In this document: positions 1 through 64,000 of the stretch, in pieces
Layout: each line of letters begins with the position of its first letter
Position numbering within the stretch: the first letter of the stretch is position 1
Source: Fimbriimonas ginsengisoli Gsoil 348
GTDB taxonomy: Bacteria; Armatimonadota; Fimbriimonadia; Fimbriimonadales; Fimbriimonadaceae
DNA: 64,000 nt
Direction of reading: 5' to 3'
NCBI RefSeq assembly: GCF_000724625.1
Contig: NZ_CP007139.1
Location: 3,844,001-3,908,000, forward strand
Made by a program: the position numbers and the translations under genes
The notes under the pieces: model-generated
The model's input: the letters and a program-made list of their open reading frames with translations, nothing else
The model's database searches: none
What the model was told of the DNA's origin: nothing

Positions 1-390
1 AGTGAGATCGTCGTGGGGAACCTGCTCGTAGTTCCGATCGGGCACAGCGTGATGTATGCGGAACCGCTCTACCTGCGGAGTAAGGCAACCGGCATCATGG
101 CCGCCCCCCGCCTGTTTCGCGTGATTCTTGCCCTGCCCGATCGAATCGTCGTGGGAGACAGCTACGCGGATGCGCTGACGAAGCTGTTCGGCACCGCGGA
201 AGAACCCCCCGTCGCCACTGGACCCGGCGTCCCCCCTTCGAAGGGGACAACTTCGGTCGACCGAAAGGCGGTTCAGAAGGCTCTAGAGATGTTCGAGCAG
301 GCCGACGCAGCCTTAAGAAAGGGCGATTTCGCGAAGTACGGCGAATACCAGAAGGAGCTTCGAAAGAGGTTGCAAGAGTTGGCAAAGTAA
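1..390 (+). CDS. UPF0182 family membrane protein, C-terminal fragment
   Basis: The reading frame is open from base 1, so this is the end of a larger gene that begins before the window. The segment reading GNLLVVPIGHSVMYAEPLY closely resembles the conserved C-terminal region of the UPF0182 (COG1615) family, large multi-pass membrane proteins of unknown function usually around 900 residues long. The visible 129 codons are the extracytoplasmic tail: a Pro-rich linker around window residues 70-83, then a charged helical end of about 40 residues. That end resembles the small DUF3175-like helical tail often found on this family. No transmembrane segment is in view. The family assignment is from the motif; the function is unknown. 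Confidence 0.8.
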   Translation, partial: SEIVVGNLLVVPIGHSVMYAEPLYLRSKATGIMAAPRLFRVILALPDRIVVGDSYADALTKLFGTAEEPPVATGPGVPPSKGTTSVDRKAVQKALEMFEQADAALRKGDFAKYGEYQKELRKRLQELAK

Positions 391-404
391 GCGGCGCCTT
401 CGAC

Positions 405-544
405 GTGGCACAGGCGACGTGGCACGGGCGGCTCGTCCGTGGGTATCAGGGGCAGCCTGCCCCTGGGAAAACTCGCGCTCACCCTTAACTCATTCGGGAA
501 GGGTGGCATTCCCTTGACTTCGGTCGTCGACCCGAATGGGAACC
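405..544. repeat. Intergenic hairpin repeat (CAGGGGCAG/CTGCCCCTG)
   Basis: The convergent gap after the UPF0182 gene contains GTGGCAC-type words and a perfect 9-bp inverted repeat at 447-455/457-465 with a one-base loop. The same vocabulary (GTGGCAC, then a GGGGCA..TGCCC hairpin) recurs at 36695-36910, so this looks like a degenerate copy of a dispersed intergenic element. It may also serve as a transcription barrier between the two convergent genes. No gene is seen in the gap. Confidence 0.45.
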
Positions 545-2155
545 CTATGAACTGCGGCTGGCGTCTCGGCGGATGTACCAGTAGCCGGCGCCGAGAAGGC
601 CGATTCCTAGGATAAGGAGGATCGCGACGCGGACGAGCTGGCTGGCTTGGGCAAGGTCGTAAAGGACGACCTTGATCATGGTGAGGGCGAGGGCCGCGAT
701 GCTCCCCATTCGAAGACTACGGAAATTTCGGACGAACCCAAAGGCGAGGGCGACAAAGCTTCCCAGCAAGGCGGCGGCGGTAAAGGCGAACGTCGGCCCG
801 AGCAGCCCGAACGTGGTTAACGCTAGATAGGCGCCCCGGCCCAGGGCTACGCCGAGGCCGAAAAGAAATATCGTTTCCGCCTCTTCGCCAATCTTTCTTG
901 CCAAGCTACTGGCCGCGAAGCAGGTGACCACCACGATAAGGAGATAGAGAGCGTCGATTCTTGGCTCTATGCCGCGATCTTGAATAAGGATCGTGTACGG
1001 AACGAGCGACAAGACCATCTCCGCACCGGCAAGGACGAGGCACGGCGCCATCCTTACTTTGAGTGCAGCGACACAACAGAGGGCGCCCAGGCTCGGAAGC
1101 AGCAAGAGAGTGGTCGTCCGTTCCAACCCGAAAGGGGCGACCCAGAGAGCAGTCGCCGCCGCCCCGGCGATGAGGGTGGAACGGAACGCCTGGTCCGGCG
1201 CGAGGAGAGAAACGGCGGCGGCGGCGAGCGAAAAGGCGACGATATGGCCGGCGCCCTGCAGGCCCGGATGGAGGGCGAATGCCCCAATCCCAGTGAGGAG
1301 CGTGGCAGCGGCGGCGGCGATGGCAGGGGTCGCCTGGGGACGGCGCGAAGACCAGCAGAACGCGGCCAGACCGATAAGTCCGGCGATTTCCAGCGTTCCG
1401 ACGCCGAGCGGCCAAGTCGAAGCGCGGTTAAGGGCGATCGGGATCGCGCTGAGGGCGGCCGCGAGCCAAAGACCGAGCGAAGCGTCGGCCCACTTGTTGC
1501 GTGCGGCAACGAACGCGGCGGAAACGAGAATAAGAAAGAACAGGCCCGCCGCCATCTCAGGCTGGTTGCCTTGCAGCGGTAGCAGGGCGGCGACGAGGCC
1601 GCCGGTCATTCCGATGGCCAGGAAGGCACGTGTCGCCTTCCAAAGCGAGTAAGCAAGGTTTACGAGGCTGAGCGCCACGAACAGAGCGACGACGGATTCT
1701 CCGCTGTAGAGGTGTTGGAAGAAGTGTCCGCCCGCAAAATCGAAGTACAGACCGCACGAGCCGATACCGGTCAGGATGTGGCCAAACTCCGCGCGCTCGT
1801 TTCGTTTCCATTGACCGATGCCGATAAGGGCTAGGCACAGGGCGGCCGCGCCGCCGAAAATCGTTCCCGGTCCGATAAACCCCTTCTCGTAAGCAATGCT
1901 GACGAGGTAGGCGAACATCAAGACGAGCACCGCGGCGCCGGCCCGGGGGAGGATCTTCGTTCCGATGAAGTTCTCGGTTGCTTCATCGATCACGGGCGGA
2001 GACGCGGGAGGACTCCAGTCTCTGAACACGACGGGCGGCGCTACTATCGGCGTCGCTGGAATTGGCGCCGGGGTCGGCGCCCCCTCCAGCCGACTCAGCC
2101 TGGCCTCGATTGCGTCCAACCGTTTCAGTACCGCTTCTAATGCCTGATCGTCCAT
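545..2155 (-). CDS. DUF2339 family multi-pass membrane protein
   Basis: This is a predicted 536-residue integral membrane protein of the DUF2339 family. The N-terminus carries a short coiled-coil (MDDQALEAVLKRLDAIEARL), a Pro-rich linker and then about 15 hydrophobic segments from residue ~65 to the C-terminus, the usual layout of the family. The start was placed at the ATG ending at 2155 because it opens directly on the coiled-coil; an upstream start at 2230 would overlap the divergent glycosylase. The function of the family is not established; a role in envelope integrity or transport is only a guess. The gene is divergent from the glycosylase gene, with about 55 bp between the two starts. 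Confidence 0.8.
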   Translation of the reverse strand: MDDQALEAVLKRLDAIEARLSRLEGAPTPAPIPATPIVAPPVVFRDWSPPASPPVIDEATENFIGTKILPRAGAAVLVLMFAYLVSIAYEKGFIGPGTIFGGAAALCLALIGIGQWKRNERAEFGHILTGIGSCGLYFDFAGGHFFQHLYSGESVVALFVALSLVNLAYSLWKATRAFLAIGMTGGLVAALLPLQGNQPEMAAGLFFLILVSAAFVAARNKWADASLGLWLAAALSAIPIALNRASTWPLGVGTLEIAGLIGLAAFCWSSRRPQATPAIAAAAATLLTGIGAFALHPGLQGAGHIVAFSLAAAAVSLLAPDQAFRSTLIAGAAATALWVAPFGLERTTTLLLLPSLGALCCVAALKVRMAPCLVLAGAEMVLSLVPYTILIQDRGIEPRIDALYLLIVVVTCFAASSLARKIGEEAETIFLFGLGVALGRGAYLALTTFGLLGPTFAFTAAALLGSFVALAFGFVRNFRSLRMGSIAALALTMIKVVLYDLAQASQLVRVAILLILGIGLLGAGYWYIRRDASRSS

Positions 2156-2210
2156 GCCGTTGCCACAGGTTGCGCTCTTTGCCTGTTGGAGGCAAGGAGA
2201 GGAGGAGGAA

Positions 2211-3149
2211 ATGAGGACCGTTCCCTTCATTGTGGGTTCACTAAGGGAAATGGGAGGCGCGCCTTATTCCTTTGAGATCGAGATTCCGCGGCGGTACTTC
2301 GATGTCGGCCTGAGCGCGTCGAGCGGCCAGATGTTTCGGTGGAAGCAAACGGCAAATTCCGAATGGGTCGGGGCAAACGGCAAACACTGGTTTCGCGTCC
2401 GCGTACTCGACGGACGAGAGGCTTACCGGGTGGAATCCAGCGGCCCGCCGACCGTTTTCCAGAGCCTATTTCGACTGGACTGGGACGCGGCCGACGTCAC
2501 CGAGACTTTAACGAGGTTGGGACCGGAGCTTGAGCCGTACCTGCAAGCGATGCCCGGCCTTCGCCTCACCAGGTCGGGCGATGCGGTCGAAACATTCTTT
2601 TCGTTTCTCTGCTCGGCCAACAACCACATCTCCCGGATCACCGGGATGGTGAACCACTTGGCGGCTTACGGTCCGCGCCTAGAAGTTGTCGATGTCATCG
2701 ACTTGCACCGATTCCCCAGGGTTGCCACTCTGGCGAAGGTCGAAGAGGCGGAATTAAGGGAAAAGGGGTTTGGCTATCGAGCCGCTACGATCACCCAAAT
2801 CGCGCGGGAATTGGAGTCCAGGGGTGGCGAGGCTTACCTCCGATCGCTTGGCGCGATGCCGTACGAGCGAGCCCAAATCGAGCTTCTCGGATTTAAAGGG
2901 ATCGGACGGAAGTTAGCCGATTGCATCGCCCTCTTCGGGCTGGACCACACCGAGGCGGTTCCGATCGACACGCACATTTGGCAGGCCGCGACCCGCCTGT
3001 ACTTCCCCCATTGGCAGGGGACCGCACTTACCGATCGGAAGTATGAAGAGGCGAGCGCTTTCATACGAAACCGGTTCGGGCGCCTCGCCGGTTGGGCGCA
3101 GCAGGCGCTCTTTTACGAGAACGTCGTCAACTGGCGAACCCGAAAATAG
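2211..3149 (+). CDS. OGG1-type 8-oxoguanine DNA glycosylase/lyase
   Basis: This 312-residue protein has the layout of the eukaryotic-type OGG1 family: an N-terminal beta domain with GQMFRW, the helix SANNHISRITGMV (compare SSNNNIARITGM in OGG1), and the helix-hairpin-helix GFKGIGRKLADC followed by AVPIDTHIW. The catalytic lysine is K234 and the catalytic aspartate D253, 19 residues apart as in human OGG1 (K249/D268). It would remove 8-oxoguanine opposite C and nick the abasic site. The ATG at 2211 was chosen because GGAGGAGGA lies just upstream. Bacteria more often use MutM for this job, so an OGG1 homologue is of some interest; similar genes are known in a few bacteria such as clostridia. 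Confidence 0.88.
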   Translation: MRTVPFIVGSLREMGGAPYSFEIEIPRRYFDVGLSASSGQMFRWKQTANSEWVGANGKHWFRVRVLDGREAYRVESSGPPTVFQSLFRLDWDAADVTETLTRLGPELEPYLQAMPGLRLTRSGDAVETFFSFLCSANNHISRITGMVNHLAAYGPRLEVVDVIDLHRFPRVATLAKVEEAELREKGFGYRAATITQIARELESRGGEAYLRSLGAMPYERAQIELLGFKGIGRKLADCIALFGLDHTEAVPIDTHIWQAATRLYFPHWQGTALTDRKYEEASAFIRNRFGRLAGWAQQALFYENVVNWRTRK

Positions 3150-3482
3150 CCTGGTTTGCGCCCTCCCCGGAACCTCAAGAACTTCAGCCGGCGGCCGCCG
3201 GGTCGTTGACTAAAGTCAACGCCGCAAGCCGACTGAAGCCGGCGCTCCTGACGCCTCGGCCTCCCGAATAGGCCATAGCTATCAAACCCGCTATCATGAC
3301 GTTCCGTCGAGTTCCTTGTCAACCCTTTTGGCGTAAAAAATGAAAAAAGTTGCGTTCACGTTTCGGGCGCAAACTTGCACGTATGTGTAGTGACTTCTGG
3401 GGCGGCAAGCAAATTTGCTTGCTCAACGCTTTCTGCAACCGGTATAACACGTCGTCTGCAGCCAGGCAAGAGGAGGCTCCAA
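3150..3482. other. Gap of 333 bp: dispersed repeat plus promoter region
   Basis: No convincing gene lies here. Around 3187-3252 is a repeat-like block with the perfect inverted repeat GTTGAC-TAAA-GTCAAC (3205-3220) and nearby ACTTCAGCCGGC / GACTGAAGCCGGCG words, typical of short palindromic intergenic repeats. The second half, from about 3300, drops in GC and carries the promoter region of the downstream cell-wall gene, including an 18-bp palindrome at 3405-3422. Confidence 0.5.
3405..3448 (+). promoter_or_regulatory. Candidate promoter with 18-bp palindromic operator
   Basis: A perfect 18-bp palindrome, GCAAGCAAATTTGCTTGC, occupies 3405-3422. It overlaps a possible -35 element TTGCTC (3419-3424), followed 18 bp later by TATAAC (3443-3448). 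Transcription would begin near 3455, about 28 nt before the start codon of the G5/3D gene. A dimeric repressor bound to the palindrome would block RNA polymerase. The palindrome is directly visible; its role as an operator is inferred. Confidence 0.5.
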
Positions 3483-4112
3483 ATGCGCAACTGCTCACAG
3501 AAGGTGAGTACAGTCTTGGCCCTACTGACCGTCGCCACGATGGCAATGGCGGGAAGTAAAGGTCACAAGATCGAAACTCAACTGGAGACCCATACGGATA
3601 GGATTCCGGCGGGTGTTCGGTATGAGTTTAGTCGAACCGTCCGGCCAGGACGGTTGGTGAAGGCCCAGGACGGGCGGGAAGGAGTGATAAAGAAGACCTT
3701 CCGCATCACCTACAAGGACGGTAAACCCGTCGATAAAGAACTAGTAAAAGAAGAGCGCCGGCAACCACAGCCGACGTTGATGTTAATGAGTCGAAGCGGT
3801 TGGCAAACCAGCCGCGGATCGTTCGGTCGGGGCAAGGTTTTGGACATGGTAGCTACGGGTTATTACGCCATGGTCTGCGGAACCGGTCGGACGAGATTGG
3901 GATATCGCGCGGATTACGGCCATGTGGCGGTTGATCCAAGGGTTATTCCACTTGGCTCGCTCGTCTACGTGGAGAGCTATGGGTTCGCGATTGCGTCCGA
4001 TACAGGGAGCGCGATCAAGGGACACCGGATCGATCTCTGCTTTCCCGATTACGGCACGGCGGCACGGTACGGGCATAAGCACCTGAAAGTGCACGTGTTA
4101 AGTAGAAGTTGA
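3483..4112 (+). CDS. Exported G5/3D-domain cell-wall protein
   Basis: This 209-residue protein has an N-terminal signal peptide (about residues 1-23), a G5-like beta domain (about 30-95, with KKTFRITYKDGKPVDKELV) and a C-terminal 3D domain (about 118-205). The three aspartates that name the 3D fold are visible in AVDPRVIPLG, ASDTGSAIKG and RIDLCF. The same pair of domains occurs in YabE/RpfB-type and Sps-type peptidoglycan-active proteins, where 3D is a double-psi beta-barrel related to lytic transglycosylase MltA. Cleavage of the glycan strand during wall remodelling is likely. The ATG at 3483 follows an AGAGGAGG ribosome site. Its stop overlaps the start of rsmA by 4 nt (TTGA), so the two are translationally coupled; yabE-ksgA adjacency is also known in Firmicutes. 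Confidence 0.8.
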   Translation: MRNCSQKVSTVLALLTVATMAMAGSKGHKIETQLETHTDRIPAGVRYEFSRTVRPGRLVKAQDGREGVIKKTFRITYKDGKPVDKELVKEERRQPQPTLMLMSRSGWQTSRGSFGRGKVLDMVATGYYAMVCGTGRTRLGYRADYGHVAVDPRVIPLGSLVYVESYGFAIASDTGSAIKGHRIDLCFPDYGTAARYGHKHLKVHVLSRS

Positions 4113-4939
4113 GGCTGTACGATCCGGGGACGCTCAAGGCGTTCCTCGCTCGTCACGGCCTCGACGCCACCAAGAGTTTGGGCCAGAATTTTCTGGTCTC
4201 TTCTCGGGTGGTCGACAAAATTGTGAACGCCGCGCATGGCTGTAGCGGCGTCTGTGAAATCGGCCCCGGTCCCGGGGTCCTAACTCAACCGCTCAGCGAA
4301 CAAGCTGAGCGGTTGATTGCGTTAGAATTGGACCCCCGAATGGCGGTCCTGCTCGCCGAGTCGTCCCCTCGTGCCGAAGTTCGGCAGGCCGACGCTCTCA
4401 AAATCGATCTCGCGGCGTTGCTGGACGAACTGCCCGGCCCACGTGCGATCGTCTCGAACATGCCGTACTACATCACCGGTCCGCTTCTGCAGCGGGTCGC
4501 CGACGTGCGAGGCCATTTTGATCGCGCGATCCTGATGATGCAGCGGGAGGTCGCGCAACGCGTGGTGGCGCCCCCCGCCAGCGGTGAGCGAGGATCGCTT
4601 TCCGTCTACCTTCAGACGCTGTTCGAGATCCGTCCATTGGCGGAGGCCCCGTCGACGGTGTTTCTCCCGCCGCCAAAGGTAGATAGCTCTGTTCTCCTCT
4701 TCGTCCCTCGCCAGGTCGACGTTTCCGACTTTTACTTCAAGCTCATTCGCCTCGGGTTCGCCCAGCCTCGGAAGACGTTGGCGAACAATCTAGCCGCCGG
4801 TCTGAAGCTATCTCGCGGCGAATCGATCCCGATCCTGGAGGAGCTGGGGATGTGGGAGAAGACTCGTGCACAAGAGCTGGACGAGGCGTCGTGGCGAGCG
4901 CTCGCCGACCGGCTTGCTCCATTACCCTCGGACCTCTGA
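4109..4939 (+). CDS. rsmA: 16S rRNA (adenine1518/1519-N6)-dimethyltransferase
   Basis: RsmA (KsgA) dimethylates two adjacent adenines in the helix-45 loop of 16S rRNA late in small-subunit assembly. The 276 residues match the family length. Near the N-terminus is the LGQNFL motif, followed by the SAM-binding CEIGPGPGVLTQPL and the catalytic NMPYYITGP (canonical NLPY). The C-terminal helical domain includes FAQPRKTLANNL. The start is a TTG at 4109 whose last bases form the stop of the upstream 3D gene, so translation is probably by re-initiation. The queG gene follows after 1 nt. Confidence 0.95.
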   Translation: MRLYDPGTLKAFLARHGLDATKSLGQNFLVSSRVVDKIVNAAHGCSGVCEIGPGPGVLTQPLSEQAERLIALELDPRMAVLLAESSPRAEVRQADALKIDLAALLDELPGPRAIVSNMPYYITGPLLQRVADVRGHFDRAILMMQREVAQRVVAPPASGERGSLSVYLQTLFEIRPLAEAPSTVFLPPPKVDSSVLLFVPRQVDVSDFYFKLIRLGFAQPRKTLANNLAAGLKLSRGESIPILEELGMWEKTRAQELDEASWRALADRLAPLPSDL

Positions 4940-4940
4940 A

Positions 4941-5876
4941 TTGTTTAGCTCTTTGTTGCTGAAGATCGAGGCGCGGCGGCTCGGCTTTGAGCTGTGCGGG
5001 GTAGCCGAGGCGGTGGAGGCGCCGCATTTGAGGGAGTATGCGGCTTGGCTGGACAAGGGCTACCACGGAGAAATGGGTTACCTCCGGGAGCATCTGCCAA
5101 TAAAAGCCCATCCCCGAGCCCTTCTTCCCGGAGTGCGGTCGGTGATTGCGGTCGGGCTCAATTACAATCAGCCCAATCCGCCGCGCCCGGGGCGCCCCCG
5201 GATCGCGCGCTATGCCTTGGGGCGTGACTATCACCGAGTGCTCCGAGGAAAGCTGAAGAAGCTGGCCGCCTGGATCGAGGCGAACCATCCGGGCTCGGAG
5301 TGCCGCGCTTGCGTCGACTCGGCGCCGGTGTTCGAGCGGGATTACGCGCGGCTGGCGGGACTTGGCTGGTTCGGAAAGAACACGATGTTGATCAACTCCC
5401 AGCGCGGAAGCTGGTTCTTCATCGGCCTGTTGCTCACCACCGTCGAATTCCATCCCGACGAAGCGGCCGTCGGCGCCTGCGGGACTTGCCGCCGGTGCAT
5501 CGACGCTTGCCCGACCGGGGCGATCGTATTTGAGGAAGGCCGCTGGCAGGTCGACGCGCGGCACTGCATCAGCTACCTCACCATCGAACACCCGGGAGAG
5601 CTACCCCGGCCGACCGGAGAATGGACGTTCGGATGCGATGTGTGCCAAGAGGTCTGCCCGTTCAATCATCCGCGACCCCGAGCCCCGTTGCGAGCCCAGG
5701 TAACGGAAGAGCCGGATTTCCTCGCGCAACGGGAATGGCCCTCTCTTGTCGAACTGGCCGAGCTCTCTTACGAAAGGTGGGACCACCTCACGCGCGGCTC
5801 CGCCGTCCGGCGAACCGGCATCGAAGGTCTGCGAAGAAACGCCGGCGCAAACCTAAAAAACTCGGACGCTTCCTAG
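4941..5876 (+). CDS. queG: Epoxyqueuosine reductase
   Basis: QueG carries out the last step of queuosine synthesis in tRNA, reducing epoxyqueuosine with a cobalamin cofactor and two [4Fe-4S] clusters. Visible motifs are the family start LGFELCGVAEA, the cobalamin-domain segment around KNTMLINSQRGSWFF, and two ferredoxin clusters, CGTCRRCIDACPTGAI and CDVCQEVCPFN. At 311 residues it is the short form without the C-terminal HEAT repeats. The start is assigned to TTG 4941, one base after the rsmA stop, because the conserved N-terminus begins there; an ATG at 4866 would overlap rsmA by 74 nt. Co-transcription with rsmA joins two RNA-modification genes. Confidence 0.93.
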   Translation: MFSSLLLKIEARRLGFELCGVAEAVEAPHLREYAAWLDKGYHGEMGYLREHLPIKAHPRALLPGVRSVIAVGLNYNQPNPPRPGRPRIARYALGRDYHRVLRGKLKKLAAWIEANHPGSECRACVDSAPVFERDYARLAGLGWFGKNTMLINSQRGSWFFIGLLLTTVEFHPDEAAVGACGTCRRCIDACPTGAIVFEEGRWQVDARHCISYLTIEHPGELPRPTGEWTFGCDVCQEVCPFNHPRPRAPLRAQVTEEPDFLAQREWPSLVELAELSYERWDHLTRGSAVRRTGIEGLRRNAGANLKNSDAS

Positions 5877-5906
5877 CGGCATGCGATGAACCCGCAGCCA
5901 TCCCGC

Positions 5907-6263
5907 CTAACCCGCGAACGGATTCTGTTGCAGCCGAGAGCCGCACCATGTGCAGTTGGGGCTCCGGCGCGTCAGGAGTCTTCGGTTGCAAGTGGGGCAG
6001 ACACCGTTTTCCGGGCCTGCGCGGCCGTCCATGACGCCGTCTCGGGCGTCGACTGATTGGATCGCGGCGACAAGTTCCTCTTCGGTGCAACCCAGCTTGT
6101 TCTTGAGCAGCTCCCACAGTCCGGCGCAGGCGAGCTCCAGGTGCTCGACCCGGTGCTCTAGCGGAGTCACCGCGTCGTCCACGGCCGCGCGAGCCGTGTT
6201 TTGGCTTTGCTGGAATTGGAGCTGATTGAGCCCGGACGTTTTGTAAAGCAAGTAGGGAAGCAT
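5907..6263 (-). CDS. Small zinc-ribbon protein of unknown function
   Basis: The 118-residue product starts MLPYLLYKTSGLNQLQFQQ, has a helical middle segment (VDDAVTPLEHRVEHLELACAG) and ends in a four-cysteine zinc ribbon, CPTC followed 13 residues later by CTWC. The start at 6263 lies 32 bp downstream of the glgA stop on the same strand, so it may be the distal gene of a glgA transcript. It converges with queG, leaving 30 bp. I do not recognise a named family; the ribbon suggests a protein- or nucleic-acid-binding role. Confidence 0.6.
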   Translation of the reverse strand: MLPYLLYKTSGLNQLQFQQSQNTARAAVDDAVTPLEHRVEHLELACAGLWELLKNKLGCTEEELVAAIQSVDARDGVMDGRAGPENGVCPTCNRRLLTRRSPNCTWCGSRLQQNPFAG

Positions 6264-6295
6264 GGCCCGATTATGCTCCCCGGACGTCTCTTGCG

Positions 6296-7747
6296 CTAGG
6301 CCGTCTTCGCTTCTTCCTCGGTAAGATCCGCGTGCGCATCTCGGTACAGGCGGGCGTACTTCTTGGCGCTGGCATCCCAGCCGAAGTCGGATGTCATTCC
6401 TTCGAGCATGATTTTTTGCCAGCGGCCCGGGTCGGAATAAGCGTCGGCGGCGCGGGTAACGGCCGCAACGAGAGCCATCGGCTCCAAGCGGTCGAAGACG
6501 AAGCCGTTGACACCCTCGAAGACGGTGTCGGCGAGGCCGCCGGTGCGCCGGACGACCGGGACGGTTCCGTAACGCATGGCGATCATCTGCCCTAGCCCAC
6601 ACGGTTCGAATGCGCTCGGCATCAGGAAGCCGTCGCATCCGGCATACACGCGCTGGGCGAGCGGGGCGTCAAACGCCTCCACGAATCGAAAGTTTTGGGG
6701 GAAGCGCTTTTCCAGATCTCTCAGCGCCTTGGAGATCTTTGGATCGCCAAGCCCTTGGATTACCAGCCGAATCGGCAGGTCGAAGAGAGTTTCGGCCGCT
6801 TCGACGATCAGGTCGAGCCCTTTTTGGCTGCTCAGCCGGCTCACGACGCCGAACAGGGGAGTGGCCGGATCGACCGGTAGATCAAGCTCCTTCAGCAGAG
6901 CAGCCCGATTCCTGGCTTTGTTCGCCGGCTCGTCCGCGGAGAAGTGGAACGGGATATCGAGGTCGGTGGCGGGGTTAAAAACGTCGGTGTCGATCCCGTT
7001 CAATATTCCGGAAAGCCTGCCATCTTCCGCCAGGTGGCGCATGAGCCCTTCGAGGCGGGCGCCGAATTCAGCCGTCTGGATCTCGCAGGCGTAATTCTCG
7101 CTGACCGTATTGACCCGATCCGCGTAGGCGCAGCCGGCTTTGAGAAAGTTCACGTACCCGTATGCCTCCGTCCGCTCGTAGTGGAAGAGGCTATGGGGAA
7201 GACCGAGGGCCTCAAGCGCATCCAAGCCGAACTCGCCCTGGTAGGCGAGGTTGTGGATGGTGAAGACGCTCGGAACGTTCGCCCAGCGCGGCCCGGCCTT
7301 TTCCTTGAGCAGGACGGGGAGGAAACCGGTGTGCCAGTCGTTAACGTGGATGACGTCGGGAATCCAATCGAGCTCCTCCATCGCCTTGATGACGGCGGCG
7401 CAGAAGAAGAGGTGCTGCATTCCGCCTGGATAGTAAAGAGTCTCGCTGGAAACCGCTTCCGTGTACCACTCGTCGGTACCGATGAAGCCTACCGGCAGAC
7501 CGTCGTGCTCCGTTTCTTTAAAGGTCGCGCCTTTAGTCCACCGCGGATTCATCTCGACATCGAAATGCTCGACCGTGGTTTGAAGCCTCCATCGAGGATC
7601 GTCCTCGATCATTCGGTAGAGAGGCATGACGAGGCGAGCATCGTGCCCGAGCCTTCGCAGAGCTTTAGGGAGAGCTCCCGCAACGTCGGCGAGGCCACCC
7701 ACTTTAGCGAACGGAGCGGCCTCGGCGGAAACGAACAAAACCTTCAT
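6296..7747 (-). CDS. glgA: Glycogen synthase (ADP-glucose, GT5)
   Basis: GlgA extends alpha-1,4-glucan chains from ADP-glucose in glycogen synthesis. At 483 residues it has standard length. The N-terminal lobe begins MKVLFVSAEAAPFAKVGGLADV with the KVGGL sugar-nucleotide motif and contains VIHVNDWHTG. The C-terminal lobe has VSRLSSQKGLDLI and the conserved EPCGLGQMIAMRYGTVPVVRRTGGL loop region that includes the catalytic glutamate. No other glg genes are in view. A zinc-ribbon gene follows downstream on the same strand. Confidence 0.96.
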   Translation of the reverse strand: MKVLFVSAEAAPFAKVGGLADVAGALPKALRRLGHDARLVMPLYRMIEDDPRWRLQTTVEHFDVEMNPRWTKGATFKETEHDGLPVGFIGTDEWYTEAVSSETLYYPGGMQHLFFCAAVIKAMEELDWIPDVIHVNDWHTGFLPVLLKEKAGPRWANVPSVFTIHNLAYQGEFGLDALEALGLPHSLFHYERTEAYGYVNFLKAGCAYADRVNTVSENYACEIQTAEFGARLEGLMRHLAEDGRLSGILNGIDTDVFNPATDLDIPFHFSADEPANKARNRAALLKELDLPVDPATPLFGVVSRLSSQKGLDLIVEAAETLFDLPIRLVIQGLGDPKISKALRDLEKRFPQNFRFVEAFDAPLAQRVYAGCDGFLMPSAFEPCGLGQMIAMRYGTVPVVRRTGGLADTVFEGVNGFVFDRLEPMALVAAVTRAADAYSDPGRWQKIMLEGMTSDFGWDASAKKYARLYRDAHADLTEEEAKTA

Positions 7748-7902
7748 CCAATCTTATTGATCGGCATTAGTCGGCCCGAGTGCCATAGGACTGGGTCTCA
7801 ATGCCTGGGTTCCGTCACTCTCCCTGTGCGGAACGTATATTGCACCTCTTTATTGACGTCGATATACCTGGTAAACGTGCGGGTAGATGCTTTGGAGGCG
7901 CC

Positions 7903-9081
7903 TCACATCGCTTCCAGGAGAACTGCGGTTGCTTCGCCCCCACCGATACAGGGGGTGGCAATCGCATATCGGCCGCCACGTCGGCGGAGCTCGAGGAGAG
8001 CAGTCAGGATCAAGCGCGCGCCGGTCATACCGATCGGATGGCCCAGCGCGACGGCGCCGCCGTTGACGTTCAGCCGATCCCGCGGAATCTCGACCTTCTG
8101 GCCGACCGCCATCGCGACGACGGCGAACGCCTCGTTAACCTCGAACAGGTCGATGTCGCTCACCTTGAGGTTGTGCTGCTCCAAAAGTTTCTGAACCGCG
8201 AACGCAGGCGCCGTGGTGAACCATTGCGGGTCTTGAGCGTGGGTCGAGTACCCGACGATGCGGCCAAGCGGTTTGGCGCCCCGTCGCTCTGCCTCCGTCA
8301 TGCTCGCCACGATCAGAGCGCAGCCGCCGTCGTCGAGCGAGCTGGCGTTACCGGCCGTGGTCACCCCCTCTTTACCGAACGCCGGTCGGAGCGAGGGCAG
8401 CTTCGAAATATCTCCTTTGGCCGGCTCTTCGTCCTTGTCCACGATCACAGGATCCCCTTTTCGTTGCGGGATCGATACGGGAACGATCTCGTCGGTAAAG
8501 CGCCCCGCAGCCTGAGCATCGAGCGCTCGCCGGTAGCTTTCGGCGGCGAACTCGTCGAGCTGCTCACGCGAGAAGTCGAGCGAAGCGGCGGTGGCGTCTC
8601 CGCAGGTTCCCATGTGGCAGTCGCCATATGGATCCCAAAGACCGTCGTGGATCATCGTGTCGATCAGCTTGCCGTTACCCATGCGGTAACCGGTTCGCGC
8701 CTTATCCAGAGCGTAAGGAGCGTTGGTCATCGACTCCATTCCACCGGCGACGACGATTTTGCTGTCGCCGAGCTTGACCGCTTGGGCGGCCAGCATCGCG
8801 GCTTTCATCCCCGAGCCGCAGACCTTGTTGACCGTGAGCGCGGGAACCGAAGTGGGGAGGCCGGCGGCAATCGCGGCCTGCCGGGCCGGAGCCTGCCCAA
8901 CGGCTCCGGTAAGGACTTCGCCCATGATGACCTCGTCCACTTCTTCCGGACTCACTCCGGCGCGCTCGAGCGCGGCCTTGATGGCAAACGAACCTAGCTG
9001 AGGACCGGTGAAGGTGGAGAGCGCGCCCATAAAAGCGCCGATCGGCGTACGCGCGCCCGCGAGAATTACTACGTCTTCCAT
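7903..9081 (-). CDS. Acetyl-CoA C-acetyltransferase (thiolase)
   Basis: This 392-residue thiolase would condense two acetyl-CoA to acetoacetyl-CoA or cleave 3-ketoacyl-CoA. The nucleophile is C88 in LTVNKVCGSGMKA. The second set of catalytic residues is in NGGAVALGHPIGMTGAR (His) and TPCIGGGEA (Cys near the C-terminus). Length and motifs fit the biosynthetic AtoB/PhaA class better than the beta-oxidation FadA class, but the direction in vivo cannot be read from sequence. The next gene on the strand upstream is murJ, 151 bp away, so it is probably a separate unit. Confidence 0.93.
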   Translation of the reverse strand: MEDVVILAGARTPIGAFMGALSTFTGPQLGSFAIKAALERAGVSPEEVDEVIMGEVLTGAVGQAPARQAAIAAGLPTSVPALTVNKVCGSGMKAAMLAAQAVKLGDSKIVVAGGMESMTNAPYALDKARTGYRMGNGKLIDTMIHDGLWDPYGDCHMGTCGDATAASLDFSREQLDEFAAESYRRALDAQAAGRFTDEIVPVSIPQRKGDPVIVDKDEEPAKGDISKLPSLRPAFGKEGVTTAGNASSLDDGGCALIVASMTEAERRGAKPLGRIVGYSTHAQDPQWFTTAPAFAVQKLLEQHNLKVSDIDLFEVNEAFAVVAMAVGQKVEIPRDRLNVNGGAVALGHPIGMTGARLILTALLELRRRGGRYAIATPCIGGGEATAVLLEAM

Positions 9082-9232
9082 TGGGTTAAGAACCTCGTTG
9101 TCCTACAGGAAAGGATACCGGGCAGTTGGGCTGCCACGGCGTTGCTTGAGTATGAGATTGAGGCCTGACCCAGTTGAATGCCGAATGGCTCAATCAGTCC
9201 ACACGCCACAAGCCACAGTCCACACGTCTGCT

Positions 9233-10858
9233 TTATCGCTTTCGATTCAGCTTCGCCAAAGCGCGGTCGAAGTATTCGACTTCGGGCATTTTTAGCCGTT
9301 TGGTGAGGAAATAGTAAGCCCAGGCCGCGCAGGTAGCAGTGAGGAGGAAGCAGAGGAATTCGACCAAGCGATGCCGGCCGAGACCGACCGATTCCGTAGC
9401 GTACGCGGCCACGAAGGCGACGGCGCCCATGGCCGTCGCCGCCACCAACGCCTTCCCAAACGTCTTGAAGACCCCCTTCCGATCGATCTGTGCGACGGAC
9501 TTTTCGAGCGCCACGAACAGGATCACGACGAGGAGCAACGCCGCGATGTCGGTCGACCAGGCCAACGAAGTGAACGGAAGCCCCTGCGACGTGCAGAAGG
9601 TGCACATCGCAATGAAGATGGCCGTCATGCCGGTGCTGAGGGCGACCGGCAGCATCGTCTTGTGGACGGAGAAGAAACCCCGCATCAAAACCGGTTGAAT
9701 GCACCAGGCGATGATGCTCGGAGCATAGATCCGGAGCGTAAGAGCGATATCTTCGAGGTGTCCGTCCTTCGCCGCCTTCCCATATCCGTAAATAAGGTGG
9801 GAGATCTGGGGAGCGAGCGCCAGCATCAGGGCCGCCGACGGAACGCCGAGGTAAATGACCGTGCGCAGGCTCCGTGTCATCTGCGAAGCGTACAGATCCA
9901 TCCGCTTCTGGGCGTAAAACTGGGCGAGAACGGGAAAGGCGGCGAGCGCCATCGACTGGCCGAAGATTCCGCTCGGAGCCTGCATCAGGTTGTTGCTGAG
10001 ACGGAAAACCGTATTGATCCCTTCCGAATAGTGGGCCGCGAAGTAGGTGGTGATCAACTGAACGACGCTCGGAAGCGAGAATCCGAAAATGACGGGCGCA
10101 AGGAGTCGGAAGAACTTGCCAACCCCCTCCGCTTTCAGGTCGAGACTCGGCTTGAAGTGCGAGCCGGTTTTCGCCATGAAATAGGCGGGCAGCAAGAGGT
10201 TGCCGATCATGGCCCCGGTCAGCCCGCCCCACGGCATCCCGGCAATCCCCAGTGGGCTAAGGCCGCCGACGATTGCGCCGACGATGATGCCGACGTTGTA
10301 GACGTTGGGGGCGAGGCTCGGGGCTAAGAATTGGCGCCGCGCGTAGAGGGTTGCAAGGAGGATCGATCCGATGAGGAATGCGAACTGCGCGGGTAGCAGA
10401 ATGCGACCCATCTCCACGATGTGCGGCTCCAAGAGTGCGGAGATGTTGTGTCCTGCCTTATCCGTCTTATCTTTGGCAATGAAGTGAGCGACCCATGGCG
10501 CGAGAGCCCATGCGACGGCGATCAAAACCGCGACGGCGAGAGAACAGACGGTGACGACGACGCTGAAAAGCTTCCAGGCTTCGCGTTCCTTCTTGGTATG
10601 CAGGAGCTGGCTGAAGACCGGCATGAACGCGGAGCTCAAGCCGCCGCCGGCGACCAGCATAAAAAGGAGGTCGGGGATGGTGATCGCGATGCCGTAGGCG
10701 TCGGTTTGGATGCTCACCGCGAACATCGCGGTCATCGCGGTGTCGCGCAGCATGCCGAGCACGCGACTCAACCCGAGGCTGAAAGACATGATCCCGCTGG
10801 CGCGGGCGACGGTACGGTCCGCCGACTCGTCAACGGGCGGCAGCGGTACGTCGGTCAC
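9233..10858 (-). CDS. murJ: Lipid II flippase MurJ
   Basis: MurJ, a MOP-superfamily transporter, flips the peptidoglycan precursor lipid II across the inner membrane. About 14 hydrophobic segments are visible, beginning with SGIMSFSLGLSRVLGMLRD, the family N-terminal signature that includes the essential SR motif. Also typical are AYGIAITIPDLLFMLVAGGGLSSAFMPVF in segment 2 and ALAAFPVLAQ later. The frame stays open back to a TTG at 10936, but that lies inside a palindrome next to trxA; a GTG at 10858 gives a normal family N-terminus of about 541 residues and is preferred, though no good ribosome site is visible for it. It lies downstream of trxA on the same strand. Confidence 0.9.
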   Translation of the reverse strand: MTDVPLPPVDESADRTVARASGIMSFSLGLSRVLGMLRDTAMTAMFAVSIQTDAYGIAITIPDLLFMLVAGGGLSSAFMPVFSQLLHTKKEREAWKLFSVVVTVCSLAVAVLIAVAWALAPWVAHFIAKDKTDKAGHNISALLEPHIVEMGRILLPAQFAFLIGSILLATLYARRQFLAPSLAPNVYNVGIIVGAIVGGLSPLGIAGMPWGGLTGAMIGNLLLPAYFMAKTGSHFKPSLDLKAEGVGKFFRLLAPVIFGFSLPSVVQLITTYFAAHYSEGINTVFRLSNNLMQAPSGIFGQSMALAAFPVLAQFYAQKRMDLYASQMTRSLRTVIYLGVPSAALMLALAPQISHLIYGYGKAAKDGHLEDIALTLRIYAPSIIAWCIQPVLMRGFFSVHKTMLPVALSTGMTAIFIAMCTFCTSQGLPFTSLAWSTDIAALLLVVILFVALEKSVAQIDRKGVFKTFGKALVAATAMGAVAFVAAYATESVGLGRHRLVEFLCFLLTATCAAWAYYFLTKRLKMPEVEYFDRALAKLNRKR

Positions 10859-10913
10859 AGCGGAAAAGTAAACCCGAGTCGACGGAAGGTTGTTCGCAAC
10901 CGCGGCAAAAACG

Positions 10914-10945
10914 AATTGACGATTGACAATTGTCAACCGTCAATT
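10914..10945. repeat. 32-bp near-perfect palindrome between trxA and murJ
   Basis: The arms AATTGACG..CGTCAATT enclose a central ATTGACAATTGTCAA core, giving a palindrome of 32 bp with only one mispaired arm position (about two base differences). It sits 10 bp beyond the trxA stop and upstream of murJ. There is no T-tract, so it is a weak terminator candidate; a processing hairpin or a dispersed palindromic repeat is as likely. Similar GTTGAC/GTCAAC words occur at 3205-3220 and 29680. Confidence 0.5.
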
Positions 10946-10954
10946 CTCGGGACC

Positions 10955-11278
10955 TTAGAGAGCTCGGTCGATGAGGGCGGCGATCTGCGGCTTCGGAGCG
11001 GCGCCGACCATCCGGTCGACTTCCTTGCCACCCTTAAAGACGACGAGGGCTGGGATGCTCATAATGCCGTAGCGCTGAGCCAGATCGCCTTCGCTGTCTA
11101 CATCGATCTTGACAACCTTGGCGCGGCCGGCATAGTCGACGGCCAGTTGTTCGATCGACGGACCGATCGCCTTGCAAGGGCCACACCACTCGGCCCAAAA
11201 ATCTACAAGAACTGGAACGTCTGACTGGAGGACCTGCTGGTCGAACTCCGCGGTCGTCATGGAAAGGTGGGAAGCCAT
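10955..11278 (-). CDS. trxA: Thioredoxin
   Basis: Thioredoxin is a small cytoplasmic disulfide reductase. This 107-residue protein has the complete fold: active site WCGPCK in VLVDFWAEWCGPCKAIG, the buried Asp of DFWA, and the cis-proline loop MSIPALVVFKGG. A good AAGGAG ribosome site lies upstream of the ATG at 11278. A small hairpin (11340-11358) lies between it and the divergent Gly-rich gene. It probably precedes murJ in one transcript. Confidence 0.97.
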   Translation of the reverse strand: MASHLSMTTAEFDQQVLQSDVPVLVDFWAEWCGPCKAIGPSIEQLAVDYAGRAKVVKIDVDSEGDLAQRYGIMSIPALVVFKGGKEVDRMVGAAPKPQIAALIDRAL

Positions 11279-11339
11279 CTGCCGTGTAATCTCCTTAGCG
11301 TAACCTAGGTCGGTATACCCGATCAGTTGGACGACGACG

Positions 11340-11358
11340 CCGGGAAAAAGCTTCCCGG
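11340..11358. repeat. Small inverted repeat between divergent genes
   Basis: CCGGGAA and TTCCCGG form a perfect 7-bp stem with a 5-nt loop (AAAGC) in the divergent region between trxA and the Gly-rich gene. It could be a small operator or a 5' UTR hairpin. No clear promoter was found beside it. Confidence 0.3.
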
Positions 11359-11443
11359 GAGGTGTGACTCATCCCGCGTTGTGAACGTCTACTATTACGA
11401 GAAGGCCATTTAAAGGCCACTGTTTTGGAGGAGACTGACACCG

Positions 11444-12301
11444 GTGATAAAGAGGTTTGCAGGAGTAGCGCTCGCGATCGGCGGGACCATGCTGATGGCG
11501 ACGGGCGCCCAGGCGCAAAAAGGTTCGGAGAACGGGCTGATCGGAATCAAGCTGTACGATTCAGGTGCTCGAGTCGTGAGCCTCTATGGCACGCCGGACC
11601 AGATCCAGCCGGTTAGCGTCGGCACGGGCTCGGCATCCGGCGGCGGCAGCCCGTTCGGCGGCGGCGGCTCGCCGTTTGGCGGGGCGCCAGGCGGAATGCC
11701 CGGTCCAAAGGGCGGCGGCGGAATGCCCGGAGCGAGCGGCACCGGCGCCGACGTGCACGGTCCGTTCGATTTTGGCAACAACATTTTGCAGTTCGGCAGT
11801 AAAGGCCCTGGCGGCCAGGGCCGACCGGGAGGCATGCCGGGCGGAATGCCGGGCGGCCAGGGAATGCCTGGACCGGGACCGGGCGGAGCGGGTCCTGGCG
11901 GTGTTCCAGGCCCTCCGGGAAGTTCCGGTTTTGGCGGCGGTAGCAACGGCACCCCCCGTGGCGGCGGTGGAGCGGCGGAGTACGCGACGTACACCCGCTG
12001 GATCTACAACCGAAGCGGCAGCAAGTACGGCTTCATCATCGACAAATTCGGCCGAGTAGTGCAGATCGAAGCGATCGGGCTGCAGAACAATAAGGTCCGA
12101 ACGCGACGGGGAGTCGGCTTTGGAGCCACGTTCGCCCAGCTCATCAAGAAGTACAGCACTCCGGATGGGTACGAGATCAGCGGCGACAACGTGCTGGTGA
12201 AGTTCTTGACCAAGAACCGCGTCGCGTTCCGCCTTACCCGGTTGGGTGAAAAGAAGCCTCAGGTTGTGACGGGCATCGTCGTCGCGGCTGCGAAGGGCTA
12301 A
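11444..12301 (+). CDS. Exported Gly/Pro-rich low-complexity protein
   Basis: The 285-residue product has a signal peptide (MIKRFAGVALAIGGTMLMATGAQA region), a short beta segment (GIKLYDSGARVVSLYGTPDQI), a central ~110-residue Gly/Pro/Met-rich stretch (about 60-165; repeated GGMPG units), and a C-terminal globular domain of about 110 residues beginning YTRWIYNRSGSKYGFIIDKFGRVVQIE. N- and C-terminal parts resemble each other loosely (a turn of the type 'Y-G-T/S-P-D' follows each), which suggests a split or duplicated beta domain. GTG is the start, behind TGGAGG. I do not recognise the family; an envelope-surface role is likely. The dnaG start follows 7 nt later. Confidence 0.7.
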   Translation: MIKRFAGVALAIGGTMLMATGAQAQKGSENGLIGIKLYDSGARVVSLYGTPDQIQPVSVGTGSASGGGSPFGGGGSPFGGAPGGMPGPKGGGGMPGASGTGADVHGPFDFGNNILQFGSKGPGGQGRPGGMPGGMPGGQGMPGPGPGGAGPGGVPGPPGSSGFGGGSNGTPRGGGGAAEYATYTRWIYNRSGSKYGFIIDKFGRVVQIEAIGLQNNKVRTRRGVGFGATFAQLIKKYSTPDGYEISGDNVLVKFLTKNRVAFRLTRLGEKKPQVVTGIVVAAAKG

Positions 12302-12307
12302 AAGAGC

Positions 12308-14071
12308 TTGGCGGACGAGCGCGACGAGATCCGGTCACGGGTCGATATCGTCGATCTCGTCAGCCGGGAGGTTCCGCTTAAGCAGCGGGGCCGGCACTGG
12401 ACGGGTCTTTGTCCGTTTCACGCGGACAAGAACCCGTCTTTTAACGTCAGCCCGGAGACCGGCCGGTTCAAATGCTGGTCGTGTCAGGCGACGGGCGATA
12501 TTTTCGACTGGGTGATGCGGCGTCAGAACGTCGACTTCGCGGAGGCGATCCAAATCTTGGCCAAAGAGGCCGGGATTACGCTGAAGCGCGGGGGCGGGAT
12601 GCCGGCGTCGACGCGTCAGCAGTACGAGACGGCCATGGACGCCGGGCTCGCGTTCTTCCGCGAGAATTTCGTTAAGTCGACCACCGCGCAGGAGTACTGC
12701 GCCGGCCGCGGCCTCGACGCGGCTACCCTCGACCTTTGGGAGATCGGCTACGCGCCGGATGTCGGCGTAGCCCTTCCCAACCACCTCAAGAAGGCAGGGG
12801 TCTCCCTTGCGGAGGCAAAGACGCTGTTCCTAGTCGATGGGGATCAAGACACCGGCTACTACGGCAAGTTCCGCTCCCGGCTCATGTTTCCGATCCGTGA
12901 CGAAAAAGGGACGCTGGTGGCATTCGGCGGCCGGATCCTTGGTGACGGGCACCCGAAGTACATCAACAGCAGCGACACCCCCCTCTACCGTAAGAGCCGG
13001 GTTTTATACGGGATGCACCGAGCCCGGGAGCAGATGGGCCGGGAGCGGCGAGCGGTTCTCGTCGAAGGATATTTGGACGTCATCGCCTGCCACCGAGCGG
13101 GCGTGGCGACCGCCGTCGCCTCTCTGGGCACGGCGCTCGCGGAGGACCAGGCGAAGCTTCTGAAGCGTTGGTGCGACGAGGTGGTGATCCTTTACGACAG
13201 CGACGAGGCGGGGCAGAAGGCGGCAGCTCGCGCGGTGGAGATACTGGAAGCGGAGAAATTACGCGTTAGGGTAGCCCTGATGCCCCTGGGCGAGGATCCG
13301 GACACCCTGCTGAGAAACGCAGGCCCTGCGGCCGTCCAGACCGCCGTAACGAGGGGTCTGAGTCCTACCGACTATCGGATGCAGGCGCTGGAGCGCCGAC
13401 TGACGCCCGACAAGGACGAATTCTGGTCGGAAGCGGTGACGATCTTGTCCGAGACTACGAGTGAGATCGAGATGACGGCCCACATCGACCGTCTCTCCCC
13501 CTTACTGCCAGGCACCCGCGACTCGAACCTGGCGAAGCAAACGCTACTGAGGATGATCACCCGCACCCGCCGCAAGGCGAAGGGCGGCGGGAACCAGGGG
13601 CCGGAGCGCCCTACGGTGCAAAGGGAAAACCGGGTGATTCTAGGCGAGCTGAAGGCGGCCGAGATCGTGGTTTTCCGAGCATTCCTCAGCGAGGAGCTTC
13701 GAAAGAACGGGTGGATGTTTGCCCGCGCCACCAACCTCTTCGAGAGCGGCATTGCCCAACGTCTTAGTGAGGCGATCCTCGCAGCTTTTCCTTTGGAACC
13801 GCCGACGGGGAAGCCGGCCGAATGGTTGGCCAAATTGGAGGATGAGGGGATTAGGTCAGCTCTGGCCGACCTGCTGTATGAGTGGCGTGGCGATGCGTTG
13901 AACGGCCAGGTATTCGAGGACTCGATTATTAAGTTGCAAAAAGCAATGGCTCAACGAGAGTTTCGCCGTTTACGCGCGGCGGGCCTGAGCTGGGAAGAGG
14001 TCAGCGAGCGGATCCGCGAGCTTAATCCGGACCCGACCGACAAGCCAAAAGACGGCGACGACCTGTTCTAG
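12308..14071 (+). CDS. dnaG: DNA primase
   Basis: DnaG makes the RNA primers for chromosome replication. All three domains can be followed in the 587 residues: the N-terminal CHC2 zinc ribbon (CPFHADKNPSF ... CWSC), the catalytic core with the TOPRIM motifs VEGYLDV and YDSDEAGQKAA, and a C-terminal helical domain for the replicative helicase. The start is a TTG at 12308, because the conserved N-terminus RDEIRSRVDIVDLV begins immediately after it. It is followed by the primary sigma factor gene, as in the classical macromolecular-synthesis operon. Confidence 0.96.
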   Translation: MADERDEIRSRVDIVDLVSREVPLKQRGRHWTGLCPFHADKNPSFNVSPETGRFKCWSCQATGDIFDWVMRRQNVDFAEAIQILAKEAGITLKRGGGMPASTRQQYETAMDAGLAFFRENFVKSTTAQEYCAGRGLDAATLDLWEIGYAPDVGVALPNHLKKAGVSLAEAKTLFLVDGDQDTGYYGKFRSRLMFPIRDEKGTLVAFGGRILGDGHPKYINSSDTPLYRKSRVLYGMHRAREQMGRERRAVLVEGYLDVIACHRAGVATAVASLGTALAEDQAKLLKRWCDEVVILYDSDEAGQKAAARAVEILEAEKLRVRVALMPLGEDPDTLLRNAGPAAVQTAVTRGLSPTDYRMQALERRLTPDKDEFWSEAVTILSETTSEIEMTAHIDRLSPLLPGTRDSNLAKQTLLRMITRTRRKAKGGGNQGPERPTVQRENRVILGELKAAEIVVFRAFLSEELRKNGWMFARATNLFESGIAQRLSEAILAAFPLEPPTGKPAEWLAKLEDEGIRSALADLLYEWRGDALNGQVFEDSIIKLQKAMAQREFRRLRAAGLSWEEVSERIRELNPDPTDKPKDGDDLF

Positions 14072-14123
14072 AGGCTGGAATTACACGTGATTACCGGGTT
14101 CTTTCGCAAGATTTCCTAACTCT

Positions 14124-14152
14124 TTGGCATCGTGGAAAACCTCGGCTATAGT
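14124..14152 (+). promoter_or_regulatory. Sigma-70 promoter for the sigma factor gene
   Basis: TTGGCA at 14124-14129 and TATAGT at 14147-14152 are separated by 17 bp, close to the consensus. Transcription would start near 14159, leaving a leader of about 38 nt before the ATG at 14197. It allows the sigma gene to be transcribed apart from dnaG, possibly by its own product. Confidence 0.7.
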
Positions 14153-14196
14153 GAAAACGCCTTAGGGTACGGGGAGAGGGTCCCCCGTTACACAAC

Positions 14197-15237
14197 ATGG
14201 TTGTAGGATCGCGTCAGGATTTCCTGGAGCTGACGTCGGGACACGCGCTTGGGGATAGCGCGCGGACGGTATTAACGTCTTGCCCGGCTCAGCACCTATA
14301 CTCGTCGTCGAAAGGGAACGGCAAAGTCGCTCGTTCAATCGTCCGCGAGGTTGAAGCGGGCGAACTTGGTCTCGATGAAGCGTCCCCGCTTGTCGAAACA
14401 GATTCGCTACATCTCGAAGATTCCGTGCGCATGTGGTTGCGGCGCATCGGGCAAATACCACTTCTCACTCCCGACCAAGAAGTCGCACTCGCCCGGCATA
14501 GCCGGCTAGGTTGCGTCGACTGCAAGCGGGCACTTATCGAAGCGAACCTCCGGCTGGTCGTCAGCATCGCTAAACGCTTTATGGGGAGAGGGCTCTCCAT
14601 GCAGGACCTGATCCAAGAGGGGAACATGGGCCTGATCCGCGCGGTAGAGAAATTCGATCCGGATCGCGGATTCCGATTCAGCACTTATGCCACGTGGTGG
14701 GTTCGCCAGGCGATATCACGGTCAATCAGCGACCACGGTCGCACCATTCGGATTCCCGTTCACACGTTAGAGGCGGTGAACCGGATGATGAAGGCGACGA
14801 GCCATCTACAGCAGCGGCTGGGACGCGAGGTCACTTCCGCCGAGGTCGGACACTCGATCAATATGAGCCCGGAGAAGGTGGAAGACTTTCAGCGGGCGAT
14901 CGCGGAGCCGCTCTCACTCGATTCTCCGGTCGGAGATAGCGAGGATTCGGCGCTCGGCGAGTTCATCGTCGACCGCACAGGGGAGTCGCCCTCGGAAGCG
15001 GCGGCGCGGGCATTGATGCGCAGCCGGATCGAGGACGTGCTCGACACGCTCGCCGACCGGGAGCGGGAGGTTATCGCCCTCCGCTACGGCCTGACCGACG
15101 GCCAGCCGCATACGCTGGAAGAGGTCGCGCGTTGCTTCCAAGTGACTCGCGAGCGAATCCGGCAGATCGAGCAGAAGGCCCTGAAGAAGCTGAAGCATCC
15201 TTCGCGCGCCACCGTGCTCCGCGAGCTAATCGCCTAA
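14197..15237 (+). CDS. rpoD: RNA polymerase sigma-70 family factor (primary type)
   Basis: This 346-residue factor contains regions 1.2-4: region 2 has [36 protein letters not shown] and [14 protein letters not shown]; region 4.2 has [19 protein letters not shown] and [11 protein letters not shown]. The near-invariant primary-sigma segments and the place after dnaG point to the housekeeping sigma (RpoD/SigA), but it lacks an acidic region 1.1 and is short, so a closely related group 2 factor cannot be excluded. No Shine-Dalgarno is evident before the ATG at 14197. It has its own promoter at 14124-14152. Confidence 0.88.
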
Positions 15238-15266
15238 GTAGCGCCGGCATCCCTGCCGGCACTACA
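15238..15266. terminator. Hairpin between convergent sigma and IMPase genes
   Basis: GTAGCGCCGGC and GCCGGCACTAC pair around ATCCCT. The hairpin lies between the convergent sigma gene and the inositol-phosphatase gene, overlapping the last codons of the latter. There is no T-run, so any terminator function is uncertain; GCCGGC-TAC words recur at 40738-40790 and 61950-61980, so this may be a dispersed repeat. Confidence 0.35.
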
Positions 15267-16017
15267 GGTAGAAGCCCGAATCCTTTGGAAAGATGATCCA
15301 GGGGCGTCCGATCTGATCGGGGTGCGTGAGCTCCTCGATCAGCAAGGGTGAGCCGTCGGCGTAACGAACTTCGGCGCCGAGTTCCTGTCCCATGAGCACG
15401 CAGGCGCCGATATCGTACAGCCGCTCCTTGTAGCCCAGGAGTCCTCGATAGCGCTGGCAAGCGGTAAACGTGCCGTCGATCACAAACGCCCCCGCCAGCC
15501 GCATCTTCCCGGGTAGCTTCGCGTCAGGCGCCTTCCGAATAAATCCGTCTGAGTAGCTGACCAGCTCTTCGGGGCGAACGGGTCCAGGCTCGATGTCGGG
15601 AAGCCTGACGCCGCTCCGGTAGGCGCCTTGGCCCTGCTCGGCCAGGTACGTTTCCCGCAAATCGGGCAGCGTTACTGCGCCAATCAGGATCTCGTCGCCC
15701 CGTACGAGGGCGACGCTGACCCCCCAAAGCGGTGAGCCAAAGCCGAAGTTGGAGGTGCCGTCGATCGGGTCGACCACCCAGAGCCCGGCAGTTCCGGGTT
15801 GATCGAAGCCGAATTCTTCCCCCCATACCGTGGTGTTGGGGATGAGTCGCGTCAGCTCTTGGCGTAGAAGCTGCTCGACCGCGCGGTCGGCGGCGGTGAC
15901 GATGGTGCCGTCTCCCTTGAGCTCGCGAGCAATGCTCGTTCCACGCATCTCCTGCGCCAGGGCTCCCGCGCGTTCCACGATCGATCCAAGGTCGGCAAGG
16001 CGGGTCGATATCGGCAT
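15262..16017 (-). CDS. Inositol monophosphatase family phosphatase
   Basis: This 251-residue member of the lithium-sensitive Mg-dependent phosphatase family has motif GEEFG (metal-binding Glu), the signature WVVDPIDGTSNF with both metal-binding Asp residues, and the C-terminal segment CVLMGQELGAEVRYADGSPL. In bacteria these enzymes dephosphorylate inositol-1-phosphate, histidinol-phosphate or related sugar phosphates; the substrate cannot be fixed from sequence. It lies divergent from the tRNA-Gly gene and convergent with the sigma gene. Confidence 0.88.
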   Translation of the reverse strand: MPISTRLADLGSIVERAGALAQEMRGTSIARELKGDGTIVTAADRAVEQLLRQELTRLIPNTTVWGEEFGFDQPGTAGLWVVDPIDGTSNFGFGSPLWGVSVALVRGDEILIGAVTLPDLRETYLAEQGQGAYRSGVRLPDIEPGPVRPEELVSYSDGFIRKAPDAKLPGKMRLAGAFVIDGTFTACQRYRGLLGYKERLYDIGACVLMGQELGAEVRYADGSPLLIEELTHPDQIGRPWIIFPKDSGFYL

Positions 16018-16040
16018 CGACTTCCATTATGTCGTCCCCC

Positions 16041-16071
16041 TTGCGACAGCAAGCCCCTGGAGTGGTATAAC
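16041..16071 (+). promoter_or_regulatory. Promoter of the tRNA-Gly gene
   Basis: An extended -10 element, TGGTATAAC (16063-16071), lies 12 bp before the tRNA. A -35-like TTGCGA at 16041-16046 gives a 19-bp spacer. The TGN motif would compensate for the long spacing. Confidence 0.5.
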
Positions 16072-16083
16072 ATTCCCCGGAGC

Positions 16084-16158
16084 GCGGGCATAGCTCAGTG
16101 GTAGAGCGATTCCTTGCCAAGGAATAGGTCGCCAGTTCGAATCTGGTTGCCCGCTCCA
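16084..16158 (+). tRNA. tRNA-Gly (anticodon GCC)
   Basis: A full cloverleaf is seen: acceptor GCGGGCA/TGCCCGC, D-arm TAGCTCAGTGGTAGAGC, anticodon stem-loop ATTCCTTGCCAAGGAAT with GCC in the loop, and T-arm CCAGTTCGAATCTGG. The discriminator is T and CCA is encoded (16156-16158). It reads GGC and GGU codons. A strong hairpin follows. Confidence 0.97.
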
Positions 16159-16171
16159 AGTTTTACGTTCA

Positions 16172-16206
16172 AAACGGGGTTCTGGATTGCATCCAGAACC
16201 CCGTTT
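16172..16206. terminator. Strong hairpin terminator after tRNA-Gly
   Basis: A perfect 15-bp stem, AAACGGGGTTCTGGA/TCCAGAACCCCGTTT, with a 5-nt loop (TTGCA) follows the tRNA by 14 nt; a T-rich tail (ACTATTTT) comes next on the plus strand, and AACGTAAAAC gives T's on the other. It can end both the tRNA transcript and the convergent glutathione peroxidase transcript. Confidence 0.85.
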
Positions 16207-16226
16207 ACTATTTTGGCGACGACATG

Positions 16227-16793
16227 TTACTTGGCGGCGAGCGCTTCGTCGATTGCTTTGCGGACGGCTTCGCTGTCCGGGGTGTCGCGGGGGGTGAGGC
16301 GCTTGAACACTTTGCCGTCTTTGCCGATGACGAACTTCGCGAAGTTCCACTCGATGTCATCCGTCGGCCGGTCGCTCTGCGCGATGAGCCACTTATACAA
16401 GTCGGCTTGGTCGTCTCCCTTGACGGAGATTTTGCTGAACATCGGGAAGGTCACGCCGTAGTTGGCGGTGCAGAACTGCTTGATCTCAGCCTCGGTGCCT
16501 GGCTCCTGACCGTTGAAGTTGTTGGCGGGGAAGCCAAGCAGCACGACTCCCTGCTTCTTCTTCTCTTCGTACAGCGCCTGTAACCCCTTGTACTGCGGGG
16601 TAAGGCCGCACTTGCTGGCCACGTTCACCACCAGCATAACGTGTCCCTTGAACTTCTTCAAGGACACCTTTTTGCCATCGATGTCGGTCACGGTGAAATC
16701 GTAGATGGATTTGGCTTTCGGGCCGGCGTGAGGAGCGCTCATCGCTAGAGTCTGACATCCGACCAGTGCAAGAAGAATGGAAAGAGTACGCAT
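16227..16793 (-). CDS. Exported glutathione peroxidase-family thiol peroxidase
   Basis: The 188-residue protein has a signal peptide (about residues 1-20) and a complete GPx fold. The catalytic tetrad is C62 in NVASKCGLTPQY, Q96 in FPANNFNGQEPG, W149 and N150 in IEWNFAKFVIG. It is the Cys form, not selenocysteine; such bacterial enzymes usually take electrons from thioredoxin rather than glutathione. It would reduce peroxides in the periplasm or at the membrane. An independent transcript seems likely, ending at the shared hairpin 16172-16206. Confidence 0.9.
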   Translation of the reverse strand: MRTLSILLALVGCQTLAMSAPHAGPKAKSIYDFTVTDIDGKKVSLKKFKGHVMLVVNVASKCGLTPQYKGLQALYEEKKKQGVVLLGFPANNFNGQEPGTEAEIKQFCTANYGVTFPMFSKISVKGDDQADLYKWLIAQSDRPTDDIEWNFAKFVIGKDGKVFKRLTPRDTPDSEAVRKAIDEALAAK

Positions 16794-16821
16794 GATAACT
16801 AAGTGTACGTCACTCAGTTCC

Positions 16822-17235
16822 TTACCGTCGGCGGAAGTGAAGGGTTTGATCGGCGGTGGTTAAGGATGCGTCAAAGTCATCTTTCCCTTTCCAAGTGAGT
16901 GTGATGGTGGAGGGGTTGATGACCTGAGATTTCAGAAGGTCGGCCTCGTAGTGCGGTCCCGTAGCTTTCACCGCGTTCGGCATCAATTTGACGGTGTTTC
17001 CCGTTTGCTCATACGTCCCGTCGACCTTTGCCTCAGAGACGTTTTGCTTGCGCTCGTATGCGAATTTACCGTCGGCATAGAAAGTCCAGTCGGCGGTGTA
17101 CGAGTCGGCCTGAACGGTCCACTTACCCGGGAGCCCTTTGCTTAGATCCTGCGCGGTCGGCTTCTTGTCTTCGAGAGCCGAGCACCCGCTCAGGAGCCCG
17201 GCGAAGAGCAGAGGGAGCAAAGGGCGGTAGGTCAT
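16822..17235 (-). CDS. Predicted lipoprotein of unknown function
   Basis: The 137-residue product begins MTYRPLLPLLFAGLLSGC, a type II signal peptide whose lipobox (LLSGC) puts the lipidated Cys at residue 18. The mature part is beta-rich: GKWTVQADSYTADWTFYADGKFAYE ... GTYEQTGNTVKL resembles a lipocalin-like fold seen in small DUF-type 'WxxG..F..DGxF' proteins. Its ATG overlaps the stop of the upstream M20 dipeptidase by 4 nt, so the two are translationally coupled. The function is unknown. Confidence 0.7.
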   Translation of the reverse strand: MTYRPLLPLLFAGLLSGCSALEDKKPTAQDLSKGLPGKWTVQADSYTADWTFYADGKFAYERKQNVSEAKVDGTYEQTGNTVKLMPNAVKATGPHYEADLLKSQVINPSTITLTWKGKDDFDASLTTADQTLHFRRR

Positions 17236-18629
17236 GGCATTTGCGACATTCGGTAGAGGATATGTGCATAGATGCGGCTCGCCCGGAATAGGTTCTCGAT
17301 CTTTAGCCGCTCGTCCGTCTCGTGCGCGTTACCGTCCCCTTCCCAGCAGGTGCCGATGCTGACCGTATTCGGGATCGCCCGCGCATAAGTGCCGCCCCCC
17401 ATCGTTCCCGGCGCCTTATGTTCGCCGGTCTCCTCCTCGTAAACCTCCACGATCGTCTTCACCAGCGGATGGTCGAGAGGGAAGTAGAGAGGAGGGGAGT
17501 CGCGGGTGACTTTGAGCTCGAACCCACTCTTCAACGTGGCCAGTTGGGCATTGCAAAGCGACTGGAGTTTTTCCCCGCTCCAGGTAACCGGATAGCGGAT
17601 GTTGAACAGCAGTTCGACGTTTCCGTCCGCCGTGTTGACGATCCCGAGGTTGGAGGTGAGGTCCTTGCTCGGCTCATCGGAGCCCGCAATGCCGAGGCCG
17701 GCGCCCCCGATATGCGTCAGCTCGAACATCTCGTGGAAAAACGGCTCGCTGCTCAGGGGCGAAATCTCCTTAAGGAACCGAAGAAGCCGGATCGCCGCGC
17801 TATCCCCTTCAAACGGCGTCGAGCCGTGCGCGGCTTTACCGATCGCAAAAATCCCGAGGACGTCCCCTTCCCAGGCGAACGTAACGTTTCGGTCCCATGC
17901 ATCGGCCAGTTTGCCGTCCACATGGGCCAGTGCGCCGGCGGCGACGCGAACCTTGCCGGAGCACGAGTCGATCACGATATTCGGCCGCTGTCCCCCTTCG
18001 ATCTCGAGCAGCTCCATCTCGCCACCCTTGTTGAGCGGAACGGAGATCTCAAGATTGGCGATTCCCTTTTCAGCGTGGTAGAGCGGCCAGCCGGAATCGG
18101 GAGCGACGCCGTAGGTCGGCGGTTCCTCGGTCTGAACGTACCGGGCGACGCACCCGAACCCCGATTCCTCGTTGCAACCGAAGACTTGTCGCATCCGCGC
18201 TCCGATCTCCGGCACGCACTCCTTGATCGCCCGCATGGCGTAGAAAGAAGCCATCGTTGGCCCCTTATCGTCGGTCGTGCCCCGCCCGTAGATGTACCCT
18301 CCGTCGATCTCCGCGCCGAAGGGAGCGTGCTTCCAACCAGGGCCGACCGGGACCACGTCGAGGTGTCCAAGCGACACGATCAGCTTGTCGCCTTGGCCAA
18401 ATTCGCCGTAGCCGATGTGCCCTTCCAGGTCGGTCGTCTTGAACCCGTACTTCTTCGCGAGGGAGAGCGCCAGGTCGAGCGCGCGACGGTTCTCCGCCCC
18501 GTAAGGGGCATTCGGAAGCGGTTCACTTTCCAGAGACGGGATTTGGAGCATCTCGCGAGTGTCGTCGAGCAGCTCTTGCTCATGGGCACGAAGCCAATCT
18601 TGGATCTTAGCGACGATCGGGTCGGACAT
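17232..18629 (-). CDS. M20 family dipeptidase (PepV/CPG2-like)
   Basis: This 465-residue zinc metallopeptidase has the M20 fold: SLGHLDVVPVG (metal His and Asp), GRGTTDDKGP (bridging Asp), GCNEESG (catalytic and metal Glu) and a C-terminal metal His in the MGGGTYARAIP region. An inserted dimerisation domain runs from about residue 200 to 360. Overall it resembles PepV-type Xaa-dipeptidases acting on small peptides in the cytoplasm. No signal peptide is present. A lipoprotein gene overlaps its 3' end by 4 nt. Confidence 0.88.
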   Translation of the reverse strand: MSDPIVAKIQDWLRAHEQELLDDTREMLQIPSLESEPLPNAPYGAENRRALDLALSLAKKYGFKTTDLEGHIGYGEFGQGDKLIVSLGHLDVVPVGPGWKHAPFGAEIDGGYIYGRGTTDDKGPTMASFYAMRAIKECVPEIGARMRQVFGCNEESGFGCVARYVQTEEPPTYGVAPDSGWPLYHAEKGIANLEISVPLNKGGEMELLEIEGGQRPNIVIDSCSGKVRVAAGALAHVDGKLADAWDRNVTFAWEGDVLGIFAIGKAAHGSTPFEGDSAAIRLLRFLKEISPLSSEPFFHEMFELTHIGGAGLGIAGSDEPSKDLTSNLGIVNTADGNVELLFNIRYPVTWSGEKLQSLCNAQLATLKSGFELKVTRDSPPLYFPLDHPLVKTIVEVYEEETGEHKAPGTMGGGTYARAIPNTVSIGTCWEGDGNAHETDERLKIENLFRASRIYAHILYRMSQMP

Positions 18630-18693
18630 GGCGCGAGGTTACCCGTAGCATCGGCTCCCCGCCGATTGATGAACTTGGCAGTAAGGTTAGAGC

Positions 18694-19728
18694 ATGTTAA
18701 AGCCCGCTCGACTCCGCGAAGGCGACGCGATCGCCGTCCTCTCCCCGTCGTGGGGCGGGCCGAGCGTCTTTCCCCACGTTTTCGACCTCGGCCTGCGTAA
18801 CCTGGAAAGCGTCTTCGGCTTGCGAATCAAGGAATTTCCGACCGCCAGAGCCGCCGACAATCTGATCTACCAAAACCCGAAAATGCGGGCGGAAGATCTC
18901 AACCGAGCCTTCGCCGACCCGGAAGTGAAGGGGATCGTCACGAGTATCGGCGGGGACGACTCGGTGCGTATCCTGCCGTTTCTCGATCTCCATACGATTT
19001 TGGCCAACCCCAAGATCCTGATGGGTTTCTCCGATACGACGACGCTTACTTCGTATCTCAGTTGGCACGGTTTGGTCACCTTTAACGGTCCGTCGGTGAT
19101 GGCCGGCTTCGCGCAGTTGCGGCACCTCCCGGCCTCCTTTGGCGAGCACATTCGACAAATGCTGATGGTCGGGCCTCCGGCGCTGGAATACCACCCGTAC
19201 GACGGGTGGACCAACCGATACCTCCCTTGGGAGACCCCCGGTTACGCGGGAGAAACGGCTCCGCTGGAGCCGAATGAAGGTTGGCGGTGGCTCCAAGGCG
19301 CCGAGTTGGCGCAAGGCCGCCTCTTCGGCGGATGCATCGACGTTCTGGAATTTCTGAAAGGGACCCGGTTTTGGCCCCCGGCCGAATTTTGGCCGGGCAA
19401 GATCCTCTTCTTTGAGACTTCCGAGGAAATCCAAGCCGTCGCCCCGGTTAAGTACATGCTCCGAAACTACGGGTCGATGGGCGTTTTCGACAAAGTCGAA
19501 GCCTTGCTATTCGGTCGGGCGCGAAACTACTCCCCGGCTCAGAACGAGGAGTATTTCGAGACGATCGTCAAGGTTGTGGCCGGCGAGTTCGGCCGACACG
19601 ACTTGCCGATCGTGGCGAACATGGATTTCGGACACACCGATCCTCAGTGGATCCTTCCCCTCGGCGCAATGGCCGAACTTGACTGCGAAAGACGGCGCTT
19701 CCGATTGCTGGAATCCGCGGTTGCCTGA
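18694..19728 (+). CDS. Peptidase S66 (LD-carboxypeptidase/MccF-like)
   Basis: The 344 residues show the S66 layout: KPARLREGDAIAVLSPSW at the N-terminus, GGDDSVRILPFLD, and GFSDTTTLTSYLSWHG with the nucleophile Ser113. The remaining triad Glu and His probably lie in LFGGCIDVLEFLKGT/FETSEE and MDFGHTDPQWILPLG. Family members remove the terminal D-Ala from tetrapeptides in murein recycling or cleave microcin C-type adenylates (MccF). The closer likeness in the SDTT motif is to the MccF-like branch, but substrate is unresolved. It is divergent from the dipeptidase gene by 64 bp. Confidence 0.88.
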   Translation: MLKPARLREGDAIAVLSPSWGGPSVFPHVFDLGLRNLESVFGLRIKEFPTARAADNLIYQNPKMRAEDLNRAFADPEVKGIVTSIGGDDSVRILPFLDLHTILANPKILMGFSDTTTLTSYLSWHGLVTFNGPSVMAGFAQLRHLPASFGEHIRQMLMVGPPALEYHPYDGWTNRYLPWETPGYAGETAPLEPNEGWRWLQGAELAQGRLFGGCIDVLEFLKGTRFWPPAEFWPGKILFFETSEEIQAVAPVKYMLRNYGSMGVFDKVEALLFGRARNYSPAQNEEYFETIVKVVAGEFGRHDLPIVANMDFGHTDPQWILPLGAMAELDCERRRFRLLESAVA

Positions 19729-19791
19729 CCCGTAAATTTGCCTATGTCGCATTTTATGGAGCGGCAAGGATAGTTGGAATACGATTCAGCC

Positions 19792-20238
19792 ATGCGATTC
19801 CTCGCCCTAACCCTTTTCTTCGCGTTGGCGGTTGCCAGCCCGGCCGCCGACCTTCGCGCCAAGCTTCAGCCCGAGTACGACAAGATCGCCCATGGGGTGG
19901 AGCAGCACGACATGGCCGCGATTCAGAAGTCGATGAGCGCCTTTGCGACCAAAGATTTTGTCTTCGTGGATCCGTTCAAGTTGCGCCACAACTTGGTCGC
20001 TTACAGCGGTCTCTTGGTCGAGATGGCGTTGCCGAACGGGAAGGGAACGAAGCGATTCCGAATCGTCTCGGTAAAAGAAAATGGAAACACGGCGACCGTC
20101 ACGATCCGAAGCGAAGCGGCCGGCAAACCCCCCACCGTCCGAACTTCTCGCGACACCTGGGTCCGGCAAGGCGGAAAGTGGAAGCTAAAGGAGATCCAAT
20201 TCACCGCCTCGGCGAAGAGCCTTGGAATAGGCGGGTGA
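19792..20238 (+). CDS. Exported NTF2/SnoaL-like protein
   Basis: The 148-residue product starts at ATG 19792 with a signal peptide (MRFLALTLFFALAVASPA). The mature protein has an alpha helix (LQPEYDKIAHGVEQHDMAAIQK) followed by beta strands ending in TWVRQGGKWKLKEIQF, the usual signature of DUF4440/SnoaL-like cone-shaped folds. These serve as small-ligand binding or dimer domains; no catalytic residues can be named. It stands alone between the S66 peptidase and the hydroxylase gene. Confidence 0.65.
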   Translation: MRFLALTLFFALAVASPAADLRAKLQPEYDKIAHGVEQHDMAAIQKSMSAFATKDFVFVDPFKLRHNLVAYSGLLVEMALPNGKGTKRFRIVSVKENGNTATVTIRSEAAGKPPTVRTSRDTWVRQGGKWKLKEIQFTASAKSLGIGG

Positions 20239-20295
20239 GGGTTCGGAACGGGGGCGTCATAATGGAGCTATTGAATCCGAACTCGGAGGAGCAAC

Positions 20296-21219
20296 GTGGC
20301 TCAAACAACCGATTTTAAAACCGACGCTATCCCGGCCGGCCTGACGACGACGCAGGCCCCATTCATCGAGCAGGCGCAGCGCAACGGCGAGCTCTACATC
20401 CACCAACCTTACGAGCTGTACTCGGAGGAGAACCACCTCGCCTGGCAACGGCTTTTCGCGCGGATGCAGGATCGTTGGCACAGGTACGCGAACGAGTATT
20501 TCTTGAAAGGAATCGAGTCGCTCTGCTTCAACCCCGACCGCGTCCCGCGCCTGTCCGATGTCAACGAATTCCTCTGTCCGCTCACCGGATTTAAGGCGAA
20601 GCCGGTCAGCGGATATGTCCCCGCTTACCTCTTCTTCGACTGTCTGAGAAACCGGGAATTCCCGACGACCATTACGATTCGCCGATCGGATCGCCTCGAT
20701 TACCTTCCCGAGCCGGACATCTTTCACGACATTGCCGGTCATGTGCCGATGCACACCGACAAGGCATTCGCCGACGCGCTCGTTCGATTCGGCGACTGCG
20801 CCCGGACGGCCGCGGAGCTTGTCAAATCCGTCCCGGAATCCGATCAAGCCCACGTACTCGCCAGCATCATCAGGGCGATGGCCCGCTTCTTCTGGTTCAC
20901 CATCGAATTCGGTCTGATGAACTCCAAGGATGGTTTGAAGGTGTACGGAAGCGGCCTGTTGAGCTCTTATGGCGAGATCGAGCATTGCATCGAGTCGCCG
21001 AAAGTACAGCGCTATCCGATCCAGCTCAAGTGGGTGATCAATCAAGGGTTCGAGATCGACCATTACCAACCGCTCCTGTTTTACGTGGAAAGCTTCGACC
21101 ATCTGTTCGAGCTCGTCGACGAGCTCGAAACATGGATGAAAGCCGGCAAACTCGACAACGTCGCCCCGGGTGAGCCGGTAGTCAGCGAAGCCGATTTGGC
21201 AAGCTTCATGAAGGCGTAG
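20296..21219 (+). CDS. phhA: Tetrahydropterin-dependent aromatic amino acid hydroxylase
   Basis: This 307-residue enzyme belongs to the Phe/Tyr/Trp hydroxylase family and most likely makes tyrosine from phenylalanine with Fe(II) and a pterin. Iron ligands are H144 and H149 in HDIAGHVPMH and E204 in FTIEFGLM. The distance H149-E204 is 55 residues against about 41 in characterised bacterial and human enzymes, so an insert of about 14 residues is present in the helix pair between them. There is no N-terminal ACT domain. GTG 20296 follows GGAGGAG. No pterin recycling gene is beside it. Confidence 0.9.
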   Translation: MAQTTDFKTDAIPAGLTTTQAPFIEQAQRNGELYIHQPYELYSEENHLAWQRLFARMQDRWHRYANEYFLKGIESLCFNPDRVPRLSDVNEFLCPLTGFKAKPVSGYVPAYLFFDCLRNREFPTTITIRRSDRLDYLPEPDIFHDIAGHVPMHTDKAFADALVRFGDCARTAAELVKSVPESDQAHVLASIIRAMARFFWFTIEFGLMNSKDGLKVYGSGLLSSYGEIEHCIESPKVQRYPIQLKWVINQGFEIDHYQPLLFYVESFDHLFELVDELETWMKAGKLDNVAPGEPVVSEADLASFMKA

Positions 21220-21412
21220 GGTTGTCGTGCGAGCACACGGCCTCGCTGTGGCTCCCTCATACCTCCCTTCGTGACCCATGGCACGTGAGGACGACTCTCG
21301 GTGAGTTCCGGAGTCGCCTCCACTACCCTAGCGGGGAAGGCGTTGCATGGCGAACCGTTCGAACGTGCGTCTCAGCGCACGTCCCCGAATCAGCGCTGAA
21401 GGCGCGGTGTCT

Positions 21413-21597
21413 CAAAGCGAAGGGTGAGCGAAGCGTAACCCTGGTAACGAGCCGATGAACCCTCCGAGCCCTGAAAGCGGCGATATCAACTGTCCACGAT
21501 CAACCTCCTCTCGGCTTTGGTGATATCGCCCCTACAGGGCTCGAAGGGGCTGGGTTGGCCCCTTACCAGGGTTACGCTTCGCTCACCCTTCGCTTTG
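21413..21597. repeat. 35-bp perfect inverted repeat (hairpin arms)
   Basis: The arm at 21413-21447 is the exact reverse complement of 21563-21597 (35 bp; AAAGCGAAGGGTGAGCGAAG inside). Between them further complementary blocks occur (GAGCCCTGAAAGCGGCGATATCA against TGATATCGCCCCTACAGGGCTC with gaps), so single strands could fold into a long imperfect hairpin. The second tandem copy has only the inner 15 bp of the left arm. Confidence 0.85.
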
Positions 21598-22036
21598 GTA
21601 TTACGCCACCTTCGGGGCTAGGTTCGGAAGGGTCTATGGGCCACCTACCAGGGTAATGCCATCCAGTTTTTGCCCTGGCAAACCCTCGGAGAATACAAAC
21701 ACGGAGACACAAAAGACACCAAGGCACGGAGTTCGCGTAACCCTGGTAACGAGCCGATGAACCCTCCGAGCCCTGAAAGCGGCGATATCAACTGTCCACG
21801 ATCAACCTCCTCTCGGCTTTGGTGATATCGCCCCTACAGGGCTCGAAGGGGCTGGGTTGGCCCCTTACCAGGGTTACGCTTCGCTCACCCTTCGCTTTGG
21901 TATTACGCCACCTTCGGGGCTAGGTTCGGAAGGGTCTATGGGCCACCTACCAGGGTAATGCCATCCAGTTTTTGCCCTGGCAAACCCTCGGAGAATACAA
22001 ACACGGAGACACAAAAGACACCAAGGCACGGAGTTC
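21433..22036. repeat. Exact tandem duplication, 2 x 302 bp
   Basis: Copy 1 is 21433-21734 and copy 2 is 21735-22036; every base I compared is identical. The junction repeats the start GCGTAACCCTGG directly after the end GGCACGGAGTTC. Such identity without any drift means a very recent event or strong homogenisation (or an assembly artefact). The unit spans the long hairpin plus the CACGGAGACACAAAAG block. A partial diverged copy is at 22129-22190. Confidence 0.9.
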
Positions 22037-22226
22037 CTGGCTACCGGATCTTTGTGTCCCTGTGCCTTGGAGCCTTTGTGTTAACTCCGGACGGAAGGTT
22101 CGTTCGAAAAAATGGATGGCATCACACCTACCAGGGTTACGCTTTACTTACCCTTGGCCCTGGTATTACGCCACCTTCGGGCTGGGTTCGATTGGATTTA
22201 CCTGCGCCAAAGAAGTTGTAACGTCA

Positions 22227-22276
22227 AGCCCTTCTCCCTCCCCGGGGTACGAACTTCCCAGGAGGGAGAAGGGGCT
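22227..22276. repeat. GA-rich hairpin repeat (CTTCTCCCTCC/GGAGGGAGAAG)
   Basis: AGCCCTTCTCCCTCC pairs with GGAGGGAGAAGGGGCT around a 19-nt loop. It belongs to the same CTCCCTCTCC-arm style as the elements at 52577, 53051, 53166 and 62033 but has a different loop. It lies just downstream of the GH5-like gene (end 22290) and may also stop its transcript. Confidence 0.6.
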
Positions 22277-22289
22277 TCGGAGCTTCCGA

Positions 22290-24251
22290 TTATTTAGAGA
22301 CAGCAAGGACCGAGTCGGAGGGGAGGTTTTCCGCTTCGAAGGTTCCCCGGCTCACATCGGCGGTCGTCCGGGTCGTGCGGCCGGTGACGGTGTCGAAGAC
22401 GACGACGGCGTAGTGGCCGTTGCGCAGGCCGGTGCCGCTTAAACGGACTTTAGAGGTGTCGGTTCCGAAGACTCGGATGAGCGCCCAGCTTCCGTCGCTC
22501 ATACCGTGGGCAGACGCGGTTGGCGCTTGGGCGGGGATGGTGGTGGAGTCTAGACGAACCCAGTCGCCGCCATGGTTCTCGATTCGGACGGTGACGCGGC
22601 CGGAAGGGTAGTCCAGGGAGATCGGCGTCCGTTGCGATGGGCGGGCCCCCGCAACTGGAGGGTCGAATTTCTGGTCGAGCACCTCGTGATCGTTGATCCA
22701 AACCTGCAGCGTTCCCCCTTTCGACGAAACGCCGCCGACGTTAAGCACCATCTTGCCGGGCTCCTTCGCGTCGAAGTGGATAACGAGCGGCTTTGCCCAG
22801 CCTTTGTTCGAGCCGTCAAGGCTTTGGAAATATTGCGACCAGCCACCGAGGTCACGCATGCCGACCTTCGGGAGGTTCAGCTCGGACGTGCTCGATTTGC
22901 CCCATCCGAGCCCCGCCGCCAAGACCGCTTCGCTTTGCCTGGGGGTTTCGCACCAGACGTCGACTGGCTTCGCGTCGGAGTGATTCAGCAGGCCGGATTC
23001 GTCGATCACCTTTCGGGCCGCGCCGAACATCGGGCCGAGGCCACGGCGGTCGACCTGGTCCCAATACCAATACATTCCCGCTCCGGCGTGCCCGGCGAGG
23101 ATGCCTCCGTAGATGCCGTCCCGCACCTGCTTGGCATAGGATGCCGCCGAGCCGCCGGGAGGCCCGAACTCGCCGAAAAAGCCGGGCTTCCCCTTGAAAC
23201 GGTATCCCCCGATGGAGGCGAGGACGTTTGCCGGGTAGGTGTGCGGCTGCATGTAGTCCATGTCGTCGAACACGTGAGAATCGAGCGACTCCGAGCTGCT
23301 GCTCGTTACCAAGTGGTGGTACGGGTCGAGCGACCGGATGTACCGGGCCATCTCGGCATGCCAGGCGGCGACGTCTTTCACCCGCTCCGGGTGGAGCTTG
23401 ACCGCGTCGACCCATTGGACTTCGTTAAAGAGCTCCCACGACATGACGGCCGGGGAGTGCGCATACCGCGCGACCGCGTAGCGGAGCCAAATCTTGGACC
23501 GCTTCTTCGCCTCCGGGTCGCTGAAGAAGTCGGTGGGGTCGGCGAGGAATCCGCCGTTGGCGGTGTTCCATGGGTGTTCCTTCCAGTTCGAATCGGTCGT
23601 GGTGCTGTAAGGACCGTGGTGGAATAAGACGAATTGGAAGTCGACTCCCGCACGCTCGGAGGCGTTGACGATGTCGTCCCAGATCCGCAGCGGCTCCTGC
23701 CTGAGCTGCCGCGATGGAACCGGGGCGCCTCGCTCCGCCGGGAAAAACGGGTTCTTGTTGTCCCAGTGGCAGGTCCAGATTCGCGACCAGTTCCCACCGG
23801 AGCGACCGAGCGCCAGCATCCTTTGCGCGACGCTGAGATTTGGGCCTTGCCGCCATCCGTAGTCGTAGCCGATCGGGAAGTATGGGGTTCCGTCGCTCCA
23901 CTGGAATCGCTTTCCTTTCAGGCCGATGAAGCCGTGCCGCACTTTCTTGGAGAGGTCGATGGGGCGGCTGGACTTCACGGCGAACTTTCCGTTTCGGAAG
24001 AAACGAACGGCGTAGCTACCGGGCCGGTGGGCGACCAGCGTCGACGAGAATTTCCCGTCGCCTACGAAATAGGCGAGTCGTCGCTCTTTGACGCCACCGG
24101 GACCGGTGAACTCGGCATCGACCTCGTTCTCGTCGGGATCGAACGGATTTCCGGTGAACGGAACAGCCTCGGTGACGGTGACCGGCCCGTACCAAAATGA
24201 TGAATTATCGGTATATCTTCCAATGGCGACAGCGGCAAGGAGGAGGATCAT
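22290..24251 (-). CDS. Secreted GH5-like glycoside hydrolase (clan GH-A)
   Basis: The 653-residue product has a signal peptide (MILLLAAVAIG), an N-terminal beta domain of the DUF5060 kind (about 20-95), a TIM-barrel catalytic domain (about 110-430) and one or two C-terminal beta domains ending at 653. The two catalytic glutamates fit clan GH-A: acid/base E277 in SWELFNEVQW and nucleophile E361 in GFFGEFGPPGG. These enzymes cleave beta-mannans, beta-glucans or related chains; the substrate is not evident. The frame stays open upstream to 24452, but ATG 24251 begins the signal peptide and is preferred. It is divergent from the GH172-like gene, an arrangement that suggests a shared carbohydrate programme. 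Confidence 0.82.
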   Translation of the reverse strand: MILLLAAVAIGRYTDNSSFWYGPVTVTEAVPFTGNPFDPDENEVDAEFTGPGGVKERRLAYFVGDGKFSSTLVAHRPGSYAVRFFRNGKFAVKSSRPIDLSKKVRHGFIGLKGKRFQWSDGTPYFPIGYDYGWRQGPNLSVAQRMLALGRSGGNWSRIWTCHWDNKNPFFPAERGAPVPSRQLRQEPLRIWDDIVNASERAGVDFQFVLFHHGPYSTTTDSNWKEHPWNTANGGFLADPTDFFSDPEAKKRSKIWLRYAVARYAHSPAVMSWELFNEVQWVDAVKLHPERVKDVAAWHAEMARYIRSLDPYHHLVTSSSSESLDSHVFDDMDYMQPHTYPANVLASIGGYRFKGKPGFFGEFGPPGGSAASYAKQVRDGIYGGILAGHAGAGMYWYWDQVDRRGLGPMFGAARKVIDESGLLNHSDAKPVDVWCETPRQSEAVLAAGLGWGKSSTSELNLPKVGMRDLGGWSQYFQSLDGSNKGWAKPLVIHFDAKEPGKMVLNVGGVSSKGGTLQVWINDHEVLDQKFDPPVAGARPSQRTPISLDYPSGRVTVRIENHGGDWVRLDSTTIPAQAPTASAHGMSDGSWALIRVFGTDTSKVRLSGTGLRNGHYAVVVFDTVTGRTTRTTADVSRGTFEAENLPSDSVLAVSK

Positions 24252-24433
24252 GACTTCCGCGATGCTACCACCACGCGGTCCGGCCACCGTGACAATCCCA
24301 CTCTGTACTCGATAGCTCCCTTTGCGGAAACGCCCGCGAATGGCGGCTGGTCGGGAAAACGGGTCGGTATCGGGCCGCCCCTTCGACCGCAGGATAGGAA
24401 AAGGTGTAGGCTCGGCTTTTTGGAACGCCGCCC

Positions 24434-26386
24434 ATGAGCCCGCTAATTTCACTTCTTCTAAGCTTTGCCTCGGCTTCTCAGACGGACGCCTCGTGGGCGG
24501 TCGGTTCGGATCAGTTGCGGCTAGACCTGCTTCCGGCGTTCAAACGGACGGTTAAGATCGGGGCGGTAACCAGTTACGACCGGACGGAGGGGAACGACGA
24601 CGGTTTCTCGGGAAAGTACTCGTTCGTCCGTAAAGAAGGGGACAGTCTGGTTCTGGCCGATCTGAAGGGGCCGGGCTGCATCTATCGAATCCACACTCCC
24701 ACGCCGACGGACGATCCGCTGGAGTTCTACTTCGACGGCGAGGCGACGCCGCGGATATCGCTGCCGTTCCGGGAGCTTTTCAGCGGCAAGTTTCCGCCCT
24801 TCGTCCGGCCGCTGGTGGATAGCGCCGGCGGCGGTTATTACTGTTACGTTCCGATCCCGTATCGGAAGTCATGCAAGGTCGTGCTGCGGGCAAAGCAGAT
24901 GCAGTTCTACGACCTTAACTATGCGACCTACCCGGAAAGCGCCCCGGTGGCGTCGTACGATCCCGCCGCCGGGCGGCGGGATTTAGCTCGGGTGGCGGAG
25001 GTGTTTAGCCGTAGCAGAGAGCGCGACTTGACCGACGTCAACGTCCCGCAAGGGACAAGGCTTCAGCGCCAGACTTTCGACCGAGTTCTTAGGCCAGGGA
25101 AGAGCGTCACCCTCTTCGAGAGCCGGAGGCCGGGACGGATCGCCAGTCTGAGAATCGGCCCTTCCGACGCCTTTGCCGGTAAGAACCGCGACGTTCTTCT
25201 CCGGATCACCTGGGATGGCGAAAAGCAACCGGCGGTGCTGTGTCCGGCCGGCGATTTCTTCGGTTACGGATGGGGCAAGCCAGCCGCCGGGTCGGCGCTG
25301 GTGGGAACGTATCAGGGGGTCAACTACTGCAATCTACCGATGCCGTTCGATCGCTCGGCGAAAGTCGAGCTCGTCTCGCTCGGCGACCGGTCGATCTCGG
25401 TTCGGGGGGAAGTCGTCGTGGGCGACACGCCCAGGGGGCGCAACGAAGGGAAGTTCTATGCGGTTTGGCGCCGGGAGAATCCGACCACCGAAGGGAAGCC
25501 GTTCACATTTCTCGACACGAAGGGGCGCGGGCACATCGTAGGACTCGCGCTTCAAGCCCAGGGAATGGAGCCGGGCGGCACGCCGTTCTTCGAGGGGGAC
25601 GACCAGACTACGGTCGACGGCGAGCTGGTCGTTCACGGCACCGGCTCCGAGGATTTCTTCAACGGCGGGTGGTACGACGTTCCGGGACGATGGGACGCCT
25701 CGTTCGCCCGGGCACTCAGCGGGTGCATCACGTACCAACGGCCGCTTGGGCGGACCGGCGGGTACCGCTTCTTCCTCGGCGACGCTTACAGCTTTGAGAA
25801 GAGCATCCTGCAAACGATCGAGCACGCTCCCGAGCGCAATCAACTTCCGGCCGACTACTGCTCGGTCACGTACCTATACGCGGAGAACCGCCCGACAGTG
25901 GACTTCGGGATTCCAAGTCTCGCGATGCGCCAGGTGGTCGATCCGTCGAAAGTCATCTTTCCTGCGGACTGGACATTGCCGATCAACTCGTTCAGCTTCC
26001 GCGACGCGACCGTCAGCCGCCGTTCGGTGCCGGCGGGTAACGGATCGGTTCGCTGCCTCTCCCTTCGCACGTTGGGCGAGGATTGGTTTGGCCCCGCGTT
26101 CATCTCCCTCGGCTGCGACCTGCCGTCGGCGGGCCGGTACCGGATCTACATCGATGCGGTGAAGGGGCCGGAGCAAGCGAAGGCGCAACTGTTCCAGGAC
26201 GAGTCGCCGGTAGGCGACCCGGTCGATCTGTTCGCGGAGAAGCCGGCGGTAGCGAGCCACGTCCTGGTGGGTGAGATCAACGCGGTCGAAGGCAGAAACA
26301 ACCTGATGTTCAAGCTAGTGGGCAAGAACCCGCTAGCCACCGGTTTCGGCTTTGACCTGATGACTGTGGTGTGTGAAAAGGTGTAG
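24434..26386 (+). CDS. Secreted DUF2961 / GH172-family protein
   Basis: The 650-residue protein has a short signal peptide (residues 1-~18) and a DUF2961 domain (about 40-480). DUF2961 founded glycoside hydrolase family GH172, which includes difructose-dianhydride enzymes and alpha-D-arabinofuranosidases. Family hallmarks seen are GPGCIYRIHTPTPTDD near the start and the GTGSEDFFNGGWYD motif with its conserved acidic pair. A C-terminal beta domain (about 500-650) may bind sugar. No second active-site glutamate could be assigned with certainty by eye. It is divergent from the GH5-like gene, with about 180 bp between. Confidence 0.85.
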   Translation: MSPLISLLLSFASASQTDASWAVGSDQLRLDLLPAFKRTVKIGAVTSYDRTEGNDDGFSGKYSFVRKEGDSLVLADLKGPGCIYRIHTPTPTDDPLEFYFDGEATPRISLPFRELFSGKFPPFVRPLVDSAGGGYYCYVPIPYRKSCKVVLRAKQMQFYDLNYATYPESAPVASYDPAAGRRDLARVAEVFSRSRERDLTDVNVPQGTRLQRQTFDRVLRPGKSVTLFESRRPGRIASLRIGPSDAFAGKNRDVLLRITWDGEKQPAVLCPAGDFFGYGWGKPAAGSALVGTYQGVNYCNLPMPFDRSAKVELVSLGDRSISVRGEVVVGDTPRGRNEGKFYAVWRRENPTTEGKPFTFLDTKGRGHIVGLALQAQGMEPGGTPFFEGDDQTTVDGELVVHGTGSEDFFNGGWYDVPGRWDASFARALSGCITYQRPLGRTGGYRFFLGDAYSFEKSILQTIEHAPERNQLPADYCSVTYLYAENRPTVDFGIPSLAMRQVVDPSKVIFPADWTLPINSFSFRDATVSRRSVPAGNGSVRCLSLRTLGEDWFGPAFISLGCDLPSAGRYRIYIDAVKGPEQAKAQLFQDESPVGDPVDLFAEKPAVASHVLVGEINAVEGRNNLMFKLVGKNPLATGFGFDLMTVVCEKV

Positions 26387-26460
26387 CGACGTGGCCCTCC
26401 GTAGCGTCGGCGCCCTCGCCGATGATCCGGTGCACTTCCGGTAGACCGCTGGCCCTTTCG

Positions 26461-27207
26461 TTAAAGAACTTCCGCCTGCGGCGTCTCCGCCCCCTTGCGC
26501 GACCGCTTGGCTCCGGTTGACCCAGAGTCGCTTTTCTTGCTGCCGAGTTCCATGATCGCCTTGAAACGCTCGAGGTCGTGGTCGATCTGGGCTTGGGCGT
26601 CGTTGCGGAACAGTTTGGCGATCCAAAATCCCGCCATATCGGCCGGCGGATCGTAGCGGAGAACGATCTTGACTCGGGTTGTGCCGTTGCCGGCATCTTC
26701 GAACCGGACCGAGCCGGCGTTATCCACGCCGCTCCCTTCGAGACTCTGCCACGCGATCAGCTCGTTTTCGACGTCGTTCACAATTTCGGCGTCCCACTTG
26801 ACCACCATACCGGCGGGAGCTCGGGCCACCCAAAGGGAGCGTCGGTCGTCCACCTCGTGGACGGATAGAAGGTGGTCCATGAAGACGGGAAGGTTCTCGA
26901 GGTTACGCCAAATACGGTAGAGCTCCTGTCGCGGGCGGTTCACCAGGATCTCGGAGTCGACCCGGACATTCTGTTTGCCGACCCCGGTCGGGCGAGCTGG
27001 CATCTCGATTCCCAGCAGTTGGTACAGCCGGCGATACCCTTGTTGACCGCGATAAATCAGCCCTAATCCGGCGATTTTGTAGACCGCGCCGGCAATGCCG
27101 CCCCGGCGAAAACCGTTCAACAACAACAACGTACCGGAGGCGAGGGCGCCGATGTGCTCGATGTCGGCGGCGTTGACTTCCTTGGCATTCTCTCTAACGG
27201 GAACCAT
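26461..27207 (-). CDS. SRPBCC-family protein with DUF2892 membrane segment
   Basis: The 248-residue product begins MVPVRENAKEVNAADIEHIGALASG with an N-terminal membrane hairpin of the DUF2892/YgaP type (about 20-60, LASGTLLLLNGFRRGG...AGLGLIYRG), followed by a START/SRPBCC hydrophobic-pocket domain (about 85-215; VDSEILVNRPRQELYRIWRNLENLPVFM). This pairing is common in soil bacteria. The pocket probably binds a hydrophobic ligand, but which is unknown. A longer frame exists to 27342; ATG 27207 is preferred because the homologous region starts there. The Lys/Arg-rich tail of about 25 residues is unstructured. Confidence 0.75.
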   Translation of the reverse strand: MVPVRENAKEVNAADIEHIGALASGTLLLLNGFRRGGIAGAVYKIAGLGLIYRGQQGYRRLYQLLGIEMPARPTGVGKQNVRVDSEILVNRPRQELYRIWRNLENLPVFMDHLLSVHEVDDRRSLWVARAPAGMVVKWDAEIVNDVENELIAWQSLEGSGVDNAGSVRFEDAGNGTTRVKIVLRYDPPADMAGFWIAKLFRNDAQAQIDHDLERFKAIMELGSKKSDSGSTGAKRSRKGAETPQAEVL

Positions 27208-27404
27208 TGTGCATGTTCGACATCGCCACCGCCCGCAATGTTCGCATCCAACCTTCCCAGTATTTTTGCGGTAACCAAACAAATAGGGAACGATTGAAGG
27301 AGGCTGCCCGTAACCCTCAGAGATTTTGGCGATGCTGCCCACGCGCCCTGGGCCGTCGCTGAATCATAACGGTGGGGAACCACACAGAGGAGAAACATAA
27401 GGAT

Positions 27405-28874
27405 ATGGCACTCAATACGGTGCTCGTGCTCGCAGCCGGGTTCGGCTTTATTGGAACCGCGCAAGATCCCAGCTTGGATCAGCAGATCGTCACGCCGGTG
27501 ATCGGCACTTCTCAAAACACCCAAGGGAGCCAGGCCGCCACGTCCTCCCCGAAGGTTACCGTCCAGTTTCGCGGCGTCAAAGCCTCCGAGGTCTTCTCGT
27601 GGCTGGAGAACCGAGGCGTCAATTTTGTCGTTTCCGATGGGGAGATCCCGGCCGGCACGAACGTTACTTTAAACCTGCAGGACGTTTCCCTCGACGGCGC
27701 GGTCGATGCGATCGCCCGAGCCCTCGGCGGTCACTGGGAGAAGGAGAATGGAATCCGCGTGTTCAAGCGCGGCGAGGCGCCGTTCCGCTTTTTCTCGGGT
27801 CCAGAGGTGACTGCGGGCGCGCGAAACGGTGCAAAGTCGCCGTTCCAGGCTCTACCGCGAAACCGCCAGAGCTTTAACGCCATGCCTGCGATGCCCGCCT
27901 TCCCGCAAGGTCACCCGCTTTCCGACAAAGAAGCCGAGAAGCTCTTTGGCAAGGATTACCAGAAGCGAATGGAGGAATGGGGCCAAGAATTCGCCAAGAA
28001 GTTCGGCCCGGAGCAGGAAAAGGCGCAGAAGAAGTGGGCGGAGGAATTCGCCAAGCAGCACAAAGGTGAATTCGGGCCCGGCTTCCAATTCAAGATGCAG
28101 AAAGAATTCGGTCCTGAATTCCAGCAGAGGATGCAGAAAGAGTTCGGCCCAGAGTTCCAACAGAGGATGCAGAAGGAGTTCGGTCCCGAGTTCCAACAGA
28201 GGATGCAGAAGGAGTTCGGTCCCGAGTTCCAGCAGAAGATGCAGAAGGAGTTCGGTCCGGAATTCCACATGAAGATGCAGAAGGAATTCGGTCCCGAATT
28301 CCAGAAGAAGATGGAGAAGATGGGCCAGGAGATGCAGAAGCGATTCGGCCCCGGCTCCGACTTCGAAAAGCAGATGAAGCAATTGGCGGAAGAGAACGCC
28401 AAGAGTGGCCGCGTCTATCGGTTGAATGGCGACGGCGTCTACAAGCTAGACAAGAAGCAGCTCGAAGAGCTCAAAGCGGAGGCTGCGCGAGCCCGCTCGG
28501 AAGGCGCCCGTGCCCGAGCCGAGGGAGCAGGCGCTCGTAGAGAAGGCGCCCGAGCACGCGCGGAAGCCGGGCGCGTACGCCAAGGCGAAGGTTGGAAGGT
28601 TCTCCGTTCCGGCGACAGTCCGTACACGTTCCTCCGATCCAAGGGGGATGGTAACTTCCACGTTTTCCGCAGCGACAGCGGCTCCGCGCTCGACATCAAG
28701 AAGTTCCTAAAGAACCTCACCCCAGACCAGCGAGACCGGCAGCGAAAGCGCGGATACATCTGGTGGGACGATCTCACCCGCGAGCAGAAAGAGATGCTCG
28801 GTGGCCGCCCGGACGGCCGCTTCGAGATCCGCTACAAGATCAACGACGACGAGATCACTATCCGCGGCAACTAG
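27405..28874 (+). CDS. STN-domain protein with FGPEF-type tandem repeats
   Basis: The 489-residue protein has a hydrophobic start (MALNTVLVLAAGFGFIG), an STN/secretin-like short domain (about 45-115; VTVQFRGVKASEVFSWLENR), six consecutive 12-residue repeats of the type EFGPEFQQRMQK (residues 234-305), more degenerate copies before and after, then an Ala/Arg/Glu-rich stretch (about 355-395) and a C-terminal domain. The repeats are encoded by six 36-bp units at 28104-28319. The helical Gln/Met/Lys-rich repeats suggest a long amphipathic rod. STN domains are found in the periplasm in secretins and TonB receptors, but no secretin pore is present here. I do not recognise the family. Confidence 0.72.
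   Translation: MALNTVLVLAAGFGFIGTAQDPSLDQQIVTPVIGTSQNTQGSQAATSSPKVTVQFRGVKASEVFSWLENRGVNFVVSDGEIPAGTNVTLNLQDVSLDGAVDAIARALGGHWEKENGIRVFKRGEAPFRFFSGPEVTAGARNGAKSPFQALPRNRQSFNAMPAMPAFPQGHPLSDKEAEKLFGKDYQKRMEEWGQEFAKKFGPEQEKAQKKWAEEFAKQHKGEFGPGFQFKMQKEFGPEFQQRMQKEFGPEFQQRMQKEFGPEFQQRMQKEFGPEFQQKMQKEFGPEFHMKMQKEFGPEFQKKMEKMGQEMQKRFGPGSDFEKQMKQLAEENAKSGRVYRLNGDGVYKLDKKQLEELKAEAARARSEGARARAEGAGARREGARARAEAGRVRQGEGWKVLRSGDSPYTFLRSKGDGNFHVFRSDSGSALDIKKFLKNLTPDQRDRQRKRGYIWWDDLTREQKEMLGGRPDGRFEIRYKINDDEITIRGN
28104..28319 (+). repeat. Six tandem 36-bp coding repeats
   Basis: Units start at 28104, 28140, 28176, 28212, 28248 and 28284. Each encodes 12 residues of the EFGPEFQQRMQK type; the first four are nearly identical at the DNA level, the last two have drifted. 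This in-frame array could expand or shrink by slippage or recombination and change the rod length of the protein. Confidence 0.9.
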
Positions 28875-28893
28875 CCATCCTTGGTCACGTAAC

Positions 28894-28929
28894 AAAGACG
28901 GTCCGGATCGAGAGATCCGGGCCGTCTTT
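28894..28929. terminator. Bidirectional terminator between convergent genes
   Basis: AAAGACGG (then TCC) GGATC-GAGA-GATCC (then GGG) CCGTCTTT forms a strong stem with T-rich tails on both sides (TTTGTTTG on plus, TTTGTTACG on minus). It lies 20 bp after the STN gene and 23 bp before the end of the convergent DUF4397 gene. Confidence 0.8.
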
Positions 28930-28951
28930 GTTTGTCGAAGCGACTCGGCGA

Positions 28952-29635
28952 TTAGAAGTGCCGGCCGGGCAATGCGAGGATCGGAGTGCCCGCGTTGCCG
29001 GTGACGACCACGGTCTGGGCTTCGCGTCCGGTAACCGAAATGTTCTTGGTGTAAAGAATGGTCTGGTTATCCGAATTCGTAACGGTAACCGTATAGGCTC
29101 CCGGAGTTCGGATCAGATATTGCTGAGCGGTGTCTCCGGTCGTGAGATCGTTGATCGTTGGGACGGTGCCTGTAATATCCGCGCCCACCGCCGTTAGGTA
29201 CACATCAACCGTCTGGTTGCTCACGTTTACAATGCGGACCTGGCCATCGGACCCTGAAAGGGCCGGAACGTCGGAGAGCTTCATCTCGCTGTACGTTCCG
29301 CCCCCGTTTCGGTAAGCGATCACCGTGTAGTAGTGGTCGAGCTCGAAGAGCTCGTTCGTGTTCAGGAGCGCCCCGCCGGTCGTAGAGTCGGACACCACAA
29401 TGGATCGATTGCCATTGTTGAAGACGGTGTAGTCGCTCGCGTAGCCGTACGGCGCGGCGCCGTTGATCGTCTGCGAGTTAATCGCCAGGCTGACGCTCGC
29501 AGGATTCGAAATGGCGTTCACGACGCGGACCTGGGGGTTCCTCGATCCGAGCGCGGTTGAGCCCGAAGAGCCACCGCAACCTACGAGCGCAACGGTGCAG
29601 ACCGCCGCAATTAGAATAGACGAAGGTTTTTGCAT
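28952..29635 (-). CDS. DUF4397-domain lipoprotein
   Basis: The 227-residue product begins MQKPSSILIAAVCTVALVGC with a lipobox (ALVGC, Cys at about residue 20), then a Gly/Ser linker and a DUF4397 domain (VRVVNAISNPASVSLAINSQTI ... YTVIAYRNGGGTYSEMKL ... GQVRIVNVSNQTVDVYLT). DUF4397 is a beta-sandwich of two similar halves found in surface proteins with unknown role. ATG 29635 follows TTAGGAG. The preceding gene (upstream on +) converges. Confidence 0.8.
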   Translation of the reverse strand: MQKPSSILIAAVCTVALVGCGGSSGSTALGSRNPQVRVVNAISNPASVSLAINSQTINGAAPYGYASDYTVFNNGNRSIVVSDSTTGGALLNTNELFELDHYYTVIAYRNGGGTYSEMKLSDVPALSGSDGQVRIVNVSNQTVDVYLTAVGADITGTVPTINDLTTGDTAQQYLIRTPGAYTVTVTNSDNQTILYTKNISVTGREAQTVVVTGNAGTPILALPGRHF

Positions 29636-29797
29636 CGATTCTCCTAAACGTTTCACACGCTTCGGTGTGTTGGCTGAGTTGACCTTCGTCAACTTTTGAG
29701 AGTTCCAAGCCTCGGAACTCGGTAAATGCCCCTTCCGTCGAATAGCCGATTCGGAGTCGTGGAATAGCTTTCCAGACGCCGGAACGAGGGTTGTTCT

Positions 29798-30661
29798 ATG
29801 TCAACGTATTACGCCACTTTTCGCGATGTCCGCGCTGCCCGAGCTATGGTCGACGAGCTGGTTGTGGGAGGGGTTAGGCCGGATGACATCAGCCTTGTCG
29901 CGCACCACACGGAGGTCGATCTCCCCGAATCGACGGGCGACTCGCGAGGCGGAATGCGGGAGGTTATCGGCGTAGCCGGAGACGCTTCTTACTTCGTGGG
30001 CCGAGACGACGATCCTGAGTTCGATCCGTCGGCTCCCCCTCGTGACGGTCTAGAGGAATTCACCACGCTCGAAGGTTCTCGGATCGGCGGCATCGACACC
30101 TCCGACCCCGCCACCGATGTGGATAGCGTCGATCAAGCCGACGACTCTCAGGAAGAGTTCGAAGAGATGACCTATCCCCGGGCCGATATCAGCCAGAGCG
30201 AACATGAGCGGGACGACCTGAACTTAACGTTGCTCACCGGCTTTCCGACCCCGGTTCCGGTGGTTGACGGTCTGAAGGATGGCGCCACCGGCGCGACCGT
30301 GTCCGTCGATGAGGCCCTGGAGACGATCGTGGTCCCGGGCTTCGGCATGGTAATGGGGGGAGGCGCGCTCGCTACGGCTGCCCTCGACTTTATCAAGCCG
30401 GACGGCGGCGCGGATACTGAGGCGATCGTGCGCCACCTGCGCGACGAAGGGGTGCCCGAGACCCGGGCTCGCGTGTATCGGGACGCGTTCAGCCAAGGCG
30501 GTGCGGTCGTCGCGGTCGCCGTCAACCCCGGTTCGGTCGACGAAGGCGCGGTAGAGTCCATCGCCGAGCGCCATCACGCCGAAAACCACGCCCTCTACGA
30601 CGCCCCTCGCTATTACCAAGACGGTGGCCAACGCCACGAACGTGGCGGCGGCGCTTCCTAA
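29798..30661 (+). CDS. GSP17M/YflT-like stress protein
   Basis: The 287-residue product opens with MSTYYATFRDVRAARAMVDELVVGGVRPDDISLVAHH, a ferredoxin-like segment of the general-stress-protein 17M (YflT) type. The middle (about 80-145) is acidic and low-complexity (Asp, Glu, Ser, Pro). A Gly/Ala hydrophobic stretch (about 175-200, VPGFGMVMGGGALATAALDFI) leads to a second ferredoxin-like half, about 205-260, ending in GGAVVAVAVNPGSVDEGAVESIAERHHAENH. It reads like two halves of the same fold split by an acidic linker. Function in stress is inferred from the family only. trmD follows 35 nt later. Confidence 0.65.
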   Translation: MSTYYATFRDVRAARAMVDELVVGGVRPDDISLVAHHTEVDLPESTGDSRGGMREVIGVAGDASYFVGRDDDPEFDPSAPPRDGLEEFTTLEGSRIGGIDTSDPATDVDSVDQADDSQEEFEEMTYPRADISQSEHERDDLNLTLLTGFPTPVPVVDGLKDGATGATVSVDEALETIVVPGFGMVMGGGALATAALDFIKPDGGADTEAIVRHLRDEGVPETRARVYRDAFSQGGAVVAVAVNPGSVDEGAVESIAERHHAENHALYDAPRYYQDGGQRHERGGGAS

Positions 30662-30695
30662 GGAGGAAGGCGCTGGGTGCCACATAATCTAGTCG

Positions 30696-31409
30696 GTGCG
30701 GATCGACTTTGTAACGTTATTTCCTGAGATGCTGGCTGGGGCGTTGGGGCATAGCATCCTTGGCCGTGCCGCCGCGAGTGGCGCCGTCGGCTTTGGGTGG
30801 AGCAATCCGCGCGACTTTGCCTATGACCGACACCGGAAGGTGGACGACACTCCCTTCGGGGGAGAACCCGGGATGCTGATCAAGGCCGAGCCGGTGGCAC
30901 TCGCCTTAGAAGCTCTGCAGCCCGACTACGAAGCCGCGATCATCCTCACCGACCCCGCGGGCGAGCCGTTCACCCAAATGGCCGCAAGCGAGCTTGCCGG
31001 GCGCAAACACCTCGTCTTCCTCTGCGGGCACTACGAAGGGTTCGATCACCGGGTGAAGACTCAGCTTGCCACCCATGCCTTCAGCATCGGGGATTACGTT
31101 CTCACCAACGGAGAGCTCCCCGCCCTCGTGATGGCGGATGCCGTCGTCCGCCTCCTGCCCGGTGTGCTTGGTAACGAAGGGAGCCTTGCCGCCGACAGCC
31201 ACTCGGACGGACTCCTGAGCGCCCCCAACTTCACACGGCCGGAAACCTGGCGCGGAGAAGTCGTGCCGGAGGTGCTTACCCGTGGCAACCACCGAGCGAT
31301 CGCGGCTTGGCGGCGCGAACAGGCGCTACGCGCCACCATCGAGAACCGACCCGACCTCCTCGCCCGGGCAAAGCTGGAGAAGGGGGACCTCGATGTGCTA
31401 TCCTCTTGA
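30696..31409 (+). CDS. trmD: tRNA (guanine37-N1)-methyltransferase
   Basis: TrmD makes m1G37 next to the anticodon and prevents +1 frameshifting. The 237 residues contain the knotted SPOUT fold: RIDFVTLFPEM at the start, DDTPFGGEPGM, and the SAM-binding trefoil knot LVFLCGHYEGFDHR ... SIGDYVLTNGELPALVM. The GTG start at 30696 fits the family N-terminus. It leads the conserved trmD-rplS-lepB cluster. Confidence 0.96.
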   Translation: MRIDFVTLFPEMLAGALGHSILGRAAASGAVGFGWSNPRDFAYDRHRKVDDTPFGGEPGMLIKAEPVALALEALQPDYEAAIILTDPAGEPFTQMAASELAGRKHLVFLCGHYEGFDHRVKTQLATHAFSIGDYVLTNGELPALVMADAVVRLLPGVLGNEGSLAADSHSDGLLSAPNFTRPETWRGEVVPEVLTRGNHRAIAAWRREQALRATIENRPDLLARAKLEKGDLDVLSS

Positions 31410-31436
31410 CTTGCGTTCATGCGTGGCCTTCCGTCG

Positions 31437-31492
31437 CGCCTCTGAACCGGGAACCTAACGGGCGGATAGCCGGTTATTGATCGCCAGAGGCG
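31437..31492 (+). ncRNA. Structured leader of rplS (candidate L19 leader)
   Basis: Upstream of rplS a nested hairpin can be drawn: outer CGCCTCTG (31437-31444)/CAGAGGCG (31485-31492), inner AACCGG (31445-31450)/CCGGTT (31470-31475), with a 9-nt bulge on the 3' side and a 19-nt loop. Such leaders control ribosomal protein genes by binding their product in other bacteria; here the idea rests only on position and folding. Confidence 0.4.
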
Positions 31493-31533
31493 GACTAAGC
31501 GTCCTCTCTGGGCACAACGGAAGAAAGAGAAAC

Positions 31534-31884
31534 ATGTCCAAAGCCGCGATCCTCGAGAGCGTTGCGCAGCCGTATAAAAAGACGGATCTGCCTAAGATTT
31601 GGCCGGGCGATACCGTCCGTGCATCGGTGAAGGTCCGCGAAGCGGGCAAAGAGCGAATCCAGTTGTTCGAGGGCGTTTGCATCGCCTGCAAGAACGGCGG
31701 TATCGCCGAGACCATCACCCTACGAAAGATTTCCAACGGAGTCGGAGTGGAACGAACGTTCCCGCTCCACTCGCCGAACGTGGCCAAGTTCGAGGTCACG
31801 CGTCGCGGCCGGGTACGCCGAGCCAAGCTTTACTACCTCCGAACCAAGGTCGGTAAGGAAGCCCGAATCCGAGAGCGCCGCTAA
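31534..31884 (+). CDS. rplS: Large ribosomal subunit protein bL19
   Basis: bL19 lies at the subunit interface. The 116 residues match the family: [61 protein letters not shown] and a basic C-terminus [17 protein letters not shown] 31534 follows AAGAAAGAGAAAC; an upstream frame start at 31477 would make an untypical 19-residue extension. A structured leader lies before it and lepB begins right after its stop. Confidence 0.97.
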
Positions 31885-32898
31885 GTGCCCTTTCCTTCGC
31901 TGCCACTTCCGCTCGCGCAGGTTGCCCAACAGGGCACAAGCATGCGCGAGGTAGTCGACAACCTGGCTCGCACCCCGCTGAGCCAGGTTGTTATTTTCGT
32001 GTTGGTCCTCACGATCCTTCGGCTCTCCGTCTATCCGTATCTTCGGAAGACGCTGCCGCACAAACGGACCGGCGCGTACGGGGCGGCGAAAGTGCTCAAT
32101 GAGCTGCTGGACGCATTCGTTTACGCGGGCGTCTTCGTCTTCATGCTCATCCGTCCGTTCGGCGTTCAGGCGTTCCTGATCCCCTCCGGATCCATGTGGC
32201 CCACGCTTTACGTGAACGACTTCATCGTCGCTAACAAGGCGATCTATCGCTACACCGATCCCAAGGCGAACGACGTCGTCGTCTTCCGCCCGCCGAAGCC
32301 GGCCACCGAGAACCATCCGGAGCAGCTCGACGAAAAAGGGGAAGTGAAGGTCGACTTCATCAAGCGCCTGATCGGAGTCCCCGGCGACGTGATTGAGCTT
32401 CGAAAGGGAATCCTCTATCGGAACGGCCGGATCGCGCCGGAAGACGAGCTGCACCGGCACTATAGCTGGCCCCTGCGTGATCCGGACCAGCCGCCCAGCT
32501 CCGAGACGGCGAATTTCCGCCTGTTAACGGACGCGGAGGCCGCGGCCATCACCAAGCAGAGCTTTAAGCTCGTCAAGTACCACGGGCGTCTCATTCCGCT
32601 CAACTGGTCCGATTACGATACGAATTCGTCCCGGCCCGGCGGCACTTCGCTCAGCGATCCGCCCGAGACGCAGCCGTATTCAGTCGCGAAAGAATTCGTG
32701 ATCGACGATCAAACCGAGGCGAAGAAGCTTCAGGATCTTCCCGCGGAGCCGCTTCCCAAGGGTTACTACCTGATGATGGGCGACAACCGGAACGGATCGT
32801 TCGACTCCCGAGGATGGGGCTTGGTCCCCCGAGACTCGATCATCGGCCGCGCCGAATTCATCTGGTTCCCCTTCCAGCGCATCGGCCGCGTCAAGTAG
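31885..32898 (+). CDS. lepB: Signal peptidase I
   Basis: LepB cleaves signal peptides outside the membrane. The nucleophile is S103 in LIPSGSMWPTL and the general base K160 in VDFIKRLIGVPGD; the C-terminal GDNRNGSFDSRGWG motif is present. An N-terminal segment (about 30-90) gives one or two membrane helices. At 337 residues it is longer than many because of an extra domain of about 100 residues between KRLIGVPGD and the GDN motif. GTG 31885 follows the rplS stop with no spacing, so the genes are probably coupled. Confidence 0.93.
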   Translation: MPFPSLPLPLAQVAQQGTSMREVVDNLARTPLSQVVIFVLVLTILRLSVYPYLRKTLPHKRTGAYGAAKVLNELLDAFVYAGVFVFMLIRPFGVQAFLIPSGSMWPTLYVNDFIVANKAIYRYTDPKANDVVVFRPPKPATENHPEQLDEKGEVKVDFIKRLIGVPGDVIELRKGILYRNGRIAPEDELHRHYSWPLRDPDQPPSSETANFRLLTDAEAAAITKQSFKLVKYHGRLIPLNWSDYDTNSSRPGGTSLSDPPETQPYSVAKEFVIDDQTEAKKLQDLPAEPLPKGYYLMMGDNRNGSFDSRGWGLVPRDSIIGRAEFIWFPFQRIGRVK

Positions 32899-32947
32899 CA
32901 GATCGTAAGGGGTCTTTCTTCGCCCGTGCGAGCGCGCCTCTCGTGAA

Positions 32948-33340
32948 CTACGGGATGACGAAAGCGCCCGGGATTTTGACGTCGAAGGTTGCGAGTCGCA
33001 TCTCGTTGACGGTTGCAAGGTTGACTAGGTGACCTTCCGTGACTTGTCTCGGACCTAAAACCCACGCGGGTAGCGCAAGAGCGTCCAAGGTGTCGGACAA
33101 GAATTCGAATCTTGAAGGATTCGAGGTTTTCAGCGCTGCGAGGATGGCTCTCGCGTCAGCGACACCAATCGCGTACGGTGCAGCATTCGCAAGTACGCGT
33201 ATGAAGCCGAGCTCAGTGATGCTGCACGTCGCGAGCTGGGGTGATTCGGGGGTGCTCAGCCAGGACGAAATTCGCACGTGAAATTCATGCTCTCGGAAAC
33301 CAAGGGCAATAAGGGCATTGACGTCCAGTAGGTACTTCAC
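32948..33340 (-). CDS. vapC: PIN-domain toxin (VapC type)
   Basis: The 130-residue protein starts MKYLLDVNALIALGFREHEFH, a PIN domain with acidic metal residues at D6, the Glu of ITELGF, the Asp of VADARAI and the Asp of ATFDVKIPG. VapC toxins cut tRNA or rRNA as RNases. Its ATG overlaps the stop of the antitoxin-like gene by 4 nt. The pair lies in opposite orientation between lepB and its probable terminator (33645-33678), as if inserted there. Confidence 0.85.
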   Translation of the reverse strand: MKYLLDVNALIALGFREHEFHVRISSWLSTPESPQLATCSITELGFIRVLANAAPYAIGVADARAILAALKTSNPSRFEFLSDTLDALALPAWVLGPRQVTEGHLVNLATVNEMRLATFDVKIPGAFVIP

Positions 33341-33594
33341 GGAGCTTCGGAAAGGATATCGGCGACGATGTCACTGGTTAAGGTCGGCATGTCGGCTCCT
33401 ACCGTGAGCACGGGAAGGCCGGTTATCGGGTCGCGTACGATTTCCACCGAACCACGTCTCACTGAGGCAGGGGTCATGATAACTCTGCCTCCCTCCAATT
33501 CAACTTCCAGTTCGTCTCCAGGGCGGATGTGCAACCGCTTCCTAATGCTGTTAGGAAGGACGACCTGCCCTTTGGTCGAAACCCGGGTAATCAT
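33337..33594 (-). CDS. AbrB/MazE-type antitoxin
   Basis: The 85-residue protein has a swapped-hairpin AbrB DNA-binding domain: MITRVSTKGQVVLPNSIRKRLHIRPGDELEVELEGGRVIMTP. Such proteins repress their own operon and neutralise the PIN toxin through the C-terminus (about 50-85). It precedes vapC and overlaps it by 4 nt, the normal antitoxin-toxin order. Confidence 0.88.
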   Translation of the reverse strand: MITRVSTKGQVVLPNSIRKRLHIRPGDELEVELEGGRVIMTPASVRRGSVEIVRDPITGLPVLTVGADMPTLTSDIVADILSEAP

Positions 33595-33644
33595 AGTAAG
33601 ACAATCTTACCTCCGGAAGGATTTGCCTGAGTTCGCTGCCGCGT

Positions 33645-33678
33645 AACGTCTCAGGGTCAGGGCCCTGAGACGTTTTTT
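33645..33678 (+). terminator. Orphan intrinsic terminator downstream of VapBC
   Basis: AACGTCTCAGGG (33645-33656) pairs with CCCTGAGACGTT (33663-33674), followed by a run of six T's from 33673. It points to + strand transcripts, yet the nearest + gene upstream is lepB, 750 bp away beyond the oppositely oriented toxin-antitoxin pair. It may be the original terminator of trmD-rplS-lepB, or of an unseen small RNA. Confidence 0.75.
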
Positions 33679-33831
33679 CGGAAGCCGGACTGGAGACCGG
33701 CGGTCGTTCCGGATCAGACTCCTCGGGACTATGGACCCCTTCCGAGGACTGCCTCCGTTCTGTGCACGGTCTTGTGCATGGCATGGCCCGAACCTTGTCG
33801 CAGAGAGCCGCAAAGGCGCGGCGCAACGACC

Positions 33832-36693
33832 ATGACCTCTTCAAACCGACCAAGAACTCTCCTAACCTGCGTGCTGGGTGTGCTCGCGCTTCAAAGCGCG
33901 TCGGCCCAAGCTCCCAAGATCACTTCGTACACGGCATCTCAGGGCATGTCGTACGCGGGAAGCCCGATCACCCTTTCCTGGACCGTCACCGGTTCTCCCA
34001 CTCTTTCGCTCAGCGGCATCGGAGCGGTTTCCGGTTCCTCCATCGTCGTCTCGCCCCTAGCCACCACGAGCTACACCCTCACGGCTAAGAACGCATCGGG
34101 AACGGTGAGCGCGAGCCTGAGCATCGCAGTCAGTCCCGCCCCGGCCGCCATGCTCGCGCCCGACTCCACAATCGTCCGACCGGGAGGCGGAACCCGGCAG
34201 ATCCATGTGACTTCGAAAGGCGCTTGGACGGCCCTTCCGCAAGTTCCCTGGATCACGGTTTCCGGACCGGCGAGTGGTAACGGAAACGGGATGTTCACCA
34301 TCAACGTGGGCTCCAACCTCTCCCAAGGAACGCGAGTGGGGAAGGTGATCGTTGCCGGCCAGCAGTGCGCGATCTACCAAGACGGCCAATCTTTCCAGGT
34401 TCACCCTAGGCTTTGGTACACCCCTGGCGACATCGCCAAATTCCAGAAGTGGGCGGTACCGCAAAACCCGACTTACCCGATTCTGATGGACGTGGTCGGC
34501 CAAGCCGTGGCCGCGTACGACACCCGGTTCGGCACCGTAAATTGGAAGGATAACGGCACCTTCACGTTCTCTCCCGAGACGACCGAGGATTACGCCCTCC
34601 TCCTCGCCTTCATGTACCAGCTCGAGACCGACCCGGTGAAGCGGTCCGCTTACGCGGTACGGGCGAAGACGATGTTGATGTACGTCCTGAACAAAGCGGC
34701 GCTCGGCGCCGCTCCGGGAATCCCGTTCCGCGATCCGCACTTCTCCATCAAGGATCGGGCTCGATTCTTCGGCCAAACCTATCCGCTGATCGTCGACTAT
34801 CTCTATCCGATCTTCTCGCCGGTCGAAAAAGCCACGATCCGCAAAGTATTCCTCCGTTGGATCGGCGAGTCGAAGGCCGCCTACGGCGGCAACGGAAACA
34901 ATACGATGGGGATGAAGTTCTCGGCGAACAACTACCAGCTCGCCCACTTTAGGAACGTCACCATGTGGTCGGAGATCATGGATCCGGCCGACGACCCCAA
35001 GGTCGATCCCGCTCAACCGGCCACTACCCTCGGTAATACGCTGCACAGCTACACCGCGTACGCCACGGGACGCTGGCTGAGCGACCTTTGGACCCTTTTC
35101 GACCATGGCCAATGCCAGAACGGGCTGCCGATGGAAGGAACGCTTTACGGCCTCAGTTACGGTTGGTTCCACGACGCTTTGCTGACGATGCATAACACGG
35201 GCCTGGACGACCCGAGCCTTGCCACTCCGCAGATGGGGATGGTGACCAGTTCCTTCTGGAACGACTGGCTTGCCGGGTATTTCCACCTGATGGTGAACAC
35301 CCCCGCGCCTCCCGCCGGCGCGGCGTATCTCGGCAACGTCTTCGAGCAGTTCGGATACTGCGACTTACTTCGAATCTGGTCGATTCCGGAGAACGCCCCG
35401 ATGCTCGCCTCGGCGATCCTGCTCGACCGGTCGATGGGTAATAACGCGCGGGCCGACGCCGAGTATTGGGCGCTTCGAAATAGCCTCGAAGGGGGCCAGT
35501 TCTGGCTCAACCGGGTTCCCGGTCACGGGTGGTTCGGCAATCCCACCGGCAACGAAGCGCCCCAGCAATTCACCGCTCGAGACCCGTTTGCCGCCCCTCC
35601 CACCGACCCTCGCCCAGCAATGGCGAAGGTGTTCGAGTCGAACGGAATCAAGATGGTGATCGGACGAACCGGCTGGGATCCGGCGGCCAGTCTCCTCGCC
35701 TTCAAGTCGTCGTACATCACCGAGAACCATACGACCGGCGACGCCGGAAACTTCTGGTTCTATCGGAAAGGGGCGATGCTCACCAGCAACGTTCGCGGAT
35801 ACACGGGGCAGGACATCCTTAACACCAGCGCCTACGCGAATACTCTGACCATTCAAAACGACGTCCCGAGCGACCTCGCTTGGTTCGAGCCCGAGATCTC
35901 CGCCCGTGGCGGCCAGTGGATCTTTGGCCAGGCGACCGGCGACCCCACCATGCTCACGAGTAACGGTCCGGGCTATCTTGCCGCCGATACGAACCTCACT
36001 AAGCTCTACAACCGAGTCACGAACAAGTCGTCCGTTACCGACGTGAAGCTTGCTACCCGGACCCTGATTTGGCTTCAGCCCGACTACGTGGTGGTTTACG
36101 ACCGCGCCAAGACCGGCAAGGCGAACCGCTTCAAGCGATTCAACCTGCATCTTCCGGCGATGCCGACGGTGCAAGGGAACAAGGCGATGGCATTAGCTCC
36201 GAACGCGGAGCGGCTCTACGTGACCTCGCTGCTGCCCGCGAACGGGATGCTCGTTCCCGCCGTCGACGTGGCCGACGGGCAGGCGGTGGGTGAGACGATG
36301 AAGGCGCACTTAACCATCGAAGATCCTTCCAATCCGCTCGACGTGCGCTTCCTTCACGTCATCCAGGGCGCCGATACCGGCGTCTCTCAAGCGGCGGCCC
36401 AACTCCTCTCGAGTAGCGCGGGAACGCCGTTGGAAGGGGCCACGATCGGAACGAACGCCGTGCTTTTCCCGCATGACCTTATCACGGCGGCCAACCCGTT
36501 CGCTGCGATGTCGTACACCGTTCCAGTGCAAATCGCCACCCACTACATCGCCGGTCTAAGTCCGAATATGACCTACGACATTACGGTGGCGACCGTGGCC
36601 GGAGGAAAGACCTTCACGATCACGCCGGGTACCCACTTCATGACCGACAAGGCGGGAGTCCTGGTCTTCCAGTCCGGCCAGATCGTCCCGTAA
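33832..36693 (+). CDS. Large secreted Ig/BACON-heparinase-like protein
   Basis: The 953-residue product has a signal peptide (about 1-26), an Ig-like beta domain (about 29-100; SYAGSPITLSWTVTGSPTLSL), a BACON-like domain (about 115-190; TSKGAWTALPQVPWITVSG), an alpha/alpha-toroid region (about 200-560) and a C-terminal beta-sandwich of the heparinase II/III type (about 600-950). That arrangement occurs in polysaccharide lyases acting on uronic-acid glycans, but catalytic residues were not identified, so activity is inferred. BACON domains usually bind glycans or mucin. ATG 33832 was chosen for the signal peptide; no clear ribosome site is seen. The gene stands alone, followed by a repeat region. 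Confidence 0.72.
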   Translation: MTSSNRPRTLLTCVLGVLALQSASAQAPKITSYTASQGMSYAGSPITLSWTVTGSPTLSLSGIGAVSGSSIVVSPLATTSYTLTAKNASGTVSASLSIAVSPAPAAMLAPDSTIVRPGGGTRQIHVTSKGAWTALPQVPWITVSGPASGNGNGMFTINVGSNLSQGTRVGKVIVAGQQCAIYQDGQSFQVHPRLWYTPGDIAKFQKWAVPQNPTYPILMDVVGQAVAAYDTRFGTVNWKDNGTFTFSPETTEDYALLLAFMYQLETDPVKRSAYAVRAKTMLMYVLNKAALGAAPGIPFRDPHFSIKDRARFFGQTYPLIVDYLYPIFSPVEKATIRKVFLRWIGESKAAYGGNGNNTMGMKFSANNYQLAHFRNVTMWSEIMDPADDPKVDPAQPATTLGNTLHSYTAYATGRWLSDLWTLFDHGQCQNGLPMEGTLYGLSYGWFHDALLTMHNTGLDDPSLATPQMGMVTSSFWNDWLAGYFHLMVNTPAPPAGAAYLGNVFEQFGYCDLLRIWSIPENAPMLASAILLDRSMGNNARADAEYWALRNSLEGGQFWLNRVPGHGWFGNPTGNEAPQQFTARDPFAAPPTDPRPAMAKVFESNGIKMVIGRTGWDPAASLLAFKSSYITENHTTGDAGNFWFYRKGAMLTSNVRGYTGQDILNTSAYANTLTIQNDVPSDLAWFEPEISARGGQWIFGQATGDPTMLTSNGPGYLAADTNLTKLYNRVTNKSSVTDVKLATRTLIWLQPDYVVVYDRAKTGKANRFKRFNLHLPAMPTVQGNKAMALAPNAERLYVTSLLPANGMLVPAVDVADGQAVGETMKAHLTIEDPSNPLDVRFLHVIQGADTGVSQAAAQLLSSSAGTPLEGATIGTNAVLFPHDLITAANPFAAMSYTVPVQIATHYIAGLSPNMTYDITVATVAGGKTFTITPGTHFMTDKAGVLVFQSGQIVP

Positions 36694-36694
36694 C

Positions 36695-36910
36695 GTGGCA
36701 CTGGCTTCCAGCCAGTGTGTCCCAGGGGCATCCTGCCCTTGGCTCATGTGTCCCTCGACCACGATGGTCGTGGGACACATGGGTTGGAAGCCCATGCCAT
36801 GTGGCACTGGCTTCCAGCCAGTGGGTCCCAAGGGCATCCTGCCCTTTGCCCTTTTCACACGACCAGGATGGTCGTGATACACACGGGCTGGAAGCTGGTG
36901 CCACGTTCAG
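36695..36910. repeat. Two 106-bp-spaced copies of a GTGGCACTGGCTTCC element
   Basis: GTGGCACTGGCTTCCAGCC starts at 36695 and 36801; each is followed by GGGTCCC(A)GGGGCATCCTGCCCTT-like sequence and a CGACCA..TGGTCG inverted repeat. Both units fold on themselves (CTGGCTTCCAGCCAG; GGGCATCCTGCCC). An apparently related block lies at 405-470. Translating the unit gives an ASSQ(C/W)VP-type phrase on the + strand and PTG/SQCHVTGR-type text on the other, the kind of false protein text made by dispersed repeats. Confidence 0.75.
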
Positions 36911-36914
36911 CCCG

Positions 36915-37622
36915 TTACGTGGTTGAAACCCGCGCATGGGCGTCCATCACTTCCCGTGGAATATCGACATGTTCGATAAAATCCCGGCCCTTGGGGCCGT
37001 AACCGGCGGGAGCGTCTTGGAGGCGCGGGATCTCTCCCAGGAGCAGGGATAGAAAGCGCTCGAACGGCCACTGATCTTCGGGATGCAAGACTCCGTCGAC
37101 CATCTCGGGAACGAACGGCGCGTGACTGATGAACTGAGGGGCGGCCTCGCCCCGCCATGAGCGCTCGAACGAGGCGTGGGTTCGCCGCTGCATGGTGGGG
37201 TCTTGGATCAGCAGAAGCGAACGAGGCGAACGCCCTAAATCGGCGAGGAGCCGTTTGCATTCGAGGGCATTCGAACCGCAATTCGTGGAGCGGTTCTCGA
37301 TCAGTATTTTCTCGGCCGGGACTCCGTGGCGGACGGTCAGGACGTCCGCGATGATCTCCGCTTCCGGGCGGCCATCGACCGGTATCGAGTTCAAGTCGGG
37401 GCAACCACGAACGGATTCATACAGCCATGGCGTCGAATGGCCGATACCGCCCGACACCAGGATTTCGTCTGCCAAACCTTGGTCCAGTGCCTCCGCCGCC
37501 GCTTTTGCCGTCACCAGCAAGCTACTCCCCAGGAGCACGATCAAATCGACCGGTTCTAGCTCGTCGCGACGGGCCAAGAAGCGGGCGACGGTGTTGAGGT
37601 CGGCATCCGAGCTTGGCACCAA
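36915..37622 (-). CDS. YdcF-type DUF218 protein
   Basis: The 235-residue protein has the DUF218/YdcF Rossmann-like fold: VDLIVLLGSSLLVTAKAAAEAL near the start, DEILVSGGIGHSTPWLYES in the middle, and PAEKILIENRSTNCGSNALECKRLL, the NxxTxExA-like motif of the SanA/YdcF/ElyC family. YdcF binds S-adenosylmethionine; ElyC and SanA are membrane proteins of the envelope. This copy has no membrane segment, so the cytoplasmic YdcF-like group fits best. Reaction unknown. Confidence 0.78.
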   Translation of the reverse strand: MVPSSDADLNTVARFLARRDELEPVDLIVLLGSSLLVTAKAAAEALDQGLADEILVSGGIGHSTPWLYESVRGCPDLNSIPVDGRPEAEIIADVLTVRHGVPAEKILIENRSTNCGSNALECKRLLADLGRSPRSLLLIQDPTMQRRTHASFERSWRGEAAPQFISHAPFVPEMVDGVLHPEDQWPFERFLSLLLGEIPRLQDAPAGYGPKGRDFIEHVDIPREVMDAHARVSTT

Positions 37623-37627
37623 GGCGG

Positions 37628-38581
37628 TTAACCCTTGAACATCGCCTTCAAAATGAAGAACGCGTTTGCCGGCCGCTCGGCTAGGCGGCGAGTGAAGTAG
37701 GGGTACCAGGAGTCGCCAAACGGGACGTAGATGCGCACGTTGTACCCTTCCGCTACCAGGCTGTCCTGAAGGTCTCGCCGGATGCCGTAGAGCATCTGGT
37801 ATTCGAACCGCGACTTATCGATCTTGTTTTCCGCCACAAAGGCGTTGAGCTCACGAATGATCTTCTCGTCCTGGGTGGCGATCGCCGGGTAGTACCCTCG
37901 CAAAAGCAGTTCCTTCGCCTGCTGAACGTAAGCCTCGTCGACCTTCTCTTTCTCTGGGTAGGCGACGCTCGGCGGTTCCAGGTAGGCGCCTTTTACGATG
38001 CGCGTCCGAGCTTGCCACTCGATCACCTGCTCGACGTCTTTCGGCGTTCGATACAGGTAGCTCTGAAGGACGGTGCCGGTGTTCGGGTAGTCGGGCCGTA
38101 CTCGCCCGATCATCGCCATAGTGCGGTCGGTGTAGTCCGACGACTCCATGTCGATCCGCACGAAGTTGTGGAACCCTTTCGCCACTTCCAGCACGTCGCG
38201 GTAGTTCTTCTCCGCGAACGCTTCTCCCTGATCGAGACCGCACTGGGTCAGCTTGATCGAGATATTCAGCGGCTCCGGACCGACCGGGTTGGCGTTGTAA
38301 TCTCTCACCACGGGGACCTGTGCAATCCGTTCCAGCATCTGGATGTAGGTCGCTTTCGCGTCCAACGCTTCCTGCTCGGATCGGGTGTTTTCGCCAAGGT
38401 AGTCGAGGGAGATTCGAAGCCCTTTGGCCAACAGCGCTTCGCTGGCTTTAATCGCTTCCTCGAGGGTGTCACCGGCGATGAATCGCCGGACGAGGGGACG
38501 AAAGAGGAAGGAGCGGCGAACCATTCGCTCGACGAGCGGCAGGGAAGACGTCTTAAGCACAAACGTGCGCGCGAGCGACAT
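37628..38581 (-). CDS. Proline dehydrogenase (monofunctional)
   Basis: The 317-residue FAD enzyme oxidises proline to pyrroline-5-carboxylate at the membrane. The PRODH barrel is visible through ISLDYLGENTRSEQEALDA, NISIKLTQCG, FVRIDMESSDYTDRTM, VLQSYLYRT and VKGAYLEPPSVAYPEKEKVD, ending in RRLAERPANAFFILKAMF. ATG 38581 starts MSLARTFVLKT; an upstream frame to 38761 lacks similarity. There is no fused P5C dehydrogenase (PutA) and none in the window. On the minus strand TACAAT (38599-38594) sits 12 bp before the ATG, so the mRNA may have almost no leader. Confidence 0.88.
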   Translation of the reverse strand: MSLARTFVLKTSSLPLVERMVRRSFLFRPLVRRFIAGDTLEEAIKASEALLAKGLRISLDYLGENTRSEQEALDAKATYIQMLERIAQVPVVRDYNANPVGPEPLNISIKLTQCGLDQGEAFAEKNYRDVLEVAKGFHNFVRIDMESSDYTDRTMAMIGRVRPDYPNTGTVLQSYLYRTPKDVEQVIEWQARTRIVKGAYLEPPSVAYPEKEKVDEAYVQQAKELLLRGYYPAIATQDEKIIRELNAFVAENKIDKSRFEYQMLYGIRRDLQDSLVAEGYNVRIYVPFGDSWYPYFTRRLAERPANAFFILKAMFKG

Positions 38582-38909
38582 TGGTCGCCGGTTATTGTAC
38601 CGGCTGGTATGCCGTGAAGACATGAGGCCCGCTGTCGGCCATTTGGCAACGATTGGAAAGCGTCTAATTACGACCCTTGGGCAGTGTCTAGTTAGATCTC
38701 GGCGCCCTTGGGTGTTGGCGCGGCGATTCTGGTCGTATCCGCCACCATCCGCCGCTCGCACGCGCCATGCAAAGCCAATGGGCCGAAGGACCCAGGGCTA
38801 AGGGCGAGCGTCTTCGACGAGAAGCTGGCGTCGATAAATCGACAAACGGGGAATCGCACGTCTTGCTTTGTTCGTACGTCCTCTACAATAGGAAGTTAGA
38901 CACTCCGGA
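38582..38909. other. Divergent gap of 328 bp between proline dehydrogenase and kinase
   Basis: I see no gene. The minus strand has TACAAT close to the proline dehydrogenase ATG. The plus strand has TACAAT at 38884-38889 before the kinase ATG, with TTGCTT 15 bp before it. In between is a weak inverted pair TCTAATTA/TAGTTAGA (38662-38697). Confidence 0.5.
38884..38889 (+). promoter_or_regulatory. Candidate -10 element (TACAAT) of the kinase gene
   Basis: TACAAT lies 20 bp before the ATG of the Ser/Thr kinase; a -35-like TTGCTT (38863-38868) is 15 bp upstream. The predicted leader would be only about 14 nt. Spacing is short, so the -35 assignment is doubtful. Confidence 0.35.
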
Positions 38910-40712
38910 ATGAGCAGTCCCCCAACCACGCTTGGTCAATACCAAATCATCCGGGAGATCGCGCGCTCGAACGACATCGTTTACGAAGCGTACGATCCCC
39001 TGATGAATCGTCGCGTCGCCGTGAAAGAGCTGGCGATGCCGACCGGGATGACCGACGCTCAAAAGGCCGACCGCATCAGCCGCTTCAAGCGGGAGGCTCA
39101 GGCGGCGGGGACCCTCAATCACACCAACATCATGACGGTCTATTCGTTCGCCGAGGAGGCGGGCCGGATCTTCATGGCGATGGAGTATCTGGACGGCCAC
39201 ACCCTCCGGAACGAGATCGACACCAAAGGGTTCGTCCCGATCGATCGGGCGATTCAGATCGCCTTGGCGGTGTTGGAAGGTCTGGGGCATGCCCACAGCA
39301 AGGGCGTCATCCACCGCGACATCAAGCCGGACAATATCCAGATCCTCTCGAACTCCGAGGTGAAGATTACCGACTTTGGAATCGCGCGCCTCACCTTCCA
39401 GCCGAACCTCACGATGGACGGCCAGGTGTTCGGCACCCCCAGCTACATGTCGCCGGAGCAGGTGGTAGGCCGCGACATCGACGCCCGGAGCGACCTGTTC
39501 AGCCTTGCGGTGGTGCTGTACGAGATGATCTCGGGGAGCAAGCCGTTCCCTGGCGACAGCGTCGTGAGCATCACCTACGCGATCATGAACAAGGAGCCGC
39601 AGCAGCCGACGCAGGCGACTTGGTCGCTGTGGCAGGTGCTGTCGCGAGCGCTCGACAAGAGCCCGCAGCTTCGATACGCCAGCGCGGCCGACATGATTGA
39701 GGCGCTTCGAGATGCCGAACGGCAGGCGGTGAGCGGCACGATGGGGAACCAGCCGGCGCAGACCGGCTCTTACGCGCCGTACGGCACTTACACTCCAGCC
39801 GTGGCGGCTCCGCCGCCGGTGCCGTATTCCCAGCCGCCCAGCCCGTATCCCACGGCGTACAACCCGTACCAGCCTCAGCCGCCGGTACACCAGACCCCTT
39901 ACGGATACAACACGACCGGTTATCCGGTGCAGCAGAGCCCCTACGGCCTCGGACACACGATGCCGCCCCCCGGGCCGCTGCCGATCTACTACCCGCCCCC
40001 TCCCCGCCCGCCGCTCCTGAAGCCGGAAACCATCGTCTTCCTGCGCAAAATGGCGATTGCGGCTTTGATCTTGGGAGCTTTGTTCGCCCTGGTCTTTGTT
40101 GGCTTCTTCGCGCTCGTCAACTCGTTCCAGCACACCGCTTCGCTGCAGAAGGACCGCACGATCGCGAGCCAGATCTCCAGCCTGGATCCGCATCTCACGC
40201 TCGAGGATCGGATCGACAAGGCGAATCAACTTCTGAGCCAGCTTCCGGTGAGAAGCCGGCCCGAATCTGCGCGCGCGGTGGCCGCCATTTACGAACAGGT
40301 GGGGAAACGGGCGCTGGCCGAAAACGACACGGCGAGCGCCGAGGGATACTTCAAGAAAGGGATCGACCTCGATAAAAGCAATCCCAAGCTCTACTCGAAC
40401 CTCGGAAAGCTGTACGAGACGATTGCATTCAAGGACGCCTCCGACCTCACCACGCAGGCGAACCTGCTCGTGCAATCGGGCGATAACTGGATCCACGCCC
40501 AGGAAATGGAGACCGATCCGCAAATGCGCGACCAATACGGCGAAGCCGGGGCGGCGGCTTTGGTCTCGGCCGCCCAACGAATGCAGCAAGCCGGCTCCGT
40601 CTCTTCCGTCGATCTCCGCGACATGCTCTACCGAGCCCGAGACGCCGCCCCCCCCACCTCATCCGCCCGGGGCGTCATCCAGCAAATGCTAACCCAGCTC
40701 GGCGGCCAATAA
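38910..40712 (+). CDS. Membrane Ser/Thr protein kinase (PknB-like) with TPR-type tail
   Basis: The 600 residues contain an N-terminal eukaryotic-type kinase domain (about 8-275), a Pro/Tyr-rich linker (about 285-370), one transmembrane helix (about 381-405, MAIAALILGALFALVFVGFFALV) and an extracytoplasmic helical domain of TPR type (about 410-600; ASAEGYFKKGIDLDKSNPKLYSNLGKLYE). Catalytic motifs are complete: VAVKEL (ATP Lys), HRDIKPDN, ITDFGIAR and GTPSYMSPEQ. In place of the PASTA domains of PknB, an external TPR-like domain may sense or bind partners. It likely acts as a signalling kinase at the cell membrane. It is convergent with the SDR gene. Confidence 0.9.
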   Translation: MSSPPTTLGQYQIIREIARSNDIVYEAYDPLMNRRVAVKELAMPTGMTDAQKADRISRFKREAQAAGTLNHTNIMTVYSFAEEAGRIFMAMEYLDGHTLRNEIDTKGFVPIDRAIQIALAVLEGLGHAHSKGVIHRDIKPDNIQILSNSEVKITDFGIARLTFQPNLTMDGQVFGTPSYMSPEQVVGRDIDARSDLFSLAVVLYEMISGSKPFPGDSVVSITYAIMNKEPQQPTQATWSLWQVLSRALDKSPQLRYASAADMIEALRDAERQAVSGTMGNQPAQTGSYAPYGTYTPAVAAPPPVPYSQPPSPYPTAYNPYQPQPPVHQTPYGYNTTGYPVQQSPYGLGHTMPPPGPLPIYYPPPPRPPLLKPETIVFLRKMAIAALILGALFALVFVGFFALVNSFQHTASLQKDRTIASQISSLDPHLTLEDRIDKANQLLSQLPVRSRPESARAVAAIYEQVGKRALAENDTASAEGYFKKGIDLDKSNPKLYSNLGKLYETIAFKDASDLTTQANLLVQSGDNWIHAQEMETDPQMRDQYGEAGAAALVSAAQRMQQAGSVSSVDLRDMLYRARDAAPPTSSARGVIQQMLTQLGGQ

Positions 40713-40737
40713 GCCTAAAAAGGCCGCACGAGCTCCC

Positions 40738-40787
40738 CTACGCCGAAGGCGTGTAGCCGGCGCTACGCCGAAGGCGTGTAGCCGGCG
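40738..40787. repeat. Exact tandem repeat, 2 x 25 bp
   Basis: CTACGCCGAAGGCGTGTAGCC(GGCG) occurs at 40738-40762 and again at 40763-40787. Each unit is itself partly palindromic (CGCC-GAA-GGCG; GGC-TACACGCC on the other strand). It separates the convergent kinase and SDR genes and may block transcription in both directions; related GCCGGCTACAC words are at 15238 and 61950. Confidence 0.75.
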
Positions 40788-40810
40788 CCTACGTGTGCCG
40801 CCCGCCGTAC

Positions 40811-41590
40811 TTAACCCAGCCCGCGGGTTAGCCCGCCGTCTACCAAGAGGCTCGTTCCCGTGACGTAGCTTGCCGGCTTCGAGCACAGGAACGCCACGGC
40901 GGCGGCGATCTCCTCCGGGGCGGCGAGGCGGCCGATCGGGACGTCTGCGCCTTGCTTCGCCAACGCCTCTTCCGGCGAAATCCCCTCGCGCTCGGCTCGG
41001 ATATCCGCCAGATGACGCTGGCGGTCGGTCAGCGTGCTCCCCGGCAGAACGCCGTTCACGGTGATTCCGTGAGGTGCCAGCTCCAAGGCTTGCAACCGGG
41101 TCAAGGCCATCAAGCCCGAACGTAGGGTGGACGAGATCGGGAGGATGCGGCTTGGCTCTTTCGCGACGTAGGACGTGATATGCACGATCCGGCCCCAACC
41201 CGCGTCCTGCATCCCCGGCGAGACCGCCCGTACCAGACGCACGATATTCATGAGGGTGCTATCGAACCCCGACTGCCACTGCTCGTCCGAGATCGCGTCG
41301 AGCGGGCCTGCGGGCGGGCCGCCGGTGTTGGTCACCAGGATATCGACCGGGCCGAGATCCTGCTGCGTCTGCTCGACCCACCATGCCAGGTCCTCGGCGT
41401 CCGATACGTCCACCACGTAGGATCGGGCTTCGTCTCCAAGCTGCGACGTCGCCTGCTCGAGGGTTTCCTCGTTCCGTCCGCAGATCGAAACCCGGCACCC
41501 TTCTTGGGTCAACAATTGGGCAATCGCGAACCCGATTCCCTTGCTTGCCGCCGCTACCATGGCGACTTTTCCTTGAAGACCGAAATCCAT
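40811..41590 (-). CDS. SDR-family protein with non-canonical active site
   Basis: The 259-residue protein has a good Rossmann nucleotide site (AAASKGIGFAIAQLL), NAG-like TNTGGPPAGPLD and the C-terminal GTSLLVDGGLTRGLG of classical short-chain dehydrogenases. At the catalytic position, Ser (HITS) is followed 13-17 residues later by SSTLRSG in place of Tyr-x-x-x-Lys. A Y and K do appear just after the Ser (SYVAKEP) but not in the normal spacing. This marks a known atypical SDR branch (TNTGGPPxG group), whose reaction is not well defined. It cannot be given a substrate. Confidence 0.82.
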   Translation of the reverse strand: MDFGLQGKVAMVAAASKGIGFAIAQLLTQEGCRVSICGRNEETLEQATSQLGDEARSYVVDVSDAEDLAWWVEQTQQDLGPVDILVTNTGGPPAGPLDAISDEQWQSGFDSTLMNIVRLVRAVSPGMQDAGWGRIVHITSYVAKEPSRILPISSTLRSGLMALTRLQALELAPHGITVNGVLPGSTLTDRQRHLADIRAEREGISPEEALAKQGADVPIGRLAAPEEIAAAVAFLCSKPASYVTGTSLLVDGGLTRGLG

Positions 41591-41716
41591 GGCTCATTAT
41601 CTCCAAACGCGCCGCCAAAACGTTCTCGAGTTCGGCAAACTCTATGCGTCCAGAATGAGTGATGGAATCTTTGTATTTCACCGATAACTAGAAACAGACG
41701 ACCACGTCTTCTCCCG

Positions 41717-44700
41717 ATGCCCTCAACGTACCGCCGAACAAGGAATCTCCTGCTCATGGGCTTTGCCCTGGGAGTTGTGGCGCTGATCTTCGTGGGGTCG
41801 GTGGCCCGCAATAGCGCCAACGAATTCGTCCGAACTGCCGATCAGGTAACGCAACGCCAGCACGTTCTCGATTTGATCGCCGACTCCCGCAAGGCGCTCA
41901 ACCGGGCCGAGGCCGAGCAGCGCGGATTTCTACTGACCGGCTCTTCGCAGTATCTACAGAATTACGACACGGCTCCGGCGACCTTTGAGGCGAGTATGGA
42001 TGACTTGCGTCGAATGCTTGGCGCCGCCGACCCGGACTTGGATCTTGCCGAGCATCTTGGCCGGGCAAAGCTGGATGAGATGCAGGATTGCATCCGCATT
42101 TACAAAACGAAGGGTCCTGAGGCAGCCCGCGCCTTGATCGGGACGAATCTGGGCCTGAACCTGATGACTCGTTTCCGGGAGACCATGATCGCGGTGGAGG
42201 CCCGGCAACGCAAAGCCCTCGCGACCGCCGCGGCGGAGAACCGGCTAAACCGGACCAGGGTCGAGCGCTCGACGTTCGCTGGCCTGATCTTTACCGGGCT
42301 GATCGTCGTCGCTTCGTTATTGGCGGTTCTCCGCGACCTCCGAAAGCGGACATTGGCAGAATCCAGGCTCGAAGCCAACCTTGCCCTGCAAGGCCTGATC
42401 TTCGACTCCGTGTCGGCCGCAATCATTGCTACGGATGGAAGCGGCAGGGTAACTCTGTTCAACGCCGTGGCCCAAAGGTGGCTGGGGTACTCGGCCGAGG
42501 AAGTCTTCTCAAACCCGGCCATCTTAGATCTGATCCACGATCAATCGGAAGTGGAACAAGCCGCCCGCGAGCTCGAGGCGGAATACGGAGAGCCGGTCTC
42601 GCCCGATAACGTGTTTGGATTCAAGCCTCGGCGTGGCTCGCGCTTCGTTCGGGAGTGGACCTTCGTGCGAAAGGACGGGACCCGTTTTCCGGTCCTGTTG
42701 TCCATCTCCGCGATACGGAACGCGACCGGCGAGACTCAAGGCCTCGTCGGAATCGCGGTCGACCTGACCCAGGAGAAGGCGGCCCGCGCGGAGTTGGACG
42801 GATACGTCCACCGGCTGGAAGCCTCCGCCAAGGAGCTCCAGGAGTCTCGCGACGTTGCGCTGGCTGCGACCCGCACGAAATCGGAATTCCTGGCGAACAT
42901 GAGCCACGAGATCCGGACGCCGATGAACGGGGTGATGGGGATGGCGCACCTGCTGCAGAGCACCCCCCTCACGGAGCGCCAGAAGGGGTTCGTGCGCACC
43001 ATTCTCCAGAGCGCGGAGAGCCTCTTGACGATTCTCAACGACATCCTCGATCTATCGAAGATGGAAGCCGGGAAGATGACGCTAGAACACTTCCCGTTCG
43101 ATCTGCGGATCCTGCTGGAGGATATCTGCGAATCGCAGGCTCCCGCCGCGCATGCGAAGGGGTTGGAGCTCGGCTGCGTGATGCCGCCATCGGTGCCGGA
43201 ATTCGTCTTGGGCGATCCGGGAAGGCTCCGCCAGATCTTGACGAACCTCGTTTCGAATGCCGTCAAGTTTACGTCCGAAGGGGAGGTCACGTTGAGCGCC
43301 AGCGTGGTTCGGCACGGTGCGAACCGGATCACCTACCGGATTTCCGTACGAGACACCGGGATCGGGATCCCTCCGGACCGTCAGGAGCGTATCTTCGAGA
43401 GCTTCACCCAAGCCGACGGGAGCACCACGCGCAAATACGGGGGGACCGGCTTGGGACTGACGATCTGCCGGCAGCTCGTCGAGCTCATGGGCGGCGCCAT
43501 CGGCGTGATGAGCGAACCAGGCAAGGGAAGCGAGTTTTGGCTGGAAATCCCGCTCCACCGTCAGGAATCTCCCCTCCAAGAGGGGAACGACCGCCATGAT
43601 CTCGGCGGTAGACGGATTCTCATCGCCGACGACAACGCCACCAATCGCATCGTCCTGCGCGAGCTCTTGACCCACTGGAACTGTCAGGTGGTCGAGAGCG
43701 CCACCGGTGAGGATGCGGTGGACATCGCCCTCCGGGACCCCCTGTTCGACTGCGTGGTGCTCGACATGCACATGCCGGGGATGGATGGGGTGGAGGTCGC
43801 TCAAGCGCTCCGAAAGGACAGCCGGACGTCGGCCATCCCACTCGTGCTTCTCTCGTCGAGCGGCATTAGTCAGACCGAGGCCGAGTCGGAGTCGCTTTTC
43901 GACGCGGTCATCTTCAAGCCGATTCGGAGCTCGCCCCTCTACAGCACCATCTCCCACGTTACCGGCGGCGCGCCGCCGGCCGAACCGACGGCCCCGTTCC
44001 TAAGCTTAAGCGGCGAAGAGGCGCACATGGGGACGCTTCGGGTGCTTGTGGTAGAGGATAACGTGGTCAACCAGATGGTGGCCACGGAGCTACTAGAGAG
44101 CTGGGGTTGCCAAAGCGAGACGGCGGATAACGGCGCCGCGGCCGTGGCCCTGTATGGCCACCAACGGTTCGATGTCATTCTTATGGACGTCCAAATGCCG
44201 GTGATGGATGGCTACGAGGCAACCTCCGAAATCAGGAGGATGGAGGAAGGAACCGGCCGTCACATACCGATTTTTGCCATGACGGCCAACGCGATGAGCG
44301 GCGACCGCGAGCGGTGCCTGAAGGCCGGAATGGACGGTTACCTGTCCAAGCCGCTGCAGCCGAGCAAGCTGAGGGAACGATTGCTGGAGGTTGCGACGGA
44401 AGTAAAGGAAGAATCGATGAGTACGAACGAAGAACTACACGAAGATGTGCCGCTGTTCGAAGCGCAGCGTCTGGATGAGACATGTGCCGGTAAGGCCTCT
44501 CTTAAGCTGCGGGTCATCGAACGCTACATCGCGACCTCCAAGGCGGGAGCCGATGCGATCGAAGCGGCGGCGGCGGAAGGGGATGCGGTCGCCCTCGCCT
44601 CCGCTGCCCATGGCTTAAAGGGAAGCAGCCTTACCGTCGGCAGCCCCTTGCTGAGCGCGCTCTGCGAACGCATCGAGCACAGCGCCCGTGAAGGCAGGAT

Positions 44701-44794
44701 CGACGCGCAAGCCGCCACAATGGTGAGGCCAAGCCTACTTCGCCTGTACGGAGCGTTGGAAAAGCTTGCCAAGGAGTTGCTCCCTACCGTATGA
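41717..44794 (+). CDS. CHASE3-PAS hybrid histidine kinase with two REC domains and HPt
   Basis: The 1025 residues hold, in order: transmembrane helix 1 (about 10-28), a periplasmic CHASE3-like helical domain (about 32-180; RAEAEQRGFLLTGSSQYL), transmembrane helix 2 (about 190-207), PAS (about 220-360), coiled coil, HisKA with phospho-accepting His at about residue 397 (NMSHEIRTPMNG), HATPase (about 505-625; DTGIGIPPDRQ, GGTGLGL), REC1 (D683, VVLDMHMPG), REC2 (D824, ILMDVQMPVMDG) and a C-terminal HPt with H965 (SAAHGLKGSS). A multi-step His-Asp-His phosphorelay in one protein is thus complete. The last codons overlap the next gene by 4 nt, which makes that response regulator the probable phosphate acceptor. 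Confidence 0.93.
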   Translation: MPSTYRRTRNLLLMGFALGVVALIFVGSVARNSANEFVRTADQVTQRQHVLDLIADSRKALNRAEAEQRGFLLTGSSQYLQNYDTAPATFEASMDDLRRMLGAADPDLDLAEHLGRAKLDEMQDCIRIYKTKGPEAARALIGTNLGLNLMTRFRETMIAVEARQRKALATAAAENRLNRTRVERSTFAGLIFTGLIVVASLLAVLRDLRKRTLAESRLEANLALQGLIFDSVSAAIIATDGSGRVTLFNAVAQRWLGYSAEEVFSNPAILDLIHDQSEVEQAARELEAEYGEPVSPDNVFGFKPRRGSRFVREWTFVRKDGTRFPVLLSISAIRNATGETQGLVGIAVDLTQEKAARAELDGYVHRLEASAKELQESRDVALAATRTKSEFLANMSHEIRTPMNGVMGMAHLLQSTPLTERQKGFVRTILQSAESLLTILNDILDLSKMEAGKMTLEHFPFDLRILLEDICESQAPAAHAKGLELGCVMPPSVPEFVLGDPGRLRQILTNLVSNAVKFTSEGEVTLSASVVRHGANRITYRISVRDTGIGIPPDRQERIFESFTQADGSTTRKYGGTGLGLTICRQLVELMGGAIGVMSEPGKGSEFWLEIPLHRQESPLQEGNDRHDLGGRRILIADDNATNRIVLRELLTHWNCQVVESATGEDAVDIALRDPLFDCVVLDMHMPGMDGVEVAQALRKDSRTSAIPLVLLSSSGISQTEAESESLFDAVIFKPIRSSPLYSTISHVTGGAPPAEPTAPFLSLSGEEAHMGTLRVLVVEDNVVNQMVATELLESWGCQSETADNGAAAVALYGHQRFDVILMDVQMPVMDGYEATSEIRRMEEGTGRHIPIFAMTANAMSGDRERCLKAGMDGYLSKPLQPSKLRERLLEVATEVKEESMSTNEELHEDVPLFEAQRLDETCAGKASLKLRVIERYIATSKAGADAIEAAAAEGDAVALASAAHGLKGSSLTVGSPLLSALCERIEHSAREGRIDAQAATMVRPSLLRLYGALEKLAKELLPTV

Positions 44795-46371
44795 GAATCC
44801 TCGTCGCCGATGACGACGAAGTGTCAGCGCTTGTATTAAGCGAGCGTTTGGAAGATCTTGGTTACCAAGTTTCGGTCGCCCGCGACGGCGCCGAGGCGTG
44901 GTCGCACATGCAGCAAGCCGACTACCGCCTGCTCATCCTCGACTGGATGATGCCGATCATGGACGGCATGGAGCTGTGCCGGAGGGTTCGCCAGCAGCAA
45001 AGCGATTCGTATACCTACATCATCCTCCTTACCGGGCGCACCGATCGCCGGGACCGCTTGGAAGCCCTGGAAGGAGGAGCCGACGACTTCTTGACGAAGC
45101 CGCTCGACCAAGCGGAATTCCTGGCCCGGTTAAAGGCCGCCGCCCGGGTGCTTTCCTCGGACGAGGCGCTGCGTCTCTCCAACCACGAGCTTCAGCTCGC
45201 CCGACTGAAAGAGCTCGAGATCGGCGCGCATATCCAGCAGCGCCTGCTTTACTCGCCCCCCCCGACCTCGGTGCAGGCGATCCGTACCGCCAGCCTCAGC
45301 ATTCCGTCGCAAAGCGTCGACGGCGACTTCTGCGATTTCTTCGAGCTGAGCGATGGAGCGGTCGACGTCGTCGTCGGCGACGTGATGGGGAAGGGGGTCC
45401 CCGCGGCGATGGTGGGGGCCGGGGTCAAAACGAATCTTCAGAGGTCGCTTCTTCGGCTGTTAGTGAAGGATCCCGATTCGCTTCCTCGACCGGCGGATTT
45501 GATCCGGGATTTGGCCGGGTCAGTTTCCGCCGAGCTTATCGAGCTTAATACGTTCCTCACCCTTTGCTACGCCAGGTTCGACGCCCGCCGAAACAAGCTC
45601 GCTTACGTAAACTGCGGTCATCCGAAGATCATCCACTGGCGAGCTCGGGCTGGAGCGATCGAACTGCTGGAAACGACCGCGGTGCCTCTGGGATTCTCGG
45701 ACGAGGCGGAATACGAGGAGCGCGAAGTCGATTTGGAGCCGGGCGACCTCATCCTGTTCTATTCGGACGGAATCACCGATCTTCACCAGCCAGAGGGTGG
45801 CCGCCTCGGCATCGCCGGATTTGCCGAATGGGTGGCTCCTCGAGCCCACTTACCGCTGGAGGATCTGATCGCCGAGCTGGTATGCCTCCGGGACGCCTCG
45901 TTGGGGGAGGGGTTGATGCGCGACGATTTCACCTGCGTCGCCGTCCGTTTCGTCGGCTCCGAAGTTGCCAACGAAGACGGCCTTTCGCTCTGGGCCGATA
46001 GCAGCGCGCTTCGCAAGGTCCGATCCTACTTGGACGACCTGATTCGCGCAACTCCATTCCAGGATCGAGACCGTGCCGAGATCCTCTTGGCCGTGCAGGA
46101 AGCGGCCAGCAACGCCATTAACCATGCCCGCAAGGGACACCACGCCCTCCCTCTTCACGTTCAGGCGAAGACTTCGGCCGATTCGTTGCGGATCGACCTT
46201 CGCTATCCCGGAGTTCCTTTCGACGCCACCGAGGTCCCTCCGCCGGTGCTGGACGGCTCGCAAGACAGCGGCTTTGGAGTGGCGATCATTCGTAAGTGCA
46301 TGGATCTGGTCACTTTTGGCGTGGATAAGGACCTTAACCACGTTGTGCTAGAAAAACGATATCCGAGGTAG
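44791..46371 (+). CDS. Response regulator with PP2C phosphatase and HATPase kinase (HsbR-like)
   Basis: The 526-residue protein has REC (about 1-120; D51 in LILDWMMPIMDG, K near ADDFLTKPLD), a short coiled coil (about 128-150, LQLARLKELEIGAHIQQRLL), a SpoIIE/PP2C phosphatase (about 155-350; DGDFCDFFEL, GDVMGKGVPAAM, FYSDGITDLHQ, RDDFTC) and an RsbW-like HATPase (about 385-520; AVQEAASNAINHA, DGSQDSGFGVAII). This is the domain order of HsbR of Pseudomonas and CrsR of Shewanella: a phosphatase and a kinase for the same STAS protein on one chain, switched by REC phosphorylation. The STAS gene follows 10 nt after the stop. It overlaps the hybrid kinase gene by 4 nt. Confidence 0.92.
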   Translation: MRILVADDDEVSALVLSERLEDLGYQVSVARDGAEAWSHMQQADYRLLILDWMMPIMDGMELCRRVRQQQSDSYTYIILLTGRTDRRDRLEALEGGADDFLTKPLDQAEFLARLKAAARVLSSDEALRLSNHELQLARLKELEIGAHIQQRLLYSPPPTSVQAIRTASLSIPSQSVDGDFCDFFELSDGAVDVVVGDVMGKGVPAAMVGAGVKTNLQRSLLRLLVKDPDSLPRPADLIRDLAGSVSAELIELNTFLTLCYARFDARRNKLAYVNCGHPKIIHWRARAGAIELLETTAVPLGFSDEAEYEEREVDLEPGDLILFYSDGITDLHQPEGGRLGIAGFAEWVAPRAHLPLEDLIAELVCLRDASLGEGLMRDDFTCVAVRFVGSEVANEDGLSLWADSSALRKVRSYLDDLIRATPFQDRDRAEILLAVQEAASNAINHARKGHHALPLHVQAKTSADSLRIDLRYPGVPFDATEVPPPVLDGSQDSGFGVAIIRKCMDLVTFGVDKDLNHVVLEKRYPR

Positions 46372-46381
46372 AACGAGCGAG

Positions 46382-46723
46382 ATGGGTTTGACGATCGAGA
46401 CGAAGGACACTTCAGGCGCAATCGTGGCCAAAGTGGCCAGCGACAGCCTTGAAACGGATAACGTGGCCGCCTTTCGAGCCGCGATGGCCCCCATTCTGGA
46501 GCGGTCGCGCAACATCGTCCTCGACCTTTCGTCGGTCGGCTTTATGGACAGCACCGGCCTCGGCTCGCTCCTCTCCTGCCTGAGGACCGTTAAGTCGAAC
46601 GGCGACACAATGAAGCTCTCCAGCCTCACCCCCGAAGTCCGCCAACTCTTCGAAATGGTCCTCATGGACCGAGTCTTCGACATCTACCCCGACGAGTCGG
46701 CTGCGCTCGCGGCCCTGGCGTAG
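46382..46723 (+). CDS. STAS-domain anti-sigma factor antagonist (HsbA/SpoIIAA-like)
   Basis: The 113-residue single-domain protein contains the phosphorylatable Ser of the STAS motif in LSSVGFMDSTGLGSLLSCL. Such proteins are phosphorylated by RsbW-type kinases and dephosphorylated by PP2C phosphatases; in the free form they bind an anti-sigma factor or another partner. Here both activities lie on the preceding protein. No sigma or anti-sigma gene follows, so the output partner must be encoded elsewhere or be non-transcriptional, as with HsbA acting on diguanylate cyclase HsbD. Confidence 0.93.
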   Translation: MGLTIETKDTSGAIVAKVASDSLETDNVAAFRAAMAPILERSRNIVLDLSSVGFMDSTGLGSLLSCLRTVKSNGDTMKLSSLTPEVRQLFEMVLMDRVFDIYPDESAALAALA

Positions 46724-47208
46724 GCGCGCCTTCGAGCTTTCTTAGTGTAGTGTCTCGTCAATCTCAGGTCAGCGTAGATGCCTCCCGAAGCGTTGGAACA
46801 ACGCGTCGTCGGGAGGCTAAGCCCCTTCCCGACGATCATCACGACACGTGGTCCCTATAGTGATGATGATCGTCGGCAAGCGGCTACACGAGCGGCTTGC
46901 CGAGGAAGCGGCGGCCGGGAAGGTTGAAGGGGCACCGAGGATCGGAACTTGATGCGCTGTGGCGCGGTGCCGGGACCTCTTTGGGTGCACGATCCCAACC
47001 AGATGGAACCGGTTTAAAAAAGGTTGGGATTTCGTTGCTTTGAAATGCCCAAGATGCCGGAAAACGACGCTCCGCACCACTGACCAGGTGGTCGTCCAAA
47101 GGGCTCCAGACTGGCGTTGAAGGTGCCCGGAGTAAACGTAAATTCAGATTCAAATGAGCCCCGATGACGGCGAAGATGCGCGGGGTAAAATAGTTGGGCG
47201 ACTACGAC
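46724..47208. other. Hairpin-rich gap of 485 bp before tRNA-Ser
   Basis: No gene is supported. Several inverted repeats are visible: GCCTCCCGA/TCGGGAGGC (46780-46817, the likely terminator-like end of the STAS operon, without a T-run), CGACGATCATCA/TGATGATCGTCG (about 46833-46875), GGCAAGC/GCTTGCC (about 46874-46900), GGCACCG/CGGTGCC (about 46931-46974) and CCCAACC/GGTTGGG (about 46993-47029). A short + frame reading LKCPRCRKTTLR near 47041-47080 might be the remnant of a zinc-ribbon gene. The density of hairpins leaves room for a structured RNA, but it fits none I recognise. Confidence 0.45.
47164..47191 (+). promoter_or_regulatory. Candidate tRNA-Ser promoter
   Basis: ATGACG (47164-47169), 16 bp, TAAAAT (47186-47191) would start transcription near 47198, 11 nt before the tRNA. 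Confidence 0.4.
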
Positions 47209-47296
47209 GGAGAGATGTCGGAGTGGTCTATCGAGGCGGTCTTGAAAACCGCTAGGGCGCAAGTCCTCAGGGGTTCGAATCCCCTTCTCTCCTCCA
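47209..47296 (+). tRNA. tRNA-Ser (anticodon TGA)
   Basis: A class II tRNA: acceptor GGAGAGA/TCTCTCC, anticodon stem-loop GCGGTCTTGAAAACCGC with TGA, a long variable arm (TAGGGCGCAAGTCCTC) and T-arm AGGGGTTCGAATCCCCT. CCA is encoded at 47294-47296. It reads UCA codons. The discriminator base appears to be T (47293), unlike the G usual in serine tRNAs. Confidence 0.95.
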
Positions 47297-47310
47297 CGTA
47301 TTGAACGGCC

Positions 47311-47478
47311 TTATCGGTTAGGTTCGTCGGGCTTATCTAGCCGGATTGCTTCTAATCGGTCTGCCTTTTCCTTATCGCTTCGAAGGAAGCGGGAAAAGAT
47401 GATGAACCCGGTGACGGCGACCCCGACGATCACGAACGTCCCGATGGCGATCACCATCAAAAGGGAGGCGTTGCTCAT
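47311..47478 (-). CDS. Small single-pass membrane protein
   Basis: The 55-residue product begins MSNASLLMVIAIGTFVIVGVAVTGFIIF, one transmembrane helix, followed by a charged helix (SRFLRSDKEKADRLEAIRLDK). The start at 47478 was chosen because the longer frame adds text that runs into the next gene's coding region on the other strand. No Shine-Dalgarno is visible, so support is moderate. It is convergent with tRNA-Ser and divergent from the nitrilase. Function unknown. Confidence 0.5.
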   Translation of the reverse strand: MSNASLLMVIAIGTFVIVGVAVTGFIIFSRFLRSDKEKADRLEAIRLDKPDEPNR

Positions 47479-47533
47479 TACGGATAAGTCTATCCCCTCC
47501 AGCCCGGCCTCACCCGCCCGCCTATAATCAGGC

Positions 47534-48361
47534 ATGCGCATCGCGTGCGTCCAGTGCAACGTCGTTTTCGGCGACCCGATCGCCAACGCCACCGCCGGCG
47601 CGGCTCGACTCAAGGGGTTGAAGGGGGAAGGGGTCGACCTTGCCGTGTTTCCCGAAGCGTTCCTCACCGGCTACTGCGTCGAGTGCCAAGCCGACGCCGA
47701 CGCACTGGCCATCGCGGCCGGCGAGGCGCCCCACGCGGCCCTTACCGTCTTTCGCGATGCTTGCGACGCGAACGATATTCTCGCCGTGGTCGGTTTCGCC
47801 GAACAGGCCGAGGGACATCTCCACAACTCCGCCGTTCTCTTCGAACCGGGAAAGGAGCCCCGGATTTACCGGAAGAGCCACCTGCCCGACCTCGGACTCG
47901 ATAAGTATGTTCGCGCCGGAAGCGAGCTGCCGGTTTTCGACACCCGGCTTGGGCGCATTGGAATCTTGATCTGTTTCGACCTTCGCGCCCCGGAGGCGAC
48001 GCGCGTTTTGGCGATGCAAGGGGCCGAGATCCTATTACTCCCGACGAACTGGCCGGAAGGAGCAGAAACCTCGGCCGACCATATCTCCATCGCTCGAGCG
48101 GCGGAAAACCGGATCTTCGTCGCGACCTGCAACCGAGTCGGCGAAGAGAACGGCTTTCGGTTTATCGGCCGGAGCAAGATTATTCATCCCACCGGACGCG
48201 TCCTTGCCTCGGCCGGCGATGCAGAGGCGACTCTGATCGTGGACGTCGATCTGGCCGAGGCGCGCCAAAAGCGGACGGTCAACATCCCCGGCAAATACGA
48301 GGTGGACGTCTTCGAGAGCCGTCGTCCGGAGCTTTATGGGGAGCTTATCAAGGACGTCTAA
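47534..48361 (+). CDS. Carbon-nitrogen hydrolase (nitrilase superfamily)
   Basis: The 275-residue enzyme has the Glu-Lys-Cys triad: E41 in LAVFPEAFLTGY, K114 in YRKSHLPD and C147 in ILICFDLRAPE. It will hydrolyse an amide or carbamoyl bond. Length and motifs are close to omega-amidase/N-carbamoyl-type branches, but the substrate is not readable from sequence. It is a single gene with no catabolic neighbours. Confidence 0.9.
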   Translation: MRIACVQCNVVFGDPIANATAGAARLKGLKGEGVDLAVFPEAFLTGYCVECQADADALAIAAGEAPHAALTVFRDACDANDILAVVGFAEQAEGHLHNSAVLFEPGKEPRIYRKSHLPDLGLDKYVRAGSELPVFDTRLGRIGILICFDLRAPEATRVLAMQGAEILLLPTNWPEGAETSADHISIARAAENRIFVATCNRVGEENGFRFIGRSKIIHPTGRVLASAGDAEATLIVDVDLAEARQKRTVNIPGKYEVDVFESRRPELYGELIKDV

Positions 48362-48470
48362 AAGAGCTTCGTGAACCGGATTCCCTTTCTAGACGTCCAC
48401 CTTTAGTCATGCCTGGTAATCTGGCATGTCACTGCGTCGTATGATTTGACGTTGAGGTAGATCAAAAACC

Positions 48471-49634
48471 ATGGTTTCAAGCCTTTTCCACCGGTTCCGC
48501 GCGTCCACCGGCGCACTTTGCGCGGCGACGCTGACCGCCCTTGCCGCAATCGTTATCGGCTGCGGAGGAGGAGGAGGCGACGGTGGAATGACCGGCGGCG
48601 GCATCACCACCTCCACGGCGAGTGCTAGTGCCAGCGCCAGCGCGAGCGCTACGGCAAGCGCCGGGACTACCGCCACCGCTTCGGCCGGAACGAACGCCGG
48701 GGCCGGCGCGGGGGTGCTCGCCCCGAACAAGATCTACTACAGCGAGCAGGCTGACACCGGTATCTCGGTTCGCTCGATCGATCCGAACGGCTCCGCCGCT
48801 TCGGATGCGCAGTTCGATCTCCTGCCGACCGGCTTCGAAGCGCTCGCCGTAAATTCCAAGGATAACCAGCGCTACTTCGCCCAGCGAACCAGCGATTTGG
48901 CCAACCTCGGCATTTACCGCAACGCCACCGTCAACATGACCGGTGCGAGCGAGCTCGTGGCTCCGACCTACGCCTTCGTCTCCTCCATGCAGGTGTCGCT
49001 GGACGGCACGGTGCTGTACTACGTCGCCGCGAAATCGGGCGATATTCAGCCCGCGCTATACAAACTGGCGCTGACGCCCGGCGCCGCGCCCGTCAAGCTC
49101 GATAGCGCTTGGACCGCGCATATCAGCCCAAGCGGAACCTTCGCGGTCTACACCAAGCAGGTCGCCGACGCGGGACCCACGAAGATCTTCGTTAGAGGAC
49201 TCGCCGACGGAGCGACTCCGACTCAGCTCACTACAGGGGCCACCTTCGAGGATGCGCCGCAGTGGAACAAGCAGGGAACCCGCATCGTATTCGGCCGATC
49301 CACGGACGGCGCGATCTACGATGTGTGGTCGATGGCGGCTAACGGAACCGGACTGCAGCAGATCACGGACACCGCCGACGTAAGCGAGGATTCACCCACC
49401 TACAACCAGGCTGGCGACATGGTCGCTTACGTCGCAGACTCCTCCGACTTCGCCAAGAAGGGACTCTTCCGGAACTCCGTCGCCGGGGTCAACCAGGGCA
49501 AGGTGCCGGTGAAGCAAGATCCTCAGATCCTTCCGGGAGCCTACTGGAGCGGTTCCAACGGCCGATCTCGCGCCGCCTTGGCCGCGTACCTCGCGAGCCA
49601 CCGAAAGGATAAAGAGAAGCCCGCGGGTAAGTAA
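48471..49634 (+). CDS. Lipoprotein with TolB-like beta-propeller
   Basis: The 387 residues start with a signal and a lipobox-like IVIGC (Cys about residue 31), a Gly run and a low-complexity Ser/Ala/Thr/Gly linker (about 45-80; SASASASASATASAG). Beyond it lies a beta-propeller with repeated blades of the PD40/WD40-like TolB form, such as TGATFEDAPQWNKQGTRIVFGRS and DTADVSEDSPTYNQAGDMVAYVADS. It should be tethered to the membrane with the propeller outside, probably as a protein- or glycan-binding surface. A ribosome site GAGGT lies about 12 nt before the ATG. Confidence 0.8.
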   Translation: MVSSLFHRFRASTGALCAATLTALAAIVIGCGGGGGDGGMTGGGITTSTASASASASASATASAGTTATASAGTNAGAGAGVLAPNKIYYSEQADTGISVRSIDPNGSAASDAQFDLLPTGFEALAVNSKDNQRYFAQRTSDLANLGIYRNATVNMTGASELVAPTYAFVSSMQVSLDGTVLYYVAAKSGDIQPALYKLALTPGAAPVKLDSAWTAHISPSGTFAVYTKQVADAGPTKIFVRGLADGATPTQLTTGATFEDAPQWNKQGTRIVFGRSTDGAIYDVWSMAANGTGLQQITDTADVSEDSPTYNQAGDMVAYVADSSDFAKKGLFRNSVAGVNQGKVPVKQDPQILPGAYWSGSNGRSRAALAAYLASHRKDKEKPAGK

Positions 49635-49656
49635 GAGCCCGGCTCCGACAAAAAAG

Positions 49657-49685
49657 TGCCCACGGTCCAAGTCGGTCCGTGGGCA
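49657..49685 (-). terminator. Intrinsic terminator of the mqnC transcript
   Basis: TGCCCACGG (49657-49665) pairs with CCGTGGGCA (49677-49685). The run AAAAAAA just before it (49650-49655) gives a T-tract for minus-strand transcripts, so it suits mqnC; it may also protect the convergent lipoprotein gene. Confidence 0.7.
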
Positions 49686-49814
49686 AAGTTAGGAGTGGTT
49701 TCTCAAACGGTCTTATTGGTGTCTTTTGGAGAAGGCGACCGCTTGCAATTAGAATTCTAGAGCAGCCGTCCGTCACCCACAAGTCGCGTCTGGAGGGTAG
49801 CGAGTTTGCGCGAC

Positions 49815-50900
49815 TCAGATCAGCTCATACCGGGTATTCCGCCGTCGCGGCTCGTATCCGCCTTCTTCGATAACTCGTTCGAATGAGGCCGCATCGAGAA
49901 TGAATTTGTTGCCCGCGGCGGAGACGACGTTCTCCTCGATCATCACCGACCCGAAGTCGTTCGCTCCGTACCCCAGAGCCGTCTGTGCGATCTTGGGGCC
50001 CTGGGTGAGGATCGACACCTGGAAATTGTCGACGTTATCCAGGAAGATCCGCGATACCGCGACGGTTCGCAGGTAGTCGAGTCCGCTCGCCTTGTGGGAG
50101 ACAGGCAGCGCCGTATCCTCGGGCTGGAAGTTCCACGAGATAAAGGCCCGGAACGGGTTGCACTCGTCCTGTAGGTCGCGGATGCGGCCCAGGTGCTCCA
50201 CCCGATCTTCCAGAGTCTCCACGTGGCCAAACATCATGCTCGCGGTGCTTCGAATTCCAAGGGCCGCGGCCGTTCGCATGCAGGCGAGCCACTCGTCGGT
50301 GGTGTCTTTGTAGGGAGCGATGATCTTGCGTACGCGGTCCACCAGGATCTCGCCGCCGGCGCCGGGGATCGAGTGAAGCCCCGATGCCTTCAACCGGCTC
50401 AGCGTGTCGTGTAGCGAAAGCCGGGAGATGTGGGCAATGTAGATAATCTCCGCGGGGGAGAGGGCATGGAGGATGACGTTTGGGAACCGCGCCTTGATCG
50501 AGCTGAAGATCCCCTCGTAGTATTCGATCTTCAGTTTTGGGTTGAGCCCACCTTGGAACAGAATCTCGACTCCGCCCTTGTCGACGGTGTCCTGGACTTT
50601 GCTCAGGATCTCCTCGTCGCTCAGCAGGTACCCCTCGGGGCTGTTCGGCACGCGGTAGAAGGCGCAGAACTTGCACCGGACCCAGCACACGTTGGTGTAG
50701 TTGAGAATCCGTCCGATCACGTAAGTGACGGTGCGTCCGGGCACTTTTTGCTGCCGCCTAGCGTCGGCCAACGCGGCCAAGTCGAGCGGATTGGGATGGC
50801 GGTAGAGGAAAAGCGCCTCTTCTGCCGTGATCCGCTGCCCGGCGTAAACCTTATCGGCAATCGTATCGATCGAAATCCGCTCAGGAGCCAAAGTGGCCAT
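49815..50900 (-). CDS. mqnC: Cyclic dehypoxanthinyl futalosine synthase (radical SAM)
   Basis: MqnC carries out a radical cyclisation in the futalosine pathway to menaquinone. The 361 residues contain the radical SAM motif CWVRCKFCAFYR (CX3CX2C) after TYVIGRILNYTNVC, and later ILFQGGLNP and SMMFGHVETLEDRVEHL. The match in order and length is to MqnC rather than to MqnE or CofG. It indicates respiration with menaquinone made by the alternative pathway. Other mqn genes are not in the window. The gene is divergent from ahcY, apt since the pathway makes methylthioadenosine-like adenosyl products elsewhere (inferred link only). Confidence 0.95.
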   Translation of the reverse strand: MATLAPERISIDTIADKVYAGQRITAEEALFLYRHPNPLDLAALADARRQQKVPGRTVTYVIGRILNYTNVCWVRCKFCAFYRVPNSPEGYLLSDEEILSKVQDTVDKGGVEILFQGGLNPKLKIEYYEGIFSSIKARFPNVILHALSPAEIIYIAHISRLSLHDTLSRLKASGLHSIPGAGGEILVDRVRKIIAPYKDTTDEWLACMRTAAALGIRSTASMMFGHVETLEDRVEHLGRIRDLQDECNPFRAFISWNFQPEDTALPVSHKASGLDYLRTVAVSRIFLDNVDNFQVSILTQGPKIAQTALGYGANDFGSVMIEENVVSAAGNKFILDAASFERVIEEGGYEPRRRNTRYELI

Positions 50901-50927
50901 TTCGATCCAAGTGTACCTTTCAAATCG

Positions 50928-50955
50928 TCAGTTTTCACCAAATAGTGAAAACTGA
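50928..50955. repeat. 11-bp inverted repeat between mqnC and ahcY
   Basis: TCAGTTTTCAC (50928-50938) and GTGAAAACTGA (50945-50955) with loop CAAATA. It sits upstream of both divergent genes and could be an operator or a dispersed palindrome. Confidence 0.55.
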
Positions 50956-50981
50956 GGGCTCTCTTGGAACGGGCGAGAAGG

Positions 50982-50987
50982 TAATAT
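50982..50987 (+). promoter_or_regulatory. Candidate -10 element of ahcY
   Basis: TAATAT (50982-50987) would set the transcription start near 50994, exactly where the riboswitch aptamer begins. No good -35 element is visible at 16-18 bp, so an activator or another sigma contact may be needed. Confidence 0.5.
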
Positions 50988-50993
50988 TGGGTG

Positions 50994-51062
50994 GTCGAGG
51001 AGCGTTGCGATCTCTGTGGAGACTAGGCTCGACATAGCCCGGAAGGGTTGGCAACGGCGCTC
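50994..51062 (+). promoter_or_regulatory. S-adenosylhomocysteine (SAH) riboswitch
   Basis: The RNA GTCGAGGAGCGTTGCGA...CTAGGCTCGAC...GCAACGGCGCTC matches the core of the SAH riboswitch aptamer known from beta- and gamma-proteobacteria. P1 is GTCGAG (50994-50999)/CTCGAC (51028-51033); P2 closes GATCTC/GGAGAC near 51009-51023; the distal GCAACGGCGCTC (51051-51062) pairs back with GAGCGTTGC (51000-51008) to make the pseudoknot-like P4. It lies directly before ahcY, the gene these riboswitches control. Ligand binding senses build-up of SAH and turns ahcY on. Confidence 0.93.
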
Positions 51063-51091
51063 GTGAGCATCTCGGCTCACGGGCGCTTTTT
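51057..51091 (+). terminator. Intrinsic terminator overlapping the SAH riboswitch
   Basis: GCGC..GTGAGC (51057-51068) pairs with GCTCAC..GCGC (51075-51086), followed by TTTTT. Its left arm includes GCGCTC, the same bases that form P4 of the aptamer. Binding of SAH would hold these bases and prevent the terminator; without ligand, transcription stops. This is a direct antitermination arrangement. Confidence 0.85.
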
Positions 51092-51119
51092 GCGTTCGGA
51101 GTCGACAAGGAGAACGACG

Positions 51120-52559
51120 ATGAGTAGCGCAACTATTAGTTCGAACGACGCCCAGGCGGGAAGCCTGCGGCAAGACTTCTATGTCGCGGACCTGAGCCTC
51201 GCGGATTGGGGCCGGAAGGAGATGCGGATCGCCGAGACGGAGATGCCGGGGCTCATGGCGATTCGCGAGGAGTTCGCGGCGAGCAAGCCGTTGACGGGAG
51301 CACGCATCGCGGGCTCGCTGCACATGACGATCCAGACGGCGGTCCTGATCGAGACGCTGACCGCGCTTGGCGCAGAAGTGCGCTGGGCGAGCTGCAACAT
51401 CTACAGCACGCAGGATCACGCGGCGGCGGCGATCGCGGCGACGTCGGTTCCGGTCTTTGCCTACAAAGGGGAGAGCCTGGACGACTACTGGGAGTACACC
51501 CACCGGATCATGGAATGGGCGGACGGCGGCACTCCGAACCTCATTCTCGACGATGGCGGCGACGCCACCCTGCTCGTACTGCTTGGCAGCCGCGCCGAAG
51601 AAGACGCGAGCGTCATCTCGAATCCGACGAACGAGGAAGAGGTAGCCCTCTACGCTTCGATCAAGAAGCGCCTGGCCGAAAAGCCGGGTTACTATGCCCG
51701 CCTGAAGGAAGCGATCAAGGGGGTTAGCGAGGAGACCACTACCGGGGTCAAGCGGCTGTACCAACTCCAGAAGGAAGGGCGGCTGCCGTTCCCGGCGTTC
51801 AACGTGAACGACAGCGTGACCAAGAGCAAGTTCGACAATCTGTACGGGTGTCGCGAATCGCTGGTCGACGGGATCAAGCGGGCGACGGACGTCATGATCG
51901 CGGGCAAGATCGCCGTGGTTTGCGGGTACGGCGACGTTGGGAAGGGATGCGCTCAAGCCTTGAGCGCCCTTCGCGCTCAGGTTTGGATCACCGAGATCGA
52001 CCCGATCTGCGCCCTTCAGGCGGCGATGGAAGGGTACAAGGTCGTAACGATGGATTGGGCGGCGGACAAGGCCGACATCTTCGTCACCGCGACCGGAAAT
52101 CTCCATGTCATCAACCACGATCACATGGCGGCGATGAAGAACAACTCCATCGTTTGCAACATCGGCCACTTCGACAGCGAGATCGACGTCGCCTCGTTGA
52201 AGCAGTACCAGTGGGAAGAGATCAAGCCGCAGGTCGACCACATCATCTTCCCGGACGGAAAGCGGATCATCCTCCTCGCGGGGGGACGGCTTGTGAATCT
52301 CGGTTGCGGGACCGGGCATCCGTCGTACGTGATGAGCTCCAGCTTCGCCAACCAGGTCATGGCGCAGATCGAGCTATGGACCAAGCCGGGCGAGTACGCG
52401 CCGGGCGTGTACGTTCTTCCGAAGATCCTCGACGAGAAGGTGGCGCGTCTGCAGCTTCAAAAACTGGACGCCCAACTCACGGAGCTTCGTCCGGAGCAAG
52501 CGTCGTACATCGGCGTCGATCCGGCGGGCCCGTACAAGCCGGACATCTACCGATACTGA
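51120..52559 (+). CDS. ahcY: Adenosylhomocysteinase
   Basis: AhcY splits SAH into adenosine and homocysteine and relieves inhibition of methyltransferases. The 479 residues are full length: [23 protein letters not shown] at the start, [35 protein letters not shown] (substrate-binding Lys/Asp), NAD site [13 protein letters not shown], and the C-terminal KPDIYRY, with the Lys-Tyr residues that reach the neighbouring NAD site. ATG 51120 follows AAGGAG; the frame stays open to 51048, but that is inside the riboswitch. It has an SAH riboswitch and terminator in the leader. Confidence 0.97.
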
Positions 52560-52576
52560 TCCTCCGGCTCCGGGCT

Positions 52577-52634
52577 CCCTCTCCCTTCGTTGATGCATGT
52601 GCAACGAAGGGAGAGGGCTGGGGTGAGGGATGCA
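52577..52634 (-). repeat. Palindromic element C (conserved-loop hairpin)
   Basis: CCCTCTCCCTTCGTTG (52577-52592) and CAACGAAGGGAGAGGG (52602-52617) are perfect 16-bp arms; the loop, read on the minus strand, is CACATGCAT. A flank GGGGTGAGGGATGCA (52620-52634) leads directly to the DUF559 gene. Elements A and B carry the same flank reversed. Confidence 0.9.
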
Positions 52635-52637
52635 AGA

Positions 52638-52973
52638 ATGCGAAAACACCGGCGAAGCTGCTCCGAAGGCGCGACTGAACGCGCGCGCCAGCTTCGCCAA
52701 GAGATGACTTCTAGCGAAAAGCGGTTGTGGAAGAGTCTCCGCGATCGGCGGCTGGAGTTTAAGTTTCGACGACAATATCCGATCGGCCCTTACACTCTCG
52801 ACTTCTTTTGTCCGGAGGCGGGCATCTGTATAGAGGTGGACGGCGATAGCCACATCGGACGGGAAGCTCGGGACGCTTTCAGGGACCAAGCACTTTTGGA
52901 TCACGGGATCGTGACGATACGAATTGCGCTTCCGACTCAGTGGGATTGGACATCGGGCACATCCGATGGCTAA
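52638..52973 (+). CDS. DUF559 endonuclease-like protein
   Basis: The 111-residue protein belongs to the DUF559 (Vsr/MutH-like, PD-(D/E)XK) family. The helix RARQLRQEMTSSEKRLWKSLRDRRL is followed by the nuclease core: FRRQYPIGPYTLDFFCPEAGICIEVDGDSH, with D (LDFFCPE), E and D (IEVDGDSH) as metal ligands. This is the single-domain form found in many genomes. ATG 52638 starts 3 bp after the flank of palindromic element C; the frame continues upstream through the palindrome to TTG 52590, so the true start is uncertain. Inverted palindromes bracket the gene (C before, A and B after). The function is not known; mismatch nicking, as in Vsr, is one precedent. Confidence 0.8.
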   Translation: MRKHRRSCSEGATERARQLRQEMTSSEKRLWKSLRDRRLEFKFRRQYPIGPYTLDFFCPEAGICIEVDGDSHIGREARDAFRDQALLDHGIVTIRIALPTQWDWTSGTSDG

Positions 52974-53050
52974 TCTTGGAGGCTTGCCGTCAGAGAGAAG
53001 GCTGAGGGCGTTCGTCCAGGCTACCTTTGCTGGTCGTCAAAGCAGGGTTT

Positions 53051-53111
53051 TTGCATCCCTCACCCCGGCCCTCTCCCTTCATCGGCACATGCATCCGACG
53101 AAGGGAGAGGG
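53051..53111 (+). repeat. Palindromic element A (conserved-loop hairpin)
   Basis: Flank TTGCATCCCTCACCCC (53051-53066), left arm CCCTCTCCCTTCATCGG (53069-53085), loop CACATGCAT (53086-53094), right arm CCGACGAAGGGAGAGGG (53095-53111); one A-C mismatch in the stem. Orientation is opposite to element C. Confidence 0.9.
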
Positions 53112-53165
53112 GGGCCCGAGCGTAGCTTTCTGGGCGATTTAGGAAGCCTCTGGTCGAGGTAGGTT

Positions 53166-53226
53166 TTGCATCCCTCACCCCGGCCCTCTCCCTTCATCGG
53201 CACAAACATCCGATGAAGGGAGAGGG
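53166..53226 (+). repeat. Palindromic element B (conserved-loop hairpin)
   Basis: Flank TTGCATCCCTCACCCC (53166-53181), perfect arms CCCTCTCCCTTCATCGG/CCGATGAAGGGAGAGGG around loop CACAAACAT. Same orientation as A, 115 bp away. It ends 8 bp before the stop of the ABC exporter gene. Confidence 0.9.
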
Positions 53227-53234
53227 AGGTGCTA

Positions 53235-55025
53235 CTACAACGTCACGGTGATTTCGGTTTGGCGGCGCCAGTAGGTGGCGAACCTTCCTTGACGGTTGAG
53301 GAGTTGGGAGGGGGTGCCGAATTCGACGGCGGCGCCGTCTTCGAGGAAGAGGACGAGATCGCAGTCGCGAATGGTGGTAAGGCGGTGGGCGATGATGATC
53401 TTGGTGCAGTGCTCGGCCCAGCGGCCGAGGTCGCGCTGGAAGGAGGCTTCGGTTTCGACGTCGAGGGCTGAAGTGGGTTCGTCTAGAACGAGGACGGAGG
53501 CGTCGCGCAGGATCGCGCGGGCGATGCTGAGGCGTTGTTTCTGTCCGTGACTCAGCTTGATACCGCGCTCTCCGATGTCCGAGTCGTAGCCGTTTGGGAG
53601 GTTCTGAATGAATTCGTCGGCTTGGGCGAGCTCGGCCGCCCTTTGGATCTCTTCGGGAGTAGCGTGAGGAAGACCCGCGGCGATGTTTTTGGCGACCGTC
53701 GCGTCGAAGAGGAAGATGTCTTGAGAGACGAGCGCGAGCCGATCGCGCAACGAGTCGATGCGGTAATCGGTGAGTGGCCGTCCGTCGATGCGCACCGTGC
53801 CCGAGGTCGGCTCATAGAAACGGTAAAGGAGCTTTACCAGCGTGCTTTTGCCCGAGCCGCTCGGACCGACCAGGGCGAGGGAAGAGCCGGCGGGGATTTC
53901 GAAGCTAACGTCGCGGATGATGGGTCGGTCGACGTTATACGCAAAGTCGACGTGTTCGAATGCGATCGTAGGCGGAGTAACCGGCAGCGGGTCGCCGACA
54001 TCCTTTCGCTCGGGAGGCAAATCTAGGGTTTCGTAGAGCCGGGCAGTGCCCTCCACCGCTTGTTGGAGGTTCGAAATGACCTCGACCATGGTGGTGAAAG
54101 GGGCGGCCACTCGGTCGAGCAGGGAGATGAACGCGACAAGGCTTCCCGGGCCGATCTTTCCCGAGGCGACGAGGCCGACGCCGAGGCTGATGCCGACGAC
54201 TTGGCCGAGCTCGCGAGGAACCTGGCGGGCGATGGCGCGGAGCGCGGTGGTCTTGCTCCTTAACACGTTATAGGCGACGCCGCGGCCTTGGATCTCAGCC
54301 ATCTGTTCGTCGACCTGCTGCTCCATCCGGTTCGCTTTCACCTCGCGAACGCCGTGCATCGTCTCGCCGATCGTGTGGAAGACGTCTCGGGAGACCTGAC
54401 GCTGCAGCCGTACCGCCTCTTGAAAGCGGTCTTTGAGCACGAAGTTGCTGAGGAGCTGAAGCGGGCCGATCAACAGGGCGACGGCGCCGAGAGCAGGATT
54501 GACCGAGAGCATGTAGAACCCGGCGAAGATAAACGAGATCGGGAGGGCGATGAGTCGTTGAACATCGGCGACGACAAAGTCTTTCGCAGTCTCGAGGTCG
54601 TTCCAGAAGACGTTCATCGCCTCCGAGCTGTGTTTGGACTCGTGGTAGCCGAGCGGCAGATGCTGAAGGTGGTTCAGAAGATCCCGACGCAGGGCGTAGA
54701 CAACCGACTCGTTCAGCAGCGAACCGAACCAGGCTTCCAAGTAAGAAAAGGTGAGGCGAAGGGCGATGACGGCGACGAGGGCGATGAGGACGCCGTTGAG
54801 AAGGCCGGGCGGCAGATTTGGGAGGTGATCGAAAAGCCGCCGCAGCGCTTCGGCGCCAAGAATCGAGAGCCCGGTTTGGCCGATCTGGCTCCCGATCACC
54901 AGGGCGTACATCCACCATTTGTCGCGGACGATGCTCATGTGGCGTCGAAACGCGCGGTCTCGCAGCAAGTCCATGACGCTGCGCCGCGGCGTCGTTCGCT
55001 CGGCACTTCGGATCGATCCCCTCAC
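53235..55025 (-). CDS. ABC exporter, fused permease and ATPase
   Basis: The 596-residue half-transporter has six membrane helices (about 40-320) and a C-terminal ATPase (about 350-590). The nucleotide site has Walker A GPSGSGKSTLVKLLY, Q-loop VSQDIFLF, signature LSHGQKQRLSIARAI, Walker B VLVLDEPTSALD and the switch His in IIIAHRLTTI. It is a homodimer-type MsbA/LmrA-like exporter; the cargo (lipid, peptide or drug) cannot be told. The arginine-rich N-terminal start MRGSIRSAERTTPRRS is cytoplasmic. It is divergent from the next gene with about 80 bp between. Confidence 0.92.
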   Translation of the reverse strand: MRGSIRSAERTTPRRSVMDLLRDRAFRRHMSIVRDKWWMYALVIGSQIGQTGLSILGAEALRRLFDHLPNLPPGLLNGVLIALVAVIALRLTFSYLEAWFGSLLNESVVYALRRDLLNHLQHLPLGYHESKHSSEAMNVFWNDLETAKDFVVADVQRLIALPISFIFAGFYMLSVNPALGAVALLIGPLQLLSNFVLKDRFQEAVRLQRQVSRDVFHTIGETMHGVREVKANRMEQQVDEQMAEIQGRGVAYNVLRSKTTALRAIARQVPRELGQVVGISLGVGLVASGKIGPGSLVAFISLLDRVAAPFTTMVEVISNLQQAVEGTARLYETLDLPPERKDVGDPLPVTPPTIAFEHVDFAYNVDRPIIRDVSFEIPAGSSLALVGPSGSGKSTLVKLLYRFYEPTSGTVRIDGRPLTDYRIDSLRDRLALVSQDIFLFDATVAKNIAAGLPHATPEEIQRAAELAQADEFIQNLPNGYDSDIGERGIKLSHGQKQRLSIARAILRDASVLVLDEPTSALDVETEASFQRDLGRWAEHCTKIIIAHRLTTIRDCDLVLFLEDGAAVEFGTPSQLLNRQGRFATYWRRQTEITVTL

Positions 55026-55102
55026 GTAACTATTCTAGATGCTCAAAGTTAAGCGGGACCGCGAGAACTATCGCGCGATTGTTCCGTCGTAGAATCAACG
55101 CC

Positions 55103-56065
55103 GTGACGATTCCGCTCTGTGGTTTGGTGCTTTTGCTTGGTCAGGTCCAGGAGTCTCCACCTCCGACGTACAGCATTGCCTGGCGTCCCAAGGTTGGGCA
55201 CGTCGTGGAATACCAGATCCGGTCGAAGGTGGACATCGAAGGACATTTGATTCAGGAGAGCGCGAAGCTGCACGGGCTGGTGCGATCTTCTTCGGTCGTT
55301 ACCGGATACGCCCTGAAAACGGAGCTTCGAGAGCATAGCGTGAGCGGAGAGGGAGGCGACATCACCGTTCCGGACGCGAAGGATATCTGGCTAGAGTCGG
55401 AATCGGAGGCGGACCCCGACGTAGAGGAGTTGGGCGGCCTTAGTTACGCCGTCGAGTTCCTTGCCACCAAGTTCGCCGAGAAACCGGTAAAGATCGGCCA
55501 GGAATGGGAGATGAAGTCCGAAGAGGACGACGACGAGCACTACAAGGCTGTGGCGTTGGAGACCTTAAACGGAAAAAAAACGCTGAAAGTCACCGCCACG
55601 ATGACGAGCAAGGATTCGAGCTCCGAGTCGACCTACTGGTTTCGCGTGGACGACGGCGCGATGGTCAGGGCCGAGGTGCACTCCAAGGGCACGGTCGAAG
55701 ATCCCTCCGGTGGGAAGCATTCCGAAGACGGGAACCTGACGGTCGAGATGTACTTCGAGTCGGATGAGGCGATCGCCGCTCCAAGCGACGAGGAGCTGAA
55801 GCTAAAGCAGAAGGTGGCGGACGAGCTGAAGAAGCTTCCGCTCAAGATCAACGAAGCGCAGGCCGACCTGGGTAACTACGACGTTTCGTATGAGGAGGAC
55901 CGGAAGACCCGGTACGTGGTCCTCCTGCCGAAATCCCTCGATGCGGTGAAGTCGGAGACCTATCCGAACGGACCGACGATCCGGTACCGGTTCAAGAAGG
56001 AGGACAGCGCCTTGGAGTCAGCCTCGATCGAGGAAGAGGTCGATTCAAAGAAAAAGGATGGGTGA
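55103..56065 (+). CDS. Secreted protein with DUF6263-like beta structure
   Basis: The 320-residue product (GTG 55103) starts MTIPLCGLVLLLGQVQ as a signal peptide; a TTG at 55079 is an alternative start. The mature part is strongly acidic and rich in beta strands (RPKVGHVVEYQIRSKVDIEG ... KIGQEWEMKSEEDDDEHY ... STYWFRVDDGAMVRAEVHSKG), resembling DUF6263/'LolA-like' extracellular proteins of soil bacteria. The C-terminus is helical and charged. No catalytic motif stands out. Unknown role. Confidence 0.6.
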   Translation: MTIPLCGLVLLLGQVQESPPPTYSIAWRPKVGHVVEYQIRSKVDIEGHLIQESAKLHGLVRSSSVVTGYALKTELREHSVSGEGGDITVPDAKDIWLESESEADPDVEELGGLSYAVEFLATKFAEKPVKIGQEWEMKSEEDDDEHYKAVALETLNGKKTLKVTATMTSKDSSSESTYWFRVDDGAMVRAEVHSKGTVEDPSGGKHSEDGNLTVEMYFESDEAIAAPSDEELKLKQKVADELKKLPLKINEAQADLGNYDVSYEEDRKTRYVVLLPKSLDAVKSETYPNGPTIRYRFKKEDSALESASIEEEVDSKKKDG

Positions 56066-56097
56066 GGCGGTCTTATGACGTTCCGGAGACCGCCACC

Positions 56098-56184
56098 CCC
56101 AAACCCCCTCCTCCTCCCGCTCGCGGTTTTCTTTGTCGGCTGAAGGAAGGCGACACCCGCGGCGGCAAGAGGAGGGGGCTCCGG
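56098..56184. repeat. GA-rich imperfect inverted repeat
   Basis: CCCCCTCCTCCTCCCG (from about 56101) and AGAGGAGGGGGCTCCGG (to 56184) are loosely complementary around a long loop. It belongs to the same class of GA-rich palindromes as elements at 22227 and 62033 but with a degenerate loop. Confidence 0.4.
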
Positions 56185-56200
56185 AACCCAGGAACAAAGA

Positions 56201-56230
56201 AAAAGGCAGGTTCTCAGAGAGAAACCTGCC
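56201..56230 (-). terminator. Terminator of tRNA-fMet
   Basis: GGCAGGTT (56205-56212) pairs with AACCTGCC (56223-56230). On the minus strand the hairpin is followed by TTTTTCTTTG (complement of 56195-56204), a good T-tract 6 nt beyond the tRNA's CCA. Confidence 0.75.
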
Positions 56231-56235
56231 GAATA

Positions 56236-56312
<77 letters not shown>

Positions 56313-56386
56313 GTACAAGAGAGTATTATCCCGTTCCACAGGGTGAAAGTCAAGGGCGCGGCCAGGTGTAAGGCACAAAGTACGAA

Positions 56387-56420
56387 GCGCGAAGAGTCGG
56401 CCTAAGCCAACTCTTCGCGC
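56387..56420. terminator. Hairpin after the DUF1559 gene
   Basis: GCGCGAAGAGT (56387-56397) and ACTCTTCGCGC (56410-56420) form an 11-bp stem with a 12-nt loop, 25 bp beyond the prepilin gene. There is no strong T-run, so termination is only probable. Confidence 0.6.
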
Positions 56421-56444
56421 CTCGCGCTTTACGCCTCTAGCTTT

Positions 56445-57311
56445 TTAGTTGCAGGGGCTGGAGTTCCACGGAGCGGAGTTCGGATACCACTTCTCGCCGT
56501 ACTGATACTTGCTCGGGTTTAGCGTCTGCTCCAGCTTCTGGTACTTCGCGTGGCCATCGGCATAGGAGTAGTTGGCGCCGCCGGTGTGGCGATCCCACTT
56601 CACTCGGAGGACGTCGTACTTCTTGAACTCGGTCTTGCCGGCGGTGGCGGCCAGGGGCTTGACCAGCTCGGGCAGCGTGTAGCTGTATTGACCGGCGCCC
56701 GGGGTTCCCATCGTCGCCTGGACTAGGGTCCAGTTCGGACAGGGTTGCGAAGGGAGGAAGCCGCTGAGACCCTTGTGGGCATCTCCCGCGTCCTTGGTGT
56801 CGCGCTTCTCGGTCACGAGGATGGTGTCGGCGGGGCTGGCGAAGTCGGTCAGCGAATGGGGAAGCCAGTCGTGGGCCGGGAGGGCATTGTAGTTCGGGAT
56901 GTACGAGTAACCCTTGGTGGCCATCCAGTCGCAGGTCATCGGCATCTTGCCGAGGTCGGCGTCGCCGTTCACACAAGCGACCTTCGGCTTGATCGGGGTG
57001 GAGTCCGACGGGCAGCGGAACATGTCCCAGTTCTTGATGTACGGCTGAAGGAGGAACGTCCAGTGGACCTGGTACGGGTGAGCCGCGTCGCTTTCCCAGC
57101 TCGTCTGGCTGAGAGTATCGTCGTTGTCGCCCGCGTACAGGAAGAGGGCGGTCGCCATCTGCTTGTCGTTGCTAAGGCAGGAGGTCTTCTTGGCGGCTTC
57201 CTTGGCCTGCGCGAAGACAGGGAAGAGGATGGCGGCCAAGATCGCGATGATCGCAATCACGACGAGAAGCTCGATCAGGGTAAAGGCACGGGATGTATTG
57301 CGGGGGCTCAT
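56445..57311 (-). CDS. DUF1559 prepilin-like protein (type II secretion pseudopilin)
   Basis: The 288-residue protein begins [33 protein letters not shown], a type IV prepilin signal with cleavage before F and E at mature position 5. The C-terminal [16 protein letters not shown] matches the H-x9-DG signature of DUF1559 proteins, which are expanded in Planctomycetes and Armatimonadota. It probably forms a minor fibre or surface pseudopilin. A cysteine pair (CLSN..., CPNW) may be disulfide-bonded. It starts 39 bp from the 11-bp spaced TTAAG repeats that lie between it and the S1/P1 nuclease. Confidence 0.92.
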
Positions 57312-57348
57312 ATCGGAAAGTAAGTAAACTCCACTGCAAAAAGGGAGT

Positions 57349-57407
57349 GTTAAGGGACCCTTAAGCGATAGTTAAGGGAGTGCGAAGCTTTTGAAAATTC
57401 CTTAACA
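57349..57407. promoter_or_regulatory. Pho-box-like array: three TTAAG repeats at 11-bp spacing
   Basis: TTAAG occurs at 57350, 57361 and 57372, exactly 11 bp apart (TTAAGGGACCC-TTAAGCGATAG-TTAAGGGAGTG); a reversed CCTTAAC follows at 57400. Read on the minus strand these are CTTAACT, CTTAAGG and CTTAACA, close to the cyanobacterial Pho-box style (direct YTTAAYY units, 11-bp period) used by PhoB-family regulators. The position between a prepilin gene and an extracellular nuclease gene would let it control both. Confidence 0.6.
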
Positions 57408-57438
57408 CAGCGGCTGCGGTAAGTCACAACCAATCCCG

Positions 57439-58269
57439 ATGCGTCGACTTGCCTCCCTCTGCCTTGTTTTCGCAACTTCCTCCGCCGCTTTCGCCTGGGA
57501 CGATACCGGCCACATGACGGTCGCCAAGATCGCTTACGACCGTCTCACGCCGGCGGTTCGCGCGAAGGTCGACGCGCTTCTGGCAAGCAATCCGGCCCCC
57601 GATTTCTCCGACTTCGTCCGAAGCGCGACCTACCCCGACCAGCTCAAACGGTACGGGATTAAGGCTTACAGCCAATGGCACGCGATCTCGATTCCGTTTG
57701 TGAGGGACGGAATCATCCCAGGTCCGGCGCGAGCGGATAACGCGATTTGGGCGGTCGATCAGTGCGCTAAGGCGCTGGTGGACGAGAAGACGATTCCGTA
57801 CGAGAAGGCGCGGATGCTGCGGTTTCTCATCCACATCGTGGGAGACCTTCATCAACCGCTCCACGCCGCGACGCTTTACGACAAACAGCATCCCGAGGGG
57901 GACGACAACGGCCGAGGTTACAAGCTTGGCGAAGGGAAGAAAGACCGGCTGCATGCGGAATGGGACACCGCGTTCGGGATCTATAAGGACCTTGCCGACA
58001 GCCGAACCGCCGACCTGGCGGAAGTGGATACGCTCGCGGCGAACGTTCTGAAGGATGTGGCGGGGAAGACGTTGGGAGACGCAACGTCGACCGATCCCGA
58101 GGCTTGGGCCAAGGAAAGCCACGACATCGCCGCTACGTTCGCCTACACCACCCCGGAGGGATCGCAGCCTTCGGCCGAGTACATCGCCAAGGCGAGAGTT
58201 ATCTGTTCCGAACGGCTGGCCCTGGCGGGGCAGAGGCTGGCGAATCTGTTGAACAAGTTGATGGGGTGA
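57439..58269 (+). CDS. Secreted S1/P1 nuclease
   Basis: The 276-residue enzyme has a signal peptide cut before W20: mature WDDTGHMTVAKIAYD, where the N-terminal Trp itself binds zinc in this family. Further zinc ligands lie in HIVGDLHQPLH, GDDNG, and HAEWD. It would degrade single-stranded DNA/RNA and remove 3' phosphates outside the cytoplasm, releasing nucleotides and phosphate. A Pho-box-like array precedes it, which agrees with phosphate scavenging. It is divergent from the prepilin gene. Confidence 0.93.
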   Translation: MRRLASLCLVFATSSAAFAWDDTGHMTVAKIAYDRLTPAVRAKVDALLASNPAPDFSDFVRSATYPDQLKRYGIKAYSQWHAISIPFVRDGIIPGPARADNAIWAVDQCAKALVDEKTIPYEKARMLRFLIHIVGDLHQPLHAATLYDKQHPEGDDNGRGYKLGEGKKDRLHAEWDTAFGIYKDLADSRTADLAEVDTLAANVLKDVAGKTLGDATSTDPEAWAKESHDIAATFAYTTPEGSQPSAEYIAKARVICSERLALAGQRLANLLNKLMG

Positions 58270-58275
58270 GGAGAG

Positions 58276-58314
58276 GGTGTTGGGGTGTTAAGGTGTTGGG
58301 TCTTGAGGTGTTGG
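58276..58314 (+). repeat. GGTGTTNN octamer array (downstream copy)
   Basis: GGTGTTGG, GGTGTTAA, GGTGTTGG, a 7-mer GTCTTGA and GGTGTTGG follow each other at 58276-58314. The same octamers recur at 61431-61470 beyond the other end of the two-gene unit between. G-rich runs may form G-quadruplexes. Confidence 0.75.
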
Positions 58315-58375
58315 GGCCACGGTGGACGCGATTGCGTTCCGCAACACTGTTAAACTTCAACAGCCTGGGCTCCGC

Positions 58376-58828
58376 CTACTTCTTCTTGCCGAACAGCTTT
58401 ACGGGGTCTTTTTGGGCTTTTTTGGAGGTGGCTCGGGCGGCGCTCATGCCGTGGCGCATGTCGTTGAGGGATTTGATGAGCCGCATCGCGGTCATGGCTC
58501 CGACTACGAAAGGTGAGAATCGCTCGAATTGGCGGGAGGCGCTCTGGGCTACCAGCTCGACGGAGCCGACGACCCCTTTTGCGCGACCTCCGACTCCATC
58601 CACGGTGTCCTTGACCGAAGTGGCGACCTCCTCGACTCGAATCGCAACCTGTTCGACCCTGACGACGAGGGCTCCGACCTTGTTTGAGATCTCGTTGATC
58701 TTTGGCTGAGCCTCCTCCATGAATTTCACGAGCTTTAGAATCGCGAAGATCAGCCCGAGAAACAGGAGGATATTGACGACGAAGAAAATCGCCGAAATGG
58801 CGAGCCACCAGCCAGGAATTTCGTTCAT
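58376..58828 (-). CDS. DUF948-like membrane-anchored coiled-coil protein
   Basis: The 150-residue protein has one N-terminal membrane helix (MNEIPGWWLAISAIFFVVNILLFLGLIFAIL) and a long amphipathic helix (about 40-100, with heptads KINEISNKVGALVVRVEQVAIRVEEVATSVKDTV), typical of DUF948-type proteins with a methyl-accepting-like rod. The Lys-rich C-terminus may contact the membrane or nucleic acid. Its ATG overlaps the stop of the DUF5695 gene by 4 nt. Function unknown. Confidence 0.7.
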   Translation of the reverse strand: MNEIPGWWLAISAIFFVVNILLFLGLIFAILKLVKFMEEAQPKINEISNKVGALVVRVEQVAIRVEEVATSVKDTVDGVGGRAKGVVGSVELVAQSASRQFERFSPFVVGAMTAMRLIKSLNDMRHGMSAARATSKKAQKDPVKLFGKKK

Positions 58829-61401
58829 CCAATCACCGAGATCATTGTCGTAACCGTACCGTGGGGCGGGAGGATCAAATCGAGCACAAGCTCGCCTTCA
58901 ATCCCCTGCAACTCTTTACCATCAACCGTGAAGCGACTGCCCCACAAACCTTTCACGCGGACTTGCGAAGGGCGTTCCGTGTTCCCAAAATGCTCCACCT
59001 TTAGGCGAGCGTTGCGCTTGCGCGCGTCGAACCTAAGTTCCCGCAAGAAACCGAGTGACGCCTCGACTTCGAGTCCTACCTGTCGAACGACGATACGGCG
59101 CCCCACGCCGTCCCAGGGGCGGACCACGAAAATCTCTCGTTCGTCTTCGGACTCGACCTCGAAGTGGCAACCGAAGGTCGTCACTCCGGCATAGCGGGTG
59201 GGAAGGACGAACGAGGCGACTCCCCGCAGATAGTGGAAGAGGCCGATACCGACGTCGCCGGTTACCGCGGACATTCCGAAATGCTTAGAAGCCGCGTCGG
59301 GGCAGAACGCCATTCCGGCCGCGCCGTCTGGTCGGACCAGCGCCCAGACTCCGAGCATGCCGCCGAAGGCAAGGCGCAAGGTTGCCTCCGGGAGGTTGGT
59401 GTAGTCGCGGTCGAGGGTCCGCAGGAACATCATCGAATTCGCGGTGGTCGTGGGGCCAAGGCAGAGCTCGCCGCGGTCGGTGCCGGCGGGGTTGCCGTCG
59501 CCATCGTCCAGCCAGCGCTTGTCGCTGCCGTACCACCACCAACTCGGGGCGAGGGAGCGCGCGGCGTAGGCGCAGCGTAGGGTGCGCTCCTGGAGCTCTT
59601 CGTTGCCTCGGTGGCGGGCAGCGGAATACGCCTCCTCGAAACCGGCGGCAGTCCAGGCGACCTCGGCGCCGTAGGGGTAGCGCCGCCGCTGTAGATCCAT
59701 CTCCCGGCGACGGGCGAGCGCGGCTACTACGTGGGCTTCGTCTTCGAGGCCGACCGCGTGGAGATCATCGACCAGCGACGGAAGATAGGCCATGAGCGGA
59801 ACCGCGGAGGAGCTCAGGACGGTTGGCTCGACGTGCCTGAACATAGCGATCGCACACTTGGCGGCTCGTTCGAGATAGTGCTTCGCGTCTCGTTCGGCGC
59901 CTCCGTGGCCGGTGGCGATCCGGGCCATCGACTGATAGAGGCAGAAGACAAGCGGATAGACCTGGGGACGACCGAAGTTGGTCGCAACGGATCTCGGATC
60001 GGGGAAGCTGCTTCCGACACTTCCGTCGCCAGGATTCTGGAGGTCGTCCTCTACGAAGTCGGTCAGGTACCGGTCGAGGACGGCGATCTGTTCTTCGGCC
60101 GGGTAGATCGTGTTCTTTTCGGCGAGAAAGAGCGCATCGGCGAGGCTCGATTCGATTCCGAAGGGAGAAACGTAGGCGTCGGGCTCGTTGATCGGGAGGG
60201 TCGAGACGTTGTCGGCGGGCAGGATCGCGTTTTCCAGGGCCCCAGTTTCTTTAAAGACCTGATGCTTGACGATCCAGTCGGCTCGGGCGTGGATTAGGTC
60301 GACGATAGCCGGGGTGAAGAGGAGCTGACACTCGCTGACCCGGCCCAAGGTGTCCTCGAAAGCCACGGTAATGGGGCCTGGCTCGGCTGGTTTGACGAAG
60401 CAGAAGCCGCCTTCGTCGTCGGAGTCGGTCTCGAGCTCCATCTCGGTGCTGCTGAGAAAGCGAGTCGGAGTGGCGCCGGCAACTTCAACCGCGATACCGA
60501 CCTCGAAGGGGGCGACCGCGCTTGGGAAGAGCCGCATCGCGGGGCGACCGCAGGCGGCGAGGGTGGCGCTCAGGTTGTCGGTTCGGTCGCGGTCGACCGG
60601 GACGAAACGCATCTGGAAGATGCGTTCTTCGCCGGGCTCTAGTACGACCGAGGTGTGACCGCCGAACCACTCGCCCCAACCTTCGCGCTCGATCGCGGCG
60701 CGGCTGTGGGCGTAGACGACGGGAATCCCTTCCCAACGGAAGGGGGTGTGGAGAGAGCCGGGGACGTGATTGAAAAACTCCCAGGTGGTGTCGCCACCGG
60801 GGAAGATGAGGAGGCCGGGTGGGCGAGCGTTGAGCCGCTGGGCGAAGACGTAGCTGGCGGCGCCGCCGATGAATTTGTGGACGTGGAGACGGTCGGAGAA
60901 CATGTCCCGCGTCCCTTTGTCGGTGCGGGCGAACCCTTCGAGCACGTTGTTCAGGGCGAGGGGGAAGCCGAGCTCGCCAATCTCGACGCTTCGGCGGCTT
61001 CGGTTCAGGATGCGTACATCCCAGGCAATCTGCGGAATGGCCCCCGGAATCTCGTAAAAGCGGCCCGTGGCGCTGAGCTCCTCCAGGAAAGCGAATTCAT
61101 AGCTGAAGGCGACGATCCGGCCGTCTTCGTCGTCTTCGAGCGGCTCGGCGCGGGTGTTGCGGCTCACGATCCACGGATCTTCCGGGTGGGTGCGCGCTCC
61201 CAGGAGGATGGTGCCGGGGAAGTAGTCGTCGGTTAGCTCCTCGCCCATGTTCATGGGGGGAGCCACGAACTGGAATTCCTCGCTCTCGTCCGGCGCGTTC
61301 GGGTCGCTAGCCCAGAGCTGTTGTATTCTTCCGCCGGGGCCAAACTCCATTGAGATGAGCGACCCGGTTAGCTCCTGCCGGTCGAGGCTAAAGTCGTCCA
61401 T
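58825..61401 (-). CDS. DUF5695-family glycosidase-like protein
   Basis: The 858-residue protein matches the DUF5695 family of glycoside-hydrolase-like proteins: an N-terminal beta-supersandwich (about 1-330; FSLDRQELTGSLISMEFGPGGRIQQLW) followed by an (alpha/alpha)6 toroid (about 380-760), including SLAPSWWWYGSDKRWLDDGD and GELCLGPTTTANSMM, and a C-terminal beta part. No signal peptide was seen, so cytoplasmic location is likely and unusual for glycosidases. The catalytic acid cannot be named. Start at ATG 61401 (MDDFSLDRQ); a longer frame to 61446 runs into the GGTGTT array. The gene overlaps the DUF948-like gene by 4 nt. Confidence 0.72.
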   Translation of the reverse strand: MDDFSLDRQELTGSLISMEFGPGGRIQQLWASDPNAPDESEEFQFVAPPMNMGEELTDDYFPGTILLGARTHPEDPWIVSRNTRAEPLEDDEDGRIVAFSYEFAFLEELSATGRFYEIPGAIPQIAWDVRILNRSRRSVEIGELGFPLALNNVLEGFARTDKGTRDMFSDRLHVHKFIGGAASYVFAQRLNARPPGLLIFPGGDTTWEFFNHVPGSLHTPFRWEGIPVVYAHSRAAIEREGWGEWFGGHTSVVLEPGEERIFQMRFVPVDRDRTDNLSATLAACGRPAMRLFPSAVAPFEVGIAVEVAGATPTRFLSSTEMELETDSDDEGGFCFVKPAEPGPITVAFEDTLGRVSECQLLFTPAIVDLIHARADWIVKHQVFKETGALENAILPADNVSTLPINEPDAYVSPFGIESSLADALFLAEKNTIYPAEEQIAVLDRYLTDFVEDDLQNPGDGSVGSSFPDPRSVATNFGRPQVYPLVFCLYQSMARIATGHGGAERDAKHYLERAAKCAIAMFRHVEPTVLSSSAVPLMAYLPSLVDDLHAVGLEDEAHVVAALARRREMDLQRRRYPYGAEVAWTAAGFEEAYSAARHRGNEELQERTLRCAYAARSLAPSWWWYGSDKRWLDDGDGNPAGTDRGELCLGPTTTANSMMFLRTLDRDYTNLPEATLRLAFGGMLGVWALVRPDGAAGMAFCPDAASKHFGMSAVTGDVGIGLFHYLRGVASFVLPTRYAGVTTFGCHFEVESEDEREIFVVRPWDGVGRRIVVRQVGLEVEASLGFLRELRFDARKRNARLKVEHFGNTERPSQVRVKGLWGSRFTVDGKELQGIEGELVLDLILPPHGTVTTMISVIG

Positions 61402-61430
61402 TGGGGAACGGCAGGTTACCTTGGGAAGGG

Positions 61431-61470
61431 GGTGTTGCGGTGTCACGGTGTTGGGGTGTTACGGTGTTGA
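61431..61470 (+). repeat. GGTGTTNN octamer array (upstream copy)
   Basis: Five octamers: GGTGTTGC, GGTGTCAC, GGTGTTGG, GGTGTTAC, GGTGTTGA (61431-61470), then GGTCGAG. It lies 30 bp upstream of the DUF5695 start, in the same orientation as the copy at 58276, so the two arrays are direct repeats around the gene pair. Confidence 0.8.
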
Positions 61471-61488
61471 GGTCGAGTAGCCTTTCCT

Positions 61489-61528
61489 CCAGCAATCCAG
61501 CAATCCAGCAATCCAGCAATCCAGCAAT
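61489..61528 (+). repeat. CCAGCAAT octamer microsatellite, 5 copies
   Basis: CCAGCAAT is repeated five times exactly at 61489-61528, 57 bp before the rpmB start. Such octamer arrays slip readily during replication and could alter spacing in the rpmB promoter region. Confidence 0.9.
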
Positions 61529-61585
61529 CCGATGGGGTATCTTCTCCTCTTGCCGCCGACCTTAACGGAGCGGTGGAGAGAGAAA

Positions 61586-61858
61586 ATGGCGAAGATCTGT
61601 CAGGTTAGCGGGAAGAAAGGCAACACGTCTGCGAAGTACATCAGGAACCAGCACTCCCAGGGCTGGAAGTACAAGGCGCCCCACAAGAACCGCATCCAGC
61701 AGGCGAACCTCCAGACGGTGCGTCTGAAGACCCCGACCGGCACTTACCGGCTTACGGTGGCGACCTCCGTCATTAAGTCGGCCGAGTTCAACATGGTTGC
61801 CTGCGGCCTCAAGCCGATCCCGAAGGCTTGGCTCAAGAAAGCCACCTACGGCATCTAA
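61586..61858 (+). CDS. rpmB: Large ribosomal subunit protein bL28
   Basis: The 90-residue protein begins [24 protein letters not shown] and continues [38 protein letters not shown], the bL28 family. Single N-terminal Cys (KICQVSGKK) shows the non-zinc or partially conserved form; the usual Cys pair is not complete. ATG 61586 is preceded by AGAGAGAAA. It stands alone with its own terminator. Confidence 0.95.
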
Positions 61859-61881
61859 GATTCCGTCTTCGTCCGTTTTCG

Positions 61882-61910
61882 ACGCCGCCGATCTGGCGGC
61901 GTTTTTGTTT
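61882..61910 (+). terminator. Intrinsic terminator of rpmB
   Basis: ACGCCGCC (61882-61889) and GGCGGCGT (61895-61902) with 5-nt loop GATCT, followed by TTTTTGTTTT. Confidence 0.92.
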
Positions 61911-61920
61911 TACGGGGTCG

Positions 61921-61982
61921 GTCTGCCGTACTTCGTACGGCGGGCGGCACACGTGGGTGCCGGCTACACGGCTTTGCCGTAG
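61921..61982. repeat. Cluster of short palindromes after rpmB
   Basis: CCGTAC-TTC-GTACGG (61927-61940) and GCCGGCTACACGGCTTTGCCGTAG (61959-61982, given as a short word set) are related to the GCCGGC-TAC/ACGCC elements at 15238 and 40738. They lie in the gap before fumC. Confidence 0.5.
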
Positions 61983-62032
61983 GGATTCGGAGGGGAGGCC
62001 GCTCCGGAGAGCGGCGGTCCGCCGGACGGGAC

Positions 62033-62101
62033 TCCCTCACCCTCACCCCCAACCCCCTCTCCCTCGTTCGGCACATACATCCGAAGGAGGGAGAGGGGGC
62101 T
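62033..62101 (+). repeat. Palindromic element D (conserved-loop hairpin)
   Basis: Flank CTCCCTCACCCTCACCCCC, arms CCCCCTCTCCCTCGTTCGG (62053-62071)/CCGAAGGAGGGAGAGGGGG (62081-62099) around loop CACATACAT (62072-62080). The loop is the same as in elements A-C though the stem differs. Confidence 0.88.
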
Positions 62102-62148
62102 CCGGTCGGATTCTAGAGAGGTCCTTCGGAGTAACCTTTGGGGAAGGT

Positions 62149-63540
62149 ATGAGCACTCGGATTGAGAAGGATACGATGGGTGATGTCGCGGTGGACGACT
62201 CGCGATATTGGGGAGCGCAGACTCAGCGGTCCATTCAAAATTTTCCAATCGGGCAGGACCGGTTTAAGATGCTTCCTTCCATCGTTCGTGCGATGGGGAT
62301 TCTCAAGAAAGGGGCGGCCCAGGCGAATGCGGATCTGGGGGAGTTGCCGGCCGATATCGCCGAATTGATCGTGAAGGCGGCCCAAGAGGTGATCGAGGGG
62401 AAGCTGGACGATCATTTTCCGCTCGTCGTGTTCCAGACGGGGTCGGGGACTCAGAGCAATATGAACGCCAACGAGGTGATGTCGAACCGCGCGATCGAGA
62501 TGGCCGGGGGGACAATGGGCAGTAAGAGTCCGGTCCATCCGAACGACCATGTAAACCGGGGGCAGAGCAGCAACGATACGTTCCCAACGGCGATGCACAT
62601 CGCGGTCGTCGAGGAACTGCACCGGCAGCTCTATCCGAAGGTGCAGAAGCTGCGGGACACGCTGGCTCAGAAGTCGGAAGAGTTCAAGTCGATCGTGAAG
62701 GTTGGGCGCACGCACCTTCAGGACGCGACGCCGATAACACTGGGTCAGGAAATCGGGGCATGGGTCGCGCAGATCGACTACTGCCTGGGTCAGGTAAGGC
62801 ATGCGGAACAGGGGTTATACGAGCTGGCGATCGGCGGAACGGCAGTAGGCACTGGGCTTAACGCGCATCCGAAATTCGGTGATTTGGCGGCAAGCTATTT
62901 CGCAAAGGAAACGGGGTATCCGTTCGTTTCGGCCGAGAATAAGTTTGCCGCGCTCGCCGCGCACGATGCGCTGGTGACGACCTCGGCTTCGCTACGTACT
63001 TTGGCCGGGACTTTGATGAAGATGGCGAACGACGTGCGATGGCTCGCTTCCGGGCCGCGCAACGGTATCGGCGAGATCACGATTCCTGAGAACGAACCCG
63101 GCAGCTCGATCATGCCGGGGAAGGTGAATCCGACTCAGAGTGAGGCGCTGACGATGGTCGCGGTACAGGTCTTCGGGTGCGACGCGGCAGTGGCGTTCGC
63201 GGGGTCACAGGGGAACTTTCAGCTCAACGTGTTCAAGCCGGTGATGGTGCACAACGTGCTGACCTCGATCCAATTGCTTGGCGACGCGTCGGAGGCGTTT
63301 AACGATAATTGTGCGGCCGGTATCGAGCCGGACTTGGCGAAGATCGGGGAGAACCTCGATTCCAACTTAATGCAGGTGACGGCGCTCAACCGGCACATCG
63401 GTTATGACAAGGCGGCGGCGATCGCGAAGAACGCTCATAAGAAGGGACTGACGCTCCGGGAGTCGGCCCTAGCATCGGGCGACGTGAACGAAGAGGAGTA
63501 CGCTAAGTGGGTCGTTCCACTCGACATGACCCACCCGTAA
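62149..63540 (+). CDS. fumC: Fumarate hydratase, class II
   Basis: FumC interconverts fumarate and malate in the citric acid cycle. The 463 residues are full length; motifs are [56 protein letters not shown] and the superfamily signature [13 protein letters not shown] with the catalytic Ser of the mobile loop. ATG 62149 was chosen ([15 protein letters not shown]); the frame remains open far upstream through the repeat region. GGGGAAGG precedes it. The Uma2-family gene starts 9 bp after its stop. Confidence 0.96.
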
Positions 63541-63549
63541 AAGAGATCT

Positions 63550-64000
63550 ATGGCTGCCCAACGTGCTCTAGTTTCTCCGCGGGATTATTTGCAGCTTGAA
63601 AGAGCTGCCCAGGTCCGGCACGAATACGTCTCCGGAATTGTTTGCCAGATGGCGGGAGCTAGCCGTAACCAACTGGAGCTTCAGTCTGCACTGGCTACCG
63701 AAATCGGAGCGGCCTTAAAGGGCCGTCCTTGCCGCCTCCTTGGCCAGGACACAAAAGTCTGGATCGATAAAACAAACGTTTACTTCTATCCCGACGCCAC
63801 GATAGCCTGCCCGCCTAATTTTGTCGACGACGCGAACGGCGTCATCGACAATCCGACGGTTATTTTCGAAGTGCTTTCGACTGGAACCGCGACTTTCGAT
63901 CGGAGCGCGAAGTTTGCGGATTATCGATCGCTGTCCTCCTTGAGAGACTATGTGCTGATCGACAGCGAGCGTCGGGTGGTCGAGGTTTTCAGCCTTGAGG
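63550..64000 (+). CDS. Uma2-family (DUF820) putative endonuclease, 5' part
   Basis: The open frame starting at ATG 63550 runs off the window after 150 codons. It reads MAAQRALVSPRDYLQLERAAQVRHEYVSGIVCQMAGAS, the start of the Uma2/DUF820 family, with the PD-(D/E)XK-type core VYFYPDATIACP and TVIFEVLSTGTATFDRSAKFADYR. These genes are amplified in cyanobacteria and Planctomycetes-type genomes; their role is unknown. It is 9 bp from fumC, so probably read from the same transcript. Confidence 0.88.
   Translation, partial: MAAQRALVSPRDYLQLERAAQVRHEYVSGIVCQMAGASRNQLELQSALATEIGAALKGRPCRLLGQDTKVWIDKTNVYFYPDATIACPPNFVDDANGVIDNPTVIFEVLSTGTATFDRSAKFADYRSLSSLRDYVLIDSERRVVEVFSLE

Follow-up and report, generated by a model that had tools for sequence, protein, structure and literature searches.

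The DUF559 gene in the analysed window, i.e., the whole 64,000-nucleotide stretch of Fimbriimonas ginsengisoli Gsoil 348 DNA, is enclosed by inverted hairpins and is probably one copy of a compact, single-gene, REPIN-like mobile element that carries a PD-(D/E)XK nuclease in place of a RAYT. Such an element would consist of the DUF559 gene and inverted terminal units, in each of which a hairpin with one pyrimidine and one purine arm leads into a G-rich foot, the mirror image of the purine arm.

The gene (52638–52973, plus strand) encodes a protein of 111 amino acids. To its left lies hairpin C (52577–52617, plus strand), found by repeat search, with a 16-bp stem (CCCTCTCCCTTCGTTG/CAACGAAGGGAGAGGG) and a 9-nt loop. 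Its foot, CTGGGGTGAGGGATGCAA (52618–52635, plus strand), comprises a 3-nt linker and then GGGTGAGGG, a potential third strand of an intrastrand triplex. To the right, hairpin A (53069–53111, minus strand) is inverted with respect to C, as seen from the inverted repeat pairs, and its foot (53051–53068, minus strand; TTGCATCCCTCACCCCGG when read on the plus strand) faces the gene. Hairpin B (53184–53226, minus strand), whose foot (53166–53183, minus strand) was recognized from the sequence and the repeat search, is a tandem copy of A, with 94% identity over 66 nt at a distance of 115 bp. All three hairpins have stems of 16–17 bp and loops of 9 nt, and their single-stranded folding is far stronger than that of shuffled sequences (z values of −6.9, −5.2, and −5.9 for C, A, and B, respectively). 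The flank TTGCATCCCTCACCCC is identical in all three, each time on the gene-facing side, and each foot reads GGGGTGAGGGATGCAA on the strand leading away from the stem. Eight matches to the stem occur in the window, against 0.67 expected by chance, and no shuffled sequence contained as many. The inverted bracketing of the gene by hairpins with a common stem and flank, as described in the earlier note, is therefore borne out by repeat search and folding. Its statement that the gene begins 3 bp after palindrome C is correct if the foot (to 52635) is counted in the unit, but the stem itself ends 20 bp before the ATG. We count the G-rich foot as part of the hairpin unit because the comparative data given below show it to be so.

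The protein matches PF04480 and no other family (E-value 1.8e-25; 89.4 bits with a cut-off of 20.6) and retains the invariant alignment columns E27, D55, E66-x-D68-G-x-x-H72, and D79. Its predicted model (pLDDT 82.8) resembles the DUF559 crystal structure 3hrl. Both profile and model comparison place it in the fold of the Vsr-fold homing endonucleases, represented by I-Bth0305I (PDB 3r3p; profile E-value 0.008, Z 8.1). Vsr (1cw0/1vsr; Z 6.9 and 6.4), TnsA (1f1z/1t0f; Z 6.5–6.6), and Holliday-resolvase-like folds are also among the structural neighbors. Small self-spreading genes exist within the Vsr fold. DUF559 shares a related nuclease fold with Vsr-fold homing endonucleases, Vsr, and TnsA, but it differs from them in being a free-standing, intergenic gene located between structured repeats, without an intron, an intein, a Dcm partner, or a TnsB/C partner. 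A PADLOC search gave only weak matches, to DpdF and mREase_II.

The 5.23-Mb genome contains exactly three DUF559 genes, all of which are bracketed by inverted hairpins, and each has its own hairpin subtype, matched between the left and right sides. At one of the other two loci (L003), the GAGAGGG block is missing from both flanking hairpins, which have an asymmetric stem with a mirror foot. A genome-wide search also yielded at least 69 dispersed exact-stem relatives, and those sampled are mostly single units of about 70 bp. Thirteen Y1_Tnp/RAYT genes (PF01797) are present as well, all located away from the window element. Most of them are flanked by their own inverted REP-like repeats, which fall into several families of other sequence, and none of the 13 adjoins the GA-rich hairpin. 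Therefore, two separate repeat systems seem to coexist in this genome. These data make it very unlikely that RAYTs or another transposase move the hairpins, with DUF559 as a passenger. DUF559 genomes do often carry RAYTs too, and RAYT-type REPs and the present units alternate at the same intergenic sites of Escherichia coli. Yet, most RAYT genes here have their own REPs, the hairpin foot lacks the GTAG/CGTC tag that described REPs carry (PMC3733652), and a 439-bp element that has DUF559 as its sole gene, and no room for a second one, recurs across phyla. RAYTs as mobilizers were accordingly rejected after all 13 Y1_Tnp genes of the genome had been checked.

To see DUF559 genes in a wider context, 80 loci were collected by scanning genome contigs with a pattern derived from the GxYxxDF region; they come from Planctomycetota, Pseudomonadota, Bacteroidota, Nitrospirota, Chloroflexota, Cyanobacteria, Patescibacteria, and other phyla. 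The exact stem of the window genome is nearly absent in relatives because hairpin families differ, and family-free flank tests were used instead. Strong inverted similarity between the left and right flanks was found at 52 of 75 DUF559 loci, compared with 0.5% of 620 control windows. A first hairpin finder (stem of at least 7, any composition) was too permissive, calling 72 of 228 control windows both-sided, and a pyrimidine-arm criterion was substituted for it. By this criterion, 54 of 80 DUF559 genes have hairpins to the left and to the right, as opposed to 2/564 control windows (p 5e-56) and 3/66 further genes from these loci (p 2e-16). It is hence barely credible that the hairpins are ordinary transcription terminators or GC-rich palindromes arisen by chance. 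The hairpins do stand at gene ends and fold strongly, but they are near-absent from these two controls, have no T-run, carry a conserved asymmetric foot, form matched inverted subtypes with dispersed copies, and are not an Rfam family.

In a set of 152 DUF559 loci, a hairpin was present on at least one side in 136, of which 101 had hairpins on both sides and 35 on one only; 16 had none. The earlier note regarded DUF559 genes without flanking hairpins as evidence against the association; most of the genes are flanked, but those 16 loci, and the 35 with one side only, depart from the pattern. The G-rich foot points toward the gene in 102 hairpins; in 17, C-richness is confined to the far side. 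The stem class clusters on the DUF559 tree, with 27 changes against 53.5 after shuffling (0 of 200 shuffles), a value to which host taxonomy contributes. In agreement with the earlier note, DUF559 termini read like translated GA-rich palindromes, as exemplified by ...GEGLGWGSAAM... and ...PHPSPLPQAGEGA.

Some DUF559 loci have features of their own. At G319:C1:2026643-2030374, the DUF559 gene adjoins a row of hairpins with a spacing of about 135 bp, which suggests local tandem amplification like that of A and B in the window, 115 bp apart. In fragmented assemblies, several DUF559 genes are found no more than a few hundred bases from the end of a contig (G009:C107, G009:C241, G005:C114, G016:C61), as repeats would. 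The plasmid-borne DUF559 gene of Azospirillum (L345) has hairpins on one side only and adjoins prfA in all sampled strains; there is thus no polymorphism at this site, and the gene is possibly a domesticated copy.

The foot gives the hairpins their class. In the window, GGGTGAGGG of the C foot is the mirror of the stem arm GGGAGAGGG except for one A>T change, so that the unit follows the order of pyrimidine arm, purine arm, and foot across a 3-nt linker (GGGAGAGGG-CTG-GGGTGAGGG for the last three parts). In a comparison of 308 hairpins, 7.17 of 9 foot positions agree with the mirror image of the purine arm, compared with 6.57 for a direct repeat and 5.85 for a shuffled foot; A>T accounts for most of the mismatches. 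Most linkers have 3 nt, and those with a second small hairpin have 12–23 nt; such a hairpin (ACCGCGAAGCGGT) was seen in the linker of alphaproteobacterial units (L092, L106, L112, L119, L122, L155, L159). Judged from base order, a pyrimidine arm, a purine arm, a short linker, and a mirrored purine foot make up the layout of a potential intrastrand triplex. Since the foot mirrors the purine arm, the hairpins belong to the intrastrand triplex (TM_ECO/BoxC) repeats, a class already described, of which the earlier note was unaware.

Holder et al. (PMC4666352) defined the triplex motifs TM_ECO (BoxC) by the pattern CCCTCNCCCN3-6GGGNGAGGGN3GGGNGAGGG and demonstrated triplex formation by TM_ECO DNA in vitro; BoxC itself goes back to Bergler 1992, as cited there. 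These repeats are intergenic, some form inverted type A/type B pairs, and their copy number varies strongly between strains, with 23 copies in E. coli MG1655, 29 in 55989, and one in IHE3034; Salmonella is reported there to lack them. The same study saw no activity in the gene contexts of TM_ECO that would give genetic mobility, so that what is new is the connection with DUF559. The DUF559 units have the same pyrimidine-arm, purine-arm, 3-nt linker, and purine-foot layout as TM_ECO/PIT/BoxC, but they include stem variants and phyla outside the published pattern. E. coli and Burkholderiaceae copies fit the first loop of 3–6 nt, whereas the window copies, with their 16–17-bp stem and 9-nt loop, do not. 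An Rfam search with the hairpin matched no family. The hairpins of the window genome also have extended stems and a conserved asymmetric loop (GCACATNCATCC and variants), both absent from the TM_ECO pattern; this loop may be a recognition element.

Whether hairpins and gene occur together can be followed in the Burkholderiaceae. Of 48 genomes with a strong DUF559 match, 24 have the Variovorax-type hairpin, as do 16 of the 303 without one (351 genomes; OR 17.9, p 7e-14); the p-value exaggerates the strength of this result, since members of one family are not independent. Equal abundance of hairpins in genomes without DUF559, which the earlier note considered fatal to the idea, was thus not found; the hairpin is much rarer there, but some DUF559-free genomes keep 8–9 copies. 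The number of copies reaches 56 per genome with DUF559 and 9 without it. Where carriers lack the Variovorax-type hairpin, 17 of 26 DUF559 loci show a different inverted hairpin. Dispersed units in Variovorax are inverted pairs of about 100–113 bp (genome G061), which correspond to REPIN-like doublets with a short spacer. At orthologous sites of related species, such pairs may be present or missing, may have shrunk to a single hairpin, or may have given way to another family. One intergenic spot was seen to hold one hairpin family in one Variovorax species (L186) and another in two (L228/L229).

The ends of hairpin pairs are the same with and without the gene, which gives the gene the appearance of an insertion into the spacer. 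This observation favors the main rival explanation, in which DUF559 is a homing-type gene that cuts within existing hairpin pairs or next to them and is then copied by repair into the spacer between them, the hairpins spreading by replication slippage or by another enzyme. It fits the fold, given the closeness to I-Bth0305I noted above, and it accommodates genomes that have hairpins without the gene. We nevertheless consider it rather unlikely. Few DUF559-free Burkholderiaceae contain the hairpin, no further gene was seen to accompany it, RAYTs come with REPs of their own, and two results from a single Variovorax junction, described next, speak against it.

Empty sites in relatives had been suggested as a further line of evidence. 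The congeners of F. ginsengisoli are too distant for the window element: only ahcY is shared, and its downstream neighbor differs. The comparison was therefore moved to Variovorax. Two of the congeners (L267, L273) have GA-rich motifs of their own downstream of ahcY. Element-free sites do exist at the Variovorax fadB–fadA junction, where 14 species have just a 16–25-bp gap and many others have the full element. Short remnants remain in some species, L328 has a solo hairpin, and L332, with the same flanks as L328, has two hairpins and the gene. No clear target-site duplication was seen in these empty-site comparisons, in which the flanks are just 82–89% identical. Two types of element occupy the junction, one with CCTTCCCCC hairpins and one DUF559 clade, the other with CCCTCTCCCGC hairpins and another clade. 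DUF559 identity amounts to 72% for members of one type and to 42% across the two types, and none of 19 cases is mixed. Hairpin type and nuclease clade switch together at this site; thus, hairpin and nuclease travel together, independent of site and genus. A homing-type gene accounts poorly for this joint switch and for the fact that relatives without the gene at fadB–fadA mostly lack the hairpins too.

The same junction bears on a further explanation, namely that DUF559 serves the host in repair or maintenance by resolving triplexes or cruciforms, and that selection, or regulation through these structures, keeps the gene close to them. The gene is under strong purifying selection (median dN/dS 0.083) and has long been retained at this one junction. 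Vsr-like and Holliday-resolvase-like folds are among its neighbors, and instability around triplex motifs has been reported (PMC4666352). However, an enzyme acting in trans needs no inverted, subtype-matched copies flanking its own gene in many phyla, and 14 congeneric species do without the element at fadB–fadA. A repair role is accordingly improbable. It should be noted that retention of the nuclease at one junction in many Variovorax species, as expected of a domesticated gene, also counts against the mobile-element reading, as does the fact that species are non-independent data points.

E. coli K-12 has one DUF559 gene, ycjD, located between sapF and fabI and present in about 3,360 of 5,375 matched E. 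coli genomes. It is missing in a strain with an efflux operon at that place, and its replacement by eefRABCD in other lineages has been reported (PMC12817139). TM_ECO-type units lie directly downstream of ycjD, and the 3′ end of the gene reads into one of them. The median number of units per genome is 20 with ycjD (n = 37) and 7 without it (n = 22; p 9e-9), but this contrast follows the phylogroups, and O157:H7, which lacks ycjD, still has about 15 units, so the contrast is suggestive only. At the yhjE–yhjG and yijF–gldA sites, some strains have a triplex-type pair and others a RAYT-type REP (L354/L358 and L357/L361, respectively); clean empty sites were not found at these two polymorphic sites, the RAYT-type REP standing there instead. 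The two repeat systems appear at these sites as if they shared or exchanged them. The feet of the pair at L354 point outward, opposite to those of the DUF559 elements; orientation rules may differ in E. coli, or pairs may form secondarily.

As to mechanism, we infer from the comparisons that the nuclease of the proposed mobile element would recognize the folded unit in single-stranded or cruciform DNA, most likely at replication forks, and introduce a nick at the foot or close to it. This could allow a single unit, or two units together with the intervening DNA, to be copied into new intergenic sites. Scattered hairpins would then relate to DUF559 as REPINs do to RAYTs, being its non-autonomous derivatives, and those found in genomes without DUF559 would be remnants.

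RAYT transposases with REP palindromes, named in the earlier note as the only described parallel, can still fairly be called so. In both systems, the gene stands between inverted palindromes that recur elsewhere in the genome, and the palindrome families are specific to each genome. Copies are scattered, mostly between genes, as single units and as inverted doublets, and orphan repeats occur in genomes that lack the gene. The differences lie in the enzyme, a PD-(D/E)XK nuclease with PF04480 only rather than an HUH/Y1 tyrosine nuclease, and in the foot, which is a G-rich mirror of the stem (CTGGGGTGAGGGATGCAA in the window, with the equivalents GGATGGGGGC and GGTGGAGGGGGC elsewhere) rather than a GTAG/CGTC tag. 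The DUF559 system thus works like RAYT/REPIN and is not a member of it. Compared with insertion sequences and MITEs, it likewise has inverted ends around one gene and short gene-less derivatives, but the ends are hairpins or potential triplexes instead of linear inverted repeats, the gene is no known transposase, and the clear target duplication of insertion sequences was not seen in Variovorax. No prior report pairing DUF559 with structured repeats was found in the open PMC papers searched. Within that literature, the pairing is new; by analogy alone, it could also be called a variant of the REP theme.

To our knowledge, DUF559 genes are common and have no assigned role, and we know of no spreading enzyme for the intrastrand triplex (TM_ECO/BoxC) repeats, which are common too. 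Linking the two gives each a candidate partner, and the pairing is seen in many phyla, including E. coli with its ycjD. On balance, we lean toward the view that DUF559 proteins, YcjD among them, are the dissemination enzymes of a bacteria-wide class of triplex-forming miniature mobile DNA, which would explain the orphan BoxC/TM_ECO/PIT repeats. If true, this would be the second REPIN-like system of bacteria, of independent origin and with no relation to RAYTs in either enzyme or DNA structure. The observations suggest that the nuclease either disseminates a widespread class of orphan repeats in bacteria or disseminates itself by means of it.
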